Source: Rhodospirillaceae bacterium
GTDB taxonomy: Bacteria > Pseudomonadota > Alphaproteobacteria > UBA8366 > Aestuariispiraceae
DNA length: 64,000 nt
Assembly (NCBI GenBank): GCA_002709955.1
Contig: PAQY01000012.1
Coordinates: forward strand, 319,679-383,678
Direction: 5' to 3'
Shown here: piece after piece, positions 1-64,000 of the stretch
Layout of the letters: each line of letters starts with the position of its first letter
Numbering within the stretch: the first letter of the stretch is position 1
Notes under the pieces: generated by a model
What the model was told of the DNA's origin: nothing
Seen by the model: only the letters and a program-made list of their open reading frames with translations
Databases searched by the model: none
Translations under genes and position numbers: made by a program

Positions 1-605
1 ATCAATTCCTGGGCGCTGGCGCGGACCTGACCCACGGTGCCGGGGGCAGAATCCAGCAGATCGACATACATGGTCTGAATGGAATCAATGACTGCGACCC
101 GCGCCCCGTCGGGTCGATCCAGGGAGGCCAGGATATCGCGCACAGAGGTCGCCGCCGCCAGTTCCACCTTTGTGTCGGACACATTCAGCCGTTGGGCGCG
201 CATGCGGATCTGTTCAATCGCTTCCTCGCCTGAGATATAGGCGACGCTGGCATGGGCACTTAACGCGGCGGCAGCCTGCAGCAGCAGGGTGGATTTCCCA
301 ATGCCCGGATCGCCACCAATCAGGGTCGCAGACCCGTCAACCAACCCGCCCCCCAGGACGCGATCCAGTTCATCAATGCCGGATTTCAGACGGGGTCGCT
401 GTTCGCTGTCCCCCTTCAGACCCACAAAATCCAGGGTCTTACCTGATCCCCCTGTACCGGATCGTTTGCCACCGCCAATCGGTGTGGCCTCAACGGTTTC
501 TTCCACGATTGAATTCCACGCCTCACACGCATCGCATTTGCCTGCCCAGCGCGGAGTCACCGCCCCGCATTCCTGACAGACAAATCGTTTTTGCGGTTTT
601 GCCAT
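1..605 (-). CDS. radA: DNA repair protein RadA (partial, C-terminus beyond window)
   Basis: RadA/Sms is a RecA-like ATPase that helps process recombination intermediates by driving branch migration. Visible are the first 201 residues: an N-terminal zinc finger with cysteines 10, 13, 24 and 27, the Walker A motif GGDPGIGKST (about 97-106) and the Walker B segment VAVIDS (170-175). The ATG at 603-605 lies just after the stop of the upstream ATPase gene, so radA is probably the last gene of the alr operon visible here. The lid domain and the Lon-like C-terminal domain lie outside the window. Identification is firm. Confidence 0.95.
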   Translation of the reverse strand, partial: MAKPQKRFVCQECGAVTPRWAGKCDACEAWNSIVEETVEATPIGGGKRSGTGGSGKTLDFVGLKGDSEQRPRLKSGIDELDRVLGGGLVDGSATLIGGDPGIGKSTLLLQAAAALSAHASVAYISGEEAIEQIRMRAQRLNVSDTKVELAAATSVRDILASLDRPDGARVAVIDSIQTMYVDLLDSAPGTVGQVRASAQEL

Positions 606-607
606 GG

Positions 608-1396
608 TCAGAGTTTCCGCAATTCCATCTTGATCGGGCCTTCGGCGCTGCCGGTGATAAATTGATCGACATAGGGATTGCCGGAATGGTCGATATCCGC
701 GACAGGGCCGTCCCAGATCACCTTGCCCTGGTACAGCATCGCCATGCGGTCCGCGATGCGCCTGGCGCTGGCCATGTCATGGGTGATGGTGATCGCCGTC
801 GCGCCAACCTGTTTCACGCATTTCACGATCAATTCGTCAATCACATGGCCCATGATCGGGTCCAGGCCTGTCGTCGGCTCGTCAAAGAAGATGATATCGG
901 GGTCACCCGCAATGGCGCGCGCCAGCCCGACACGCTTGCGCATGCCGCCTGACAGTTCCGCCGGGGACAGGGCCCCGACATCGGCGGTCAGCCCCACCTG
1001 GGCCAGCTTTTCAATCGCAACCTCTTTCGCTGCGTCCCGCCGCATGCCTTTACCCTGGATCAGGCCGAAGGCAACATTTTCCCAGACCGGCAGGCTGTCG
1101 AACAGGGCCGCATTCTGGAACAGCATGCCGATCCTGGCATTGACCTTTTCCCGGTCCCCTTTGGACAGGTGGGTGACGGGCTGGCCATCGATTTCTATTT
1201 CCCCCTGTTCAGGTTCCATCAGGCCCAGGATGCATTTCAGCATGACCGACTTGCCAGTCCCGGACCCGCCAATGATCACAACCGATTCCTGGGGCATCAC
1301 ATCCAATGTGAATCCCTGCAGGATGCGCTTCTGTCCAAAGCTTTTATGCACATCGGTCAATCGAATCTTCGGGGTGGTTTCTGGGGGCTGGGTCAT
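608..1396 (-). CDS. mlaF: ABC transporter ATP-binding protein, MlaF type
   Basis: This is the ATPase of an Mla-type ABC system, which moves phospholipids between the outer and inner membranes. All nucleotide-binding motifs are present: Walker A GGSGTGKS (43-50), Q-loop Q94, signature LSGGMRKR (148-155), Walker B IIFFDE (168-173) and switch H206. Length (262 residues) is normal for MlaF. The start overlaps the end of the permease gene by 4 bp, which indicates co-translation. The substrate-binding MlaD and MlaC partners are not in the window, so they must be elsewhere. The symbol is given by family; the exact lipid substrate is inferred. Confidence 0.88.
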   Translation of the reverse strand: MTQPPETTPKIRLTDVHKSFGQKRILQGFTLDVMPQESVVIIGGSGTGKSVMLKCILGLMEPEQGEIEIDGQPVTHLSKGDREKVNARIGMLFQNAALFDSLPVWENVAFGLIQGKGMRRDAAKEVAIEKLAQVGLTADVGALSPAELSGGMRKRVGLARAIAGDPDIIFFDEPTTGLDPIMGHVIDELIVKCVKQVGATAITITHDMASARRIADRMAMLYQGKVIWDGPVADIDHSGNPYVDQFITGSAEGPIKMELRKL

Positions 1397-2166
1397 TGTG
1401 CGAAGAACATCTCCGTAATCAGGTAATTCGCGATCAGGATCAGGATGGAGGCGCTGACCACAGCATTGGTTGTCGCCGCCCCGACGCCCTGAGCCCCGCC
1501 GCGGCTGTTAAAGCCATGATAACAGCCCATCAGCGCGACCAAAAACCCGAACACAGCCGCCTTGACCAGACCGGAAATCACATCCTGCGCCTCAATAAAA
1601 TTCCAGGTATTGATCAGATAGGTCTGTTCATTAAAGCCCAGCTTGTAGACGCTGACGACATAGCCGCCGAAAATCCCCATAATATCACCGATCAGCACCA
1701 GGAAGGGCAGCATCGTCACCCCGGCCAAAAGGCGCGGCACGATCAGATATTTCATCGGATTGGTCGACAGGGTTTCCAGCGCATCAACCTGTTCCATGAC
1801 ACGCATCGTGCCCAATTCTGCCGCCATGGCGGCCCCAATGCGCCCGGCGATCATCAGTCCCGCCAGGACCGGCGACAATTCGCGCGTTATCGACAGGGCA
1901 ACAACGGACGGGATCGCCCCTTCGGCAGAAAACCGGGCAAAGCCTGTATGACTCTGCAGGGCCAGAACCATACCAGCAAACAGCGTCGTCAAACCGACCA
2001 CAGGCAGGGAATAATAGCCGATATCAATGATCTGGCGCAGGATCAGGCGCGGATAGAAGGGGGGGCGCACGCAATGGCTGATCCCGGTCAGCGCAAAAAC
2101 GGTCAACCGCCCGGTCGCCGCCAGGAATTTCAGAAAACCGGCGCCCAGCGCCCGGACCGGATTCAT
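1393..2166 (-). CDS. mlaE: ABC transporter permease, MlaE type
   Basis: Inner-membrane permease partner of the adjacent ATPase. The 257-residue protein has five or six hydrophobic segments and the MlaE/YrbE hallmark stretch SITRELSPVLAGLMIAGR followed by GAAMAAELGTM (about 92-122), which contacts the ATPase. It overlaps the alanine racemase start by 4 bp upstream and mlaF by 4 bp downstream, so alr, mlaE and mlaF are probably read from one transcript. An alternative name would be a toluene-tolerance Ttg2B homologue, which is the same family. Confidence 0.88.
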   Translation of the reverse strand: MNPVRALGAGFLKFLAATGRLTVFALTGISHCVRPPFYPRLILRQIIDIGYYSLPVVGLTTLFAGMVLALQSHTGFARFSAEGAIPSVVALSITRELSPVLAGLMIAGRIGAAMAAELGTMRVMEQVDALETLSTNPMKYLIVPRLLAGVTMLPFLVLIGDIMGIFGGYVVSVYKLGFNEQTYLINTWNFIEAQDVISGLVKAAVFGFLVALMGCYHGFNSRGGAQGVGAATTNAVVSASILILIANYLITEMFFAQ

Positions 2167-3311
2167 GCGGTCTCTCCATCTGATTGGCCAAGATAATGAC
2201 GCGCATAGCGCTGGCCCAAAGAGGTTAAGATTTCATAGCCGATCGTGCCCGCCTTGTCTGCAACCGCATCGACATCCTGATGCGGGCCGATCAGGTTCAG
2301 GCTGTCGCCCAGACCGATTTGGGGCGCGGCGGTGATATCGACTGTGATCAAATCCATGGAGACTCGACCGACGATCGGCATTTCGACATCTCCCATCCAG
2401 GCGGAGGCATTGTTGCTGAGGCAGCGGAGGAACCCATCCGCATAGCCGACCGCAAGGGTGGCAATCCGGGTCGGTCCCTGAACCCGATGGCTGGCACCGT
2501 ATCCGACGCTTTCCGGGGCGTCAATCTGACGGATTTGCAGGATTTTGGCATCCAGGGAGATTGTCGGTTTCAGCGGGTTGGGCGCGACCCTATTGGGGCG
2601 CACGCCATACAGGGCAACACCCGGACGGATCCAGTCAAAATGCCAGTCCGGCCCCAGAAATGAGGCGCTGGACGCCGCCAGCATACCGCCTTCCGCCGCC
2701 TTTGGCAGGTGTTTCAGGCAGGTAGCGAAATAGTCTTGCTGGCGTCGATTCATCGGGTCGTCTGGCGTATCGGCACAGGCCATGTGGGACATGATAAAGC
2801 GCAGATTTACCCCATCGAGTCGCGATGGCTGTTCCATCAGCACCCGGGCTTCCAGCCGGTCCAGCCCAGTGCGGCTCATCCCCGTATCGACATGCAGCAC
2901 GGCGGGCAGGGCCTTCCCCTGATCCCCACAGAAGCGCTGCCAGCCCTCAACCTGTCCCAGATCATTCAGGCAGGGCCATATATCATACTGGGCATAGACC
3001 GCTGCCTGACCTGGCATCAGGCCGTTCATCACACAAATCCGGGGTCGTGTATTCCAGGGCGTGTTTGATCCCGGTTTCAGGGCAGCTGCCAGCGCAATCC
3101 CCTCATCCAGATGCGCAACAAAGAAAGTATCGCATCCCTCTGCCGCCAGACGCCGCGCCACCGGGGCCAGCCCCAGCCCATAGCCATCGGCCTTCACCAC
3201 CGCCGCACAGTGCTTATGCGCCGTCAAATCCCGCAAATACCGCCAATTTGACGCCACCGCATCCAGATCAATCGTCAACACCGTGGGGCTATGGGGAAAT
3301 CCAGACGTCAT
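2163..3311 (-). CDS. alr: Alanine racemase
   Basis: PLP enzyme that converts L-alanine to D-alanine for peptidoglycan. The PLP lysine sits in AAVVKADGYGLG (K40) and the second catalytic base is Tyr 271 in VGYGASHR; the RPGVALYG phosphate-binding segment is also clear. The ATG at 3311 is preferred because AAGGTG lies 7 nt upstream; a GTG two codons earlier is possible. At 382 residues it has the normal length. It is the first gene of an overlapping set with the Mla-type permease and ATPase, and radA. Confidence 0.93.
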   Translation of the reverse strand: MTSGFPHSPTVLTIDLDAVASNWRYLRDLTAHKHCAAVVKADGYGLGLAPVARRLAAEGCDTFFVAHLDEGIALAAALKPGSNTPWNTRPRICVMNGLMPGQAAVYAQYDIWPCLNDLGQVEGWQRFCGDQGKALPAVLHVDTGMSRTGLDRLEARVLMEQPSRLDGVNLRFIMSHMACADTPDDPMNRRQQDYFATCLKHLPKAAEGGMLAASSASFLGPDWHFDWIRPGVALYGVRPNRVAPNPLKPTISLDAKILQIRQIDAPESVGYGASHRVQGPTRIATLAVGYADGFLRCLSNNASAWMGDVEMPIVGRVSMDLITVDITAAPQIGLGDSLNLIGPHQDVDAVADKAGTIGYEILTSLGQRYARHYLGQSDGETA

Positions 3312-3457
3312 GGGCACACACCTTGCTTTCTAGGATGCCCTTTCATGACGGGCGAAGCGGAAAAGTGCAAGGGGGAGGTGGGGCAGGGTGACGAGGAGCG
3401 CGTAAATAGAAGGGTCAGATGCAGAATTGGCTATAAAACTTTCTCAGAACCCTTATC

Positions 3458-3486
3458 TTGATGGAAATATTAATTAATACTATAAT
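3458..3486 (+). promoter_or_regulatory. Sigma-70-like promoter of hipBA
   Basis: TTGATG at 3458-3463 and a perfect TATAAT at 3481-3486 are separated by 17 nt, and the first codon of the antitoxin gene follows 36 nt after the -10 box. The surrounding DNA is very AT-rich with several ATTAAT words (3470-3500) that could form the HipB operator. The boxes are seen directly; use by the housekeeping sigma factor and autorepression by HipB are inferred from the family. Confidence 0.65.
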
Positions 3487-3522
3487 AGCATTAACAGATT
3501 AATTTTTGGATTAAATAACATT

Positions 3523-3831
3523 ATGATATCACTTATAACGCTGGAGAAAGCACAAAAGAAGCTTGCGGAAAATGTGCGGGCGGGTCGGTTACACATGAAC
3601 CTGACACAGCAGGGCCTTGCAGAGCGTGCAGGTGTGCCCGTACCAACCCTCCGTAAATTTGAGCAAAAGGGTGTGATTTCCCTGGAATCATTTCTGAAGA
3701 TTCAAATGGTGCTTGGTGGCTTGGAGGCGATCCTGAAAGCAACGGAAACCAAAACCCCGGAGTTTACCTCAATTGATGACGTGTTAGAGGCGCATATGCC
3801 GTCCGGTCGTCAGCGGGGAAGACGCAAATGA
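3523..3831 (+). CDS. HipB-like antitoxin, XRE-family regulator
   Basis: A 102-residue DNA-binding protein with a helix-turn-helix at about 26-60 (LTQQGLAERAGVPVPTLRKF), the usual XRE fold of HipB antitoxins. It lies immediately before hipA and overlaps it by 4 bp, the classic arrangement of the HipBA type II toxin-antitoxin system, in which the antitoxin binds the kinase and represses the operon. The C-terminal tail is basic (RQRGRRK). The ribosome-binding site is weak (GGA about 12 nt upstream). Composition is more AT-rich than in neighbouring genes, which suggests acquisition. Confidence 0.82.
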   Translation: MISLITLEKAQKKLAENVRAGRLHMNLTQQGLAERAGVPVPTLRKFEQKGVISLESFLKIQMVLGGLEAILKATETKTPEFTSIDDVLEAHMPSGRQRGRRK

Positions 3832-5069
3832 GTCGTTTCAATTCAATCCGGGAGATTAACGTTGGCCTGAATTTTGGTCAGGGGGATATCCCGGTCGGCC
3901 GATTGGCCAGCCGGGATCATCATATATATTTTGAATATGATCGTGCCTTCATTGAAAGGGGGCTGGAGATTTCCCCTGTCCGCCTGCCGCTGAAAACGGG
4001 GCTTATCCGATTTGATCCGACTCCCTTCCAAGGGCTGGGCGGGGTTTTTAATGACAGCCTGCCTGATGGATGGGGTCGGTTGCTCTTTGACCGCTTTGTT
4101 CGATCGCAAGGCATGGTGCCAATGGAAGTGTCCCCTCTGGATCGATTGGCACATGTTGGGCGGCACGGGATGGGGGCCCTGGTCTACGAACCGGATCACA
4201 GTCCAGCTTTGGGTCAAAATGAGATCAATCTGGATCAACTGGCCAGTCAGGCGCAGGCGGTTTTGGACGGGGTCAGTGATGAGGTTCTAGCGCAGCTTAT
4301 GGCGTTGAATGGTTCTTCTGCCGGGGCGAGGCCAAAGGCTCTGATCGGCGTTTCAGAGGCGCGGGACCGTATCATTCATGGTGTTGCAACAGTGCCAGAG
4401 GGGTTTACACAGTGGATGGTCAAATTTCCCAACAACCAGGACGGGCTGGATTCAGGCGCGATTGAATATGTCTATGCCCGAATGGCCCAGGATGCCGGGA
4501 TTTCGATGCCACAGAGTCATTTGTTCCCAGCACAAAACGGCCCTGGTTACTTCGCTGTTCAACGCTTTGATCGCTGTGGCATCAGACGCCTTCACATGCA
4601 TACGGCCTGTGGCCTGTTGCATTCAGATTTCCGCACACCTTCTCTGGATTATGAAGACCTGATTGCCCTGACAGGCTCCCTGACGCGCGATATGCGAGAG
4701 GTTGAGAAGCTGTACCGGCTGGCGGTTTTCAACGTGCTAGCCCATAACCGCGATGACCATGCGAAGAATTTCAGCTTCCTGATGGATGAGGTTGGACAAT
4801 GGACCCTGTCACCAGCCTATGACCTGACATTCTCCTCAGGCCCAGGCGGCGAACAGAGCACCATGGTCCTGGGCGAGGGCCGCACTCCGTCGCTTCAGCA
4901 TCTCAGAAAACTGGGCGAAGCCGCAAAAATCCCCAAACCCCGCATACAAGAAATCCTGGACCAGACCCAATCCAGCCTGACCAAATGGCCGGAATGGGCT
5001 ACCACCCATGGCGTCAGCGCAAGTAATGTGAGGCTGATCGGGGAACGGTTGAATGGGAGTGTGAGTTAA
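3828..5069 (+). CDS. hipA: HipA-like serine/threonine kinase toxin
   Basis: HipA family kinases phosphorylate targets such as glutamyl-tRNA synthetase and cause growth arrest. The 413-residue protein has the HipA N-terminal domain (about 1-140), the P-loop-like region GARPKALIGV (166-175), the catalytic loop HNRDDHAKNFSF (306-317) and the metal-binding Asp in SPAYDLTFS (D332). These key residues are intact, so the toxin looks active. Whether this member targets GltX or another synthetase cannot be told from sequence. It is co-translated with the upstream HipB-like gene. Confidence 0.87.
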   Translation: MSRFNSIREINVGLNFGQGDIPVGRLASRDHHIYFEYDRAFIERGLEISPVRLPLKTGLIRFDPTPFQGLGGVFNDSLPDGWGRLLFDRFVRSQGMVPMEVSPLDRLAHVGRHGMGALVYEPDHSPALGQNEINLDQLASQAQAVLDGVSDEVLAQLMALNGSSAGARPKALIGVSEARDRIIHGVATVPEGFTQWMVKFPNNQDGLDSGAIEYVYARMAQDAGISMPQSHLFPAQNGPGYFAVQRFDRCGIRRLHMHTACGLLHSDFRTPSLDYEDLIALTGSLTRDMREVEKLYRLAVFNVLAHNRDDHAKNFSFLMDEVGQWTLSPAYDLTFSSGPGGEQSTMVLGEGRTPSLQHLRKLGEAAKIPKPRIQEILDQTQSSLTKWPEWATTHGVSASNVRLIGERLNGSVS

Positions 5070-5095
5070 GTGTATGAAACTGGTAGGATTAACAA

Positions 5096-5539
5096 TCAAT
5101 CCGCCTTGGCGTCTGGGTCGTGCCCTGGCTTCCATTGGGTGGGCCAGGGGGTGCCCAGATCGGTCAAGCCGATTGCCAGTTTTTCAACGGTCAAGCGGAT
5201 TGCGGCATTGCCGGAGAAGGTCAGCATCACGGCATCATCGTGATAGGCGATGGCCAGAAGGGCGAAGATTTTGTCTGCGCTGTCGGGCCCAATGCCGCGC
5301 CGGGACACATGGGTGACATGATCAAACCGCAGGCCCGCATGGCTGCGACTATAGGGCGGGGTGTCGCCTGCGGATTCCCATTGGAATCGGTTCAGCGCCA
5401 GCATAAAGCTGTGCTCCTGTGCCAGATATTTCATATCACGCCCAGGGACCAGCGCATCCTGAACCATACTGGACACGACCCCCAAATCCTCAAGGTCAAA
5501 CGCCCGCAATCGAAGCGGTGCGGCGCCAGTCGTCGTCAT
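5096..5539 (-). CDS. DUF2948 family protein
   Basis: A 147-residue soluble protein of the DUF2948 family, conserved in Alphaproteobacteria and without known function. It begins with PLRLRAFDLEDLGVVSSMVQ and contains the family-typical segment RFDHVTHVSRRGI in the middle. The ATG at 5537-5539 is chosen because GGGGGAG lies about 9 nt upstream; a start 11 codons earlier is possible. In many relatives this gene sits near hisD or murA; here it stands alone, convergent with hipA, with only 26 nt between the two stops. Confidence 0.75.
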   Translation of the reverse strand: MTTTGAAPLRLRAFDLEDLGVVSSMVQDALVPGRDMKYLAQEHSFMLALNRFQWESAGDTPPYSRSHAGLRFDHVTHVSRRGIGPDSADKIFALLAIAYHDDAVMLTFSGNAAIRLTVEKLAIGLTDLGTPWPTQWKPGHDPDAKAD

Positions 5540-5625
5540 TTCCGATACTCCCCCAAACAAACGGCCATACATCCCGAACAGTACAATCTAGCGCCAGCAG
5601 TGTCGAGGGGGTGGCAAATGTTTGC

Positions 5626-6837
5626 CTACTGGGTCAGGACGCGCTCAATCCGCTCCAGTGCCCAGTCGACTTCATCGCGGGTGATGGTCAGGGGTGGGGC
5701 AAAGCGGATGGTGTGTTCGTGGGTTTCCTTGCACAGGATGCCCAATTCCTTCAATTCAAGACAGTAGCGCCGCGCGCCGCCTGCCTCCGGGTGAAATTCC
5801 ACGGCCAGCATCAGGCCGCGCCCGCGCACGTCCCGGATGGCGTTGTTGCGGATTTTCTTCAGGCCTTCCAGAAAATACGCACCCTGCTTGGCGGAGTTTT
5901 CAATCATGCCCTCTTCGACCAGAACCTTCAGGGATTCGCGTGCAATGGCGCAGGCCAGAGGATTGCCGCCAAAGGTGCTGCCGTGTTGACCGGGCTTCAA
6001 TACGCCCAAAACTTCGGAGTTGGAGAGTACCGCAGAGATTGGATAGAAGCCCCCTGACAGGGCCTTGCCGACCAGGGTCAGGTCCGCGACCACACCTTCA
6101 TGTTCTTCCGCCAACAGCCTGCCGGTGCGGCCCAAACCGGTTTGGATTTCGTCCAGGATCAGCATGACGTTGTGCCGTGTGCAAATCTCTCGCACGGCCT
6201 GAATATAGCCTTCGGGCGGGATGATGACGCCTGCCTCGCCCTGAATCGGTTCGACCAGGAAAGCCACAGTATTGGGCGTGATAGCAGCTTCCAGCGCGGC
6301 GGCGTCTCCAAATGGCACAACCCGAAAGCCGGGTGCGAAGGGGCCAAAATTCTTGCGCGCCGACGGATCGGTGGAAAAACCAACGATGTTCAAGGTGCGC
6401 CCATGGAAGTTATTGTTACAGACAATGATTTCCGCCTGGTTTTCCGCTACGCCTTTGACCTCATAGCCCCATTTGCGCACGCATTTCACAGCGGTTTCGA
6501 CCGCTTCGGCACCGCTGTTCATAGGCAGCACCTTGGATGAATTGGTCAGGGCGCAGATTTCTTCATAAAACGGGGCCAGTTGGTCATTGCGAAAGGCGCG
6601 TGATGTCAGGGTCAGTTTGGACGCCTGATCCACCATCGCCTTTAGAATGCGCGGGTGACAATGCCCTTGATTGACGGCGGAATACGCCGCCAGACAATCC
6701 AGATATTTCTTGCCATCCACATCCCAGACCCAGACGCCTTCGCCCTTGGTCAGGATGACATCCAGGGGCTTGTAATTATGGGCCCCCAATTCGGATTCGA
6801 CGGCCAGAAAATCTGTGGTTTCGGCAACAGCGTTCAT
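5626..6837 (-). CDS. rocD: Ornithine aminotransferase
   Basis: Class III PLP aminotransferase that converts ornithine plus 2-oxoglutarate to glutamate semialdehyde in arginine catabolism. The PLP lysine is K258 in [12 protein letters not shown], the cofactor-binding Asp is in [14 protein letters not shown] (D229), and SGAEAVETA (108-116) is also typical. The 403-residue length matches RocD closely. It lies 26 nt downstream of arginase on the same strand, which supports this substrate over acetylornithine or GABA. The pair makes a two-step route from arginine towards glutamate and proline. Confidence 0.92.
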
Positions 6838-6863
6838 CTTAAATCACTCCTAAAAAAACAAAA

Positions 6864-7826
6864 TTATAGTGCGGAATCCGTGCGGCTGAGGATCTGCTGT
6901 CCAAACAGGCTTTCAACCAGATCGACCGTCAGGTCCGCCGTGGCATTCTTCACATCATAGGCCGGGTTCAGTTCCATCAGGTCCAGGGACCGCATCAGGC
7001 CGCTGTCGTGAATCATTTCCATACACAGCTGTGCTTCGCGATAGGTCGGACCGCCTGGCACGGTTGTCCCAACGCCTGGTGCAATCGACGGATCCAGGAA
7101 ATCCACATCGAAGCTGACATGGACGTGCCCGCCCAGGCTGGCCAGTTTGTCCAGGGCGTCGCTCATCGTCTGGCGCATGCCGTTTTCGTCGATCCGGCGC
7201 ATGTCGTGGACTTCCATGCCCGACGCCACCACCAGCTTCTTTTCAATCGAATCCACGGATCGGATGCCGACCTGCACCACGCGCTTTGGATTCAGAAATG
7301 GGGTTTTCGGTCCCAGTCCAGTCAGTCCTTCGGGACCAAAGCCCGATGCAACGGCCAGGGGCATGCCATGGATATTGCCGCTGGGGGAGACATCGGCGGT
7401 ATTGTAATCGGCATGGGCGTCCAGCCACAGGACGGAATAATCTTCGCCCCGTTCCGCACAGTAGGTGGCAATGCCAGACAAGGATCCAATCGCCAGGGCG
7501 TGATCGCCGCCCAGCAGGATTGGCATCCGCCCGTCTTTCAATATGCCATAAACGCCATCGCGCACCGTGGTGCACCATTCGATGGTTTCCGGCAGATGGC
7601 GATATCCATTGACCGGTGGCGTGTCAGGATTGATCGGCCCGTTCAGGTTGCCGCGATCTTCCACATCATAGCCCATGCGGGTCAAGGCCTGCAGCAGTCC
7701 CGCAACCCGCAGCGCTTCCGGTCCCATGGACCCCCCGCGATGACCGGCCCCAATGTCGCTGGGGGCACCAATCAGGGATATCTTCGGGGGGGATGCGATA
7801 GAATCTTTTGCAGCGTTTTTAGCCAT
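6864..7826 (-). CDS. rocF: Arginase
   Basis: Mn-dependent ureohydrolase splitting arginine to ornithine and urea. All metal ligands are visible: H109 in GGDHALAIG, D136, H138 and D140 in WLDAHADYN, D240 and D242 in SFDVDFLDP. The 320-residue length and the SIAPGVGTTVPGG segment fit arginase better than agmatinase. It is the first gene of the rocF-rocD pair and is transcribed away from an Lrp-type regulator; the 127-nt gap between them should hold the shared control region. Confidence 0.93.
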   Translation of the reverse strand: MAKNAAKDSIASPPKISLIGAPSDIGAGHRGGSMGPEALRVAGLLQALTRMGYDVEDRGNLNGPINPDTPPVNGYRHLPETIEWCTTVRDGVYGILKDGRMPILLGGDHALAIGSLSGIATYCAERGEDYSVLWLDAHADYNTADVSPSGNIHGMPLAVASGFGPEGLTGLGPKTPFLNPKRVVQVGIRSVDSIEKKLVVASGMEVHDMRRIDENGMRQTMSDALDKLASLGGHVHVSFDVDFLDPSIAPGVGTTVPGGPTYREAQLCMEMIHDSGLMRSLDLMELNPAYDVKNATADLTVDLVESLFGQQILSRTDSAL

Positions 7827-7953
7827 ATCGTAAGCTCTCCATCCATGAATGAAGGGGATTATGACAGAGACGGATCAAAATATCCCATTTATCTGTCGGT
7901 CATTTACGGCAGATTCTGCTGTTGCATTGGGTGTTATAGAAAGGAAATTCGGC

Positions 7954-8427
7954 ATGGCTGTGGACGCGACGGACCTGCGGATTGTTACTGAAATTCAGCG
8001 CAATGGTCGGATCACGAACCAGGCCCTTGCGGATCGGGTCGGCCTGTCGCCCAGCCCCTGCTTACAGCGGTTTCGCAAGCTGGAGGGCGATGGGGTTATC
8101 GGGCCATTCATCGCACAGGTTGACCTGGATCGTTTGTGCCCGAATGTGATGGTTCTGACGACTGTCAGTCTGGATACTGCCAGTCATCAGGATTACCGCG
8201 CCTTTGAAGCGCAGGTTGCGGCAATCCCTGAAATTGTTCAGTGCTTTAAGGTCAGCGGCGACTTTGACTATATGCTGTGGTTCGTCTGCCGCAGCATTGC
8301 CGATTATCACCGCATCAGCGAGCGTCAGATCGAAGACGGTTCGGCAAAGGTTCGGATATCCAGCCATGTCGTTCTGGACAGAACCAAAGAATTCGCAGGG
8401 TTACCCCTGGAAACGCTGCTGAAGTGA
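7954..8427 (+). CDS. Lrp/AsnC-family transcriptional regulator
   Basis: A 157-residue regulator with an N-terminal winged helix (about 5-60, containing NGRITNQALADRVGLSPSPC) and a C-terminal RAM ligand-binding domain (about 65-145). The ATG at 7954 is favoured by AAAGGAAA about 8 nt upstream; longer starts would add unconserved sequence. Divergent placement from arginase and ornithine aminotransferase suggests it activates them in response to arginine or ornithine, as PutR- or ArgR-like Lrp proteins do. This target is inferred. Confidence 0.88.
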   Translation: MAVDATDLRIVTEIQRNGRITNQALADRVGLSPSPCLQRFRKLEGDGVIGPFIAQVDLDRLCPNVMVLTTVSLDTASHQDYRAFEAQVAAIPEIVQCFKVSGDFDYMLWFVCRSIADYHRISERQIEDGSAKVRISSHVVLDRTKEFAGLPLETLLK

Positions 8428-8433
8428 CCGCAT

Positions 8434-8473
8434 AAAAAAGGCTGCCGGGCGGCATTGAACCATCCCGGCAGCC
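8434..8473 (-). terminator. Rho-independent terminator after the dimethylglycine dehydrogenase-like gene
   Basis: A perfect 10-bp stem (GGCTGCCGGG at 8440-8449 and CCCGGCAGCC at 8464-8473) with a 14-nt loop. On the minus strand it is followed by a run of six T, so it ends transcription of the flavoprotein gene whose stop is at 8489. The stem could also stop read-through from the Lrp gene on the plus strand, although no T run follows on that side. Confidence 0.8.
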
Positions 8474-8488
8474 CATTATTGCGGAAGA

Positions 8489-10951
8489 CTAGCCGTCTGC
8501 GCGCAGGCGGGGATTGTCCGGATCGAAGGGGCTTTCTTCCACAACGGTACAGCGATGGACGTTGCCCAGGATTTCGATTTCCAGTTCCGTGCCGGGCTTG
8601 GTCAGGTCCGGGCGGATCATGGCCAGCGCCAGGGATTTTTCCAGCCGGAAACCATAATTGCCCGATGTGCAGCGACCCACGACATCCCCGTTCAAGGTGA
8701 TCGGGTTTGATCCCAATGCGTCGGCATCGGTCGTGTCATGCACTTCCAGCGTTGTGAAGGCCCATTTGATGCCCCGGTCTTTCCAGGCCGCCAGGGCGTC
8801 GCGGCCCAGGAAATCGCCCTTATCCAGATGAACAAAGCGATCCAGGCCGGATTCCAACGCCGCATATTCAATGGAAAGCTCACGGCCTGGCAGGCGATAG
8901 GATTTTTCGATGCGCAGGCAGTCCATGGCGCGGATCCCAAAGGGCTTGATCCCCAGATCAGCACCCGCCGCCATCAGCTTGTCAAAGATATGGACCTGGT
9001 ATTCGATCGGGTGATGCAATTCCCAGCCTAATTCACCAACAAAGTTGACGCGCGCTGCCCGGCAGGGGGCGTTGCCGACATCGATATTCTGGCTGGACAG
9101 CCAGGGGAAGGCCTTGTTGGAGAAATCCGTGCGCGGGCTGACACGCTGCATCAGGGTGCGGGCCTTGGGACCTGCGATAACCAGAACACCCATGGAATTG
9201 GTCAGGCTATCGAACCGAACCGAACCGTCGGTTGGCATATGCTTCTTGATCCAGTCATGGTCCAGACGCTGATACGCCCCGGCCGATACGATATAGAAGC
9301 TGGGATCGCCGGTCATGTAGTCCGGTTCTTCCCGAAGGATGGTGAATTCCGAATGCACGCCGCCACGAACGCTCAGTGAATGGGCAAGGCCCAGCCGACC
9401 GATCTTTTTGGGCAGTTTGTTGGCGACCAGATGGTCCAGGAAGGCCTCTGCCCCGGGGCCGGAAATCCGGCATTTAGCAAAACCGGTCATATCCAGGATA
9501 CCAACATTATCCATGACATTCTTGCATTCCAGCCCGACAGCATCGTGCCAGTTCGACCGCCGGAACGACCAATGGTCCTGCTGCGGCATGCCTTCAGGCG
9601 CATAGAAATTGGCGCGTTCCCAGCCAAAGCTGGCACCGAATACCGCGCCCAGGTCTTTCAGGCGGTCATAGATCGGCGTGCGACGCAGCGGGCGCGCGGC
9701 GGGGCGTTCTTCGTCTGGATAGTGGGTGATGAAGACATGGTTATAGGCTTCTTCATTCTTTTCCACCAAATAGGATTTGGTCGCGTAATCCCCAAAACGA
9801 CGGGGATCAACGCCCAGCATGTCGATGGTGGGTTCGCCTTCGACAATCCATTCGGCTAATTGCCAGCCCGCACCACCGGCGGCGGTGATGCCGAAGCTGT
9901 GGCCCTCTGACAGCCAGAAGTTTGGGCGGTCCCAGGCCGGTCCGATGATGGGATTGCCGTCAGGCGTATAACAGATTGCGCCGTTATAGACTTTCTTGAC
10001 GCCCACTTCGCCAAAAGCGGGGACGCGGAACATCGCGCCTTCGATATGGGGTTCCAGCCGGTCCAGGTCTTCCTGGAACAACTCGTATTCACACTCCGCC
10101 GACGGGCCGTCGACATAACAGGCGGGCGCACCTTTTTCATAGGGGCCCAGAATCAGGCCGCCTTTTTCCTGGCGCATATACCACTGATTATCAGAATCCC
10201 GCAGCACACCCAGTTCTGGCAGGCCCTGGTCCTTGCGGGCAACCAGATCGGGGTGGTCGTCTGTTACGATATACTGGTGTTCCACCGGGACGACCGGAAT
10301 GTCCAGGCCAACCATTGCACCGGTCTGGCGGGCAAAGCTGCCTGTTGCGGAGATGATGTGTTCACAGGTAATCGTACCCTTGTCGGTATGGACGCACCAT
10401 TCGCCAGACGGGGTGCGGGTAATGGCGGTCACCGCAGTGTTCCGGTGGATCGTCGCCCCACGGGATCGTGCCCCCTGTGCCAAGGCCATGGTCAGGTCGG
10501 CTGGTTGGATATAACCGTCATCGGGGTGCTGGATCGCACCGACCAGGCCGTCGATATTGCACAGCGGCCAGATTTCCTTGACCTGTTTTGGGGTCAGAAA
10601 TTCGACATTGATACCGATTGTTGCCGCCACACCGGCATATTGGCGGTATTCGTCCATTCGGTCCTGAGTCTGTGCCAGACGGATATTGGATACCTTGGCA
10701 AAGCCGACATCCTGGCCGGTCTCTTTTTGGAGCTCCTGATAGAAATCCACAGAATATTTGTGAACCTGACCGACGGAATAGCTCATATTAAACAGGGGCA
10801 GCAGGCCCGCCGCATGCCAGGTAGACCCGGATGTCAGCTCTTTGCGTTCCAACAGCACGACATCGCTCCAGCCCTTTTTGGCCAGATGATACAATGCGGA
10901 AACGCCAACAACGCCCCCTCCAATAACGACAACCCGTGCGTGGCTTTGCAT
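8489..10951 (-). CDS. FAD-dependent oxidoreductase, dimethylglycine/sarcosine dehydrogenase type
   Basis: An 820-residue two-part enzyme. The N-terminal DAO domain has the dinucleotide motif VVVIGGGVVGVSALYHL (7-23) and the motif GSTWHAAGL, whose His (H46) carries the covalent flavin in dimethylglycine dehydrogenases. From about residue 430 there is a GcvT/aminomethyltransferase domain that passes the released methyl to tetrahydrofolate. Likely substrates are dimethylglycine or sarcosine. The ATG at 10951 is preferred to an upstream TTG. An MttB-family methyltransferase gene 1.4 kb away supports a role in methylated amine or betaine breakdown. The exact substrate is inferred. Confidence 0.85.
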   Translation of the reverse strand: MQSHARVVVIGGGVVGVSALYHLAKKGWSDVVLLERKELTSGSTWHAAGLLPLFNMSYSVGQVHKYSVDFYQELQKETGQDVGFAKVSNIRLAQTQDRMDEYRQYAGVAATIGINVEFLTPKQVKEIWPLCNIDGLVGAIQHPDDGYIQPADLTMALAQGARSRGATIHRNTAVTAITRTPSGEWCVHTDKGTITCEHIISATGSFARQTGAMVGLDIPVVPVEHQYIVTDDHPDLVARKDQGLPELGVLRDSDNQWYMRQEKGGLILGPYEKGAPACYVDGPSAECEYELFQEDLDRLEPHIEGAMFRVPAFGEVGVKKVYNGAICYTPDGNPIIGPAWDRPNFWLSEGHSFGITAAGGAGWQLAEWIVEGEPTIDMLGVDPRRFGDYATKSYLVEKNEEAYNHVFITHYPDEERPAARPLRRTPIYDRLKDLGAVFGASFGWERANFYAPEGMPQQDHWSFRRSNWHDAVGLECKNVMDNVGILDMTGFAKCRISGPGAEAFLDHLVANKLPKKIGRLGLAHSLSVRGGVHSEFTILREEPDYMTGDPSFYIVSAGAYQRLDHDWIKKHMPTDGSVRFDSLTNSMGVLVIAGPKARTLMQRVSPRTDFSNKAFPWLSSQNIDVGNAPCRAARVNFVGELGWELHHPIEYQVHIFDKLMAAGADLGIKPFGIRAMDCLRIEKSYRLPGRELSIEYAALESGLDRFVHLDKGDFLGRDALAAWKDRGIKWAFTTLEVHDTTDADALGSNPITLNGDVVGRCTSGNYGFRLEKSLALAMIRPDLTKPGTELEIEILGNVHRCTVVEESPFDPDNPRLRADG

Positions 10952-11507
10952 GATGAAAGAGACCCTTCCCAATGGACCTAAAGATCCGGTCGATCTTTTC
11001 GGTTCGTGTGCTGTTTACGATGCGCAGAATGTTGAATACGGTTGGATATCGCTTTCACGTTTGCGACGTTCACACCAAATCCTACGCCACATATCGGCCA
11101 ATTCTCAAACCATTCGCCCTGCAACCGCGTTGTTGAAACGCGCAGGCAACAGCTGTAATTCGTAAGGCGACATGCGGTGCTTCTGAAATGGGTAGTTCTA
11201 TCTATGGGTGGTGTGTCGATTTGCGGAGACTAAGGGGCTGGAATTTTTGTCTAAAGGCGGTTTTATCGATTTTCTGCCACAAAAATAACCACATTAAAAT
11301 CATGGTTAATATATTGTGTATCATTCATTATAATATTTAAAGTATAATGCTGGTTGATTTCGCAACACAGTTGGAATAGGTTTTTCGGGGAGGGGTAACA
11401 CAATCACCCTGAATATGTATTGGATATGGTTTATCGCTTTTTCGGGCAGTATGCTCGAAAACGACGTGTGTGGGACACGACGTTAGGGTTTTGTATTGTC
11501 GAGGTGA
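10952..11507. other. Intergenic region between divergent flavoprotein and PAS-protein genes
   Basis: No convincing gene is present in these 556 nt. The left half has normal GC. From about 11270 the DNA becomes AT-rich, with TATAAT words at 11329-11334 and 11343-11348 but no well-spaced -35 box. It probably contains the divergent promoters for the flavoprotein and the PAS-domain gene. GAGGTG at 11501-11506 is the likely ribosome-binding site of the latter. Confidence 0.5.
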
Positions 11508-12152
11508 ATGCAATCAATGGTACATGTAAGTCAAACAGTGCCAAAAGTTGGGAATGGAAACGACGCTGGCGTTCTGGATGCCTTTCTGAAGGGTGATGCC
11601 AATACCGTTTTTTCACACTTTCAGTCTCAGGATCATCAGCCATTAATGCTGGCCTGGGCACCTGATAAGGATATCCTGCCCAACATGATGATGCAGCGTT
11701 TCTATGAGGCCTGGTCGGAAATGCCCGGTCATGATGAAAACGCTGTTCCCAATGTCGATGATTTCGATGTTTTTAAATTTCGCGCCGCAATGGGATTCAT
11801 GGTTTATATGGATGTCATAGACGATGGGAATGATTTTCAATTCCGGGTTTTCGGCAGTCGTATCGTTGATATCATTGGGTTTGATTGGACAGGGCGACTG
11901 GTGTCTGACCTGCCGGCCAGTCCCTCCTGTCGTGCGTATCTTTTGACCTGCTATCGCGCCATACTTCAGTGCAAGAAGCCCCTGTATACCAAACATCGAT
12001 TGCGCAAAGCTGACGCGGCGGTTGACTGGGAACGGTTTCTTGTGCCCCTGGGCGATGCCTCTGCATCCGTTTCGCGGATTCTGGGCCTCAGCATCCCGAT
12101 CCTGGTTTCCCCTGAATATGGTCAAGGTGACCATTCCAGCTTTTCATTTTGA
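11508..12152 (+). CDS. PAS_5-like domain protein of unknown function
   Basis: A 214-residue soluble protein resembling the PAS_5 (PF07310) family common in Alphaproteobacteria: a region around 75-125 of the type FKFRAAMGFMVYMDV...FRVFGSRIVDIIG, followed by a stretch that ends in a short beta hairpin. These proteins are single-domain putative sensors without an output domain. A second member lies at 56907-57485. The start may instead be the ATG at 11517, which has better spacing from GAGGTG. It precedes the MttB-family gene on the same strand, but 188 nt apart. Function is unknown. Confidence 0.6.
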   Translation: MQSMVHVSQTVPKVGNGNDAGVLDAFLKGDANTVFSHFQSQDHQPLMLAWAPDKDILPNMMMQRFYEAWSEMPGHDENAVPNVDDFDVFKFRAAMGFMVYMDVIDDGNDFQFRVFGSRIVDIIGFDWTGRLVSDLPASPSCRAYLLTCYRAILQCKKPLYTKHRLRKADAAVDWERFLVPLGDASASVSRILGLSIPILVSPEYGQGDHSSFSF

Positions 12153-12340
12153 TATCTGTTTTCGGACTGGTTACGGACCGAATGACGCGGCTTGACGATA
12201 AGTAAGTCGCGATTTCGAACGTCTGAACCGACAGGGCGCGCGATAACGTGCCCATACGGTTCGGTTGTTGGCGGCAGGGCAATCCTGACACAGCGGCAAG
12301 ACAGTCGTGGTTGGTCGATAAGTCATCCTTAAGGGTGACG

Positions 12341-13963
12341 ATGAAAGGGATGATGATGGGTGACAATTTGCTCGATACGTCGGCTGGCGCAGGGTCTGCG
12401 ACAGATGCAGGTACAGAGTCCGGCGCACGGCGTCATGGGCGCGGCGGTGGCAGCGGTCGCGCAGCCCGTCAGGCAGCACGCGCCACCGGTGACACGGGTG
12501 CGCCCGCCTACATCACCCGCAAGATCGGATACTTCAATCTACTGGATGAAGAAGGGCTGGATCTGATTGAACGGAATGCAGATACCGTCCTGGAAGAAAT
12601 CGGCCTGGATTTTCGCGGTGACGAGGAAGTCCTGCAGATGTGGCGCGATCAGGGCTGTGATGTGCAGGGCGAACGGGTTCATTTCCCCAAAGGTCTGTGC
12701 AAAAAGCTTATTCAGGATACGGCCCCGTCGCTGATTACCCAGCATGCACGCAACCCCGCCCGCACCGTTAAGATGGGGGAGGGGAACACGGTTCTGGTCC
12801 CGGCCTATGGCCCCCCCTTCGTGCGTGACCTGGACAGAGGTCGTCGCTATGGCACGATCGAGGACTTCCGTAATTTCGTGAAATTGGCGTATATGTCGAC
12901 CGGCCTGCATCATTCTGGCGGTACGGTATGCGAACCTGTCGATATTCCCGTGAACAAGCGTCACCTGGATATGGTGTACAGCCATATGCGCTGGTCCGAC
13001 AAACCGTTCATGGGGTCGGTCACGGCACCGGAACGGGCGCAAGATTCCGTTGATATGTGCAAGATCCTGTTTGGTGCGGATTTCGTTGATCAGAATTGCG
13101 TGGTGATCAATCTGATCAATGCGAATTCTCCCATGGTCTGGGATGATACGATGCTGGGTGCCTTGAAGGTCTATGCCCGCAACAATCAGGCAACGGTAAT
13201 CTCTCCCTTCATTCTGGCTGGCGCGATGAGCCCGGTCACGGTGCTGGGGACGTTGACACAGCTTTATGCTGAGGCTTTGGCCGGGATGGCGCTGACGCAG
13301 GTGGTTCGGCCCGGCGCACCGACAATCTTTGGTACGTTCGCATCGTCTATTTCCATGCAGTCGGGCGCGCCGACCTTTGGCACACCGGAACCGTCGCTGG
13401 TGCTGTATGGGGCGGCACAATTGGCGCGGCGTCTGGGCGTTCCGTTCCGCTCTGGCGGTGGTTTCACCGCATCCAAGATTGCCGATGCCCAGGCAGCATA
13501 TGAATCTGCCAATACATTGCAGACTGCGGCTTTGGGCGGTGTGAATTTCATGCTGCACACGGCGGGCTGGCTGGAAGGCGGGCTGTCGATGGGATACGAA
13601 AAATTTGTCATGGACGCGGACCAGGCGGCCATGCTTGTGCGTCTGCTGGACGGTGTGGATATGACAGAAAACGGTCAGGCCATGGATGCCATCCGCGAGG
13701 TTGGGCCTGGCATGCATTATCTGGGCTGTAACCACACCCAGCGGAATTTCGAAACCGCCTTCTATCGCTCCCCTCTGGCCGACAACAATTCCTATGAGCA
13801 GTGGGAGGCGGAAGGCAGCCAGGATATGAACCAGCGGGCAAATGCGCGCTGGAAGAAGATGTTGAACGATTACATTCCCCCGGCCATCGACCCCGCAGTT
13901 GACGAGGCCCTGTTGGATTTCATCAAACAACGCAAAGAGTCCATGCCCGACGCCAGCTATTAG
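12341..13963 (+). CDS. Trimethylamine methyltransferase family protein (MttB-like)
   Basis: A 540-residue member of the MttB superfamily of corrinoid-dependent methyltransferases. A basic, glycine-rich leader (about 25-55) precedes the TIM-barrel domain starting near YITRKIGYFNLLDEEGLDLI. There is no in-frame TAG, so this is the non-pyrrolysine branch, whose studied members demethylate glycine betaine or other quaternary amines. The ATG at 12341 follows AAGGG; starts at 12350, 12353 or 12356 are also possible. No corrinoid protein (MttC-type) is in the window. With the dimethylglycine dehydrogenase-like gene it may form part of a betaine or methylamine pathway. Confidence 0.82.
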   Translation: MKGMMMGDNLLDTSAGAGSATDAGTESGARRHGRGGGSGRAARQAARATGDTGAPAYITRKIGYFNLLDEEGLDLIERNADTVLEEIGLDFRGDEEVLQMWRDQGCDVQGERVHFPKGLCKKLIQDTAPSLITQHARNPARTVKMGEGNTVLVPAYGPPFVRDLDRGRRYGTIEDFRNFVKLAYMSTGLHHSGGTVCEPVDIPVNKRHLDMVYSHMRWSDKPFMGSVTAPERAQDSVDMCKILFGADFVDQNCVVINLINANSPMVWDDTMLGALKVYARNNQATVISPFILAGAMSPVTVLGTLTQLYAEALAGMALTQVVRPGAPTIFGTFASSISMQSGAPTFGTPEPSLVLYGAAQLARRLGVPFRSGGGFTASKIADAQAAYESANTLQTAALGGVNFMLHTAGWLEGGLSMGYEKFVMDADQAAMLVRLLDGVDMTENGQAMDAIREVGPGMHYLGCNHTQRNFETAFYRSPLADNNSYEQWEAEGSQDMNQRANARWKKMLNDYIPPAIDPAVDEALLDFIKQRKESMPDASY

Positions 13964-14247
13964 GGCATTTGGGTTGTCTATAGGATTATAGTCGGATACC
14001 TGCAGTTTGCGCCATAATTGGTGCATTCTGTAGGCCCTTTGCCTGGGCATTCTCTCAGGTTTCGTCTTTTTTTGTTTTTTTATTACTGATATTTTGTAAA
14101 AAATTTCATCGTCTCAGTTTTTTGCAACTTTGTATGATACACTGGCTATTATCCGTTGGTGGTTTGAATTCAATTTTATCGTTATTATGTTGGTGTATTA
14201 TAAATTTTAATTGTTCTTATTTTGTTTCAAGATAAAAGGGCGAATAA

Positions 14248-15108
14248 ATGCTGTTGAGTGAAGACGATACAATTGATTTGAAACGGTCCGTAAAAATTTT
14301 GGAAACACCCGGTGTGGCTGCAAGGATTTCGGCTGTTATTGGTACGCCAATTGATGGGGCCCTAAAGCGCCTTCCTGATGGGGCGCAAGAAAAAATAACA
14401 AAGGCGGTCACAGTCTCACTGGATCAAGCAATGAAAGCCGCATTGATGACGATGCGAGATCCAGAGCAGCGAGAATCTTCTGATTGGATTCATATGGGGC
14501 TCGCGACAACCAGTGGCGCCGTAGGAGGATTCTTCGGTTTGGCGGCGCTGGCTGTCGAATTACCTATTACAACTGTGATCATTTTGCGTTCTATCGCTGA
14601 TATCGCGCGGGCGGAGGGTGAAAAAGTCGATGAAGTGGACGTGATCATGGCTTGTATGGAAGTCTTCGCCTTAGGATCCACGAAAAATTCATCCGATGAT
14701 GCAGCAGAAAGTGGATATTATGCTGTTCGCGTAGGGCTTTCGAAAATGGTCAATGAAGCGGCTGCCCAGATCGCAAAATCGGGTGTTCAGAATGAAATAC
14801 CATCGGCCCTTATGCGGGTGATTTCAGCAATTGGCGCGCGGTTTGGGGTGGTCGTAAGTCAAAAGGCTGCAGCTCAGATTCTTCCGATTATCGGGGCGGC
14901 TGGTGGTGCCGGAATTAATGCGATTTTTATGGATCATTACCAGAGTATGGCGCGTGGGCACTTCACAGTTCGACGTCTTGAACGAACCTATGGCAAAGAC
15001 GTGATCCGCCAAAAATACAACGAACTTGCTGAAGAATTTCGACATAAGAAATCGTTTAAGGAGGCGAGTGGCACAACAAATGACCTAACGCCAGGTAGCG
15101 CTGTATAG
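14248..15108 (+). CDS. EcsC family protein
   Basis: A 286-residue protein of the EcsC family (PF12787). A small-residue, glycine-rich hydrophobic part at about 85-120 (TSGAVGGFFGLAALAVELPI) and a second one near 210-230 (IIGAAGGAGINAIFMDHYQ) suggest membrane association. The name comes from a Bacillus gene next to an ABC transporter; the biochemical role is not known. It stands alone behind a 284-nt AT-rich gap with a T-rich run at 14067-14082. Start supported by AAGGGCGA upstream of ATG. Confidence 0.72.
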   Translation: MLLSEDDTIDLKRSVKILETPGVAARISAVIGTPIDGALKRLPDGAQEKITKAVTVSLDQAMKAALMTMRDPEQRESSDWIHMGLATTSGAVGGFFGLAALAVELPITTVIILRSIADIARAEGEKVDEVDVIMACMEVFALGSTKNSSDDAAESGYYAVRVGLSKMVNEAAAQIAKSGVQNEIPSALMRVISAIGARFGVVVSQKAAAQILPIIGAAGGAGINAIFMDHYQSMARGHFTVRRLERTYGKDVIRQKYNELAEEFRHKKSFKEASGTTNDLTPGSAV

Positions 15109-15301
15109 TCTGTTGTGTGATCTGGCTTTAATATCAGATTCGGCAAATCTGATTGGCATAAATCAAACAGGGTTAAAAAATTAACTATATTATCAATGAT
15201 TAAGCCCGGATTTGCGTTGCGGTTTGCCTAATTTTTAACCCCCTTGAACAGAATCTTGTAATAGGCTTAGATTTCTAAGAATGCTCATTTCTGTGGGGAA
15301 A

Positions 15302-15529
15302 ATGGGGCCGGAAATGGTAACCAAAAACGATCAGATTTCAGAAGTTCGTGACAAGCTGTCGTTGGAGCTGGGGCATGAACTGGCCGACAGCCTGGTGCGG
15401 GCGGGTCGGTTGCGGGGCGTCTATAGTCTGGACATGCAATTGGCGATCAGCGATGGCCTGGAAGGCTTAAGTTCTGAAAAGCGCCGCAAGGTTCTGGATC
15501 TGCTGGATACCTTAATGCCCAAGAAATAA
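15302..15529 (+). CDS. Small conserved-looking hypothetical protein
   Basis: A 75-residue soluble, charged protein, predicted all-helical, with KLSLELGHELADSLVRAGRL in the first half and a C-terminal helix RRKVLDLLDTL. I do not recognise a family. The ATG at 15302 has GGGGA 3-8 nt upstream; alternatives are 15281 and 15314. It lies 143 nt before glmU on the same strand. Codon use is like that of the housekeeping genes, so it is likely real. Confidence 0.55.
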   Translation: MGPEMVTKNDQISEVRDKLSLELGHELADSLVRAGRLRGVYSLDMQLAISDGLEGLSSEKRRKVLDLLDTLMPKK

Positions 15530-15672
15530 TCGGCATCCCCTGTAAAATATTGTAACAATCCGACATGGCTTGAAATACCTTGTGACTTGGCCCAAGCCTT
15601 GGTCTATGGCAGGTATTCTGCCTACACGATGTAGAATCGTTTCCGGAACTACTGCAACCTTGGTTTCGCCCT

Positions 15673-17028
15673 ATGTCTGAACATCCGATTGCCGCCGTGA
15701 TCCTTGCCGCCGGGAAGGGCACACGCATGAAATCTGCCCGCCCGAAGGTGCTGCATGAAATTGCAGGCAAATCGCTGGTTGGGCATTTGTTGGCGGCAAT
15801 AGAGCATCTGGGCGCGGAACAATGCGCGGTGGTTGTCGGCCCGGATATGGACAGTGTGACCCAGGCGGTGGCACCCGTCCCGACCGTCCTTCAAAAAGAA
15901 CAGTTGGGCACTGCGGATGCCCTGAAGGCGGCGCGGCCGGTTTTGGAAACAGTCAAACGTGGCACTGTTCTGGTCGTGTTTGGCGACACGCCTTTTATTG
16001 CGCCCCAGACCCTGGCTGCGATGGTTGAGGCGCGTGAGGCTGGTGCGGCAGTTGTCGTGCTGGGGTTCAACCCCGAAGATCCAGGCGCGTATGGCCGGTT
16101 GGTTGTTGATCCTTCGGGCGACCTGCAGGCGATTGTCGAATACAATGATGCTGATGATGCGACCCGCAAGATCGGCCTGTGCAATTCCGGCGTAATGGCG
16201 ATTGACGCCGCGCGCGTGTTCGATCTGGTGGATCGCATCGGCAATGACAATGTGAAGGGCGAATATTACCTGACCGATATTGTCGCCATCGCCCGTGCAC
16301 AGGATTTGTCCTGTCGCGTCATTCTGGCGCAAGAGGAAGAGTTACGGGGGATCAATTCCCGCAGCGAATTGGCGACTGCTGAGGCGCAATGGCAGGCCCG
16401 TGCCCGCGTGGCAGCGATGGATGCCGGGGTGACATTGCAGGACCCTCAGACGGTTTATTTTTCCTGGGATACCGTGCTGGGCCAGGACGTTACCATCGGT
16501 CAGAATGTCGTCTTTGGTCCCAATGTCGTGGTTGAAGGCGATGTAACCATCAAGGCCTTCAGTCATATGGAAGGCTGTGTCATTCGACGGGGCGCGGTGG
16601 TGGGTCCCTATGCGCGGCTGCGCCCGGGCGCTGATATCGGTGAGGACGCGCGGATCGGCAATTTTGTCGAGGTGAAGAATGCAACATTCGCAGCAGGGGC
16701 CAAGGCGAACCATCTCAGCTATATCGGCGATGCCACTGTTGGTGAACGCGCCAATATCGGGGCTGGCACCATTACCTGCAATTATGATGGATACCTGAAG
16801 CATCAAACCGTCATTGGGGCGGAGGCCTTTATCGGCTCCAACAGTGCCCTGGTTGCGCCGGTAACAATTGGGGAGCGTGCGACCATTGGTGCGGGGTCCA
16901 CAATCACCCGCACGGTAGCGCCTGATGCCTTGTCCATTGCCCGGGGCGACCAGCGGGACCTGCCCGGCCTGGCCGCCAAATTGCGCGCCCGCCTGAAGGC
17001 GCGTAAAGAGGCGCTGAAGAAAACCTGA
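15673..17028 (+). CDS. glmU: Bifunctional UDP-GlcNAc pyrophosphorylase / glucosamine-1-phosphate acetyltransferase
   Basis: GlmU makes UDP-GlcNAc for peptidoglycan and lipopolysaccharide. The N-terminal uridyltransferase domain has LAAGKGTRMKS (11-21). The C-terminal left-handed beta-helix starts at about 250 and has hexapeptide repeats; its catalytic His is in AKANHLSYIGDA, followed by GAGTITCNYDG. Length (451) is typical. It is followed 28 nt later by glmS, so the two steps from fructose-6-phosphate to UDP-GlcNAc that flank GlmM are encoded together. Confidence 0.96.
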   Translation: MSEHPIAAVILAAGKGTRMKSARPKVLHEIAGKSLVGHLLAAIEHLGAEQCAVVVGPDMDSVTQAVAPVPTVLQKEQLGTADALKAARPVLETVKRGTVLVVFGDTPFIAPQTLAAMVEAREAGAAVVVLGFNPEDPGAYGRLVVDPSGDLQAIVEYNDADDATRKIGLCNSGVMAIDAARVFDLVDRIGNDNVKGEYYLTDIVAIARAQDLSCRVILAQEEELRGINSRSELATAEAQWQARARVAAMDAGVTLQDPQTVYFSWDTVLGQDVTIGQNVVFGPNVVVEGDVTIKAFSHMEGCVIRRGAVVGPYARLRPGADIGEDARIGNFVEVKNATFAAGAKANHLSYIGDATVGERANIGAGTITCNYDGYLKHQTVIGAEAFIGSNSALVAPVTIGERATIGAGSTITRTVAPDALSIARGDQRDLPGLAAKLRARLKARKEALKKT

Positions 17029-17056
17029 ACCTTTCATTCTGGAAAGACGATAATTT

Positions 17057-18886
17057 ATGTGCGGTATTATTGGCATTTTAGGGAAATCACAGGTCGCGCC
17101 CATCCTGGTCGATGGTTTGAAGCGCCTGGAATATCGCGGCTATGACTCGGCGGGTATCGCACCCCTGGTCGGGGATGCAATCGACCGCCGCCGCGCGCCT
17201 GGAAAATTGCACAATCTGGCAAAAGTGCTGGAGGATACCCCGCTGTCTGGCACGACAGGGATCGGTCATACCCGCTGGGCCACCCATGGTGTGCCATCAG
17301 AGGGGAATGCCCATCCCCATGCGACGGATCGCGTTGCCATCGTCCATAATGGCATTATCGAGAATTATCAGGAATTGCGGGAGGGGCTGGCCGATAAGGA
17401 TGTCGTCTATACCAGTGAAACCGACACCGAAGTCGTCGCGCATCTGGTCACCGATTTCCTGAATCAGGGCCTCAGCCCGAAAGAGGCCGTGGCGCGCACC
17501 GTGCCCATGCTGGAAGGGGCCTTTGGCCTGGTGATGATTTTTGCGGGCCATCCGGACGTGATGATCGGCGCGCGGCGCGGCAGTCCCCTGGCCATTGGCT
17601 ATGGTGATGGGGAGATGTTTTTTGGCTCCGATGCCTTAGCGCTGGCCCCGATGACCCGGCGTATCAGCTATCTGGAAGAGGGCGATTGGGCCGTCGTGAC
17701 CCCCAAAGGGGCGGAAGTCTTTGACACCGATGGTGCCCCCGTCACCCGAAAGATCGTTGAAACCGCCGTGTCTGGTGCAATGATCGGCAAGGGTAATTAT
17801 CAGCACTTCATGCAGAAGGAAATTCATGAACAACCCGCCGTGATCGGCGATACCCTGCATTCCATGCTGAACCCGGCGACCCAGACCATAACCCTGCCGG
17901 ACCTGCCCTTTGATCTGGCTGGGATTTCCAAAATCACCATTGGGGCCTGTGGCACGGCGTCCTATGCCGGATGTGTGGCGAAATACTGGATTGAGGAATT
18001 GGCGCGCCTGCCGGTCGAAGTCGATGTCGGATCCGAATTACGCTATCGTGAAACCCCATTGCCTAAGGATGGCCTGGCGCTGTTCATCAGCCAATCCGGG
18101 GAGACGATGGATACGCTGGAAGCCCTGCGCTATGCCAGGCGCGAAGGGCAGCATATCCTGTCCATCATCAATGTGCCGGAATCGACCATTGCGCGCAGTT
18201 CCGATGCGGTGCTCCAGACATTGGCCGGTCCCGAAATCGGGGTCGCTTCGACCAAGGCTTTCACCACGCAATTGACGGTTCTGTCCTGTCTGGCGATTGC
18301 CATCGCAAAGGCGCGGGGCACCCTGTCGCGGGAGCGGGAGGCTGTTCTGGCCGCTGCGCTGGCGGAAGTGCCTGGTCGTGCTGCCGAAGTTCTGGTGCAT
18401 GATGAGTATATTCGCGAGATCGCGCAAACGGTTGCCAAGGCGCGGGACGTGTTCTTCATGGGACGCGGCTCCTCTTTCCCAATCGCCCTGGAAGGGGCCT
18501 TGAAGCTGAAAGAAATCTCCTACATCCACGCCGAAGGCTATCCGGCGGGTGAGATGAAACATGGCCCCATCGCGCTGATCGAAGAAAATGTGCCGATCAT
18601 CATGATCGCACCCTCTGGCCCGCTGTTTGAGAAGACGGCATCCAATGTGCAGGAAATGGTCAGCCGGGGCGGGCGCGTCATCTTCCTGTCCGATGCGGAC
18701 GGTATTGCTAAAATGACACGCATGGCGAAACCCTTTGCCAGCATCGAACTGCCCAAGGTCGACCCCTATGTCGCACCAATCCTCTACACCATCCCGGTGC
18801 AATTGCTGGCCTACCACACCGCCGTCATCAAGGGCACGGATGTCGATCAACCCCGCAATCTGGCAAAGGCTGTGACGGTGGAGTAA
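17057..18886 (+). CDS. glmS: Glutamine-fructose-6-phosphate aminotransferase (isomerizing)
   Basis: First enzyme of the hexosamine pathway. The mature N-terminus begins with the catalytic Cys (CGIIGILG). The glutaminase domain occupies about 1-235, and two SIS sugar-isomerase domains follow (about 285-425 and 455-600), with SQSGETMDT and the C-terminal AKAVTVE tail that closes the active site. It has 609 residues, as in E. coli. Its stop codon lies at the edge of a terminator palindrome. No glmS ribozyme is expected or seen in the 28-nt gap after glmU. Confidence 0.97.
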   Translation: MCGIIGILGKSQVAPILVDGLKRLEYRGYDSAGIAPLVGDAIDRRRAPGKLHNLAKVLEDTPLSGTTGIGHTRWATHGVPSEGNAHPHATDRVAIVHNGIIENYQELREGLADKDVVYTSETDTEVVAHLVTDFLNQGLSPKEAVARTVPMLEGAFGLVMIFAGHPDVMIGARRGSPLAIGYGDGEMFFGSDALALAPMTRRISYLEEGDWAVVTPKGAEVFDTDGAPVTRKIVETAVSGAMIGKGNYQHFMQKEIHEQPAVIGDTLHSMLNPATQTITLPDLPFDLAGISKITIGACGTASYAGCVAKYWIEELARLPVEVDVGSELRYRETPLPKDGLALFISQSGETMDTLEALRYARREGQHILSIINVPESTIARSSDAVLQTLAGPEIGVASTKAFTTQLTVLSCLAIAIAKARGTLSREREAVLAAALAEVPGRAAEVLVHDEYIREIAQTVAKARDVFFMGRGSSFPIALEGALKLKEISYIHAEGYPAGEMKHGPIALIEENVPIIMIAPSGPLFEKTASNVQEMVSRGGRVIFLSDADGIAKMTRMAKPFASIELPKVDPYVAPILYTIPVQLLAYHTAVIKGTDVDQPRNLAKAVTVE

Positions 18887-18907
18887 GGAGGACCAATGGT
18901 CCTCCTT
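18885..18907. terminator. Bidirectional hairpin between convergent glmS and CobW-family gene
   Basis: A perfect 10-bp inverted repeat, AAGGAGGACC (18885-18894) and GGTCCTCCTT (18898-18907), with a 3-nt loop. It starts within the glmS stop codon and ends 6 nt before the stop of the convergent GTPase gene. The outer A/T pairs provide a short U tail in either direction, so it probably ends both transcripts. Confidence 0.65.
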
Positions 18908-18912
18908 CCGGT

Positions 18913-20133
18913 TCAGGCAGCGTCTTGTCGTTCCCAGATTGGATAGGGATCCGGTAGATTCTGATAGGCTTTGGGATCGAATTTATCTGTTTCGTCAACC
19001 AGGCAGGCATCTAAGGCGGTGCGGATTGCCGCTTCGTTCATGCTGCTGCCAATGAAGACCAGTTCCTGCCGTCTGTCACCCCAGACAGGATCCCAGTTGC
19101 TGTCTAGGACTTGCTGCCATTCTGGATGATCTGGCCAATTGGATTTTGGGACGGCAGTCCACCAGATTCCCATTGGGAAAGATCGGGCAATAGCACCGGC
19201 CAAAGAGAATTCACCAACCCAGTCTGGGCGTGTCGCTAGCCAGAAATGCCCTTTAGCACGGATCAGGCCGGGCCAGGTTGCCTTGGTGAAGTCATTAAAT
19301 TTGGCGGGATGGAAGGGGCGGCGGGCGCGATAGACGAAGCTGCTGATCCCATATTCCTCCGTTTCCGGCACATGGCCGTCATAGCCGTAGAGTTCCTTGA
19401 CCCAAAGGGGGTGGGATTGTGCTTTTTCTTCGCTGAACAGACCTGTATTCAGGATTTCCCCTAACGCAACCTTGCTGAAATCAGTCTCGATAATCCGTGC
19501 ATCGGCATTCAGGGATTTCACAATTGTCAGCACAAGGTCGCGTTGTTCTGGCGTGACCTCTGATTTTTTGTTGATGACGATGACATCGGCAAATTCGATT
19601 TGGTCCACCAGCAGATCGACCAGTGTTCGATCATCGCTATCACCGGCGATTTCCCCTCTGTCACTTAGGAAGTCCTGGGACGAATAGTCTTTCAGCAGGT
19701 TTACGGCATCAACGACCGTTACCATGGTATCCAGTCGTGCAATGTCGGACAGGCTCAACCCATTCTCATCACGAAAGGAAAAAGTGCTGGCGACGGGCAG
19801 CGGCTCGGCAATTCCCGTCCCCTCAATCAATAGATAATCAAAGCGTCCTTCCTGGCTCAATCGTCTAACTTCAGCCAGAAGATCATCGCGCAGGGTGCAG
19901 CAGATGCAGCCATTGGTCATTTCCACCAGTTTTTCATCGGTGCGTGACAGGTTTGCTCCGCCTTCCCGGATCAGGCTGGCATCGATGTTTACCTCGCTCA
20001 TATCATTCACGATGACGGCCACCCGCTGTCCCTGGCGATTGTTCAGGACATGGTTCAGAAGCGTGGTTTTCCCCGCTCCAAGAAAGCCTGACAAAACAGT
20101 GACGGGCAGGCGGGCATCGGTTTTTTCAGACAT
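18913..20133 (-). CDS. CobW/COG0523 family metal-chaperone GTPase (ZigA/YciC type)
   Basis: G3E-family P-loop GTPase that delivers zinc or another metal to client proteins. It has Walker [10 protein letters not shown] (16-24), the metal-binding CxCC motif NGCICC (C76, C78, C79) and a C-terminal CobW domain. The 406-residue length matches the zinc-responsive ZigA/YciC branch. A Zur-like dyad lies just upstream of the start, which supports expression under zinc shortage. A role in cobalamin synthesis is unlikely because no cob genes are near. The client is unknown. Confidence 0.85.
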
Positions 20134-20150
20134 TCGTACATCCTTGATGA

Positions 20151-20169
20151 TATGTTATAAAGTTACATA
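20151..20169 (-). promoter_or_regulatory. Zur-box-like operator before the CobW-family gene
   Basis: The dyad TATGTTATAAAGTTACATA (arms TATGTTA and TTACATA, one mismatch) resembles the Fur-family Zur operator, whose core is a TATGTTATA...TAACATA-type palindrome. It is centred about 27 nt upstream of the start codon, where it would cover the promoter of the metal GTPase gene. Sequence and place are seen; Zur binding is inferred from the regulated family. Confidence 0.5.
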
Positions 20170-20334
20170 TAAAAAACATCAGCTCATAGAAATGTCAATG
20201 CCCAGCGTATTTGGTCCGCAAATGGGCGGTCTTATCGCCCCTGGCAAAAGAGACAAAACAGATAAACACTGGAAACCGGGGGGGCGGTGTGCCATGTAAC
20301 GGCCCTGTTTCACCGTTGATCCGGAATTTTCGTT

Positions 20335-21000
20335 ATGACCGCGAATGAGCCTTTGGTGCTGGCCCTGCCGAAAGGGCGGATATTGGACGAGTTGCGCCCG
20401 GTGCTGGACGGTGTTGGCATTGTGCCGGAACCGGCCTTTGATGACCCGTCTTCCCGGCTGCTAAAATTCGATACCAATATACCCAATCTGTCGATTATTC
20501 GGGTGCGCAGCTTTGATGTGGCGACCTTTGTGGCCTTTGGTGCGGCGCATCTGGGCATTGCGGGCAATGACGTTCTGATGGAATTTGATTACCCGGAAAT
20601 CTATGCGCCGGTGGATTTGAATATCGGTTATTGCCGCATCGCGGTCGCAGAGCCCGCTGAGCTGGTTGCCGGCGATGATCCCAGCCGCTGGAGCCATATT
20701 CGCGTGGCAACGAAATATCCCAACATCACCCGCAAGCATTTTGCGCGCCGGGGCGTACAAGCGGAATGTATTAAGCTGAACGGTGCGATGGAATTGGCAC
20801 CGGGCATGGGCCTGTGTCGCCGCATCGTTGATTTGGTCTCCTCTGGCCGTACCTTAAAGGATAATGGGTTGGTTGAGGTAGAAACTGTGGCGGAAGTAAC
20901 ATCGCGCCTGATCGTCAATCGTGCGGCCCTGAAAACCCGGTCGGAAGAAGTCGGCGGCTGGGTCAGTCGCTTTCAGGAGGTCGCAAAACGTGCTGCATGA
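20335..21000 (+). CDS. hisG: ATP phosphoribosyltransferase, short form
   Basis: First enzyme of histidine synthesis, joining ATP and PRPP. The 221-residue length and lack of the C-terminal regulatory domain mark the short HisG form, which needs the HisZ regulatory subunit; hisZ is not in this window. It begins [11 protein letters not shown] and has the PRPP-binding segment [14 protein letters not shown] near 165-178. The end overlaps hisD by 11 nt, so the two are co-translated. Confidence 0.94.
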
Positions 21001-22309
21001 TTACCCCGTGTCCTGCCGCCTGACAGCCGACGCGCCAGACTTTGATGCTGCTTTCCAGGACCTGCTGCACAGCAAGCGGGAGATGGATGAAGATGTGGAT
21101 CGCACAGTTGCGGCCATTCTGGACGATGTGCGCAGTCGGGGCGATACGGCGGTGGTGGATTATACCAACCGCTTTGACCGGGTGGCGATCACGGTTGATG
21201 ATTTGCGCATTCCTCAATCCGCCCTGGATGCGGCAGCGGATGCGTGTGATCCGGAATTGATCAATGCGCTGGAACTGGCGGCACACCGGATTCGGTCTTT
21301 CCATGAAAAAACCCTGCCTGCCGGATTGGATTATACGGACGAGATCGGGGTGCGCCTTGGCGCGCGCTGGACGCCAGTGGCTGCGGCTGGCCTGTATGTG
21401 CCGGGGGGTACGGCGGCCTATCCCAGTTCCGTCCTGATGAATGCCCTGCCTGCCAAGGTCGCCGGGGTGCAGCGGTTGGTGATGGTTGTCCCAACCCCTG
21501 ATAATGTGACCAATCCGCTGGTTCTGGCGGCGGCTAAGCTTGCTGGCGTGGATGAGGTCTATCGCATTGGCGGTGCCCAAGCCGTAGGGGCGCTGGCCTA
21601 TGGGACGGAGACAATTAAGCCTGTTTCTACCATCGTTGGGCCGGGCAATGCCTATGTCGCAGCGGCCAAGCGTCGGGTCTTCGGCACGGTTGGGATCGAT
21701 ATGATCGCGGGCCCGTCGGAAATCCTGGTGGTTGCCGATGCACAGAACGACCCTGACTGGATCGCTGTCGATCTGTTAAGCCAGGCCGAACATGACACAT
21801 CCGCACAATCCATCCTGATCACGGACAGTGCCGACTTTGCCGATGCGGTCGAAGCTGCGGTGGCGCGGCGTTTGGAAACATTGCCCCGCAAGGTTATAGC
21901 TGGCCGAAGCTGGACCCAGCACGGCGCGATCATTGTTGTGTCGGACCTGGATGCTGCCGTGCCGTTGATCGATGCCATCGCGCCGGAGCATTTGGAATTG
22001 GCGGTCGCAGACCCAGAAGCCCTGTGTGACCGCGTTAGCAATGCTGGTGCGATCTTCCTGGGTCGCTATACGCCAGAAGCCATTGGCGATTATATAGCAG
22101 GTCCCAATCACGTCCTGCCAACCGCCCGCAGTGCACGGTTTTCCAGCGGCCTGGGGGTCGTCGATTTTATGAAGCGGACCTCCATCGTGAAATGCGATGC
22201 AGACAGCCTGGCCCAGATCGGCCCGGCCGCGGTGCGTCTGGCAGAGGCGGAAGGGCTGGGTGCCCATGGACTTTCCGTGGCGCTGCGCCTGAATATGCCG
22301 TCTCGCTAA
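20990..22309 (+). CDS. hisD: Histidinol dehydrogenase
   Basis: Zinc- and NAD-dependent enzyme for the last two steps of histidine synthesis. It contains [14 protein letters not shown], the signature [12 protein letters not shown], the zinc ligands in AEHDTSAQS (Gln/His) and the catalytic EH pair of APEHLELAV. The GTG at 20990 is chosen as start: AGGAGG at 20975-20980 is 9 nt upstream, inside the end of hisG. The 439-residue length is usual. Confidence 0.96.
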
Positions 22310-22366
22310 GCGGTGGCGACTGCATTAAACTCCCGCCCGACAGCCTATTCAAAGGGAGTATCGACG

Positions 22367-22861
22367 ATGAGCGACACTAATTTCAACGACGCGACCGATA
22401 AGATCGTTGCCCTGACGCTGGATGAAAAAAGCGTCGTGCGCCGTGCTGTTGAGGTGGAGCATGAGCGCAAGGTCGCGATGTATGACCTGTTGGACATGAA
22501 CCGGTTCCGGCCCATTGGCGATTATGTCGGTCCCTATAAGGTGCGCCTGGCGATTGAGGATGGCAAACGGGTGCTGTTCCAGATCGATGACGAGGGGGAT
22601 GCGCATCTAACCACGGTGTCGCTGCCGCTATCACCGATTCGCAGCATCGTTAGGGACTATTTCCAGATCTGCGAAAGCTATTATGACGCGATCAAGAAAC
22701 ACTCCCCCAGCCAGATCGAAACCATCGATATGGCGCGGCGCGGGTTACACAATGAGGGCGCGGAGGTACTGGTCGATGCCCTGAAAGATAAAATTGAGAT
22801 TGATAAAGCGACCTCCCGGCGGCTGTTTACGCTGGTCTGTGTCCTGCATATTCGCGGCTAA
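22367..22861 (+). CDS. UPF0262 family protein
   Basis: A 164-residue conserved alphaproteobacterial protein of unknown function, nearly always found next to hisD as here. It is recognised by ERKVAMYDLLDMNRF-like and YCESYYDAI-like segments near 37-50 and 100-115 and by the C-terminal LFTLVCVLHIRG. ATG 22367 has AAAGGGAG at 22351-22358, which decides the start. It is soluble and charged, with no membrane segment. It belongs to the transcription unit that runs from hisG to yacG. Confidence 0.82.
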   Translation: MSDTNFNDATDKIVALTLDEKSVVRRAVEVEHERKVAMYDLLDMNRFRPIGDYVGPYKVRLAIEDGKRVLFQIDDEGDAHLTTVSLPLSPIRSIVRDYFQICESYYDAIKKHSPSQIETIDMARRGLHNEGAEVLVDALKDKIEIDKATSRRLFTLVCVLHIRG

Positions 22862-22907
22862 CGGATAAAAGGGGCGAGGCGAAACAGAGATCAGGGAAGG
22901 GGCGCGC

Positions 22908-23348
22908 ATGATATTTTCAGCCGACGACCTGCCTGATGCGGTGATGTTCTGCTGCACGATGAATTCTATTCGCTCCCCCATGGCCGAAGGATTGTTGAAG
23001 AAAATGCATGGCACGAAAATCTATGTCGACAGCGTCGGTGCCCGCAGTGGGGAGTTGGACCCGATGATGGTCGAAGTCATGGCCGAAATTGGCGTTGATA
23101 TGTCCAAGCACACCGCCAAGACCTTCGATCAATTGGAAGATACCTTCTTTGACGCGATCATTGCCCTGTCCCCGGAAGCCCAGCACCATGCGGTTGAATT
23201 GACCCGCACCATGGCCTGTGAGGTCGTGTTCTGGAACACATTCGACCCGTCCATCATTGAAGGCAGTCGTGAACAGAGGCTTGACGCCTATCGCCAAGTG
23301 CGCGACCAGATCCATCAACGTCTCTTAAAAACTTTCCCGGTATCCTGA
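22908..23348 (+). CDS. Low-molecular-weight protein tyrosine phosphatase family protein
   Basis: A 146-residue cytoplasmic phosphatase-fold protein. The P-loop C(X)5R is CTMNSIR (C16 to R22) followed by SPMAEG, and the late general-acid Asp is probably in NTFDPSII. The family also includes arsenate reductases, but the position in the his-maf cluster favours a phosphatase. Substrate is unknown. The maf start lies 1 nt beyond its stop, so these two genes are tightly coupled. Confidence 0.82.
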   Translation: MIFSADDLPDAVMFCCTMNSIRSPMAEGLLKKMHGTKIYVDSVGARSGELDPMMVEVMAEIGVDMSKHTAKTFDQLEDTFFDAIIALSPEAQHHAVELTRTMACEVVFWNTFDPSIIEGSREQRLDAYRQVRDQIHQRLLKTFPVS

Positions 23349-23349
23349 T

Positions 23350-23934
23350 TTGAACGCTAAACCAAAGTTGATCCTGGCTTCTGCCAGCCCCCGCCGTCTT
23401 GATTTGCTGGTCCAGATTGGGATCGTGCCTGATGCTGTGCATCCGGCGGACATCGACGAATCTGCCCAGCGGGGAGAATTGCCCCGACCCCATGCCGCCC
23501 GTCTGGCCATGGAGAAAGCGCAAGCGGTCGCTGCCGGTCTGGATAGCTCCGCCGCCATTCTGGCCGCCGATACGGTGGTGGCATTGGGTCGAAGAATCCT
23601 GCCAAAGGCAGAGGATGAAAAGACTGCGCGGGAGTGCCTGCAGCATTTGTCAGGTCGCCGTCATACGGTGTATGGCGGTATCGCGCTGATCGCCCCGGAT
23701 GGAACGGTCAAGACGCGGATGGTGGAAACGGCGGTTGTTTTCAAACGGCTGCATAAGACAGAAATTGCCGCTTATCTGGCCTGTGGCGAATGGCAGGGCA
23801 AGGCGGGGGGATATGCCATTCAGGGGCGCGCTGCTGCCTTTATACGCCGGATTAGCGGATCTTATTCCAATGTGGTCGGTCTTGGCCTGTTTGAGACCGC
23901 AGCGCTTTTAACATCTATCGGATTTGAGGATTAA
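23350..23934 (+). CDS. maf: Maf-like nucleotide pyrophosphatase
   Basis: Maf proteins hydrolyse non-canonical or modified nucleoside triphosphates (dTTP/UTP or m7GTP types). Seen are the substrate-binding start LILASASPRRLDLL (6-19), the conserved ADTVVALGRRILPKA (catalytic Asp 75 region) and GKAGGYAIQGRAAAFI. The only start at a suitable place is TTG at 23350, directly after the phosphatase stop. The 194-residue length is normal. Confidence 0.9.
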   Translation: MNAKPKLILASASPRRLDLLVQIGIVPDAVHPADIDESAQRGELPRPHAARLAMEKAQAVAAGLDSSAAILAADTVVALGRRILPKAEDEKTARECLQHLSGRRHTVYGGIALIAPDGTVKTRMVETAVVFKRLHKTEIAAYLACGEWQGKAGGYAIQGRAAAFIRRISGSYSNVVGLGLFETAALLTSIGFED

Positions 23935-23940
23935 CGACCT

Positions 23941-25326
23941 ATGACGGGCGCAGCAGAGATTTACATTGAAGGAAGCCCCGCAGAGCGCCGGGCCGGGCAT
24001 TTGGATGCCAATGGCTTGGCCCTGGGGCTGGATATTGAGCGTGTGACCCGTCCCCGCCTGATTGGTGCGATCTTTCTGGCGCGGGTGAAGGCGGTTGATA
24101 AGCGCTTGGGCGCGGCCTTCCTGGATCTGGGCGCGGCCGGGATCGGCCTGTTGTCCAAGGCAAAGGATATCACCGAGGGGGAAGCCGCCCTGGTCCAGAT
24201 CACCCGTGATGCCCATGACGATAAGGGACCAGCCGCCCTGCGCCAGGTCGTATTATGGGGTCGCTATCTGGGCCTGCAACCGGGTCGCGGCGGCGGACTG
24301 CAATGCGCCAGGGCCCTGGGTCAGGGGAAGCACCGGGCCGAGGCCCTGGCAGCCGCTGAGAGCGGCATTGCCGATCCCACCGACTTGATCCTGCGCGGGC
24401 CATCCTGGACCGTCAGCGGGGCAGAATTGAAGGCGGAGGCAGACCGCCTGCGCGCGACCTGGGCCGACATTCAGGCCAAAGCGAAGACAGAAAAGGCACC
24501 GGCCCTGTTGCTGCCCACAACCCCGTTCATTGAGACCATGCTGCGCGATGCGGGGCCAGAGGCACGGGTAGCCCTGGATGATCGGTTGGACTTCGCAACG
24601 GCGGAAAAGCTGTGCAGCGCATATTTCCCGGACTTGGTTGGTGGCTTGGCCTTCCATAATGACCCAACCCCGATCTTCGACGCATCGGGCTTCAGCGATA
24701 TTCTGGAACAGGCGCTGGGGACGGAGGTCACTTTGACCGGCGGCGGTCGCCTGACCATCGAACAGACCAAGGCGTTAACGTCGATTGATGTCGATATGGG
24801 CGCGGGAGAGGCGGGGGCCTCCACCAAGGATGAGGCGATCCACCGCCTGAACCGCCGTGCCTCAGAAGAAATCGCGCGCCAGATTATCTTGCGTCGGCTC
24901 AGTGGCTTGATCGTGATCGATTTCGCCGGGCTGACCGGGCGTGGCAAGATGAAGACATTCCTGGATATCCTGCGCAGTCGGTTGAAGAATGCGGATACGC
25001 ACAGCGATGTTCTGGGGATATCACCTTCGGGCCTGGTGGAAATCACCCGCCAGCGGATGGGCCCCAGCCTGGCCGATCTGTGCCTGGCCCCGATTGCCTT
25101 CCCGCCCGCGGCACCCGATGCGCTGGCTGCAGAGGCTCTGCGTCGTGCCTTGCGCCTGCAAGGGGCCGGAAAGCCGGTTGTCGCCCTGCCGGACTCAGCG
25201 GCTGCCGTGCTGAATGGCAGTATGAAGGCGGCGCGGGAAGCGTGTGAGAAGCGCCTGGGCCAGCCCTTGATCCTGAAACCCGGTGCCGTCAAATTGGATG
25301 TCAGATTGGAGCGTGACCCCGCATGA
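23941..25326 (+). CDS. Short ribonuclease E/G family protein
   Basis: A 461-residue endoribonuclease-like protein. An S1-type segment (about 30-110, with [14 protein letters not shown]) precedes the RNase H-like catalytic domain. The two metal-binding acidic sites correspond to SIDVDMGAG and VIDFAGL, and GLVEITRQR is the usual following motif. The zinc-link CPxC motif that joins dimers in RNase E and RNase G is missing after GLVEITRQR. It is therefore a divergent short form rather than the main degradosome RNase E. It overlaps yacG by 4 bp. Confidence 0.8.
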
Positions 25327-25541
25327 TGGACCCCGATAGACCCCGCATCGACAAGCATAACAAACAGAAATGCCCGATCTGTGGCAAACCCTCGGCCACC
25401 GATACCAAGCCGTTTTGTTCCGGGCGCTGTCAGGATGTGGACCTGCACCGCTGGTTGGGCGGCGTCTATCGCATCGAAACGGACGAGGGGCCCAATGATA
25501 CAGTCACGGGAGAGGACCCGGATCGCACCGATCAGGACTGA
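25323..25541 (+). CDS. yacG: DNA gyrase inhibitor YacG
   Basis: A 72-residue zinc protein with the four-cysteine motif KCPICGKP (C17, C20) and [15 protein letters not shown] (C32, C36) that defines YacG, which in E. coli binds GyrB and inhibits gyrase. It is translated from an ATGA overlap with the RNase E/G gene. The C-terminal tail is acidic. It is the last protein gene before tRNA-Phe, an order shared with other Alphaproteobacteria. Confidence 0.88.
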
Positions 25542-25667
25542 GAATACCTGGTGCTTCAGGGCGAGGACATTTTCACGCCTTTGCTCCAAACAAGGCTTGT
25601 CAGACCGGTGCAATTCTCATAGAACCCTCTGCATTCCGGTGGAACAAGATCGACCCACCAAGCGCGT

Positions 25668-25743
25668 GCCCGGGTAGCTCAGTCGGTAGAGCAAGCGATT
25701 GAAAATCGCTGTGTCGGCAGTTCGATTCTGTCCCCGGGCACCA
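25668..25743 (+). tRNA. tRNA-Phe (GAA), CCA encoded
   Basis: A full cloverleaf: acceptor GCCCGGG/CCCGGGC, D arm with AGCTCAGTCGGTAGAGC, anticodon stem AGCGA/TCGCT with loop TTGAAAA and anticodon GAA at 25701-25703, and T arm with GTTCGATTC. Discriminator A and encoded CCA are at 25740-25743. The CCA is part of the terminator stem that follows. Confidence 0.97.
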
Positions 25744-25771
25744 TTTTTTTCAAAAATGGTGCCCTTTGTTT
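25736..25771 (+). terminator. Terminator formed with the tRNA-Phe 3' end
   Basis: GGGCACCATTTTT (25736-25748) pairs perfectly with AAAAATGGTGCCC (25752-25764) over 13 bp with a TTC loop, then TTTGTTT. The left arm includes the last bases of the tRNA. It should end the tRNA transcript. A diverged copy of the same element follows 66 bp later. Confidence 0.75.
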
Positions 25772-25838
25772 AGAGGATAGGTTCGAACGAAGTTCGAACC
25801 GGCGCACCATTTTTTTCAAAAATGATGCCCTTTTTCTT
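25738..25838 (+). repeat. Tandem duplication of tRNA-Phe 3' end and terminator
   Basis: The block starting GCACCATTTTTTTCAAAAATGG at 25738 recurs at 25804 with one change in the right arm (ATGATGCCC instead of ATGGTGCCC) and again a T run. Before the second copy is GGTTCGAAC-GAA-GTTCGAACC (25783-25803 region), which looks like a T-arm remnant ending in GGCGCACCA. This is either the residue of a second tRNA gene or an attachment-site duplication left by an element that entered at the tRNA. No integrase gene is visible. Confidence 0.55.
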
Positions 25839-26093
25839 AAATAAGTGGGTTGAATGTAATTCGAACCAAAATTGTGATAGTTGCTTGAGTTCTTAATAGG
25901 TTTGACGCGACCTGATTGTATTGGAATGCAATGAGAAATTGGAAACTGTGTGTCGGTATGTCACCCTCTCAGCGTCATATGTAGTAAAAATACTGAAATA
26001 AAATAATTATAAAGATTAGATGTAAAATAATGACGAATATTGTGCAGAAATTTAAGTATATAGTAATTGAAAATATTATACTATAATTATAAA
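25839..26093. other. AT-rich stretch without genes
   Basis: After the repeat the DNA turns strongly AT-rich (especially 25985-26093, with almost no G or C in places), quite unlike the housekeeping genes. No open frame with a ribosome-binding site, no tRNA and no clear promoter is seen. It marks the left part of the accessory region. Confidence 0.5.
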
Positions 26094-26543
26094 TTATATA
26101 CTTTTGATTAAGGTTTTGCATATGCTAATAGTAATTAATCCTAAAGATGAAATTCCGAAAAAAATTGTAATAAAAAGAATTATAATCCAAATCGAGAATT
26201 GTCTTCTTTGAAATCTATCGTTTGCTCTTTGAATAGATTCAAATTTAACTTGTGAGTTACGCGTTGATAATGCCTTCTCTATAGATCTTAATTTTAAGTT
26301 CCAAATTATCATTTTATAAATTTCAAAAAATACAAATGCTACCGCCGACACAATCATGAATAGTATTGATAGGGACCAAAGAAATTCATCCCCACGTGTT
26401 TCGTGACGTGTAATCAAATTAAAGAAAGCTAAATATCCAAGTCCAACTACTGTATTTATGTATTTTGTTGCAGACTCACTTTCGTTGCGATGAAAATCTA
26501 CGAGTTTTTTGTGATATTCATTTTGATCGCTATACAAACTCAT
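26094..26543 (-). CDS. Small membrane protein of unknown function
   Basis: A 149-residue protein with three predicted transmembrane segments (about 28-46, 54-79 and 115-140) and a charged loop between the second and third with KLRSIEKALS. AGGAGG lies 6 nt before the ATG, so it is very likely translated. No family is recognised. The gene is very AT-rich and uses codons such as AAA, ATT and TTA, unlike its neighbours, which points to recent transfer. It is divergent from the peptidoglycan-binding toxin-like gene, 33 nt away. A protective or immunity role is possible but unproven. Confidence 0.62.
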   Translation of the reverse strand: MSLYSDQNEYHKKLVDFHRNESESATKYINTVVGLGYLAFFNLITRHETRGDEFLWSLSILFMIVSAVAFVFFEIYKMIIWNLKLRSIEKALSTRNSQVKFESIQRANDRFQRRQFSIWIIILFITIFFGISSLGLITISICKTLIKSI

Positions 26544-26576
26544 AGTTACCTCCTCAATTAATTATGACCTGATTCT

Positions 26577-28106
26577 TTGTCTTTAATAGTATTTTTTGGG
26601 AATGGCCTGACCGTAGACGGCTTTGCCCGCCCCGGTGGCCCAACGGAAACCACACTTAACTCTCGTCTTGCAAACACGGCACATGATCGGGCCCGGAGGC
26701 ATGACCAGACGCGGTATGAATATCCCAATAAGCCCAAGCGCCCTGCGAAGGCCGCGCCTGCAATTGCCTACGATCCAGAACTGACAGACCCTTTTGATAC
26801 GCCCCCTTTTTTTGCACCAAAGCCCAAGGTCAAGAGAGCCATCCAGAAAGTTGATTTGACCGATCGCCCGCTGCGTTTGGGCGGTGGTGTGGGGCAGGGG
26901 CAGGTCAATCGGGGCCAAGATGTCATCGGCTTAAAGAACGCGCTGGCCTGGGCAGGGCATTACCCTGTCGACAAGGCGCATCGGCAGGATGCGACGCCCG
27001 ATGAAGATCTCCATTGGGCCCTGATAGGCTTTCAGCGAGACTATGGCCTGAAGACCGACGGTTTCTCTCGTCCGGGCGGAGAGACCGAGGCGCGACTGAA
27101 CGACCTGATCTCTCCCTTGATCAAGAGGGCCTCGACCACGACAGCCCAAACCCAAACCGCCGCCCCGTCAACTGGCGCCAATCTACAGATGCAATCTGGC
27201 TCAGGCGCTGGTGGCACAATAGGGGCCGCGAGGAATGGCTCGATGCAAGTGGCTGATGGTTCGGAGTATCGACCATCAGGGTTGCGAAATTCAGCTGCAT
27301 GGGCGTTTGAAGAGGCAGGGAGGCACGTGCTGGGCGCAGGGGAACAGGCGGGTGATCGCATTAAGCAATCCGACAAAGACGCTGGAAAAATGCTGAAGGA
27401 TGGAGCCTTTGGCGCGACCGAAGGGGCACTGCGCTTCGGTGCTGATGCAGGCCGAGCCATCGGCTTGGACAACGCCGCCGATAGCCTCGACCACTTTCTC
27501 GACGGTACAGGTACGGACCGCGTCTATTCACGGGACGAAGCCCGCGATCGCCCCTTTATCCGAGAGGCGGAAAAGAAGAATCAGGAGCGGTTCGTGGATA
27601 GTTTTGCGAGAGATAAATCTGTAACGTTAAAAGATGGGAGCAAAGTGAAGTACAATTATAAGCAGCAATTATTGAATGTCAAAGACGGTGAGACACGGCA
27701 AATTTTGCCAGAAGGAGCAAAGGATAAATCTGGGATTGCAGATCATTGGGAAGCAGAACGGTCGACCCTCGGTCAACTCTTGACTGGCAACCCTGATGAA
27801 GCGCTTGCATTTGGAACCAATCAGTTTCGTTCAGACATCAATGACGGTTTCACGGCTTCGCGAGAGGGAGATACGATAACTGTGACGGGCGTGGTGAATC
27901 ACAATTGGAAGGATCGTTATGATTTTGACGGAGAGTCCTCTCCTGATCCGATAATGAACCGATTACGGGACAGTGGGCGTGCGGCAGAATTTGATAGTTC
28001 TGCCTCATGGGCTCAGAAGATGACGGTTAAGCTAAAAATTGTTGATGGAGATTTGAAGATGCGATCAATTGATTGGCGCAATCTCGAAAATGAGGTCGGC
28101 CCATGA
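26577..28106 (+). CDS. Peptidoglycan-binding-module protein with C-terminal toxin-like domain (5'-truncated cassette)
   Basis: The frame opens after a TGA at 26565 and the only early start is TTG 26577 without a ribosome-binding site. The product (509 residues) starts in the middle of a peptidoglycan-binding repeat (8-31, GLTVDGFARPGG), then a Pro-rich linker (about 50-95), a full repeat (about 99-178, FQRDYGLKTDGFSRPGGETE), a Gly/Ala linker and a distinct domain (about 300-509) with KDRYDFDGE (D446, Y448, D449). It ends in an ATGA overlap with a membrane-anchored protein gene. Best read as a displaced C-terminal cassette of a polymorphic cell-wall toxin; activity is unproven. Confidence 0.62.
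   Translation: MSLIVFFGNGLTVDGFARPGGPTETTLNSRLANTAHDRARRHDQTRYEYPNKPKRPAKAAPAIAYDPELTDPFDTPPFFAPKPKVKRAIQKVDLTDRPLRLGGGVGQGQVNRGQDVIGLKNALAWAGHYPVDKAHRQDATPDEDLHWALIGFQRDYGLKTDGFSRPGGETEARLNDLISPLIKRASTTTAQTQTAAPSTGANLQMQSGSGAGGTIGAARNGSMQVADGSEYRPSGLRNSAAWAFEEAGRHVLGAGEQAGDRIKQSDKDAGKMLKDGAFGATEGALRFGADAGRAIGLDNAADSLDHFLDGTGTDRVYSRDEARDRPFIREAEKKNQERFVDSFARDKSVTLKDGSKVKYNYKQQLLNVKDGETRQILPEGAKDKSGIADHWEAERSTLGQLLTGNPDEALAFGTNQFRSDINDGFTASREGDTITVTGVVNHNWKDRYDFDGESSPDPIMNRLRDSGRAAEFDSSASWAQKMTVKLKIVDGDLKMRSIDWRNLENEVGP
26974..27045 (+). repeat. Peptidoglycan-binding module DNA repeat, copy 1
   Basis: This part, which codes for AHRQDATPDEDLHWALIGFQ and a few further residues, recurs almost unchanged at 28789-28860 and, more decayed, at about 30895-30985. 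The larger block 26741-27050 is the parent of the vestige at 30736-30985. Such DNA-level identity between modules is what homologous exchange of cassette ends would need. Confidence 0.75.
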
Positions 28107-28669
28107 AGCGTGGTGTCAGTGCCTTAAAATGGATTGCAGGGTTCATGATAGCGGTCACGTTAAGTTACTATATCTATGAGCCGGTTTGGAATGCCGCAAA
28201 GTGGGTGGCGTGGAATTGGATTCAGGTCGATTTTGTCGCGACCTGTCGGGTATTTGAGAACGACTTAGACGATGATATTAACGATTTAGAGTTCCTGACC
28301 GGTACCTATTCAGGAGAATTTAAACGCGAGATTATTGCTCAATGGGATGGGGCGTATCGAGACATCACGCTTACCATTGAAGCTGACGGCACGCTAACGG
28401 TACCGTTGGGCTTCTATTTACCTGTTGATCCGTTTTGGTCTCGATTTGGCGGAAATCCAGAACCAGAAGAACGCGGCTATAGTGTATCGGCGGGAGCCGC
28501 CTATCAGATTCTTCAGCGTCGGCTTGCGGACGGTCTGGATACAGCACCTTATCTTCCTTACGCGGAGAGAAGCTACCATGATCCGGACGGCCCTCGTCGC
28601 CTTAATGCGCCGGTCTGCGGTTTCATGCAGTTGCTCGCTCTAAAGGGTGGGGCACTGGCGCGACCCTAG
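28103..28669 (+). CDS. Membrane-anchored protein, candidate immunity protein
   Basis: A 188-residue protein with one N-terminal transmembrane anchor (about 8-28, SALKWIAGFMIAVTLSYYIY) and a periplasmic domain rich in acidic residues (ENDLDDDINDLEF). ATGA overlap with the toxin-like gene makes the two co-translated. No family is recognised. Anchoring one domain in the periplasm is what is expected of an immunity protein against a toxin that attacks the cell wall or its lipid carriers, as with colicin M immunity protein. This is inference from place and topology. Confidence 0.55.
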   Translation: MKRGVSALKWIAGFMIAVTLSYYIYEPVWNAAKWVAWNWIQVDFVATCRVFENDLDDDINDLEFLTGTYSGEFKREIIAQWDGAYRDITLTIEADGTLTVPLGFYLPVDPFWSRFGGNPEPEERGYSVSAGAAYQILQRRLADGLDTAPYLPYAERSYHDPDGPRRLNAPVCGFMQLLALKGGALARP

Positions 28670-28788
28670 GTTTATGTAGAAGTATATGCGTTTGCGAGCG
28701 TCTCACGAGCGACTTGAAATGCTAGAGTATTATCGCGTAAGAGGTTTGATCATAAGTTGCAGAGTGATGGTTTCTTTAGCAGATTACT

Positions 28789-28860
28789 AGGCGCATCGGC
28801 AGGATGCGACGCCCGATGAGGATCTCCATTGGGGCCTGATGGGCTTTCAACGGGACTATG
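28789..28860 (+). repeat. Peptidoglycan-binding module DNA repeat, copy 2
   Basis: Nearly identical to 26974-27045. An in-frame TAG (28788-28790) stands exactly at the left edge of the homology, so the module has no upstream coding part. Past 28860 the protein-level likeness continues (GLTQDGFAGTDGETVQRLN) until about 28930 and then the sequences differ completely. Confidence 0.75.
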
Positions 28861-29495
28861 GCCTGACCCAGGATGGTTTCGCCGGAACTGATGGAGAGAC
28901 AGTCCAACGCCTCAATCAGATCATCGGGCCACACATACAATTTGCCACAACGACAGGAGAAGTCGGTGTCTTGCAGAGCAACCAGGAAACACCGTCAGAC
29001 CCGAATGATCAACCAGATGGAGAGAATGAGGACTGCGATAGCATTCGCACTCAGATAGCCACCCAGCAACGGAAAATCGATAAGCTTACCAAAATAAACG
29101 AACTCAGATATGCAGCGCTACAAGAGGCAAGAGCTACCTATCAAAAGCTACGTGAAGAATTGGACCAAACAATCAAGAACACCGGTCAACCTGGTGGAAT
29201 TAGCGATACTTGTTCTGCCATACCAAACCGTTGGGTCCAATTGGCATGTTCGCTCGTAATTGAAGGCGCTCCCATTACGTTTGACACGTTCAGGGTGAAC
29301 GCAGCAGCAGGAAGTGTGGAAAATCGAGAACGACATTTAGAGATGAATGCGCTTCAACTTGTTGAGGCGTATGAGCGGCTCGATGAATTGGAGGACGCGC
29401 TGAAACAATGCCAGAATCAGAAAAATCAGGGGCCTGAACCTAGTCCGAAGCCAGATAGAAACCCCGAGACCGACGACACATCACCGACCAACTAA
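28839..29495 (+). CDS. Orphan module: truncated peptidoglycan-binding repeat plus coiled-coil C-terminus
   Basis: The frame runs from the TAG at 28788-28790 to 29495; the first ATG (28839) is inside the repeat and lacks a clear ribosome-binding site. The first 28 residues (GFQRDYGLTQDGFAGTDGET) match the module of the gene at 26577, and the rest is different: a coiled coil (about 70-115), a part with two Cys and an acidic, Pro-rich tail. It ends 15 nt inside the convergent Sel1-like gene. Likely a silent or displaced C-terminal cassette, possibly not expressed by itself. Confidence 0.45.
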   Translation: MGFQRDYGLTQDGFAGTDGETVQRLNQIIGPHIQFATTTGEVGVLQSNQETPSDPNDQPDGENEDCDSIRTQIATQQRKIDKLTKINELRYAALQEARATYQKLREELDQTIKNTGQPGGISDTCSAIPNRWVQLACSLVIEGAPITFDTFRVNAAAGSVENRERHLEMNALQLVEAYERLDELEDALKQCQNQKNQGPEPSPKPDRNPETDDTSPTN

Positions 29496-30611
29496 ATCAT
29501 GACATCGGGTCTGCTGATATTCGGATGCAATATTCTCTGCGTATTCTCGTTGGCTTGTGGTCGGAAGATTTGCGTGGGTTTTTTGGATCTCGTTTAGGGC
29601 ATTGATTGCAGCCTGATGACCTTGCAGCGCGGCGATTTGGAAGCTTTCAGCGGCTTCTTCAATGTTGCCGATCGACAATGCGTAGCGTCCGTATTGATAG
29701 GATGCCTTTGGGTGTCCATTCGCTGAAGATAATCCAAAGTAACTGGCTCCAGCACCTGCCTCATCCAGTATTTCAAATTCGGAGGCCAAGAGCCCTAGGT
29801 AGAAATTGGTGTCTGCAGCAACACCAACTTCAAGTCCTATTCGCGAGTCAACTGCGCGGAGCAAAATTTCCCCAAACTCGTGATCAGCTTCAATAGATTG
29901 TGTGCCGTACCAATGGGTAATACCTTCCTGCAACAGCGCGCAAGAATCGGTATCGTTTAAGTATCGGATAGCCTCCGGCAACGCGGCCACGACCTCTTCT
30001 GCAATCTTCAGAGTGGAATTATCACCTACTTGGGCACGATCAGTCTTGCCATACGCCTGCAGCCCCATCGCACGATCAGAATATGCGCTGATAAGCTCTG
30101 GGTATAGGTCTTGAGGATCGACCTCCGACTCTCTCACGGCCGAAAATGGAAACATAAATCTACCTCCATACGACGCAATGTAGAGCGCGGTTTTTCGTAC
30201 AGAATATGCGTATCGTTCAGGGTTGGGGTGCGAGCCATCCGGGCCATACAATAAATCCGCCAGCACCACCTCTTTTGCGTCAAAAAAACGGATGCGCAAC
30301 TGCTCAGTTAATGAAACTGCCAAGTCTGGATCATCATTGCTCGGATTCAAATATGGATACGCTAAATCATAGGCGATAAACTGTAGCGCGACATAGCCAC
30401 TGCTACCAAAAACAGCTGGATCATCTCGGTGATCCATGTACCAGGACGCAAAGTCCCAGTACTCCTGAGATGAAGCTGTCCCGAAAGGGATGTCTTGGTA
30501 TGAGTTGACCCAGGGAGGAAATGAGTCCGCCTGCACATCAGACGGGTTGACTACAGTTCCCAGAATTAAGGCAAAAATAGAACTTCGACACCACATCATG
30601 TCCCACGTCAT
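29481..30611 (-). CDS. Exported Sel1/TPR-like repeat protein
   Basis: A 376-residue protein with an N-terminal signal peptide (MMWCRSSIFALILGTVV region, cleavage near VQADS) and helical repeats of the Sel1 type near the C-terminus (GHPKASYQYGRYALSIGNIE, then AAESFQIAALQGHQAA). Start at 30611 has GAAGGA 7-12 nt upstream; 30617 is also possible. It is convergent with the orphan module and overlaps it. Sel1-type proteins often act as scaffolds in the periplasm; some occur as immunity proteins beside toxins. Function here is unknown. Confidence 0.6.
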   Translation of the reverse strand: MTWDMMWCRSSIFALILGTVVNPSDVQADSFPPWVNSYQDIPFGTASSQEYWDFASWYMDHRDDPAVFGSSGYVALQFIAYDLAYPYLNPSNDDPDLAVSLTEQLRIRFFDAKEVVLADLLYGPDGSHPNPERYAYSVRKTALYIASYGGRFMFPFSAVRESEVDPQDLYPELISAYSDRAMGLQAYGKTDRAQVGDNSTLKIAEEVVAALPEAIRYLNDTDSCALLQEGITHWYGTQSIEADHEFGEILLRAVDSRIGLEVGVAADTNFYLGLLASEFEILDEAGAGASYFGLSSANGHPKASYQYGRYALSIGNIEEAAESFQIAALQGHQAAINALNEIQKTHANLPTTSQREYAENIASEYQQTRCHDLVGR

Positions 30612-30735
30612 CAGCATTCCTTCGTGGCAGTAAACGGTAACCACTACCTAAACACGATGTTTAGTCATGCACCAGATTGTATAGGATTCGACAAGCAAAC
30701 GATAAGGTTAATTATTGATCTAGCGAATGATTTTG

Positions 30736-30985
30736 CCCTACGAAGGCCGTGCCTCCACTTGCCTACGATCCAGAACTGACAGACCTTTTTTGCCCCCTTT
30801 TTCACGCCAAAGCCCAAGGTCAGAGAGCCATACAGAAAGCTGATTTGACTGATCGCTCGCTGCGCCTGGGCGGGGCATTTCCCAATCGATAAGGCTCATC
30901 AGCAGGATGCGACGCCCGGAGGATATCCACGGGTTTTCCGGAAGGTGCGGCCTGATGGGCTTTCAGCGAGACTATGGTCTGATAT
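30736..30985 (+). pseudogene. Decayed third copy of the peptidoglycan-binding module
   Basis: The DNA matches 26741-27050: ACGAAGGCCGTGCCT, then TTGCCTACGATCCAGAACTG, CCAAAGCCCAAGGTC, GCGCCTGGGCGGGGCATT, GCAGGATGCGACGCCCG and GGGCTTTCAGCGAGACTATGG follow in the same order. Internal deletions and frameshifts destroy the frame, and TGA follows directly after the last match. No C-terminal domain remains; the homology ends at the stop of the YjdM-like gene. It marks the right edge of the cassette region. Confidence 0.7.
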
Positions 30986-30989
30986 TGCT

Positions 30990-31322
30990 CTAGCCCTTCT
31001 TCACGAATTCGGATTTCAGGCCCATGGCGCCGATGCCGGGGATTTTGCAGTCTATGTCGTGATCGCCTTCGACCAGGCGGATGTTTTTAACCTTGGTGCC
31101 GACTTTTACCACGGCGGAGGAGCCTTTGACCTTCAGGTCTTTGATCACCGTTATGGTATCGCCATCCTGTAAGGCGTTGCCATTGGCATCGCGCCAGACT
31201 TTTGCCGCGCCGGTGCTGGGCGTGCCGGACCATTCATGGCCACATTCCGGGCAGTTCAGCAGATCCTGCGCCTCATAGGTATAGGTAGAGGCACAGGCGG
31301 GGCAGGGGGGCAGGTCGCTCAT
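30990..31322 (-). CDS. YjdM/PhnA-like zinc-ribbon protein
   Basis: A 110-residue protein of the PhnA/YjdM family. The N-terminal zinc ribbon has C8, C11, C24 and C27 (PPCPACAS ... [11 protein letters not shown]), and the C-terminal SH3-like domain contains [17 protein letters not shown] and [20 protein letters not shown]. Despite the old name alkylphosphonate utilization protein, the role is not established and no phn genes are nearby. It follows directly on the vestigial module. Confidence 0.88.
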
Positions 31323-31497
31323 AAGATCAGAATTCCAATATAGGGATGAGACTGAGGCTCTCTATAGCGGTATTCACCCCGGATTGACCACCCGGTCGGG
31401 CAATTGGTCGCAAGGGTCGCGCTGTTGAGATTGACCAGCGGCATAATTGGAGTAGGAATAGCCTGTTCTTCCATACCGGGTTTTTCAGGAGCATCCC

Positions 31498-32703
31498 ATG
31501 GTGATTGAGCGTGGATTTCAGTTTTTGTTGAGCCCTGGGCCGACGCCTGTGCCGGATCGCATACTGAATGCGATGCACCGTCAATCCGTGGACTTTTCCG
31601 GTCCTGAATTCATTTCCCTGTGTGACGCGGTTTTTGAGGATGTGAAAGCAATCTTCCAGACCAAGGGGATTGTGCATCTGTATGGGGCCAATGGTCATGG
31701 GGCCTGGGAAGCGGCGCTGAGCAATATCCTGTCGCCGGGCGATACGGTGCTGATTCCAGAAGTTGGCGTGTTTTCCGAAGCCTGGCGGGCGATGGCGCAG
31801 GCCTTGGGGCTGGTCTGTGAAACGGTTCCCAACAGCTGGCGCAAAGCCATTGATGCAAATGGAATTGAAGCGGTCCTGCGCGCAGATAAGGCCCATAAGA
31901 TCAAGGCCGTGCTGTTTGTCCATGTCGATACCGCCACCAGCCTGAAAAGCGATGTGCTGGCGGCGCGCAAGGCGATCGATGCGGCGGGGCACCCGGCCCT
32001 GTTCTGTGTTGATACGATTGCGTCGCTGGGCACGACGGCTTTTCCAATGGATGCCTGGGGCGTGGATGTCACGGTCGCGGCGTCTCAAAAAGGGTTGATG
32101 ATGCCAGCGGGCCTGGCGCTGGTCGCGGCCAATGAGAAAGCAATGGCTGTTGGTAAATCCGTTCAGACGCCCCGCCGCTATTGGGATTGGCAGGAACGGA
32201 TTGCAGGGGAACACTATCAGCGATTCTGTGGCACCGCGCCGGAACATCACATTTTCGGATTGCGCGAAGCCCTGAATATGATTGCGGAAGAAACCCTGGA
32301 CGGTGTGATCGCGCGCCATGCAAGGCTGGCGCGATGCGTTAGGGCGGCTGTTTCTGTGTGGTGTCAGGCGGGCGGGCTGCAATTCAATGCCCAGAACCCG
32401 GCGGATCGTGCGGATTCAGTCACCGCCATTCTGACGCCGGAAGGGATTGATGCAGAAGAAATCAGGGCCACAGGCCGTCAGATGAACCTGCATATCGGGT
32501 CCGCCATCGGGCCCTTCCGGGGCAAGGGATTCCGCATAGGTCATATGGGAAATATCAATGAGCCGATGATCCTGGGCGCGCTGGCAGGGATTGAAACCGT
32601 GTTGCGCCGTCATGGCGTGCCACTGGGCCAGGGGGCGATGGATGCGGCGATTGCCTCCTTGAACAGCCCGCTTGCTGAAATGGTGTCGCAGGCAGCGGAA
32701 TAA
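31498..32703 (+). CDS. Class V aminotransferase, serine-glyoxylate/alanine-glyoxylate type
   Basis: A 401-residue PLP enzyme of fold type I. It has the N-terminal LLSPGPTPVPDRILNAM, the glycine-binding YGANGHGAWEAAL (62-74), the PLP-contact Asp in LFCVDTIASLG (D172) and the PLP lysine K198 in AASQKGLMMPAGL. The closest characterised groups are serine-glyoxylate aminotransferase of the serine cycle and pyridoxamine-pyruvate aminotransferase; sequence alone does not decide. It is transcribed alone. GAGC and AGGAGC lie about 8 nt before the ATG. Confidence 0.82.
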   Translation: MVIERGFQFLLSPGPTPVPDRILNAMHRQSVDFSGPEFISLCDAVFEDVKAIFQTKGIVHLYGANGHGAWEAALSNILSPGDTVLIPEVGVFSEAWRAMAQALGLVCETVPNSWRKAIDANGIEAVLRADKAHKIKAVLFVHVDTATSLKSDVLAARKAIDAAGHPALFCVDTIASLGTTAFPMDAWGVDVTVAASQKGLMMPAGLALVAANEKAMAVGKSVQTPRRYWDWQERIAGEHYQRFCGTAPEHHIFGLREALNMIAEETLDGVIARHARLARCVRAAVSVWCQAGGLQFNAQNPADRADSVTAILTPEGIDAEEIRATGRQMNLHIGSAIGPFRGKGFRIGHMGNINEPMILGALAGIETVLRRHGVPLGQGAMDAAIASLNSPLAEMVSQAAE

Positions 32704-32710
32704 CCTAAAG

Positions 32711-33574
32711 TCAGTCAGACTGGAGCAGCGCCTTTTCCTGTTTCTGGGCTTTTTCGGCTGGATTATAGGGGCGGGTGATGGTTTTCGTCAGACCACCGCG
32801 CAGCGGGACCTTTAGGAAATTCCCCATCATTTCCAGCCGCCCGGTGACTTCCCGGCGCATGCGATAGGTGTCGCCTTCCGTGAAGTGATTACCCACCATG
32901 TAAACGGGCACGATGTCGGTGCGGTTCTGGCGGGGCAGCAGCAGATCCATAATGCCATCGCCATTCCAATCCGCCGTCAGCGCGATTTGCAATTCGGTCG
33001 ATCCGATCGCATGGGACGAATAACCTGATTTTCGGGCCAGTTCGGCGATAGTCGGCGAATGCCCGTCCCAGTGATACAGGATCAGAATGCCGCCGATATG
33101 CGGTGTGCGGATTACGGCAATCTCAGGCCTGCCATCGCCGTTATAATCCGCAACCCCCGCCGGGTTCAGCCATCGATTGGGGGCACCGATGGGGGTGGCT
33201 TCGGCCAGGGGCACCAGCGTGTCGTCCTGGATGCCATACAGGGCAATGGTGGACCCACGGGTCAGGTATGGTTTGATGGTCAGGATTTCCAACTGTCCAT
33301 CGCCATTGGCATCAACAAGGCGCGGTGTGATATCCTCAAATACGCTGTCATCGGGCAGGTCATAGCGATAGGTCTTGCCGTCCCGCTCTGCAATCAGGCT
33401 TCCGGCCTCAATCGCATCATCCAGAATACCATGGGCATAGCGTTTTGTCGGTTCGGCATACCAGGCCCGCAGGCCGGTTGCTTCCGCGACACCGCCGCCG
33501 GGCAGGCGCTCTTGGGCCACTGCTGCCATCGGCAACAGCATCACCGTGAGGATGAAAGGTAGGACTGACTTCAT
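32711..33574 (-). CDS. Exported FG-GAP/VCBS repeat protein
   Basis: A 287-residue protein with a clear signal peptide (about 1-20, ending MAAVAQE). Several calcium-binding beta-propeller repeats follow: DANGDGQLEILTI, DYNGDGRPEIAVI and DWNGDGIMDLLLP. It is thus a periplasmic or surface beta-propeller of FG-GAP type with unknown ligand. It lies 10 nt upstream of no coupled partner but shares the strand with the depolymerase gene, which ends 9 nt after... the gene order is depolymerase first, then this gene 9 nt later, so they may form an operon. Confidence 0.75.
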   Translation of the reverse strand: MKSVLPFILTVMLLPMAAVAQERLPGGGVAEATGLRAWYAEPTKRYAHGILDDAIEAGSLIAERDGKTYRYDLPDDSVFEDITPRLVDANGDGQLEILTIKPYLTRGSTIALYGIQDDTLVPLAEATPIGAPNRWLNPAGVADYNGDGRPEIAVIRTPHIGGILILYHWDGHSPTIAELARKSGYSSHAIGSTELQIALTADWNGDGIMDLLLPRQNRTDIVPVYMVGNHFTEGDTYRMRREVTGRLEMMGNFLKVPLRGGLTKTITRPYNPAEKAQKQEKALLQSD

Positions 33575-33583
33575 ACGCCAAGC

Positions 33584-34870
33584 TTAAGCAGCGTTTTGCT
33601 GTCCGTCACTTGCTTCTTTTGCTGGCTTGGTCTTCATCGCCTCAATCTTGCGAATGAAACTGCCGATCCGCGGGCAGATGTCCTCGCGCCAGCGGCGACC
33701 GTTGAAGATGCCATAGTGCCCGACATTCTTCTGCAACATATGATCGCGCAGAGCCTGCGGGATATTGGCACAGATATCATGAGCGGCTTCGGTCTGATCC
33801 GGGGCTGAGATATCGTCCAATTCCCCTTCAACCGTCAGCAGTCCAACCGTCGTGATCGCCTCTGGCTTCACCAGGCGATCATTCCACATCATTGTGCCGG
33901 TGGGCAGGGAATGGCGTTTGAAGACGTGCTCAACCGTTTCCAGGAAGAAATCCGCATGCACATCGGCGACAGACATATATTCATCATAGAAAGCCTGTGT
34001 CCGCTCGGCTGGCTCATCATCACCCTTGCGCAGCTGATTGAACATTTTTACATGTGCGCCGGCATGGCGGGCCGGGTTCATGGACCAGAAGGAATGAAGC
34101 TGCAGAAAACCTGGATAAACCTTGCGGTTCGCGCCGGGATATCGGGCTGGCACGCGGTGGATCATGTTGCGTTCAAACCAGGCCATTGTGCGGTTTTCCG
34201 CAACACGGGTGACCGCCGTTGCTGACGCCCGCGTGTCGATGGGACCGCCCATCAGGATCATGCTGGCGGGCAGGGTGGGGGATTTTTCCTCTGCCAATAA
34301 TGCGACAGTCGCCAGGACCAGCGGGGCTGGCTGACAGACCGCCATAATATGGACAGGCGCGTCGCTTTCCTGATGCATATGGGACAGGAAATCGCGCAGG
34401 TATTGAATATAGGTGTCGACGCCAAAGCGCCCTTCCTCAACCGGAATATCAGCGGCATCGCGCCAGTCTGTGATCCAGACATCGTTTTCAATGATCAGGG
34501 CGCGCACGGTATCGCGCAACAGCGTGGCATGGTGACCGGACATCGGGGCCACCAGGAGAATGCGCGGCTGGCCCTTGAATGACTTGGGCTTGCTGAAATG
34601 GACCAGATCGCCAAAGGGCGCTTCCAGGTCGGCTTCGATGGTCACAGGAACGTCCTGACCGTCAATTTCAACAGTGTCGATCCGCCAATCCGGCTTGCCA
34701 CGGATGGCAATCAGGCTTTCCAGCACAGTTGATCCGGCGGCCAACATGCGGCCAACGGGAGTCCAGCTCATTGGGTGAAATGGGCTGTCGAAGGTGATGC
34801 GCGTTGCTTCCGCCATCCACCGAAGCGGCATTAGCGCGCGAGACCGCGCATCATGGAATGAATACAGCAT
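33584..34870 (-). CDS. phaZ: Intracellular polyhydroxyalkanoate depolymerase
   Basis: A 428-residue intracellular PHB depolymerase (PhaZ1 type), which mobilises stored polyester. The catalytic nucleophile is Cys 179 in the lipase-box-like motif MAVCQPAPLVLA, and N-terminal YSFHDARSRALMPLRWMAE is typical. The C-terminal catalytic His is in GHYGIFNGRRWRE. AAGGA lies 7 nt before the ATG. It is likely co-transcribed with the FG-GAP gene 9 nt downstream. It implies that the organism stores polyhydroxyalkanoate; the synthase genes are outside the window. Confidence 0.92.
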   Translation of the reverse strand: MLYSFHDARSRALMPLRWMAEATRITFDSPFHPMSWTPVGRMLAAGSTVLESLIAIRGKPDWRIDTVEIDGQDVPVTIEADLEAPFGDLVHFSKPKSFKGQPRILLVAPMSGHHATLLRDTVRALIIENDVWITDWRDAADIPVEEGRFGVDTYIQYLRDFLSHMHQESDAPVHIMAVCQPAPLVLATVALLAEEKSPTLPASMILMGGPIDTRASATAVTRVAENRTMAWFERNMIHRVPARYPGANRKVYPGFLQLHSFWSMNPARHAGAHVKMFNQLRKGDDEPAERTQAFYDEYMSVADVHADFFLETVEHVFKRHSLPTGTMMWNDRLVKPEAITTVGLLTVEGELDDISAPDQTEAAHDICANIPQALRDHMLQKNVGHYGIFNGRRWREDICPRIGSFIRKIEAMKTKPAKEASDGQQNAA

Positions 34871-34969
34871 CAGGTGTCCTTAGTAACGATTAGAACGATC
34901 CCTATGATATAGGGTGATGCTGCAGGTGCGAAAGGAAAAAATATTATCCTGAAATAACAGCGCCCTACG

Positions 34970-36550
34970 TCAGAAAGTGAGGGATTTTATCTGTTTGATC
35001 TGTGGCAGTTCCTGTAGTTTTGCCAAAAGATCCGGTGTCAGGGCCTCATCAATGGAAATCAGTGCAATGGCATCCCCACCGGCATCGGCGCGCCCCAGAT
35101 GGAATGTGGCGATATTCACCCCGGCATCGCCCAGAATGGAGCCGATGCCCCCGATCAGGCCCGGCTTATCATGATTGGTGATATACAGCATGTTGGGCGA
35201 CAATTCGGCTTCTATCGCAATGCCCTTGATATTGACCAGGCGGGGCAGTTTCCCGCCAAACAGTGTGCCTGATACGGATCGTGTAAACCGTTCTGTTGTC
35301 AGGGTCAGCCGGATCAGGGTCTGGTAATCGCCGGGGCGGTCATGAATGACTTCAGACACGTCGATGCCGCGTTCCCGGGCAAATACCGGGGCATTGACCA
35401 TGTTAACCGCTTCGGAAAAGGGCTTCATCACCTCCGCCAGCGCCGCCTGAACCAGGGGCTTTACATTCAGCTTGGCGACATGACCTTCAAATTCCATTGT
35501 AATCGATTTAATCGCTGATTCAGTAACTTGTCCGGCAAAGGCCCCCAGTTGACAGGCCAAAGCCATGTAGGGCTGAAGGCGCGGGGCGTCTTCTGCAGAG
35601 ATTGAGGGCATATTCAGCGCATTGGTGATCGCGCCGGTCAGCAAGTAATCCGACATTTGCTCCGCGACTTGCAGGGCGACATTTTCCTGGGCCTCTTCTG
35701 TCGCAGCACCCAGATGCGGGGTGGCAACCACATTCTCCAGGGCAAACAATGGATTGTCCCGCGCGGGCTCTTCGACAAAGACATCCAGGGCGGCCCCGGC
35801 GACCTTGCCGCTTTCCAGGCCGTCTTTAAGTGCCGTTTCATCAACAATGCCGCCGCGCGCGCAGTTGATGATGCGAACGCCTGTTTTACATTTTTCCAGG
35901 GCGGCCGCATCAATCAGATTGCGGGTTCCTTCGGTCAGCGGTGTGTGGACCGTGATGAAATCAGCGCGGCCCAGCAGGGTATCCAGGTCAACCTTCTCCA
36001 CGCCCAGATCGCGGGCACGCTGGGGCGACAGGAAGGGATCGAAGGCGACAACCTTCATTTTCAGGCCCTGGGCGCGGTCTGCGACGATCGCACCGATATT
36101 ACCTGCCCCAATCAACCCAAGGGTTTTGCCGAACAGTTCCACCCCCATGAATTTGGACTTCTCCCATTTCCCAGCCCGGGTAGAGGCATCAGCGGCGGGA
36201 ATTTGGCGGGCCAGCGCCATCATCATGGAAATGGCATGTTCTGCCGTGGTGATGGAATTCCCAAAGGGCGTGTTCATCACCACCGTGCCAAAGCGCGTGG
36301 CAGCAGCCAGATCGACATTATCCACACCGATACCGGCGCGCCCGACAACCTTTAACCGGCCATTTCCGGCGGCCAGCACAGCTTCTGTCACCTTTGTGGC
36401 GGATCGGATCGCCAGGCCGTCATAATTCCCGATGCGGGCCAGCAAGTCTTCAGCGGACAGGCCCGGTTCAAAATCAACATCGATCCCCCGCTGACGAAAG
36501 ATATCAACGGCGCGGTCGCTTAATTGATCGGAAATCAGGACTTTCGGCAT
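34970..36550 (-). CDS. serA: D-3-phosphoglycerate dehydrogenase
   Basis: First enzyme of serine synthesis. The 526-residue long form has a catalytic/NAD domain (1-315) with the Rossmann motif GAGNIGAIVADRA and the NCARGGIVDE segment, an intervening ASB domain and a C-terminal ACT domain (about 452-526) for serine feedback. ATG 36550 is chosen because GGAAGGA is close upstream. It begins 4 nt after the stop of serC, with which it makes the serine operon. Confidence 0.96.
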   Translation of the reverse strand: MPKVLISDQLSDRAVDIFRQRGIDVDFEPGLSAEDLLARIGNYDGLAIRSATKVTEAVLAAGNGRLKVVGRAGIGVDNVDLAAATRFGTVVMNTPFGNSITTAEHAISMMMALARQIPAADASTRAGKWEKSKFMGVELFGKTLGLIGAGNIGAIVADRAQGLKMKVVAFDPFLSPQRARDLGVEKVDLDTLLGRADFITVHTPLTEGTRNLIDAAALEKCKTGVRIINCARGGIVDETALKDGLESGKVAGAALDVFVEEPARDNPLFALENVVATPHLGAATEEAQENVALQVAEQMSDYLLTGAITNALNMPSISAEDAPRLQPYMALACQLGAFAGQVTESAIKSITMEFEGHVAKLNVKPLVQAALAEVMKPFSEAVNMVNAPVFARERGIDVSEVIHDRPGDYQTLIRLTLTTERFTRSVSGTLFGGKLPRLVNIKGIAIEAELSPNMLYITNHDKPGLIGGIGSILGDAGVNIATFHLGRADAGGDAIALISIDEALTPDLLAKLQELPQIKQIKSLTF

Positions 36551-36554
36551 GGTC

Positions 36555-37706
36555 TCATCCTTCCTTGGCAATCATGGCATAGGCCCAGTCCAGCCACGGC
36601 ATCAGCGCAGCGGTGTCGCTGGCTTCCACGGTGGCACCGCCCCAAATCCGCAGCCCGGCCGGGGCGTCGCGATAGCCATTGATATCCTTGGCGATATTCT
36701 CCTTGTCCAGCAGGCTTGCCATCCGCTTCGGGGCCGTGGCGCGGGCTTCGCCTTCCAGCGGACACAGGTCTGACAGTTTCAGACAGATCGATGTGTTGGA
36801 ATAGGTGGCGGAATCAACCGGCAGGAATTCAATCCAATCGGTCCTTTCAACCCAGTCCTGTATGACCGCCAGATTGGCCTGGGAGCGGTCGATCATGCCC
36901 TGTGCTCCGCCTACAACCTCTGCCCAGCGCAGGGCGTCCAGCGCGTCCTCAACACACAGCATAGAGGGCGTATTGATGGTTTCGCCAGCAAAGATCCCGT
37001 CGATCAGCTCACCGCCCTTGGTCATGCGGAAGATCTTTGGCATCGGCCAGGCGGGTGTGTGGGTCTCCAGCCGCTCAACGGCGCGCGGCGACAGCACGAT
37101 CATGCCATGGGCTCCTTCGCCGCCCAGAACCTTTTGCCAGGACCAGGTTGTGACATCCAGCTTGTCCCAGGGCAGGGCCATGGCAAAGGCCGCAGAGGTC
37201 GCATCACAGATCGTCAGTCCACTGCGGTCCTCGGCGATCCAATCCGCATTGGGGACGCGCACCCCACTGGTCGTGCCGTTCCAGGTGAAAACGATGTCCC
37301 GGTCCTTTGCTGTCTTGGTCAGGTCCGGTAACAGGCCATAATCCGCTTCAATGGCCTGAACATCGCTCAATTTCAATTGCTTGATCACGTCACTGATCCA
37401 GGTTTTGCCAAAGCTTTCCCAGGCCAGCATATCAACGCCGCGCGGCCCCAACAGCGACCACAGCGCCATTTCCACCGCGCCCGTATCTGACGCGGGCACA
37501 ATCCCTATTCTGTAATCGGCCGGAATATCCAGAATGGCGCGTGTGCGATCAATGACCTCTTTCAGCTTTGCCTTTCCTGGACCGGATCGATGGGACCGCC
37601 CGACCAATGCATCCTTCAGCGCGTCGGGGCTCCAACCCGGACGCTTGGCGCAGGGGCCAGAGGAGAAATTGGGATTTGCGGGGCGGGTATCGGGTTTCTG
37701 GGTCAC
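36555..37706 (-). CDS. serC: Phosphoserine aminotransferase
   Basis: Second step of serine synthesis. This is the alphaproteobacterial SerC type, beginning [18 protein letters not shown] with the PLP lysine in [14 protein letters not shown]. The GTG at 37704-37706 is chosen as start, because conserved sequence begins right after it and GGAG lies about 11 nt upstream; the open frame continues 38 codons upstream without conservation. The product is 383 residues. The GTG overlaps the TGA of a short upstream frame (GTGA), see findings. Confidence 0.92.
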
Positions 37707-37791
37707 AGGCGGGGTCTCCAAGGACAGGCAGGGCGGGATCGTTGATGATGGTTGTCGTGGGGTAAGACCCCCATACCAATCAGGTGCGCGA

Positions 37792-37820
37792 AAGCTATGC
37801 ACGCCGTGGCGCGTCGTCAA
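37792..37820 (-). promoter_or_regulatory. Possible serC-serA promoter
   Basis: On the minus strand TTGACG (37815-37820) and TAGCTT (37792-37797) are separated by 17 nt, about 90 nt before the GTG start of serC. The -10 box is weak. The leader between the promoter and serC contains GGGGTC/GACCCC-type pairing (GGGGGTCTTACCCC) and could be a regulatory leader. Confidence 0.35.
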
Positions 37821-37864
37821 TGCCCATTATGTCGCAAAATTAGGAAAATGCGTCGCATGTATTC

Positions 37865-38542
37865 TCAGCGCTGTATCGTCGCGATCAAGGCCTTGTACAG
37901 GCGCAATTGCGCTGGCTTTTGGGGCATATATTCCGGATGCCATTGAACGCCGACCATAAAGCGATCGCCGGTATGTTCAATCGCCTGTGTCACGCCCCGC
38001 CGGTCACAGGCAACAATCTGCATCGCATCGCCTGGGTCATTGATTGATTGGTGGTGCAGGCTGTTTACCCGCAGGGACGGTCGCTGAAGGATGGAGTGCA
38101 GTCTTGTGTTCTCTTGGACGGTGATGCCCAGTTTTGGGAACACCGTCCGAAGGCGCGGCAGGTCCGGATAATGGCTGTAGATATCCTGAATCAGAGTTCC
38201 CCCCCGCCACAGGGCCAGCATTTGCGCCCCGCGACAGACACCCAGAATGGGCAATGGCTGGTCTGTGGTCGCTTCCAACAGCGCGCGCTCTAATGCGTCC
38301 CGCTCCGGATCGTATCTGATTTTCAAATCCAGAGTGCCACCATACAGGGTCAGGTCGATATCGTCCCCGCCCCCAATCACCAGACCATCCAGACTTGAAA
38401 TACAGTCTTTCGGGTTCGGGACACGCGATGCCGTCAACCGTTTGGCCAGTCCCCCGGCGCGCCAAATCGCCAGGCGCTGAAATTGCCACGATCGCCATCC
38501 GCGCAGGTGACTGGTCGTGACGCCGATGATAGGGCGTGTCAT
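37865..38542 (-). CDS. Class-I glutamine-amidotransferase-like hydrolase (peptidase C26)
   Basis: A 225-residue hydrolase of the gamma-glutamyl-GABA hydrolase family. The nucleophile is Cys 103 in ILGVCRGAQML and the catalytic His is in GVQWHPEYM near the C-terminus. It overlaps the amidoligase gene by 4 bp (ATGA), so the two proteins are made together. Members next to such amidoligases are thought to remove or recycle gamma-glutamyl amides made by the ligase. PuuD of putrescine breakdown is a relative, but no puu genes are here. Confidence 0.82.
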   Translation of the reverse strand: MTRPIIGVTTSHLRGWRSWQFQRLAIWRAGGLAKRLTASRVPNPKDCISSLDGLVIGGGDDIDLTLYGGTLDLKIRYDPERDALERALLEATTDQPLPILGVCRGAQMLALWRGGTLIQDIYSHYPDLPRLRTVFPKLGITVQENTRLHSILQRPSLRVNSLHHQSINDPGDAMQIVACDRRGVTQAIEHTGDRFMVGVQWHPEYMPQKPAQLRLYKALIATIQR

Positions 38543-39564
38543 GGGCAATAGGCCTGTGCCAGTTGACAGGAAAAGACTTCGACATCATCCGTCAGGGGTA
38601 GCGGGGACAGGTCCTGAAAGGACGCACATGCCCTATCCAACCCATCGGAATCTGCAGCAAGGCGTTCGACGGTGAGCCAGCGTGCCCATTCCGCCAGGGG
38701 CCCGGCCTCCTGACCACTGAACAGCGCATTTGGCAGCCGCCAGTGATAGGCGGGCCTGGCCTTGATACGCGGGTCATCTACGGCGCGCGACACCCGCGCT
38801 GCGCGCAGATGACTGAACAGGGGCAGCATATCCAGTTCACGATTTCGGGTTGGGTTATACGACAGGTAATCACCGATCATCGCGTTTAGGTCTGGTGTGT
38901 AATCCGGGGCGCAAACCCGCTTGATATAGCTGGATGGGAAGGGGTCTATATAGGGAAAAATGCGTCTGGTTCCATCAACTTGTATCGCACTCCTCAACCA
39001 AGGACTTAATAACAGATACGCCTTCAGGGTCGGCAGAATATCCGCCACGGTCGTGCCGCTGGCTTCGACATTCATATGCAGCCCAAAGGCATACAGCAGA
39101 CCTTCATCGGTTCCGGCGGCACCGGCCTGATGCAGTGCCCGGTAAAGATCTTCTATTCTGTCCAATTCTGTCCAGGGGATGGGGGGACACACGACCTCAC
39201 AGGGTATCAGGTCCCCCCCCAGGTCGCCGATCAATCGGCTGGCTTCGGTATCCAGATCGCGCAGCCAGTTTGCCAGTTCCGAAAGCCATGGCTTGCGGTC
39301 CTCAACATCACTCAGCTTTTCATTGGGATGTGCGTATTGGGCATCCAATTCCACCAGAAAAACCCCATGGTCGCCGTCCTGAATTTCATAGCGATGGGGG
39401 TCTACCTCCACCACGGTGCCGCCAAATCGCTGTGTGACAAGCGTCGCGGCATCGCGTGGTTTCAAGGCGGCGAATTCGATTTCTATTCCAACACGCCGAT
39501 CCTTGCCTTCTTCCGATATCGGTTGGGGTGGAGAAACAGGTGATTTCATGTTTTGATTCATCAT
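38539..39564 (-). CDS. Putative amidoligase (glutamine-synthetase-like fold)
   Basis: A 341-residue member of the Amidoligase_2 family (PF12224), related to gamma-glutamylcysteine and glutamine synthetase-type ligases. The ATP/metal site is formed by VGIEIEFAAL and HRYEIQDGDHGVFLVELDAQY-like segments near 25-80, and HMNVEASGTTV lies in the middle. The ligase probably couples a glutamate-like carboxylate to an unknown amine. ATG 39564 (or 39561) is chosen; the ribosome-binding site is weak. Together with the overlapping C26 hydrolase it forms a two-gene amide synthesis and hydrolysis module. Confidence 0.8.
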   Translation of the reverse strand: MMNQNMKSPVSPPQPISEEGKDRRVGIEIEFAALKPRDAATLVTQRFGGTVVEVDPHRYEIQDGDHGVFLVELDAQYAHPNEKLSDVEDRKPWLSELANWLRDLDTEASRLIGDLGGDLIPCEVVCPPIPWTELDRIEDLYRALHQAGAAGTDEGLLYAFGLHMNVEASGTTVADILPTLKAYLLLSPWLRSAIQVDGTRRIFPYIDPFPSSYIKRVCAPDYTPDLNAMIGDYLSYNPTRNRELDMLPLFSHLRAARVSRAVDDPRIKARPAYHWRLPNALFSGQEAGPLAEWARWLTVERLAADSDGLDRACASFQDLSPLPLTDDVEVFSCQLAQAYCP

Positions 39565-39595
39565 ACTATACCAACTTATTGCAGGCGCGTGTGTT

Positions 39596-41452
39596 TTAAA
39601 GGTCGAACCAGAATGGGGCGAACAGGCTGAAGGCAAGCCAGCACAGGATCAACAAGGGTGCACCGGCCTTTAGAAAGTCCTTAAACTTGTATCCCCCTGG
39701 GGCCATGACCAAAAGGTTTGTCTGATATCCAACCGGGCTGGCAAAGGAACAGTTGGCGGCAAAAACCACTGCAACGGCAAAGGCTTCTGCCGGAACGTTA
39801 ATGGTATGCGATACCGCAACAGCAATTGGTGTGAACAGGACCGCCGTCGCCTTTGTCGATAACACATTGGCCAGTATCGCGGTCAGCAGAAAGAAGCCGG
39901 ACAGGACAATTGCAGGGCTAGTCCCACCCAGCACATAGACCAGCCCCTGGGCCAGGAAACTTGCCCCGCCACTGGCCTGCATTGCCGCACCCAGCGCCAG
40001 GGCGGCGGCGATCAATAGGATGATCTTATGGTCAATGGCGCGGATCGCTTCTTCTGCTGTCATCGCGCCACAAATTACCATTGCTGCGGCCCCGGTCAGG
40101 GTGGCGCCCTCTGTCGGCAGAATGCCTGTCGCTGCGGCGGCAATCGTGGCCAGGAAGATCGCGCCAGCGCGTTTCGCGTGGTGCGGTTGGGGCAGGTCTT
40201 CTGCGGACCATTCCATCAATACCACTTCCTGGCTGCCGCGCAGGGCCTCAATATCCGACCGGCGGCCCTGGATCAGCAGAATATCGCCTGGCTCCAGCGG
40301 GATTTCGGTGGGTCGGGTGCGCGCCATGCGGCTGCGTCGTTCTACCCCCAGCACGACACAGTCATGGCGGTATCGGAACCCGATCGTGTCCAGTGTGCGC
40401 CCCACCATACGGGATGCCGGGGTGACCATCACTTCCGCCACAGACTGTGCGCCTGATTTCCAGGGGGCATCGGCATCAATCATGCGGGCAAGGCCACTGC
40501 GCATCATGATATCGGGGGTGATCGCGCCTGGATTTTCTCGATGAAACTGCAACAACCTGTCGCGTGTCGCGGCAACAATCAGCACGTCGTCGGGTTGCAG
40601 CGGAATTTCATCATAGGGCGGCAGGCGGACCTCGCCCTCACTCTCCACCGACAGAACCGTGATATTGGTCAATTCGGGAAAGAACCCGGCAGAAGGCGTC
40701 ATGCCGTCCAGTTTGCCATGGTGCCGCACCGTGATCTGGGCCTTGAACTGTTTTGCCTCACGCTGTGATGCTTCAATCTTACTGGCGCGTTCCGGCAACA
40801 GCTTGGGCAGGATGAAGACGACATAGACCATGCCCACCGCGGCAACGACCAGCCCGGGAACCGTGAAGCTGAAAAAGCTGAATCCTGGCTCCCCCAGCTC
40901 GATCATCGCGCTGGATACCAACAGATTGGTGGACGACCCGACCAGTGTGGTCATGCCCCCTAGAATGGCGGCAAAGCTGAGGGGCATCATATAGCGGCCA
41001 GAGGGCCGGTCTGAACGCACCGCCAGGGCCTGCATGATTGGGATGAACAGGACGACGACGGGAATATTGTTCAACACTGCGGAGACACTGCACACCATCA
41101 ACAGCGTCAAGCCGATTGCAGCCGTCGGGCGGCCCTGAGACGCGGCATTGACCAGCTTTGCAGCACTGTCCAGCGCGCCGGTGCGGTTCAGTCCTTCCCC
41201 CAGAATCAGCAAGGCCAGGACCGTCAGCATGGCCGGATTGGCAAATCCGGTCAGCAGGGATTTCGCGCTTAACAGGTTTTCCCCATCCGGGCCAGGGACG
41301 GGCAACAGATGGAACACCACCATCAGCGCACAGATCACCGCCAGCGATGTTACCTCCAGCGCCAGCTTTTCCGTGGCATAGAAGTATAGGGCACCCCCAA
41401 TAAGAATGAAGACCAGGATCATTTCCAGCGTCTTCACATCGGTGAAATCCAT
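39596..41452 (-). CDS. SLC13/DASS-type permease with two RCK C-terminal domains
   Basis: A 618-residue inner-membrane transporter. Two halves of hydrophobic helices (about 5-185 and 395-618) flank two TrkA-C/RCK domains (about 210-290 and 300-385, with PLQPDDVLIVAATRDRL and PLEPGDILLIQGRRSD). The helical parts carry DASS signatures such as SAVLNNIPVVVLFIPI and SFASPVGYQTNLLVMAPGGY. Relatives carry sulfate or dicarboxylates, with Na+. ATG 41452 has AAGGGGAA 8 nt upstream. The gene precedes the amidoligase pair by 31 nt on the same strand, so it may bring in or export the substrate of that module. Confidence 0.85.
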   Translation of the reverse strand: MDFTDVKTLEMILVFILIGGALYFYATEKLALEVTSLAVICALMVVFHLLPVPGPDGENLLSAKSLLTGFANPAMLTVLALLILGEGLNRTGALDSAAKLVNAASQGRPTAAIGLTLLMVCSVSAVLNNIPVVVLFIPIMQALAVRSDRPSGRYMMPLSFAAILGGMTTLVGSSTNLLVSSAMIELGEPGFSFFSFTVPGLVVAAVGMVYVVFILPKLLPERASKIEASQREAKQFKAQITVRHHGKLDGMTPSAGFFPELTNITVLSVESEGEVRLPPYDEIPLQPDDVLIVAATRDRLLQFHRENPGAITPDIMMRSGLARMIDADAPWKSGAQSVAEVMVTPASRMVGRTLDTIGFRYRHDCVVLGVERRSRMARTRPTEIPLEPGDILLIQGRRSDIEALRGSQEVVLMEWSAEDLPQPHHAKRAGAIFLATIAAAATGILPTEGATLTGAAAMVICGAMTAEEAIRAIDHKIILLIAAALALGAAMQASGGASFLAQGLVYVLGGTSPAIVLSGFFLLTAILANVLSTKATAVLFTPIAVAVSHTINVPAEAFAVAVVFAANCSFASPVGYQTNLLVMAPGGYKFKDFLKAGAPLLILCWLAFSLFAPFWFDL

Positions 41453-41742
41453 AAACCAATTCCCCTTTGGGTCGTTCCTGGCGTGAATGCCATTGGCACG
41501 GTGCTGCACCTTAAAGCCTAGCGTTATGTCCCAGCATGGACAATCGGTACGATGCGGCCTGAATTTTGTGTATGAAAACTATTGCATCCGGGCACAAGGG
41601 TCGCATATTAGTCACTGGGTGTCGCATCTGGGAAATTTATATTGACCCAGCTTTGACTCCGTCTATCCTTTTACAAGCATCATCATGCCTTTCAGTCGGG
41701 CTGAATCAGGGCAAGTGTGGTTAAGAATGGAAGGGGCCATCA

Positions 41743-41985
41743 ATGGCAAAATTCAGAACGCATTTTGAATTGGATATCAAGGATATCGACTTCATCGAAG
41801 TGTCCCTGACCCGGCGTGTGGGCGATTTAACCCGCCGCGTGATGACTGCCAGTCAATCTGACTCGGAAGAGGGCACGAGTGCCGCAGACTTGATGCAGGA
41901 AATTCAGCAGATTCGTGGTCTGTTGGGGAAAATTCACGAACAGAAAATCTGGTTCGACCCGAAAGTTTATCAGCCACGCGGCTAG
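41743..41985 (+). CDS. Small hypothetical protein
   Basis: An 80-residue soluble protein starting MAKFRTHFELDIKDIDFIEV, with a central helix (LTRRVGDLTRRVM) and a second one that looks like a short coiled coil (LMQEIQQIRGLLGKIHEQ); it ends in FDPKVYQPRG. AAGGGG lies about 10 nt upstream. No family is recognised. Codon use resembles the resident genes. It stands alone between the divergent transporter gene and the IalB gene. Confidence 0.6.
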   Translation: MAKFRTHFELDIKDIDFIEVSLTRRVGDLTRRVMTASQSDSEEGTSAADLMQEIQQIRGLLGKIHEQKIWFDPKVYQPRG

Positions 41986-42114
41986 ACTGGTCTCAACCCA
42001 TCCCCAAATCTGTCTTTGTCGGAAATACAATCCCGTTCGCACCGGGATGGGCTTGGGCTCCCGGCACCATAAATGCTATGGTGATGCTGAGGTTCAGCAC
42101 AGAGGATGGCAGGT

Positions 42115-42627
42115 ATGGTCCGGTTGGTGATAGGGGTTGCGATGGCCCTGTTGGCATTTTCACAGGCGCAGGCTCAAATGACGCCCACCGCACAGAAGGA
42201 ACGGGTGGTCGGGCAGTTTGGCGATTGGCGCATTCTTTGCGATTCTGCCGATAATAGCGATTGTTTCATGGTTCTGAACGGTGTCGATTCCGCCGGAAAA
42301 CCCATCGTGGAATTCAGCCTGATCCGGCTGCAGTCCGATCCCAATATTCCAGCCGGGGGTACGGTTATTGTGCCCTTGGGCACCGCCCTGCCGGAAGGGG
42401 TCGCCCTGCAAATCGATCAGGGGGAGCGGTTGCGCTATGTCTATGAATTCTGCGCCCCGGCGGGCTGTGTCGCCAATATGGCGCTGACGGCTGACCAGGT
42501 TCAATCGATGCAGGCGGGCGCGCGGGCGACTATCACCATTGCCAGGGCCGCCAACCCGGATACACCGATTGCGATCCCGATCTCGCTGAACGGGTTTACG
42601 GCTGCCTATAAGGCCTTGTCGCAGTAA
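42115..42627 (+). CDS. Invasion associated locus B (IalB) family protein
   Basis: A 170-residue exported protein with a signal peptide (about 1-19, ending SQAQAQ) and an IalB domain that begins FGDWRILCDSADNSDCFMV. Conserved cysteines (C37, C43 in the domain start; a later pair around FCAPAGC) probably form disulfides. In Bartonella IalB is linked to red cell invasion, but the family is widespread in free-living Alphaproteobacteria and its general role is unknown. ATG 42115 is favoured because GAGG lies 9 nt upstream, the earlier ATG 42106 being too close. Confidence 0.85.
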   Translation: MVRLVIGVAMALLAFSQAQAQMTPTAQKERVVGQFGDWRILCDSADNSDCFMVLNGVDSAGKPIVEFSLIRLQSDPNIPAGGTVIVPLGTALPEGVALQIDQGERLRYVYEFCAPAGCVANMALTADQVQSMQAGARATITIARAANPDTPIAIPISLNGFTAAYKALSQ

Positions 42628-42631
42628 TCCT

Positions 42632-43099
42632 TCACCCGCGCCCGCGATAGGGGGGGACGCCTTGATCGGGGATCCAGACACCGTCCGGGGCGAGCCCGGT
42701 CTGATAGAAGACATCGATGGGAATCCCGCCGCGTGGATACCAGTAGCCGCCGATGCGCAGCCAGACCGGTTGCAGGAAGTCCACTAGGCGCCGCGCAATG
42801 CTGACCGTGCAGTCCTCATGAAACGCCCCGTGATTGCGGAATGATCCCAGGTAGAGCTTCAGCGACTTGCTCTCCACCAGCCAATCGCCGGGCACATAGT
42901 CAATCACCAGATGTGCAAAGTCCGGCTGGCCCGTCATCGGACACAGCGAGGTGAATTCCGGTGCCACAAACCGCACCGCATAGGTAACCCCCTGCTGTGG
43001 ATTAGCCACCCGCTCCAACTCCGCCTCGTCAGGAGACCCCGGCAAAGCCACCTTCTGCCCCAATTGCGAAAGGTCTTTATAGATATCGTCCTGTGCCAT
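42632..43099 (-). CDS. queF: NADPH-dependent 7-cyano-7-deazaguanine reductase
   Basis: QueF reduces preQ0 to preQ1 for queuosine in tRNA. The 155-residue unimodal form has the catalytic Cys in [13 protein letters not shown], the family motif [16 protein letters not shown] and the substrate-binding HEDC (NHGAFHEDC). ATG 43099 matches the usual start [14 protein letters not shown]; a longer frame would add 9 non-conserved residues. It is convergent with the IalB gene, 4 nt apart. Other queuosine genes are not in the window. Confidence 0.93.
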
Positions 43100-43395
43100 G
43101 GGATCACCCAATCCATACCAGCCCAAATGGCCGGTTCAAAATTGCAAAAACCGTGAAAATTGTGCTGCCAAAAAAGATGGCACTAACACTCTATTTTTAG
43201 AATTAGCAGACTGGGAACATCTACGAAAGGCGTTACAAAGATCAAACTGTGCACACCACCGCGATACCGTCAAAGAGCGAAGGCGCAGCCGTAAGCCTGT
43301 ATTTGCGCAATCGGGATGAGATGATAAGAAATGTTAGGAAATATTAGGAATTTTTGCTATGTTGGAAACACGCTCAAGATTGAAAGGAGTCAGCC
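43100..43395. promoter_or_regulatory. Divergent control region of queF and parDE with direct repeats
   Basis: Nothing coding is seen in these 296 nt. The right end holds two TTAGGAA copies (43334-43340 and 43344-43350) 10 bp apart, that is on the same face of the helix, about 45-60 nt before parD, a fitting place for the ParD operator. AAAGGAG at 43381-43387 is the ribosome-binding site of parD. Confidence 0.45.
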
Positions 43396-43650
43396 ATGGC
43401 AACGGTAACCATATCTCTGCCCGACCCGATGAAAGACTGGATCGAGGCGCAGGCCGGGAATGGCCAATTCAGTGGTGTCAGTGATTATATTCGGGATCTG
43501 GTAAGGCAGGATCAATATCGAAAGGATCAGCGCGAAGCCCTTGTTCAAGCCCTCATCGAAGGCGAGGAGAGCGGCCCGGCTCAGGAACGAACACGCGCAG
43601 AATTGCGCGCGGAAGCACGGCGTCGGGTTGTCTTGAAGCATGACGAATAA
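43396..43650 (+). CDS. parD: ParD-type antitoxin (ribbon-helix-helix)
   Basis: An 84-residue protein of the ParD/CopG antitoxin family: a short beta strand (TVTISLPDPM), a first helix (MKDWIEAQAGNG) and a second helix (SDYIRDLVRQDQYR) form the DNA-binding ribbon-helix-helix; the charged C-terminal helix binds the toxin. It overlaps parE by 11 nt. A strong ribosome-binding site is 8 nt upstream. As usual for the family it should repress its own promoter. Confidence 0.88.
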   Translation: MATVTISLPDPMKDWIEAQAGNGQFSGVSDYIRDLVRQDQYRKDQREALVQALIEGEESGPAQERTRAELRAEARRRVVLKHDE

Positions 43651-43933
43651 GCACAGGCTGTTACCAAAGGCGGAAACCGATTTTTACGAAATTTACGCTT
43701 ATACCTACGAGAATTTCGGCGAGGATAAGGCTGAAGATTACACAGGCGGTCTTCTTGATGCCTTTGCGCTTATTTCAGAGCATATCCGTATCGGCAGAGA
43801 CATAGGCCATATCCGGGCAGGATATTTTCGCTACGAATATAAGGCACATACGGTATATTATCGACAAGATCAGGTAGGGATTTTAATCGTTCGCATATTG
43901 GGACGCGAACAAGACCCAATGCGGCATTTATAA
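43640..43933 (+). CDS. parE: ParE-type toxin (RelE/ParE superfamily)
   Basis: A 97-residue toxin with the family pattern: LLPKAETDFYEIYAYTYENFGEDKA near the N-terminus, GRDIGHIRAGYFRYEY in the middle and the C-terminal YYRQDQVGILIVRILGREQDPMRHL, typical of ParE proteins that inhibit DNA gyrase. The gene is intact and directly coupled to parD. RelE-type mRNA cleavage is less likely, because the C-terminal residues fit ParE. Confidence 0.88.
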   Translation: MTNKHRLLPKAETDFYEIYAYTYENFGEDKAEDYTGGLLDAFALISEHIRIGRDIGHIRAGYFRYEYKAHTVYYRQDQVGILIVRILGREQDPMRHL

Positions 43934-44098
43934 GCCTGAATCACTTTAACCTGCTCTGAGAGTCAAAAGACATAACTTATGGACGACCCGTGACGAAGTG
44001 CGGCCTGCAAACAAAAAAGGCCAGTAAGTTCGCGGATTTACCCTACTATCCTATGCGCGGAATATCGCGCAAAAACCCACATTTTCCAAAGCGTTCGA

Positions 44099-44173
<75 letters not shown>

Positions 44174-44295
44174 GTTATCGTGGCGGCGGGCGATGTCTCG
44201 CCCAAGCGGGGCGGTGTATGCCATAAGGTTCGGACCGGTGCAAGCGCTACGGACACGGACTTGACTCAACCGCCGCCACCCGGCATTTCCTGCGC

Positions 44296-44460
44296 ATGGC
44301 GACAGACAACAAGACATCGGAACGAGAGCGCGCGCGCCTTCAGCGGCAGGCGGCGACCCTGCGTGCGAATTTGTTGAAAAGAAAGGCGCAACAACGCGCG
44401 AGACGCTTGGAAAACCAGGCCGAATCATCGGATGTTGAAGACGGGTCCAAAAACACCTGA
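44296..44460 (+). CDS. 54-residue basic protein before murA
   Basis: The frame ATG 44296 to TGA 44460 codes MATDNKTSERERARLQRQAA... with a strongly basic helix (RANLLKRKAQQRARRLENQA) and an acidic end. Small proteins of this kind upstream of murA occur in other Alphaproteobacteria. No clear Shine-Dalgarno sequence is present. Too short for a family assignment; probably a nucleic-acid- or ribosome-binding peptide, a guess from charge only. Confidence 0.5.
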   Translation: MATDNKTSERERARLQRQAATLRANLLKRKAQQRARRLENQAESSDVEDGSKNT

Positions 44461-44676
44461 CTTTTGCCTTAGTCTCGCCTTTTGATATCAGCATTGTTCC
44501 CGAAATAAGGGCTGACTGTTTCAGTCCTGAAATCCTGTCGATCCGCCTGTCTGGTTTATCCTGTCCTTTTGCCCAATTGAGAGGTTTGCATGTCCCCCCA
44601 TGATCTAAATAATAGCCTGAATGAGTCGGCCCTGATGGCAGGGGTGCCGCATCCGGCAGAAGGAAAGACATCCGGC

Positions 44677-45951
44677 ATGGACAAGGTTCGCATTATCGGC
44701 GGCACACCGCTGAAGGGGGAAATCCGGATCAGCGGCGCAAAGAATGCGGCACTAAAACTGATGTGTGCGTCGATCCTGTCAGATCATGCCCTGACGCTGG
44801 ACAATGTCCCGCGCCTGGCGGATATCCGCACCACCGCGCAATTGCTGGACAGCCTGGGCATTGGCGTAAAGTTTGAAGAGCCGGAAGGGGAAGCAGGCGC
44901 ACAGCGACTGACCCTGACGGCAGGCAGCCTGAACAACACGGTCGCCGATTATGACATCGTGCGCAAGATGCGGGCCGGTATCCTGGTGCTGGGGCCGCTC
45001 TTGGCGAAGCATCACAAGGCGCGGGTTTCCCTGCCCGGTGGCTGTGCCATTGGCACCCGCCCGGTTGATCTGCACCTCAAAGGCTTGACCCAGTTGGGGG
45101 CGGAGATTGAGTTGGAGAGTGGCTATATCGTCGCTGCTGCGCCCCAGGGGCTGGTCGGTGCGGATGTGACCTTCCCCTTTGTGTCGGTCGGGGCGACGGA
45201 AAACTTGATGATGGCAGCCACCCTGGCTAAGGGGCGCACGCAGTTGTTCAATGCGGCGCGGGAGCCGGAAATCGTCGATCTGGCGAATTGCCTGATCGCG
45301 ATGGGGGCCCAGATCACCGGGGCCGGGACCGACCGCATTGTGATTGAGGGCGTTGATGCCCTGCACGCGGCACAGCACACGGTCATGGCCGACCGAATTG
45401 AGACCGGCACCTATGCGATGGCGATTGCCGCCACGCGCGGGGATGCGACCCTTGTGGGTGCCTTGCCGGAAACATTGGGCGCGGCGATTGAGGCGATGCA
45501 GGCCGCGGGGGTGATCATTGATGCCGTCCCCAATGGCATGCGCATCCGCTGTGGCGCGCTGGTTGGGACCGATGTGATGACGGAACCCTATCCGGGCTTC
45601 CCCACTGATTTACAGGCCCAGATGATGGCGCTGATGACGACCGCCCAGGGCGCGTCGATGCTGACCGAAACGATTTTTGAAAACCGCTTCATGCATGTGC
45701 CGGAACTCAGCCGCATGGGGGCCAATATCAACCTGCATGGGCGCTCTGCCATGGTGCGGGGGGTTACCCGCCTGACCGGCGCGCCGGTCATGGCAACCGA
45801 TCTGCGTGCCTCTGTTGCGCTGGTGATCGCAGGACTGGTGGCTCAGGGGGAAACCTTTGTGAACCGCATCTATCATCTGGATCGCGGTTATGAGCGGCTG
45901 GATCTGAAACTGGCTGCCTGTGGGGCGCAAATTGAACGCATGGCGGGATAA
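44677..45951 (+). CDS. murA: UDP-N-acetylglucosamine 1-carboxyvinyltransferase
   Basis: First committed step of peptidoglycan synthesis, adding enolpyruvate to UDP-GlcNAc. The start region [25 protein letters not shown] and the loop with the PEP-reactive Cys ([16 protein letters not shown]) identify it; this Cys is also the fosfomycin target, so the enzyme should be fosfomycin-sensitive. ATG 44677 is chosen by homology and AAGGAAAG about 9 nt upstream; an in-frame ATG at 44590 would add 29 residues. The product has 424 residues. Confidence 0.95.
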
Positions 45952-45975
45952 GGTGCCGGATTTGGGGAGGGGGCT

Positions 45976-46788
45976 ATGGGCCATCTGATTGCCAGCCTGC
46001 CGCAATATGATCTGCCCTTCCTGCAGGCCGATACGGATGCGTGGTGGCAGGGCATCGCCCGTCACCTGCGCGATCAGGACCTGCCAGATGTGCCGGACCA
46101 CCTGACCCGCATTGAGGATAATGAGCGCAATTGGCGCAATCCGAACCTGTTGGTCACGCAAACCTGCGGCTATCCCTTGATGACGGAATTGCAGCAGGAC
46201 CTGCGGGCGGTGGCAACGCCGGTCTTTAACTGTGAAGGCTGTGCAGGCGGCACCTATTCCAGTGCGGTGATTGTTCAGGCACATTCGGACTATCAGGACC
46301 TGGCGGATCTGCGCGGGCACCGTGTCGCGATCAACAATTGGAATTCCCATTCCGGCATGAATGCCCTGCGCCTTTCTGTTGCCCCCCTGGCGGAGGGAAA
46401 GGCGTTCTTTTCACAGGTTCTTGTGTCTGGTGGGCATGTCCTGTCCATGCAGGCGGTTGCGGCCGGGCAGGCGGATGTTGCCGCGATCGATAGTGTCACC
46501 TGGGCCCTGATGCGGCGTTATCAGCCAGAGGCGTCGAAGACCCTGCGCATTCTGACATGGACCGCCCCCGCACCCTCGCTGCCCTATGCGGTGCGGATTG
46601 AGGCGGATGAACAGACCTTTCAGAAAGTACAGGCGGCCCTGATCGCAGCAGGCGCAGACCCTGATCTTGCCCCGGTGCGGGATCGCTTGCAGTTGAAGGG
46701 ATTCATTCCCTGCGACACACCGGATTATCAAACCATGCTGGATTTTCGCAGCCAGGCGGAGGCGCTGGGCTATCCGGTCTTGGCCTGA
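45976..46788 (+). CDS. PhnD-like solute-binding-fold protein without signal peptide
   Basis: A 270-residue protein resembling PhnD-type phosphate/phosphonate-binding proteins (PF12974): LLVTQTCGYPLMTEL, then TYSSAVIVQAHSDYQDLADLRGH, NNWNSHSGMNALR and GQADVAAIDSVTWALMRRY follow the type II periplasmic binding fold. There is no signal peptide or lipobox, so it is presumably cytoplasmic, which is unusual. No ABC transporter genes are next to it. It lies between murA (24 nt) and a creatininase-family gene (29 nt) on the same strand and may be co-transcribed. Confidence 0.72.
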   Translation: MGHLIASLPQYDLPFLQADTDAWWQGIARHLRDQDLPDVPDHLTRIEDNERNWRNPNLLVTQTCGYPLMTELQQDLRAVATPVFNCEGCAGGTYSSAVIVQAHSDYQDLADLRGHRVAINNWNSHSGMNALRLSVAPLAEGKAFFSQVLVSGGHVLSMQAVAAGQADVAAIDSVTWALMRRYQPEASKTLRILTWTAPAPSLPYAVRIEADEQTFQKVQAALIAAGADPDLAPVRDRLQLKGFIPCDTPDYQTMLDFRSQAEALGYPVLA

Positions 46789-46817
46789 GGCGGCCCCCGT
46801 GACAGACTTTTCACGAC

Positions 46818-47612
46818 ATGCTTACCGATAGGATGACAATGCGCCCTTGGGCTGATCTGACGACAGAAGAACTTGACCGGCTGGACCTGGCGCGCACCAT
46901 TGCCGTGCTGCCGCTGGGGGCGACGGAACAGCATGGCCCGCATCTGCCGCTATCGGTCGATACCGACCTGGCCCAGGCCGTGCTTGTGCGGGCGGCAGAT
47001 AAGGTCGATCCGGCCTTGACCGTTCTGACCCTGCCGGTTCAGGCCATCGGGCGCAGTGTGGAGCATGAACGCTTTGCAGGCACGCTCAGCCTGTCTGCCG
47101 AAACCACGATCCGCGTCTGGATGGAAATTGGTGCCTGTGTTGCGCGGGCAGGGGTTAAGAAGCTGGTCCTGTTCAACGGCCATGGCGGCAATGTGTCGGT
47201 CATGGACATCGTTGCACGGGACTTGCGGGCCCAGCACGGTCTGCTGACCGCCCACACCTCCTGGTATGCCCTGTCGGGACAGGAAGGGGTGTTGGATGCC
47301 CAGGAACTGATCCATGGCATCCATGGCGGTCAGATGGAAACCAGCGCCATGCTGGCCGCCCATCCTGCTCGTGTAAAAATGGCCAAGGCCCAGGATTTCC
47401 CGTCCAAAGGCGCAGATTGGGCGAAGACGCACATCCATGTCGGTGTCGGCGGAAAGCCCGTCAAACTGGGCTGGCTGATGGGGGACCTGAACAAAGACGG
47501 GGCTGCAGGAAATGCCAAAGCCGCCAGCGCAGAACTCGGCGAGACCCTCATCACCACCGCCGCCACCCGCTTCGCCAAATTCCTCTCCGAATTCGATGCG
47601 ATGGACGCCTAA
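46818..47612 (+). CDS. Creatininase family amidohydrolase
   Basis: A 264-residue metal-dependent amidohydrolase. Metal ligands are visible in LPLGATEQHGPHLPLSVDTD (Glu, His, Asp), FNGHGGN (His) and GGQMETS (Glu). The family includes creatininase, MftE of mycofactocin synthesis and formamide hydrolases of riboflavin or F420 routes; substrate is unknown here. No mycofactocin genes are nearby. It follows the PhnD-like gene closely, so the binding-fold protein and the hydrolase may act on the same small molecule. Confidence 0.82.
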   Translation: MLTDRMTMRPWADLTTEELDRLDLARTIAVLPLGATEQHGPHLPLSVDTDLAQAVLVRAADKVDPALTVLTLPVQAIGRSVEHERFAGTLSLSAETTIRVWMEIGACVARAGVKKLVLFNGHGGNVSVMDIVARDLRAQHGLLTAHTSWYALSGQEGVLDAQELIHGIHGGQMETSAMLAAHPARVKMAKAQDFPSKGADWAKTHIHVGVGGKPVKLGWLMGDLNKDGAAGNAKAASAELGETLITTAATRFAKFLSEFDAMDA

Positions 47613-47782
47613 TTCTCCACCCCCCCTTAAAACTAATATCGACTGTTTGGTTCCTTGAACGATTTCTACTAGAAATCGTATTTTGAGATGCCTATTGTTC
47701 TATAATACATGTCGCGATGGCGCGGTCCTGGATAAGACAGCTATGCGTGAGTCAGTAGATTGGGGCGGGGAGGAAGCATTTG

Positions 47783-49612
47783 ATGCTAAGGTTAGAGATA
47801 TCTGTAACGACACGTATGATTGCAGTGTTGAGACGATGGTGCGTTCAGACCTTTGGCATGTGCTTTCTGCTTCTGTTTTTGGTTCCTGGAATTGCAGCCT
47901 CCAAGGACTTCCCTGACTTGGATAAATCGCTAAAGGCAAAAGACTTCGGGGCGCTTTACGAGATGTTGCAAAGCACACTCGTGGAGAACAGCGGTTCCGA
48001 TGGCGCAATGGGGTGGCTGCGGGAAAATCTGGGAAAAACGGACGCGCGCTTTGTGGCGGTACTGGTCGATAAGATTTCCCCCTATGATAAAAAGGAGGCT
48101 ATACGCTGGTCCTATGTGACGATGGCCTGGGCCTTTCAAGACGCAGCGGAATGCACCGATAAGACGACGTTTGGAAAAGCCATTGGGCTGCTACGCCGCA
48201 TGCCTCCGATAAGGGACTATGAGCAGGAAAATCCAAAAGAAGCCGCGAAAGCGTTCGACTGGGCCATTGATTGGGTAAGACAGACCCCAAGCCCATCGGA
48301 TGCCATCTGGATATGTTCATCCGGCATTGATGTGGCTCTCAAACTTGGACGTAAGGAGAAGGTTCACCTCAAGGCGTTGGTGAAATCATCAGAGGGAAAA
48401 GCCGCGCGTCGCGAAAAAGTGCTGACCGATTTACGGAAAATGTTTGTGGATCATCAAAAATTGCTTGCGACAGCTCAGGCGTCAGAAGGCGACGGACCGC
48501 CCCGGACAGAGTTCGCTACCATAAAAACTAAAGACGGATTTCATATCTATGAGACGGGTTTGGTAACCGGCCGTGACCCGACAGTTTACTTTGGTCCAAA
48601 CAATGAAGTCCTGTTCTTTGCGATTGATACGGCAGATCCACCCAAAGGAGAACTCGCTTATAAGGCATTGAGCCGGAAAGAAACGACCGAGCAGATGTCG
48701 GAGTCCGAAGTTGCTGAAGCACAAAATGGCAAACGTCTTTGGGATTTTTACATCTGGCGTCCAGGAATTGATATTCCAAGGATTTTATATGACGGCCCCT
48801 GGGTTGAGTTAGCGGGGCCTTATCCAGATGAGATTGCGCTTCAAATCGGATGTGAGCTTCCTATGGAGGGGGGAAGTTGGTGCGAGCGACAAATTCAGAT
48901 GACAGGCCTACCGGATAATCCACAGCGTGTGTCCAGAACGGCGCGCTGGGCATTGGATCGGGGAACGCCGCGCTTCCCAGACTGGGTGACTGAGCGGTTT
49001 TCTAGTCATGAGCGGAAGTCATATATGCGCGAGACGGGTGATCTTTTTGTCGGTTTTCCGGCGCCCGTGCGCTGGAATCTCTCAATTGACTATTACGCTT
49101 GGTATGATCACAGGATAGACAGCCTTGTGATTCCAAAACTTCATCGAGACGGTGGAGAAATACGAATTTGCCGAGTGTTTTCAAAAGACTGGCTGTCATG
49201 GATGCAAGCTTATCGGGTGTCGCCATGCCGTTTTGATGATGAAGGGTATTTTGAAAAATCTTTATCTGTTCGCAATTGCAGTGTTTTTGAAACAACTTAT
49301 GCACCTGGTGGTAAGCTTGAACTACATTGTTTTGATCAATTTCCTGACGCAAAGAGCCTAATTTTTACCTATTTAACACAAAGAGGGTTGGTTAGTTTAT
49401 ATGCGAAAGCCGATAATACCAGATTACTGGTCTTCCATCCCCACACGGGAGGAGCGTACCTCCTGGACCACGGTAACTTAAGTCTGCCAACGGTAGCGCC
49501 AGATGGCTGTGTCGTTGTCTATGGCTATAGCGCCGCGACTTTGGGGCAGTCACGAACTAGGAGTGCCAGAGCGACACTTCGGGGCATTAACCTGTGTAAT
49601 GAAGGACAGTAA
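47783..49612 (+). CDS. Large exported protein of unknown function
   Basis: A 609-residue protein with an N-terminal hydrophobic segment (about 20-40, FGMCFLLLFLVPGIAAS) that looks like a signal peptide after a basic start. A helical part follows (45-220). The second half looks like beta-sheet and has several Cys (IWICSSG, ELPMEGGSWCERQ, RICRVF, RNCSVFE, LHCFDQF). The end resembles a beta-propeller (LLVFHPHTGGAYLLDHGN). GGGAGGAAG is 6-14 nt before the ATG. GC is lower than in the flanking genes and no family is recognised, so it may be acquired. Confidence 0.65.
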   Translation: MLRLEISVTTRMIAVLRRWCVQTFGMCFLLLFLVPGIAASKDFPDLDKSLKAKDFGALYEMLQSTLVENSGSDGAMGWLRENLGKTDARFVAVLVDKISPYDKKEAIRWSYVTMAWAFQDAAECTDKTTFGKAIGLLRRMPPIRDYEQENPKEAAKAFDWAIDWVRQTPSPSDAIWICSSGIDVALKLGRKEKVHLKALVKSSEGKAARREKVLTDLRKMFVDHQKLLATAQASEGDGPPRTEFATIKTKDGFHIYETGLVTGRDPTVYFGPNNEVLFFAIDTADPPKGELAYKALSRKETTEQMSESEVAEAQNGKRLWDFYIWRPGIDIPRILYDGPWVELAGPYPDEIALQIGCELPMEGGSWCERQIQMTGLPDNPQRVSRTARWALDRGTPRFPDWVTERFSSHERKSYMRETGDLFVGFPAPVRWNLSIDYYAWYDHRIDSLVIPKLHRDGGEIRICRVFSKDWLSWMQAYRVSPCRFDDEGYFEKSLSVRNCSVFETTYAPGGKLELHCFDQFPDAKSLIFTYLTQRGLVSLYAKADNTRLLVFHPHTGGAYLLDHGNLSLPTVAPDGCVVVYGYSAATLGQSRTRSARATLRGINLCNEGQ

Positions 49613-49666
49613 ATATGGCTAACGACGCACATCTGTCGCTCCGATAAACTGCCCACTAATCTCCCT

Positions 49667-50392
49667 TCAAAACAACGATAACTGATCCGTTGGTTTTTTC
49701 TTTGGCGCAGGGTCTGGTTCGGGGGTTTCGTCCAAGGTGACGGGGTCTGTCAGGCTGGAATCGTCATTGCGCACGTCGTTGAGCGCGCGGGAGATGGGGT
49801 GGTAGGTCAGGATGCGGGGGCCAGTATAGGGCTGCATCGTGGCGGCAGCCGCGTCTTCCGGGCCGCTGAGCCAGGTTTCGAACAGATCGCTGTCCAGGAT
49901 GACCGGCATGCGGTGATGCAGGTCGGCCAGGGCGGCATTGGCCTCTGTGGTGACGATGCTGCAGGTCTCCACATCCGATCCGTCCGCGCCCTGCCATCTT
50001 TCCCACAATCCGGCAAAGGCGAAGACAGTGGCGTCTTCAAAGGCGATGCGGAAGGGCTGCTTTGCGCCACCAATGGTTTTCCATTCATAAAAGGCGTCCG
50101 CAGGGATCAGGCAGCGGCGGCGGCGGAAGGCGGTTTTGAAGGATGGCTTTTCCTGGACCGTCTCCGCCCTTGCATTGATCATCTTCGCGCCAATGGAGGG
50201 GTCTTTGGACCAACTGGGGATCAGGCCCCAGCGTGCCATGAAGGCGCTGCGCCCCTGATCATCGCGGCGCACGGCCAGCACTGCCTGGGTCGGCGCGATG
50301 TTATAGCGCGCGGGCAGGTTTGGAATCTGGCTGAAGCCGAACAATTTCCGAATGCCGTCCACCGGCGTGGTCAGGGAATAACGCCCGCACAT
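49667..50392 (-). CDS. SRAP domain protein (YedK/HMCES type)
   Basis: SRAP proteins crosslink to abasic sites in single-stranded DNA and shield them. The catalytic Cys 2 is at the N-terminus (CGRYSL), followed by ARYNIAPTQ (28-36), MARWGLIPSW, INARAET (72-78, Asn 73), Glu 103 in FYEWK and the His in LHHRMPVIL. All key residues are present in this 241-residue protein. Many genomes place this gene near SOS genes; none are here. It is convergent with the unknown exported protein. Confidence 0.93.
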   Translation of the reverse strand: MCGRYSLTTPVDGIRKLFGFSQIPNLPARYNIAPTQAVLAVRRDDQGRSAFMARWGLIPSWSKDPSIGAKMINARAETVQEKPSFKTAFRRRRCLIPADAFYEWKTIGGAKQPFRIAFEDATVFAFAGLWERWQGADGSDVETCSIVTTEANAALADLHHRMPVILDSDLFETWLSGPEDAAAATMQPYTGPRILTYHPISRALNDVRNDDSSLTDPVTLDETPEPDPAPKKKPTDQLSLF

Positions 50393-50448
50393 GTCAGCCT
50401 GTCTCGCCTTTTACTGTTTTGATGGGGGCAGCATAGTCGATCGATCCC

Positions 50449-51141
50449 TTAACGCACCATAATTTGCGCCAGATCGACCAGATCATTGGCGACCACGTCC
50501 CAGTTTGACTCAGCCTTCAAATCCCCCTTCTGTCCGGGGCCATATTCGACGGGCCTTGGAAAGAAAGCGGTTTTCAGACCAGTCGCGCGGGCAGCAGCCA
50601 GATCGCCATTATGGGCGGCTACCATCATGACCTGATCGGGCGGCAGGTCCAGGGCAGCGGCGCTGGCAAGATAGACCTTCGGGTCCGGCTTATAGCCCTG
50701 GGCAATCTCTGCCCCCAGAATATGATCCCAGGGCAGGGACCCAAATTTAGCCAGATTGGTCATCAGGCTGACCGAGCCATTGGAGCATGTCCCGAGGGTG
50801 AAATGCCGCTTCAGCGTGGTCAGGCCCAATACACTGTCCGGCCAGGGCGGCAGCTTTTCCCAGGCGCGGTTCAGATTGGCCTTTTGCGCGGCGCTGAGAT
50901 CTTTCTGCAGGCCAAAATCCGCCAGGGTCGCTTCCAGGTTTTCCAGATGCAAGATGTCCAGTGCGACATAGGGGCGATTGCCGCTGCGCACTTCCTGCAT
51001 CTTGGGCTGATACTTGCCGCGCCAGGCATCGGCAAAGGCCAGCGGGTCCACGGGCAACCCCGCCTCCCGCACGGCATTGGCAACCCCGTTGCGCCAGTCC
51101 ACAACGGTTCCGAAGACATCAAAGATCAAAGCTATTACCAC
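50449..51141 (-). CDS. Haloacid dehalogenase type II family hydrolase
   Basis: A 230-residue HAD-fold hydrolase. Nucleophile Asp 8 is in LIFDVFGTVVDW, the second motif is TCSNGSVSL, the Lys is in GYKPDPKVYLASA and the last acidic motif is MMVAAHNGDLAAAR (typical of haloacid dehalogenase type II, which ends HxxDLxxA). It may dehalogenate 2-haloacids or be a general phosphatase; the AHNGDL motif favours the dehalogenase subfamily. It is apart from a clear pathway. Confidence 0.82.
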   Translation of the reverse strand: MVIALIFDVFGTVVDWRNGVANAVREAGLPVDPLAFADAWRGKYQPKMQEVRSGNRPYVALDILHLENLEATLADFGLQKDLSAAQKANLNRAWEKLPPWPDSVLGLTTLKRHFTLGTCSNGSVSLMTNLAKFGSLPWDHILGAEIAQGYKPDPKVYLASAAALDLPPDQVMMVAAHNGDLAAARATGLKTAFFPRPVEYGPGQKGDLKAESNWDVVANDLVDLAQIMVR

Positions 51142-51212
51142 GGGGGGCGGTCCTTATACGATAACACCCTGTGAGTATGAGAGGGGCAGGGCCTATCGAC
51201 AAGTGTTGCTGC

Positions 51213-51617
51213 CTATTGGTCTGGGAAATATTCGATATGAGTTTCGGCTTTGCGCCCGATATACAGCGCGCGGCGGCCGCAGAATGACACGATATACCCA
51301 GCACAGCCCGCCATAGCAGCCTTTTCACAGAACCCCCGATAGGTATAGCCGGGAACCTGTTGCTGTGCATCGCGGATCGCGGCCTGCATGCGGGTTGTAT
51401 CAAAGGCGGGTGCGATTGCTGAATCGACCCTGTGTGTTGGCAGTTCGATGCTCTCCCCCTCGGGCAAATAGTAGGTTGCGGTCGCCCGTCGGAAGTCGAT
51501 GGCATAGCTTTCAAATCCGGCGTCACTCAAGGCACCCACGATCTGTGGAAAGGCCATGGTGTTTCCTTCCGCTGCCTTAAGGCAGGTCTGGGCAGTGGTT
51601 TTTTGATGTTCGTTCAT
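51213..51617 (-). CDS. DUF1398 family protein
   Basis: A 134-residue soluble protein that resembles the DUF1398 (YbcV-like) family: FPQIVGALSDAGFESYAIDFRRATATYYLPEG near the N-terminus, and GYTYRGFCEKAAMAGCAGYIVSFCGRRALYIGRKAE-type C-terminal half. These proteins have unknown function. It lies 32 nt downstream of the MarR-family gene, so it may be in the regulon of that repressor. Assignment by recall of the family pattern only. Confidence 0.6.
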   Translation of the reverse strand: MNEHQKTTAQTCLKAAEGNTMAFPQIVGALSDAGFESYAIDFRRATATYYLPEGESIELPTHRVDSAIAPAFDTTRMQAAIRDAQQQVPGYTYRGFCEKAAMAGCAGYIVSFCGRRALYIGRKAETHIEYFPDQ

Positions 51618-51649
51618 AGCGGGGTCTCGGAAAGAGGGGGGGATTGTGC

Positions 51650-52111
51650 TTATTCAATCGGGATTGCGGTTATCTGGCTGCGCTGGGTCAGGCTTTTCAG
51701 AAGCCGCATCAGTGTTTCGCGTTCCTCCGGGGTCAGTGCGTCAAAGAATTCTGCATCATTGAAATCTGCAAGTGCAGCCAGATCCGGCACCAGGGCGCGA
51801 CCCATATCGGTCAGGGTAAGGGTTTGTGCGCGGCCATCCTGAGCATTGGCCTGACGCAGGATCAGGGATTTCGCAATCAATCGGTCGGCAAGCTTGGTGA
51901 TCGCGCCCCTGGTCAGTCCCATCCCTTGCGCCAGGTGGCTGGGCGGTATCGCGTCTGTATCATACAGCGCGCGCATGACACACCATTCAGCGACCGTCAC
52001 CCCCTTGTCCGCCAGTTTGGCCGCGAAGGCGGCGGAGATATGATTGGACACCATCCGCAGCCAGTAGCCGATATGCGCGGTAAGGTCCGAAATAGGGCGC
52101 GTGGGGGGCAT
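51650..52111 (-). CDS. MarR-family transcriptional regulator
   Basis: A 153-residue winged-helix repressor: the N-terminal dimer helix (ISDLTAHIGYWLRMVSNH), then the recognition part PSHLAQGMGLTRGAITKLADRLIAKSL and the wing with DGRAQTLTLTDMGRAL. GGAGG is 4 nt upstream of ATG 52111. A perfect inverted repeat lies 10-57 nt upstream of the start, so it probably controls itself and the DUF1398 gene behind it. MarR proteins usually respond to phenolic compounds or oxidants. Confidence 0.88.
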   Translation of the reverse strand: MPPTRPISDLTAHIGYWLRMVSNHISAAFAAKLADKGVTVAEWCVMRALYDTDAIPPSHLAQGMGLTRGAITKLADRLIAKSLILRQANAQDGRAQTLTLTDMGRALVPDLAALADFNDAEFFDALTPEERETLMRLLKSLTQRSQITAIPIE

Positions 52112-52120
52112 AAATCCTCC

Positions 52121-52168
52121 ATTAATTGACTAGGAAACTACATCAGTGTGGTTTCCTAGTCAATTAAT
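52121..52168. promoter_or_regulatory. Perfect 18-bp inverted repeat, likely MarR operator
   Basis: ATTAATTGACTAGGAAAC at 52121-52138 and GTTTCCTAGTCAATTAAT at 52151-52168 are exact reverse complements, with a 12-nt spacer. Each arm contains TTGACTAGG, close to the TTGACTAGTCAA-like sites of MarR proteins. It ends only 10 nt from the marR-like start codon, over the promoter. Seen directly; binding by the adjacent repressor is inferred. Confidence 0.65.
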
Positions 52169-52202
52169 ATTGGAAGGTCTGTTTTGATATGCCGTAAAGA
52201 AA

Positions 52203-52229
52203 AAAACCCTCCCGATTTGGGAGGGTTTT
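52203..52229 (-). terminator. Bidirectional terminator after nrdA
   Basis: AAAACCCTCCC (52203-52213) and GGGAGGGTTTT (52219-52229) form an 11-bp stem with a GATTT loop, flanked by A tracts on the left and T on the right. It lies 22 nt downstream of the nrdA stop on the minus strand and is a strong rho-independent terminator in either direction. Confidence 0.85.
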
Positions 52230-52250
52230 CTTAAAGAGAGCGTAAGTTGA

Positions 52251-54218
52251 TTATTGGCAGCTCAGGCATTCCTCGTAATCCGGCTGGACAGCCTTTGGCA
52301 TTTCGCCCGCATTCACCAGACCCGCAAAGGGTAGGGAGACGGTGCCAGATGCCTTGATACGCACCGTATCGTCGGCCTCTGCCCGCTGGATCGATTTGGA
52401 GCGGCAGTAATACAGGCTTTTCACGCCTTGCTTCCAGGCCCGCATATGCAATTGATGCAGGTCGCGCTTATGGATGTCCGCCGGCAGGAACAGGTTCAAC
52501 GATTGTGCCTGACAGATGTACTGGGACCGATCACCCGCGTGATCCACCAGCCAACGCTGATCAATTTCAAAGGCCGTCTTATAGACGTCTTTCTCCTCAT
52601 CGGTCAGGAAGTCCAGATGCTGGACAGAGCCTTCATTGATGGAGATGGAAGACCAGGTATCGTCGTCATCCTTGCCCTTTTCCGCCAACAGAGCCTTCAA
52701 GTGCCGGTTGCGCACGGTGAAGGAGCCGCTGAGCGTTTTATGGGTAAAGCTGTTCGCCGCAATCGGTTCAATGCCCGGCGACGTGCCGCCACAGATGATG
52801 GAGATCGACGCCGTGGGCGCAATCGCCATCTTGTTGGAAAACCGCTCCATAATGCCAAATTCAGCAGCATCGGGGCAGGCACCGCGTTCTTCTGCCAATT
52901 GCTTGGAGGCTGCATCGGCCTGAATGCGGATATGTTTGAACATGCGGGTGTTCCACACCTTGGCCATGACGCCTTCCATCGGGATTTTCATGGCCTGCAG
53001 GAAGGAATGGAGGCCCATCGTGCCCAGACCGACGGAGCGTTCACGCATTGCGGAATACTTCGCTTTTTCAAATTCGGATCCGGCATTGTTGATGAAATCC
53101 TGCATCACATTGTCCAGGAAACGCATCACGTCTGGGATCAGCATCTCCTCATCCTGCCAATCCAGGAATGTTTCCAGATTGAGGGAAGAGAGGCAGCAGA
53201 CAGCGGTGCGATCCTTGCCATGATGGTCGATGCCGGTCGGCAGGGTGATTTCTGAACACAGATTTGAGGTTTTGACGGTCAATCCTGCCAGCTTTTGTTG
53301 TTCGGGCAGGTTCCGGTTCACGTGATCGCCATAGACGATATAGGGTTCGCCGGTTTCGATGCGTGCTGTCAGAATGCGGATCCAAAGGTCGCGGGCACGC
53401 ACCATGCGGACCATCTTCTGATCCTTAGGCGAAACCAGCTTCCATTCTTCATCATTCTCAACCGCGCGCATGAAGTCGTCGGTGATGACGATTCCGTGGT
53501 GCAGGTTCTGTGCCTTGCGGTTGGGATCCCCACCGGTCGGGCGGCGAATTTCGATGAATTCTTCGACTTCGGGATGCCAGATCGGTAGATAAACGGCCGC
53601 AGAGCCCCGACGCAGGGAGCCCTGGCTGATCGCCAGCGTCAGGGAATCCATGACGCGGATGAAGGGCACGACGCCGGATGTCTTACCATTGCCGCCGACG
53701 GTTTCACCGATAGAGCGCAGATTGCCCCAATAGCTGCCAATGCCACCCCCACGGGCCGCCAGCCAGACATTTTCGTTCCACAGGCTGACAATGCCTTCCA
53801 GGCTGTCATTGCTTTCATTCAGAAAACAGCTGATCGGCAGGCCGCGCTTGGTCCCGCCATTGGACAGGATCGGGGTGGCGGGCATGAACCAAAGCTTGGA
53901 GATATAATCATACAGGCGCTGGGCATGGGCGGAGTCATCCGCATAATGCATCGCGACACGCGCGAACATGTCCTGATAGCTTTCGTCCTGCATCAGATAG
54001 CGATCTTTCAGGGTCGCCTTGCCAAATTCGGTCAGCAACGCATCACGGCTGCGATCCACATGAACCTGGATGCCGCGTTCGTTCTGCTTAAGGTCGCGCA
54101 TCTGGATTCCCAGATCGCCTTCTTCCTGCTCTGGGGCGGGGGCGCGCGTGTTCTGCGCGGCCTTCTTCAGCTTGGCGTCGAGGTCTTCGAACAGGGCATC
54201 ATCTTGTGACGCTTTCAT
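52251..54218 (-). CDS. nrdA: Ribonucleoside-diphosphate reductase, alpha subunit (class I)
   Basis: Makes deoxyribonucleotides. The 655-residue protein has the redox and radical cysteines in GLPISCFLNE, SNLCSEITLP and CCLSSLNLE, the GxGTMGLHSF segment, the PTASISIICGGTSPGIEP loop and a C-terminal CLSCQ shuttle pair. ATG 54218 (KASQDDALFEDLD) is chosen over a longer frame. It lacks a full ATP-cone at the N-terminus, only about 60 unconserved residues. NrdB is not adjacent. DnaA- and NrdR-box-like motifs lie upstream. A terminator follows. Confidence 0.93.
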   Translation of the reverse strand: MKASQDDALFEDLDAKLKKAAQNTRAPAPEQEEGDLGIQMRDLKQNERGIQVHVDRSRDALLTEFGKATLKDRYLMQDESYQDMFARVAMHYADDSAHAQRLYDYISKLWFMPATPILSNGGTKRGLPISCFLNESNDSLEGIVSLWNENVWLAARGGGIGSYWGNLRSIGETVGGNGKTSGVVPFIRVMDSLTLAISQGSLRRGSAAVYLPIWHPEVEEFIEIRRPTGGDPNRKAQNLHHGIVITDDFMRAVENDEEWKLVSPKDQKMVRMVRARDLWIRILTARIETGEPYIVYGDHVNRNLPEQQKLAGLTVKTSNLCSEITLPTGIDHHGKDRTAVCCLSSLNLETFLDWQDEEMLIPDVMRFLDNVMQDFINNAGSEFEKAKYSAMRERSVGLGTMGLHSFLQAMKIPMEGVMAKVWNTRMFKHIRIQADAASKQLAEERGACPDAAEFGIMERFSNKMAIAPTASISIICGGTSPGIEPIAANSFTHKTLSGSFTVRNRHLKALLAEKGKDDDDTWSSISINEGSVQHLDFLTDEEKDVYKTAFEIDQRWLVDHAGDRSQYICQAQSLNLFLPADIHKRDLHQLHMRAWKQGVKSLYYCRSKSIQRAEADDTVRIKASGTVSLPFAGLVNAGEMPKAVQPDYEECLSCQ

Positions 54219-54285
54219 GGATCCGTCTGGCACGTGTCTTACCCCCAAGTCATTCGGTCCGATGCGACCATCTCGGTTCAATCTG

Positions 54286-54429
54286 TTATCCCCAGCTTGT
54301 CGTCCCCCCAAAGGGTCTGCCTGAACCCGCTAAATAGCATAGGGTTAGGCCAAACTGCAGGACGCTTATGCTCCCGTTATTCACAGGCTGTGGACTGAAT
54401 TCCTGTGGATATTAACGATATTACCCACA
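54286..54429. promoter_or_regulatory. DnaA-box-like cluster upstream of nrdA
   Basis: TTATTCACA (54377-54385) fits the relaxed DnaA consensus TTWTNCACA. TTATCCCCA (54286-54294), TGTGGATAT (54404-54412, other strand) and TTACCCACA (54421-54429) each differ from TTATCCACA at one position. DnaA is known to control nrd genes in several bacteria, so this could tie nucleotide supply to replication start. Motifs are seen; binding is inferred. Confidence 0.5.
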
Positions 54430-54466
54430 AGATATCGACCTTCTTTGCTGCGGGACACAAGATATA
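54426..54466 (-). promoter_or_regulatory. Pair of NrdR-box-like motifs upstream of nrdA
   Basis: CACAAGATAT occurs at 54426-54435 and again at 54456-54465, exactly 30 bp apart, that is about three helical turns. NrdR boxes come in pairs with such spacing and resemble ACACAAGATATTGTGT in this lineage; a complete palindrome of this kind, ACACAATATCTTGTGT, is at 56444-56459. NrdR is the general repressor of ribonucleotide reductase genes. They are about 210-250 nt before the nrdA start. Confidence 0.5.
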
Positions 54467-54559
54467 GCGAACCGAGAGTCCGTGTCAAAGGCAAAAATGA
54501 CAAGTTGGAGACTCAATTTGGCCTCACTTGCAGGTTCAGATTGTGAATGATGAAACGAA

Positions 54560-55651
54560 TCAGGTCGCCTGATCGCGGCGATCAACGTTACCGGTTGCCG
54601 ACAGGACAATGGCAACGGGACGGGTTGCCTCAAAACCGGCGCATACAATCATCGCAATCACCATGAATGGCATCGACAGCACCATGCCAACGATTCCCCA
54701 TATCTGTCCGAAGATCGCCAGGGATAACAGGATGACCAGAGGGCTGAGGTTGAGCGATCGTCCCATCATGCGGGGTTCGATGATATTGCCGACCGCCAAT
54801 TGGACGCTGGCCAGAACCGTGCTGGTGATCACAAAGGGAATCAGCGAGTCGAATTGTACCAATGTCAGGACGGCAGGAAAGGCAACGCCAACCAGTGACC
54901 CGATATAGGGGATGAAATTCAGAATGAAGATCAGAACGGCCCAGAAGCCCGCAAAATCGACGCCAACCAGGGCCATGACGATATAGCTTAGAATCCCTGT
55001 AATGGCGCTGACAAACGTCTTCAGGCCGATATAGGTCTGGATATCCTTCGTCACCCGATCCACCATCGCCCGGGCGCGCTTGCGATCATCGGTCTTTTGA
55101 AACAGAGCGTCGACCTTGCGCCCGAATGTCACCTGTTCCAGCAGGATAAAGGCCACATAGAATAGGACCGTAAGTGTATTGCCTGTGATTGCAGCAAGCG
55201 CGCTGACGGTGCTGCCCAGAGTCTGACCGACATCAATCTGGTCTATCAGGTCGCGAACACTGGGCAATTCCCGCGCCCCGACCAGCGCCAACCCTTTGTC
55301 CAGCAGGGCACGGATATTGGTTTCATACTCTGGCAGTGCAGCGTTTACCGCATTGATGTTGCTGCGGATAAGGTTGGCCAGCAGCACAAAGGTCCCAATA
55401 AAGACAAGAATTGAAATCGTCATACAGAGCCAGTCTGGCAGTCTGCGCCCCTTGATGGAATATTTAGACAGGCGAATGGCCAGGGAATCCAGAAGAATGA
55501 CGATAAAGACGGCGATCACGAATGGCAGAAGAATGTCTTCTGCCACGACCATCAAATAGATGAACAGGGCAACAAGGGCAAAGGCTGCAAACACACTGAC
55601 AACACGAAAATTCGTTCGTATGCCCGGTTGTGATGGTGTCTGGTCAGACAT
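54560..55651 (-). CDS. AI-2E family transporter (PerM-like)
   Basis: A 363-residue integral membrane protein with 7-8 hydrophobic segments: two near the N-terminus (VVSVFAAFALVALFIYLMVV and LPFVIAVFIVILLDSLAI), then TISILVFIGTFVLLANLI, a large cytoplasmic or periplasmic loop (about 105-150) and a C-terminal bundle with NFIPYIGSLVGVAFPAVLTL and NIIEPRMMGRSLNLSPLVIL, which is the family signature. Export of autoinducer 2 was shown for one member only; others act as Na+/H+ antiporters, so the substrate is open. Confidence 0.87.
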   Translation of the reverse strand: MSDQTPSQPGIRTNFRVVSVFAAFALVALFIYLMVVAEDILLPFVIAVFIVILLDSLAIRLSKYSIKGRRLPDWLCMTISILVFIGTFVLLANLIRSNINAVNAALPEYETNIRALLDKGLALVGARELPSVRDLIDQIDVGQTLGSTVSALAAITGNTLTVLFYVAFILLEQVTFGRKVDALFQKTDDRKRARAMVDRVTKDIQTYIGLKTFVSAITGILSYIVMALVGVDFAGFWAVLIFILNFIPYIGSLVGVAFPAVLTLVQFDSLIPFVITSTVLASVQLAVGNIIEPRMMGRSLNLSPLVILLSLAIFGQIWGIVGMVLSMPFMVIAMIVCAGFEATRPVAIVLSATGNVDRRDQAT

Positions 55652-55676
55652 TGCGGCCTGTTCCTAGTGTGGTTCG

Positions 55677-55707
55677 CCGGATGCACGAATCTGGTGCGTG
55701 CATCCGG
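55677..55707 (-). terminator. Hairpin between gcrA and the AI-2E transporter gene
   Basis: CCGGATGCACG (55677-55687) and CGTGCATCCGG (55697-55707) form a perfect 11-bp stem with a 9-nt loop, 16 nt after the gcrA stop and 26 nt before the next start. There is no clear T run, so it may be a transcript-end stabiliser or a factor-dependent terminator. Confidence 0.45.
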
Positions 55708-55722
55708 TGACCCGATAGCATT

Positions 55723-56085
55723 TTATGCGGATGTTGTGGCCGCAGAATTGTTGCTGGATGCGCCATCATCCTTGCGGCGATAGGCCACTCCGCAATGCGC
55801 CTGGCAATAGGGTTTGCCTGGCACCGCGCCTTTGCCACAGAAATGAAACTCGTCTGTGCCGGGATGGCCGATGGGCCACTGGCAGTGACGCTCCACAACA
55901 TTGGGAATCGGCAGCGGGGTGTGGCGTTTCACCTGTTGCGGCCGGGATGACAGGCCCAGACGGTGAGCCTTTCCGATTACCGCATTGCGCGTAACACCGC
56001 CAAGTTTCTCAGCGATTTGGCGTGCGGTGTATCCATTTGTCCACATTCCCTTGAGGAGGGTGACGCGATCATCTGTCCATTCCAT
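55723..56085 (-). CDS. gcrA: GcrA cell cycle regulator
   Basis: GcrA is an alphaproteobacterial factor that binds sigma-70 RNA polymerase and CcrM-methylated GANTC promoters. The N-terminal DNA-binding domain is typical: MEWTDDRVTLLKGMW, then AEKLGGVTRNAVIGKAHRLGL (24-44). The C-terminal sigma-interacting part has CQWPIGHPGTDEFHFCG and PYCQAHCGVAYRR. At 120 residues it is shorter than Caulobacter GcrA (173) because the linker is short. Its 384-nt upstream region is dense in GANTC sites. Confidence 0.93.
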   Translation of the reverse strand: MEWTDDRVTLLKGMWTNGYTARQIAEKLGGVTRNAVIGKAHRLGLSSRPQQVKRHTPLPIPNVVERHCQWPIGHPGTDEFHFCGKGAVPGKPYCQAHCGVAYRRKDDGASSNNSAATTSA

Positions 56086-56469
56086 GGTGCACCTCTTCGT
56101 GTTTTCGCCGGACCTCCCCCCGTAGGGCGTCTCGCCTGGCCGTTGGTCGTGATGCTGGCCGAATTCGGCGTAGCTCTCCCGCGCGCACGGAATTTTCCCC
56201 CGTCCGCTAAACCAATAGATATTGTGGTCTATTTGCTTGCCAGCACAATATACGGCTATTTTTTGAGTCTCAAGGGGAAAAATTGATTCGACTAAGATTC
56301 TCTGCGGGGCGTGGCGATTCTAAGATCAGGTCAAGGCTTCATATGAGTGAAATTCAGTCAAATTTACCCAGAATCACAGACTCATTGATGTTAGAATCAC
56401 AGCGCTTTTTAGAATTTCCCAGCGAATCGGGTCGAAATTAAACACACAATATCTTGTGTTCACCCTTAA
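56086..56469. promoter_or_regulatory. gcrA upstream region with eight GANTC sites
   Basis: GANTC occurs at 56265, 56285, 56296, 56316, 56371, 56379, 56394 and 56424 (first base of each), eight in 164 bp, while about one per 256 bp would be expected by chance. The rest of the 384 nt shows no gene. ACACAATATCTTGTGT, a 16-bp NrdR-box-like near-palindrome, is at 56444-56459. Control of gcrA by CcrM methylation is inferred, in line with the known methylation-dependent action of GcrA. Confidence 0.6.
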
Positions 56470-56748
56470 TCAACCATGGCGGGCAACCTGTCCCAGTGAA
56501 GGCCAGTCTGGTCGTGTGGCGACGTCCTTGCTGCCACAGCCGGAACAGCGAAGCCGTGCGCCCACTTCAGGGACCGGTACGGTCGGGCCAAAGCGTGCGA
56601 CCAGAACAGCGGTTGCCACAACCCCATTGTGTCCGCATCGATTGCACCAACAAAAGATATCAATGGCCTCTTGGGTCAGATCGCCAAGAACGGTTTTGAC
56701 CCGGTGAGAGTCTTGCCTGCGCAGATCATTTTCTTTGATTCGACCCAT
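56470..56748 (-). CDS. Small zinc-ribbon-like protein
   Basis: A 92-residue protein with two cysteine knuckles, CWCNRCGHNG (about 34-40) and LRCSGCGSKDV (about 68-72), probably a zinc ribbon. The N-terminal part is basic and hydrophilic. ATG 56748 is favoured by AGGTGGA 7 nt upstream; an upstream in-frame start 15 codons earlier is less likely. No family name is known to me; similar small proteins are found in Alphaproteobacteria. It precedes the gcrA control region on the same strand. Confidence 0.62.
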   Translation of the reverse strand: MGRIKENDLRRQDSHRVKTVLGDLTQEAIDIFCWCNRCGHNGVVATAVLVARFGPTVPVPEVGARLRCSGCGSKDVATRPDWPSLGQVARHG

Positions 56749-56906
56749 GACACATCCACCTGTTCGATTAAATATCACTTTATGTTCTCTCATTGATCTT
56801 TAATAGCATTAAGAGAAAACAAGAACAAGATAGGAAAATACGAATGTGATGTGTCTGGAGGTCTATTAGGGTCGGTACAATTACCGTTTAAAAATCATGC
56901 TTATCG

Positions 56907-57485
56907 TCAATAGTCCATGATTTCTGCGGGGCTGCCATCCAGGGGATAGATATGGAGAATGCGCGGGGTTTGGCTGCGCGCAGTATGGATATCTGGGAAA
57001 CTGAGTTTCTGTAACGTAATGCCGATAAGGCCCAGCCTGTTGTTCTTGTTATCCCGCAGTGGCAGCAACAGGCGTTCCCCCATGCCGGGCTGTGCGCGTT
57101 CTCCAAACAATATGCCTTTCAACAGAACCAGTGCCGGGCGTTCTATACAGGTTCGAAAATAGGCATTAACCTTGGGCAATGCATCTGCTGGTGTGATGTC
57201 GTCCAGGTATTTGCCAACAATGCCATTTTGATAGCGGCTGTTGATTTCTTCGCCCGCCAGTCGATAGCGCAGGCGATCGGTTTCAGGATCCGTTTCAATC
57301 AGGAATACATGCGGCAGGGCCGTGGTAAAGGCGATGGGGTCGATGGCTCTGCGATCTGGAACTATCGGGTTGTCATCCTGCCACAGGCTGCCCCAATGGG
57401 TGAGTAGCAGGATACAGTGTTCATTTAACAATTCGGGCCTTACGGCGTCAAAGGCGACTTTCCAGTTCGGAAACAGACACTGCAT
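56907..57485 (-). CDS. PAS_5-like domain protein
   Basis: A 192-residue soluble protein resembling PAS_5 (PF07310): LLTHWGSLWQDDNPIVPDRRAIDPI at the N-terminus, ALPHVFLIETDPETDRLRYRLAGEEINSRY in the middle and LLLPLRDNKNNRLGLIGITL later. The pattern of a sensory PAS core without an output domain is common in Rhodospirillales, where function is unknown. A second family member is at 11508-12152 with low sequence likeness. It follows thiE by 9 nt in the opposite sense of reading order (thiE lies downstream). Confidence 0.65.
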   Translation of the reverse strand: MQCLFPNWKVAFDAVRPELLNEHCILLLTHWGSLWQDDNPIVPDRRAIDPIAFTTALPHVFLIETDPETDRLRYRLAGEEINSRYQNGIVGKYLDDITPADALPKVNAYFRTCIERPALVLLKGILFGERAQPGMGERLLLPLRDNKNNRLGLIGITLQKLSFPDIHTARSQTPRILHIYPLDGSPAEIMDY

Positions 57486-57494
57486 TTCAACCTA

Positions 57495-58139
57495 TCACTC
57501 CGAGGCTTCAAGGGCTGTGTGGAAGGCTTTGACGGCACCATCCGGACCATCGGGATGGTCCCAGACAGCCGATACCGCACAGATAAATTCACACCGGGTT
57601 TCCAGAACAGGGGTCAGATTCTGGGGCGTCAGGCCACCAACTGCCACGCAGGGGACTTCCATCATCTCCGCCCACCAGGACAGGGTGTCCAATGCCCCGG
57701 CTGCGGCAGGCAGGCCTTTTGTTCCCGTGGCGAAAACGGGACCGAAGGATACATAATCCGCGCCCGCTTCCGCCACATCCATGCTGGTATGACGGGAGAT
57801 ACCGCAACTGACCCCGACAATGGCATCATCCCCCAGGATCTTCTTCGCGGCCTTGACGGATTTCACATCGGGCATATCCAAATGCACGCCATCACATCCC
57901 AGATAGGCCGCCAATTTGGCATTCCCATTCAATAGAAACGCCGTGTCGTGGGATTTAACCTCCGCCAGGACCAGGGTCGCTGCGGTCCGAATCTCATCCT
58001 CTGACGCATCGGGCATCCATAATTGAAGACAGGCGACTGGTCCGCCCTGCAATGCCGCCCGAACCTGGAGGGCAAAGGATTCCGGCTCAAACCGGGGCGG
58101 GCTGACCAGATACAGCTGCGGCGCAACTGGGTCGGTCAT
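57495..58139 (-). CDS. thiE: Thiamine-phosphate synthase
   Basis: Joins the thiazole and pyrimidine halves of thiamine. The TIM-barrel protein of 214 residues has AFLLNGNAKLAAYLGCDGVHLDMPD (pyrimidine-diphosphate site), VGVSCGISRHTSMDVAEAGADYVSFGPVF and VAVGGLTPQN (phosphate-binding). The usual family motif DGVHLGQ is DGVHLDM here, and the active-site Arg/Lys pattern is partly changed, so it may be a ThiE-like variant. It overlaps the aldolase gene by 4 bp (ATGA). No other thi genes are nearby. Confidence 0.78.
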   Translation of the reverse strand: MTDPVAPQLYLVSPPRFEPESFALQVRAALQGGPVACLQLWMPDASEDEIRTAATLVLAEVKSHDTAFLLNGNAKLAAYLGCDGVHLDMPDVKSVKAAKKILGDDAIVGVSCGISRHTSMDVAEAGADYVSFGPVFATGTKGLPAAAGALDTLSWWAEMMEVPCVAVGGLTPQNLTPVLETRCEFICAVSAVWDHPDGPDGAVKAFHTALEASE

Positions 58140-59056
58140 GCTTTTCCTTGGTAGATCTTGATGATCTGGTCCAGCATCGCCAGGGCTTCTGCGCGGGGGC
58201 GCTGGAACGTATTGCGCCCGATGATGGAGCCATTGGCCCCGCCGTCGCGCAGACCGCGGATTTCTTCGTACAGCCCGTCCAAACCTTTTGCGGCCCCGCC
58301 GGAGAAGACAACAATACGCCGTCCGTTAAAGGATGACTGCATCACATGCTCAACCCGTTTTGCCAGGGTGGAGATATCGATCTTCTGGGCCTCATAGACT
58401 TTCTTGGCATCGGCCTGTTCCAGATGCGCGGTCGGTGGCTTCACCTTGATGATATGGGCACCCAATTGTGCGGCCAGATGGGCGGCATAGGCACAGACAT
58501 CCATCGCAGTCTCGCCGTCTTTCGACAAATCACCGCCGCGCGGATAGGACCAGATCACAACGGCCAGACCGACAGATTTGGCTTCTTCCGCCATTTCGCG
58601 AATTTCTTCGATCAGCTCATTGGCATAGTCAGAACAGGGATAAATCGTAAAGCCGATGGCGGCACAGCCCAGCTTCAGGGCATCGCCCACCGATGCGGTG
58701 ATCGCCTGGTCCTTGGTCGTTGCCCAGCTGTTGGAGCTGTTGACCTTCAGGATGGTTGGGATCTGACCTGCAAAGGTATCGGCACCCGCTTCCAACTGAC
58801 CCAGGGGCGCGGCATAGGCGTTCAGGCCTGCGTCAACGGCCAACTGATAATGATAGTGGGGGTCATAGGCGTCGGGATTGGGGGCAAAGGATCGCGCCGG
58901 GCCATGCTCAAACCCCTGATCGACTGGCAGGATCACCATTTTGCCCGTTCCTGCCAAACGACCCTGCATCAGGATCGTGGCGATGTTGCGCTTTGTCCCT
59001 GGCGTGTCGCTTTCATAGTAAGACAGGATTTTTTTGACTTTGGGGGTGATTTTCAT
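58136..59056 (-). CDS. Class I fructose-bisphosphate aldolase (DhnA type)
   Basis: A 306-residue Schiff-base aldolase of the archaeal/DhnA type that splits fructose 1,6-bisphosphate. N-terminal GKMVILPVDQGFEHGP (36-51), the lysine-forming segment AHIIKVKPPTAH (about 198-209) and VVFSGGAAKGLDGL fit the family. Unlike the zinc-dependent class II enzyme it needs no metal. It is co-translated with thiE. The gap gene ends the window on the same strand but pgk is not between them, so the usual gap-pgk-fba order is broken up. Confidence 0.9.
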   Translation of the reverse strand: MKITPKVKKILSYYESDTPGTKRNIATILMQGRLAGTGKMVILPVDQGFEHGPARSFAPNPDAYDPHYHYQLAVDAGLNAYAAPLGQLEAGADTFAGQIPTILKVNSSNSWATTKDQAITASVGDALKLGCAAIGFTIYPCSDYANELIEEIREMAEEAKSVGLAVVIWSYPRGGDLSKDGETAMDVCAYAAHLAAQLGAHIIKVKPPTAHLEQADAKKVYEAQKIDISTLAKRVEHVMQSSFNGRRIVVFSGGAAKGLDGLYEEIRGLRDGGANGSIIGRNTFQRPRAEALAMLDQIIKIYQGKA

Positions 59057-59199
59057 GGTTCCGACCCTTTTGATCTTTGGCGCAGATTGGCAAATAGCTG
59101 GCGCTGGTTGTGCTTAGAAGTCGGGATAGGCAAATACACGCAAGAGGCCTTATATGCAACGCTTCTGGCACCAAGAACCGGGAATTGCACGACTTTTGA

Positions 59200-60063
59200 T
59201 TATCGGAAGCCAGGGGCAGATTTGAAAATCTGTATTATGGCGTCAATTGCGGCGCGGATCAGCGGTGTTTTCGCCATATCGCGATGCATCAACAGCCAAT
59301 GTTTCTGGGCAAGGTCTGGGGGTGTGTCCTCAAGCCTGACCAGATTAGGATTTTGATACCCCAGAAAATCTGGCAGCACCGTTCGTCCACCTCCCGATTC
59401 ACATATCGTCATGGCAGAAAGTTCATTGCCCGCCAGATAATGCGGCACAGATTTGCTTTTGCCCTCAATCCAACGCCGATTCAGGCTGTAGTTTGTTTGG
59501 CCCGCATCGGGGGCAATCCAACGAATGGGGCCATTTCCTTTAGACAGGTCCGCCTCATATTGCGCCGTGCTGTAAACCGCATAAGTAGCTGTGCCCAGTC
59601 CCTTGGACAACAGATTTGCACTGTCGGGCAGGCATTGCCTGATCAACAGGTCTGCCTCCATTCGCATAAGATCGGCGGAGTTTTGTGAGGCATCCAGGGA
59701 AAATTCTGCATGGGGTAACGCTGACTGCAAATCTGGTATGCGACGGGCCAGCACATGACCGATCGACAGATCACAGGAAATCCGCACGCGCCCGGTCATT
59801 CCTGTATCCAGTGCCGCGCTTTGGCGCAGAAAGGCTCTGGCCTCCCGCTCTGTTGATTCTGCAACCGGCAACAGGTCCGCACCCGCCCGCGTCAGAAAAA
59901 AACCTTCCGGCAGGCGGTCAAACAGACGGGTGTTCAGGGCAGATTCCAGGGCCCTTATACGACGCCCTGCGGTGGGCTGGCTGATGGCAAGACTGCGCGC
60001 GGCTTGTGACAAAGACCCTTCTCTCGCCACAGCCAGGAAAACGCGGATGTCATCCCATGACAT
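59200..60063 (-). CDS. LysR-family transcriptional regulator
   Basis: A 287-residue regulator. The N-terminal winged helix has DDIRVFLAVAREGSLSQAA and SISQPTAGRRIRALE-type recognition helix (about 18-48), followed by a LysR substrate-binding domain (about 90-280). ATG 60063 (SWDDIRVF) is chosen; starts at 60072 and 60081 are possible. It is divergent from an EamA transporter, with 149 nt between, the standard LysR layout, so it probably regulates that exporter. Confidence 0.87.
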   Translation of the reverse strand: MSWDDIRVFLAVAREGSLSQAARSLAISQPTAGRRIRALESALNTRLFDRLPEGFFLTRAGADLLPVAESTEREARAFLRQSAALDTGMTGRVRISCDLSIGHVLARRIPDLQSALPHAEFSLDASQNSADLMRMEADLLIRQCLPDSANLLSKGLGTATYAVYSTAQYEADLSKGNGPIRWIAPDAGQTNYSLNRRWIEGKSKSVPHYLAGNELSAMTICESGGGRTVLPDFLGYQNPNLVRLEDTPPDLAQKHWLLMHRDMAKTPLIRAAIDAIIQIFKSAPGFR

Positions 60064-60212
60064 TTTATACATCGCCACCATGGCGGCATTCTATCAAAGA
60101 CTACGGCGACCGCACCATTCATTTTTGAATATCATTCATTCAATCATGAGGATTCCAAAACATTTCTGAATGTCCATAGTGCGCCATCGAAAAGGCGAAA
60201 GGATCATGATGG

Positions 60213-61133
60213 ATGGCACAGGTAAATCAGGGGGCACCGGGCTGGATGCTACCGTCTCATATACGGGCATATTTGTGGGCGTTGCTCAGTGGCGTGTTGT
60301 TTTCTCTGGTCTTTGCTTTCCCCAGATTGGCGGAATCAGCGCCTGCCGTCGCTTGGATCGTTTTTATCCGGTATTTCGGGGGGTTCCTGATGATCCTGCC
60401 GGTGGGAATTTACTATCGCCGGCAGCACGGCAGAATTCGACAATCCGGGCTGGTGGGGCATTTGGCGCGCGCCGGGGCTGGGCTGGGGGCCGCCTTCTTT
60501 CTGTTCTACGCGGTGCAGGTGGTTCCGATGGCAACCGCGATCAGTGTATCGATGACCGATGGTGCGATTTGTTTGGTCTTGGCGTCACTGATCTTGAAAG
60601 AAAAGATCGGCCCGCGTCGCGCCGTGGCGGTCGCTGTGTCCCTGGCGGGCGCGATTGTGATTATTGATCCATCCGTTGGGGCGATAACAGCCTCTACCGG
60701 GACACTAGGGGCCTTGGCCGCCCTGGCCGCAGCGGTATTTATTGCATTTGAAAGCATCACGTACCGCTATCTGGCAACCCGTGAGTCGGCCCTGTCGATT
60801 GTCCTGCATCTCAATGGCATTTCAGCCCTGATCGCGTTTATCGTTGCCCTGAATTTTGAATTTCCCAAATCCATCGGTGAGTATTGGCCGATCCTGTTTA
60901 TGGGACCACTGGGCGCATTGGGCCAATTGGCCAATGTCCGCGCCTATGCCTTGCAAGAGGCAAGTTTCCTGGCACCGATTCACTATGCAGGACTGATATT
61001 CTCAGGATTGATTGGCTATTTCTTCTTTGCTGAAATTCCAACCCTGCAGAGCCTATTGGGGATGGGATTGATACTTCTGGGCGCAGCAATCGTGCTGTAT
61101 GTGAAGGCACATCCAAGGCACCCCAATCCTTAA
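60213..61133 (+). CDS. EamA-family (DMT) transporter
   Basis: A 306-residue inner-membrane protein with ten hydrophobic helices in two EamA repeats (about 20-150 and 165-295). FAFPRL, YAVQVVPMATAISVSMTDGAI and EKIGPRRAVAVAVSLAGAIVII mark the first repeat end. Substrate is unknown; relatives export amino acids or nucleobases. It is divergent from the LysR gene, which likely controls it. Confidence 0.87.
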   Translation: MAQVNQGAPGWMLPSHIRAYLWALLSGVLFSLVFAFPRLAESAPAVAWIVFIRYFGGFLMILPVGIYYRRQHGRIRQSGLVGHLARAGAGLGAAFFLFYAVQVVPMATAISVSMTDGAICLVLASLILKEKIGPRRAVAVAVSLAGAIVIIDPSVGAITASTGTLGALAALAAAVFIAFESITYRYLATRESALSIVLHLNGISALIAFIVALNFEFPKSIGEYWPILFMGPLGALGQLANVRAYALQEASFLAPIHYAGLIFSGLIGYFFFAEIPTLQSLLGMGLILLGAAIVLYVKAHPRHPNP

Positions 61134-61167
61134 GGGATGCCTTGGACATGTTATTTCATCAGGGTAT

Positions 61168-61332
61168 TTAGAGTCGGCCCGTCAACATCAATACAACAAG
61201 GATAATCAGAACGACGCCCAAAACGCCGATGCCGCCATGACCAAAACCATAGCCATAGCCACCAAAGCGTCCACTGAAACCGCCAAGCAGGAAAATTATA
61301 AGCAGGATAATTAGAATCGTACCCAAAGACAT
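61168..61332 (-). CDS. DUF3309-like 54-residue membrane peptide
   Basis: The frame ATG 61332 to TAA 61168 codes MSLGTILIILLIIFLLGGF, a Gly/Tyr-rich loop (GRFGGYGYGFGHGG), then a second hydrophobic helix ending MLTGRL. This is the pattern of DUF3309 small membrane proteins. GGAGGG 6-11 nt upstream of the ATG supports translation. Another frame of 68 codons at the same place has no such support. Function is unknown; the family is often stress-linked. Confidence 0.8.
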   Translation of the reverse strand: MSLGTILIILLIIFLLGGFSGRFGGYGYGFGHGGIGVLGVVLIILVVLMLTGRL

Positions 61333-61512
61333 ATGAAACCCTCCAAAGGTCCGACAAGGTCGTGTTCAGGATTACAGAACATTTTGCCGGAATGTTAAAA
61401 TTAAGAAACTGCTGGCGGTAGATAATGGTTCCCGCCCACAGCTTTCATTGCCAAAAAATTGGCATTGATCGATTGATTTTAGAACTTGAAATCAGCACGC
61501 ACTAACGCGGAT

Positions 61513-61533
61513 CAACGGTTTCTCAAACCGTTG
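61513..61533 (-). terminator. Hairpin after the 368-residue unknown gene
   Basis: CAACGGTTT (61513-61521) and AAACCGTTG (61525-61533) form a perfect 9-bp stem with a CTC loop, 3 nt past the stop of the gene at 61537. No T run follows on the minus strand, so it is only a likely terminator. Confidence 0.45.
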
Positions 61534-61536
61534 GCG

Positions 61537-62643
61537 TTACGTTAGGAGATTGATTGTCGCCTGGGCGATTTTTGTGCGACCGCTGGTAAAATCGAGCAAA
61601 TCCTGCCGACGGGCAGAGGTATAGTCCGTTGCGCGCACGGTTACAAAGCCGCCAATAAGCTCCAGGTGGAAGGGCGTCTTATTCTGTATGTGTTCCGCCG
61701 CCTGACGTTCCCAATCCGCCTTAAAGATATTCTGGTCTTCGCGCGATGCTTTCAGGAATTCCGGAATGATATGGTAATCGGCCGCACCATTTTGCTGATA
61801 GGCTGGTTGGGTTGAAGACACGCTGCGGCGATCTGTGTTGCGGCGGACGACGACTTCATTGTTTTGATCGACGTCCAGATAATAATCATCGCCTTCCAGC
61901 TTGTTGCCAAGCGCAGCATAATGCCAGTTTTCGGTGGCACTTTTCGCGCCGGTCAAAATGTTCTTAAGATCACGACTGGCATTTTGCAGGATCTCGCGCT
62001 TGGTCGGATCTTCCACATAGTCGAAATTCGAATTCAACTGATCCGTGGCCTTTAATTCGCCCCCTGCGGTCAAACCAATCATTACAGGCTGACCCAGCTT
62101 TCTGTATAGATTGTAGTCACGCTCCCATTGCTCCTGAGGGGGAGAAAACTGCTGCAATTCCTTGATGCGATCGACCGCACCAGACAGTTTATTGCGCAGA
62201 TTTGCCTTTGTGTTCACCGTATCGACCGCGATCCGAACCTCATCCAGACGCTCAAGTGCTTTTCGCATGAAGGTGCGCTGGCCCGGTGTCACGAAGGACA
62301 GGTCGTCTTTTGACTGTGGTTGAACACTTACCTGACCGGACTGGTCCACGGAATAGGTAAAGGGTTGGCCTGTCAGGGTCAGGAACCCTGCGGTTTTTTC
62401 CCAGATTTCCTTAGGTTCCACCAATCCTTGCGCAATGCCGCGAATGCGCAGCGACGCGGCAGACATAATCTGCTGGCGGTTGGCGTCCAGTTTCGCGGTA
62501 TTCAGGATTTGTTGAATCTTCTGGGCAGGATCACCACCAGTGCCCGCTTTTTTTCCGGAACTGCCGCTCAGAATCATTGACGCGCCGGACGCTCCGGAGA
62601 ATGTCCCGCTGATGGATGATCTTAAGACGTCAAAGATACTCAT
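61537..62643 (-). CDS. Unrecognised 368-residue protein
   Basis: A soluble, hydrophilic protein without a signal peptide or membrane segments. The first 40 residues are Ser/Gly-rich (SSISGTFSGASGASMILSGS), like the flexible starts of secreted or flagellar proteins; helices with coiled-coil character follow (about 120-180). It repeats a loose pattern around 75-100 (GFLTLTGQPFTYSVDQSGQ), 178-200 (GQPVMIGLTAGGELKATDQ) and 310-340. I recognise no family. The start ATG 62643 follows AGGCCACCGGA. Codon use is resident-like. Confidence 0.6.
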   Translation of the reverse strand: MSIFDVLRSSISGTFSGASGASMILSGSSGKKAGTGGDPAQKIQQILNTAKLDANRQQIMSAASLRIRGIAQGLVEPKEIWEKTAGFLTLTGQPFTYSVDQSGQVSVQPQSKDDLSFVTPGQRTFMRKALERLDEVRIAVDTVNTKANLRNKLSGAVDRIKELQQFSPPQEQWERDYNLYRKLGQPVMIGLTAGGELKATDQLNSNFDYVEDPTKREILQNASRDLKNILTGAKSATENWHYAALGNKLEGDDYYLDVDQNNEVVVRRNTDRRSVSSTQPAYQQNGAADYHIIPEFLKASREDQNIFKADWERQAAEHIQNKTPFHLELIGGFVTVRATDYTSARRQDLLDFTSGRTKIAQATINLLT

Positions 62644-62775
62644 TCCGGTGGCCTCTTTACTTTCTGTGGGCAGGCTATGCCCTTTTCAGATCCAGTATTC
62701 TACTGATCCAGATACTAGACGTATAGCACGCCCTGTCGGAACTGTCATCTGGATTTGAATCTGGGCATGCAAGGC

Positions 62776-63714
62776 CTATGCCGCAGGGTCAGAGGCCCGG
62801 ATGCGCCATCGCAGCAATCGGCCATCAATAGCAGCCAGGCCCAGGCTGATCATGACCATGCCGACGATATGCTTACCCTCCAGTATTTCCCCCAGGAACA
62901 GAATGCCCAGCAGGATCGCGGTCACGGGAATCAGAAACGTCACCAGCATCAGGTTGGTCGCCCCGGCTGTGGCCAGCACGCGGAAATACAGGATATAGGC
63001 AACTGCTGTGCACAGGGCGGCAAGACCGATCAGGGAGAAAATCACGCCTGCTGATGGCATTGCCAGCGTCCAGGGCTTGTCGATCATCATCATCAAGGGA
63101 AACAGGATGAAACTGGACGCCGTGACCTGACCTGTGGCGGTGGCAAGCGGCGATATCCCCATACGCCGGAACCGCCGTCCGAACACGCCTGCAAAGGCAT
63201 AGGAGATCGCAGCACCCAGACAGGCCAATTGGGCGGCGATATCAACGCCAATCTGGTCCAGGACGTCGCCTCCGATCATCAGGATCACCCCCAGAAACCC
63301 AATGATAACACCCCCCAGCCGGGCCGGGGTGATCCGTTCGTCCTGAGTAAATAAATGCGCGACAATCACGGAAAACAGCGGTGTCGTTGCATTCAGGATC
63401 GATGCCAGGCCAGAGGCGATATGGCTTTGTCCCCATACGATCAGGGAAAAGGGGATCGCGTTGTTCAGCAGGCCCATCAGAAAGAACGCGCCCCACACTG
63501 CCGGACTGGTTGGCATGCGAAGGCCCCGAACGGTCATCACCATATACAGGATGACAGCGGCCAATCCGACGCGACATACGACAACGGTGAAGGTCGGCAA
63601 TTCCCGCACGGCGACTTCACCAAAGAAGAACGCCCCGCCCCAGATGATGGAAAGCGTGATGATCATCAACCATTCCATCAATGTCATGGTGGCGCGTTGC
63701 GGTGCAGGGGGCAT
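62776..63714 (-). CDS. EamA-family (DMT) transporter
   Basis: A 312-residue membrane protein with ten hydrophobic helices in two EamA repeats. IWGGAFFFGEVAVRELP at the first helix and LGGVIIGFLGVILMIGGD at the repeat end are typical, as is the final LFLGEILEGKHIVGMVMISLG. AAGGAG is 7 nt before ATG 63714. It is unlike the EamA at 60213 apart from the fold. Substrate is unknown. Confidence 0.88.
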   Translation of the reverse strand: MPPAPQRATMTLMEWLMIITLSIIWGGAFFFGEVAVRELPTFTVVVCRVGLAAVILYMVMTVRGLRMPTSPAVWGAFFLMGLLNNAIPFSLIVWGQSHIASGLASILNATTPLFSVIVAHLFTQDERITPARLGGVIIGFLGVILMIGGDVLDQIGVDIAAQLACLGAAISYAFAGVFGRRFRRMGISPLATATGQVTASSFILFPLMMMIDKPWTLAMPSAGVIFSLIGLAALCTAVAYILYFRVLATAGATNLMLVTFLIPVTAILLGILFLGEILEGKHIVGMVMISLGLAAIDGRLLRWRIRASDPAA

Positions 63715-63805
63715 TGGTTACTCCTTAGTGTGGGGCCTCGATACTCTCTTGGAAGAGGGCACGGCACCACCCGTTTCTTGCGGTTGAAGTCCCCCATGGA
63801 TCAAT

Positions 63806-63836
63806 AAAAAAACAGCCCCGCCAGGGGCGAGGCTGC
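63806..63836 (-). terminator. Terminator of gap
   Basis: On the minus strand AGCCTCGCC, a CCT loop and GGCGGGGCT form a stem with one mismatch followed by TTTTTTT. It lies 26 nt after the gap stop codon, a normal place for a rho-independent terminator. Confidence 0.8.
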
Positions 63837-63861
63837 TTTATATCCATTCAGGGATTGGGCC

Positions 63862-64000
63862 TTAACCCAGTTTGCCAATCGCAACTGCCGTATCGGACAT
63901 ACGGTTGGAAAAGCCCCATTCATTGTCGTACCAGCTCAAGATACGAACCAGGGTTCCATCAACGACCTGGGTTTGCGTCAGGTCGAAAATGGAACTGGCC
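63862..64000 (-). CDS. gap: Glyceraldehyde-3-phosphate dehydrogenase (C-terminal end only)
   Basis: The last 45 residues of GAPDH, ending the catalytic domain: [20 protein letters not shown], then the signature [13 protein letters not shown] and a C-terminal helix VAIGKLG. The rest is beyond the window edge. The enzyme oxidises glyceraldehyde 3-phosphate in glycolysis or runs in the reverse direction. Its terminator follows. Confidence 0.95.

Follow-up and report, generated by a model that had tools for sequence, protein, structure and literature searches.

We analysed a window of 64,000 nucleotides (the whole stretch of DNA under study), which lies in an assembly of 4.23 Mb in 24 contigs. 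The features at the locus of interest are the gcrA gene, the open reading frame upstream of it and a cluster of GANTC sites between them:

55723–56085, minus strand: gcrA, 120 amino acids (Pfam and NCBIfam scans and a profile search of its own genome)
56470–56793, minus strand, as gcrA: small open reading frame upstream of gcrA
56265–56428, no strand: eight-site GANTC cluster (putative CcrM targets), −343 to −184 from the gcrA start

The gcrA product belongs to PF07750, scoring 125.8 bits against a gathering cut-off of 26.9 in the Pfam scan, and is encoded by the sole PF07750 gene found in the assembly, with both PF07750 matches being parts of one open reading frame. Against the NCBIfam equivalog for Caulobacter-type GcrA (NF050816) it scores 113.4 bits, below the cut-off of 280. 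Only 3 of 387 class genomes reach that cut-off, which indicates that the model is narrow, and we therefore file the protein under the GcrA family and not under that equivalog. The gene is 88–99% identical to gcrA of five genomes of the same genus. A sequence titled as a Mesoflavibacter sp. chromosome (CP051228.1) carries a gcrA 90% identical to that of the Rhodospirillales genus of the window, together with its promoter, and the title is probably wrong.

The small open reading frame at 56470–56793 had no match in Pfam and NCBIfam scans, and the intergenic stretch separating it from gcrA measures 384 bp (56086–56469). Inverted motifs in this stretch could point to a structured or small RNA, of which the GANTC sites would be a by-product. 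An Rfam scan of 55600–56900 with E up to 1 gave no match, so a known RNA family was rejected as the source of the region, and individual GANTC sites turn over between relatives while their number stays similar; both argue against this explanation, which we regard as very improbable. DnaA or CtrA sites were likewise rejected as inputs, with no DnaA box and no full CtrA site found within one mismatch in 56086–56469, whereas the Caulobacter gcrA is described as DnaA-activated (PMC4287350).

A sequence-only reading of this DNA had counted eight GANTC sites, and all eight were found, at 56265, 56285, 56296, 56316, 56371, 56379, 56394 and 56424. Its estimate of a density more than ten times that of chance also holds, with 8 sites in 164 bp (∼49 per kb) compared with 1.92 per kb in 2.06 Mb of the genome. 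That sample is 48.6% of the genome, with the window included and 322 bases counted twice, and is non-random, as contigs C11, C22 and C7 were taken first since earlier matches lay there. The same reading had placed the cluster in front of gcrA, which is correct in that the cluster lies upstream, but it does not immediately adjoin the gene, beginning 180 bp from the start codon.

Such a cluster could also be explained by an AT-rich intergenic stretch with many GANTC by accident, or by a tandem repeat that has degenerated, and the GC fraction is indeed lower in the 450 bp upstream (0.50) than at the start of gcrA (0.59). In dinucleotide shuffles of 56086–56469 the mean was 1.81 ± 1.25 sites, and none of 5000 shuffles reached eight. 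Near-miss pentamers are not enriched (one-mismatch variants of GANTC occur 0–3 times each in the same stretch), the spacing within the cluster is uneven, and the cluster is kept in six genomes. Chance alone, biased composition and near-miss motifs were consequently rejected as explanations, and we consider an origin of this kind extremely improbable. Another palindromic pentamer, AANTT, occurs seven times in 56086–56469. Across the whole window GANTC is depleted (147 observed, 272 expected), as has also been reported for genomes with CcrM (PMC3973325).

Comparable density elsewhere in the genome is rare. Only two other spots in the 2.06 Mb contain at least six GANTC per 164 bp, one upstream of ccrM (seven sites) and one in a palindromic repeat (seven sites), compared with the eight upstream of gcrA. 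In a genus relative (G012), a 400 kb sample that lies outside its gcrA and ccrM promoters reached a maximum of five per 164 bp. The palindromic spot (L113 511–672, on contig C10 of the window genome, G000) has its seven GANTC in CCAGAATCC-type repeats near the contig start and adjoins a primase/helicase-like gene (AAA_25). It was set aside as palindromic repeats, its count of seven being equal to that at ccrM, and judged by eye the repeat may be phage-derived. In L116 (contig C14 of the same genome, first 20 of 21 kb), motifs repeat at 822, 9663 and 18612, which gives that contig the look of tandem units of 8.8–8.9 kb, whether through duplication, as a multicopy element or as an artefact of assembly.

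The gcrA cluster is retained in all five genus relatives, with turnover of single sites, which removes the concern that the sites might be lost in close relatives. Counting over 450 bp ahead of gcrA in each of 14 family genomes gives 8–11 GANTC for all six members of the genus, 7 and 8 for a second genus, and 2–5 for the rest; individual sites are gained and lost between relatives and the total stays similar. Comparing G000 with G009, 32 of 32 fixed GANTC bases are unchanged, compared with 150 of 203 other bases (p = 1.4e-4), and constraint is similarly evident between G000 and G013 (p = 1.7e-4), while it is weak in the other four of six pairwise comparisons (p 0.04–0.09).

Seven of the eight sites have the context YGAKTCK, compared with 719 of 3945 GANTC (18%) in the genome sample (p = 4.5e-5), as do 47 of 97 gcrA-upstream sites over the 14 family genomes. 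This context has been proposed for GcrA activation, and the targets of GcrA in Brevundimonas are reported to lack an extended preference of this kind (PMC7987155). On the gcrA strand the middle base is G or T at distal sites and A or C at proximal ones (KKKKMMMM in the window, and similar across the genus). Seven of the eight sites lie beyond −200, outside the −200 to +100 region scanned in PMC7987155. From GANTC counts over promoters of 500 bp, Brilli and others considered methylation control not to be derivable, and they stated that CcrM controls GcrA in one genome cluster (PMC2877005).

The site nearest to gcrA coincides with what appears to be the core of the gcrA promoter:

56265–56273, minus strand: GACTC that overlaps with the inferred −35 element (gcrA-strand sequence TTGAGACTC), with conservation in four genera
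56245–56252, minus strand: inferred −10 element of gcrA, inside NrdR-type box 1 (see below), from sequence and alignment

The −35 sequence TTGAGACTC (TTGAGAGTC in one genome), with its GANTC beginning 11 bp before box 1, is present in 10 of 14 family genomes, and so is the core TTGAGACTC-N12-TATATTGTG on the gcrA strand, once with GAGTC. Candidates for the −10 element are TATATT (15 bp spacer) and TATTGT (17 bp spacer). The GANTC over the −35 element would thus sit about 27–31 bp upstream of the predicted gcrA start, overlapping or between the −35 and −10 elements, which resembles Caulobacter ctrA P1 with its GANTC at about −28/−29 (PMC4287350). Relative to these predicted elements, gcrA would have the arrangement of a GcrA-activated promoter. 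In Caulobacter, a GANTC located between −35 and −10 is associated with activation at 40–60 min, and 11 of 96 starts have more than one GANTC within 50 bp (PMC4287350). As with the Caulobacter promoters controlled by GcrA and CcrM, the genes for reader and writer are both encoded in the window genome; the window differs in having eight GANTC where the Caulobacter promoters have one or two, and in that the target is gcrA itself.

Of the three outcomes by which the sequence-only reading would have failed, none was observed: the density has only two equals in the half of the genome sampled, a CcrM-type methylase gene is present, albeit scoring below the curated cut-off, and close relatives keep the cluster. 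The interpretation itself is partly supported. The sequence-only reading had offered two roles for the cluster, a methylation-counting switch tied to fork passage and direct feedback. Feedback is the better-supported half: seven of eight sites in YGAKTCK context, one site over the −35 element and a similar cluster at ccrM make GcrA/CcrM feedback at gcrA plausible.

The matching ccrM promoter had escaped that earlier reading, as had the NrdR-type box pair described below. The genome contains one CcrM-type methylase gene, which matches NF050803 over residues 5–355 of 361 (E 4.6e-190) yet scores 630.9 bits, below the curated NCBIfam cut-off of 830. Its neighbour is a ribonuclease HII gene (PF01351). 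The seven GANTC of the ccrM cluster (L087 9618–9765), four of them in YGAKTCK context, extend 22 bp into the gene. From −300 to +60 there are 7–9 GANTC in the genus and 3–7 in other family genomes, one contig ending early. Two GANTC lying two bases apart behind a TTGAC element are found in 13 of 13 aligned family genomes; a third, nearest −27 and 5–8 bases before those two, is present in 12 of 13 and absent from the window genome alone, where one GANTC remains between the inferred −35 and −10 elements. A search for ccrM in 30 genomes left four without a match. In this wider sample, 13 of 26 ccrM loci have at least four GANTC in −300 to +60 (including L259, whose start is badly set), and no more than one is present at any of the seven Aurantimonas and Jiella loci. 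ccrM is a predicted core GcrA target across Alphaproteobacteria, with sites in −200 to +100, and GANTC occur upstream of ccrM in many orders (PMC7987155), with which the family of the window genome agrees.

We then considered whether the array could act as a replication-fork timer, in which the number of hemimethylated sites measures the time since fork passage and sets gcrA expression without NrdR. The array is dense and conserved with partial site turnover, and GcrA is reported to be active on fully or hemimethylated GANTC (PMC8116508), both of which are consistent with such a timer. In G012, assembled as one contig, the GC skew of 20 stretches places the origin at 1.5–1.7 Mb and the terminus at about 3.9–4.1 Mb, with dnaA at 1.49 Mb and rsmG at 1.64 Mb. 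Here ccrM lies at 0.29 Mb (∼58% of the way from origin to terminus) and gcrA at 4.47 Mb (∼78%), along one arm, and replication of both genes apparently falls in the second half. Hemimethylation would therefore be late and brief if CcrM is produced late. A simple timer set by early passage of the fork is not favoured by this, and we regard the timer as unlikely.

A second class of palindrome lies around the gcrA promoter core and upstream of nrdA in the same window:

56243–56258, no strand: NrdR-type box 1 of gcrA (nrdA-trained position weight matrix, PWM)
56212–56227, no strand: NrdR-type box 2 of gcrA, 31 bp start to start from box 1 (15 bp spacer)
56444–56459, no strand: lone NrdR-type palindrome ACACAATATCTTGTGT, at the gcrA-distal edge of the GANTC array
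54425–54470, no strand: NrdR-type pair upstream of nrdA, a training-set member and the top pair in 2.06 Mb (32.2)
52251–54218, minus strand: nrdA, ribonucleotide reductase alpha subunit (NF006577 equivalog, 1019.6 bits, cut-off 620)

Only nrdA boxes went into the PWM, 26 in all, taken from 13 family genomes. These training boxes were first located with a provisional NrdR consensus, which the PWM then replaced, and G013 was omitted because its nrdA pair lies at the edge of the stretch scored (L008 shows a pair there). With the provisional consensus, the best single match over 1.26 Mb was 56444–56459 and the best pair was that upstream of nrdA. ACACAATATCTTGTGT agrees with the provisional consensus at 15 of 16 positions, is the best single box in 2.06 Mb by PWM (20.3), and has a counterpart in every one of the six genus genomes. 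The outer half of gcrA box 1 deviates from the consensus, and no GANTC overlaps the gcrA boxes in the window genome.

Across the 2.06 Mb, the top-scoring PWM pairs are those of nrdA (32.2), gcrA (25.0, second of all pairs), nrdB (22.8) and nrdJ (21.3), with the next at 19.6 and lower. The nrdB pair (L206 11598) ends just upstream of nrdB (L206 10595–11554, minus strand; NF007186, 575 bits, cut-off 237), and the nrdJ pair (L202 3465) is just upstream of nrdJ (NF005736, 2191 bits, cut-off 1737). Both genes were outside the training set and serve as untrained controls; with both confirmed behind the third and fourth pairs, the four best pairs belong to three ribonucleotide reductase genes and gcrA. 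All 14 family genomes carry an nrdR gene (184 bits in G000, cut-off 124.65). By sequence, gcrA has the elements of a candidate NrdR operator: two nrd-like boxes, a spacer within 14–17 bp and nrdR in the genome. NrdR binds box pairs with 15–16 bp spacers and tolerates 14–17 bp, and its operators at reductase genes consist of two palindromic 16 bp boxes (PMC12051234), which the 15 bp spacer at gcrA and the 15–17 bp spacers at ccrM resemble.

Pairs are not confined to the window genome. Among the family genomes, gcrA has a pair in 13 of 14 (scores 12.2–26.9) and ccrM in 13 of 13 (15.3–29.7). The ccrM pair lies upstream of the inferred −35 element; in the window genome it scores 15.9, in the fifteenth row of the 2.06-Mb list, and would be convincing mainly through its conservation. 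Over a wider set of Alphaproteobacteria, pairs scoring at least 10 occur within 300 bp upstream of gcrA at 60 of 87 loci (three draws, with 28 of 38, 24 of 30 and 8 of 19 positive) and upstream of ccrM at 25 of 38, these loci being phylogenetically non-independent. The 38 ccrM loci exclude L259, where the badly set start makes the pair score invalid; L263 holds another part of the gene already represented by L264, and L137, which ends 41 bp upstream of ccrM, was dropped. The floor for a single box within a pair was a score above −2 in the wide-locus, spacing and permutation scans, and above 0 in the earlier scoring of family genomes.

The controls gave far fewer pairs. With 200 column-permuted matrices, the means were 1.5 loci for gcrA and 0.8 for ccrM, and the maxima of 28 and 23 never reached the observed counts. 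Control windows from the same loci scored at least 10 in 4 of 879 cases for gcrA and 2 of 263 for ccrM; the four are one each in L006–L009, where the other top pair lies 1.7–1.9 kb downstream, at the position of nrdA. Negative-control upstream regions scored at least 10 in 4 of 22, all of them upstream of nrdR itself. The nrdR upstream region reaches this score in 4 of 14 family genomes (L177, L179, L181 and L182), although autoregulation of NrdR has, by one account, never been found in Proteobacteria (PMC5343134). Spacing is also concentrated, with 31 bp in 56 of 96 gcrA regions, 32 bp in 14, 29 and 33 bp in 11 each and other distances in 0–10 (for most distances off the peak, 0–6), and at ccrM with 31 bp in 16 of 38, 33 bp in 14 of 38 and other distances in 0–3. 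The GANTC cluster, its conservation, the matching cluster at ccrM and the spacing and distribution of the box pairs are all read directly from the DNA.

These counts bear on another explanation, that the array serves GcrA autoregulation within GcrA/CcrM feedback only, and that the pairs belong to another palindrome-binding factor or are NrdR-like −10 sequences. The prediction of ccrM as a core GcrA target (PMC7987155) would agree with this, as would the overlap of the upstream gcrA box with the inferred −10 element. A −10 element alone, however, would not yield a second box at a fixed spacing. The 31 bp peak instead agrees with the published 15–16 bp NrdR spacers (PMC12051234), a model trained on nrdA alone ranks nrdA, gcrA, nrdB and nrdJ as its four best pairs, and permuted models stay below the observed counts. 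We consider feedback without NrdR rather improbable.

The distribution of pairs has gaps, with 27 of 87 gcrA loci and 13 of 38 ccrM loci lacking a pair of at least 10. In the three genomes that reach the Caulobacter GcrA equivalog cut-off (L265–L267), the gcrA pair is absent or scores 9.5 and 5.0, so Caulobacter itself may lack an NrdR link. Five of six sphingomonad gcrA loci are without a pair and the sixth scores 7.9, and all seven Aurantimonas/Jiella and both SAR11 ccrM loci have none of at least 10. Pairs are present at three of five sphingomonad ccrM loci and at both Pelagibacteraceae gcrA loci, which suggests that some lineages may retain the pair at just one of these genes. Outside the genus, GANTC arrays are often found apart from NrdR-type pairs, and so the two need not act as one switch. 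At ccrM the two motifs adjoin: of the 25 loci with a pair, 17 have a GANTC beginning at position 12 after the start of box 1 and 17 have one beginning a single base before box 2, the window genome having both and the arrangement extending to sphingomonad loci, outside the order of the window genome. Methylated adenines would consequently lie at the inner edges of both ccrM boxes.

Taken together, the gcrA intergenic region is probably a composite two-input promoter, with the ccrM promoter built alike, in which an epigenetic feedback module is gated by the dNTP-sensing repressor NrdR. All of the regulation in this model (methylation, GcrA binding, NrdR binding, the signs of the effects and the physiology) is inferred from sequence. 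As the first input, CcrM would methylate the GANTC array upstream of gcrA. The site over the −35 element lies where GcrA would act with sigma70 RNA polymerase, and the remaining sites would raise local GcrA occupancy, such that, while the DNA is methylated, GcrA and CcrM would each keep up expression of themselves and of the other. Passage of the fork would leave the array hemimethylated and perturb expression of both. As the second input, NrdR would bind the pair over the gcrA −10 region, and at ccrM the pair upstream of −35, with GANTC built into the inner edges of the boxes. When dATP is plentiful, NrdR would bind and repress gcrA along with nrdA, nrdB and nrdJ; as replication drains dNTPs, NrdR would release, and reader, writer and nucleotide supply would rise together. 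The NrdR half has the stronger statistical support and the GANTC half the stronger precedent.

More tentatively, and with somewhat less than even confidence, we propose that in much of Alphaproteobacteria the GcrA/CcrM module (reader, writer or both) may belong to the NrdR regulon and be released as replication consumes dNTPs. Methylation at ccrM could also tune NrdR binding, forming a methylation-gated nucleotide sensor, which is the boldest step of the proposal.

Comparison with known NrdR targets offers both likeness and difference. As at the nrd operators, an nrdR gene is present and a candidate pair lies over the inferred gcrA promoter; unlike them, the predicted targets here are an epigenetic reader and writer, and the ccrM boxes bear CcrM sites on their inner edges (PMC12051234). 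The topA gene of Pseudomonas aeruginosa is a precedent for NrdR acting on a DNA-metabolism gene outside the nrd genes, although it has a single box and is activated (PMC4409342), whereas gcrA and ccrM have box pairs. This activation, and the position of the ccrM pair upstream of the inferred −35 element, make the direction of any NrdR effect at ccrM the least certain.

The literature searched contained no link between NrdR and GcrA, CcrM or GANTC, and an existing database may hold a target prediction for gcrA. The main text of PMC5343134 mentions neither 'gcrA' nor 'methyltransferase'. The parts of the proposed circuit are known, and we did not find their combination described in that literature. 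Coupling between the methylation clock and DNA synthesis in Alphaproteobacteria is commonly attributed to DnaA, CtrA and the passage of the fork. If the model is correct, NrdR pairs from Rhodospirillales to SAR11 (at gcrA) and in Sphingomonadales (at ccrM) would provide a direct metabolic input, with DNA synthesis read via the dNTP level, and the arrangement suggests an epigenetic clock wired to nucleotide supply. In Caulobacter, raised dNTP delays S-phase entry, and deletion of nrdR gives 10% more spreading in soft agar, read as a longer swarmer phase via ribonucleotide reductase (PMC12186491). Candidate operators at gcrA would offer a second route beside that reading, in lineages having them. 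A vague statement about GANTC density is thereby replaced by concrete, mutable elements.

Two further observations concern other NrdR-type pairs in the window genome. Additional 31-bp pairs with scores of 18.4–19.6 occur at L207 13532 (near a flagellar-hook-like gene), L203 10847 and L221 5207, possibly by chance. The nrdA promoter (54377–54470) combines its NrdR-type pair with DnaA-box-like sequences at one mismatch (54377, 54404 and 54421).
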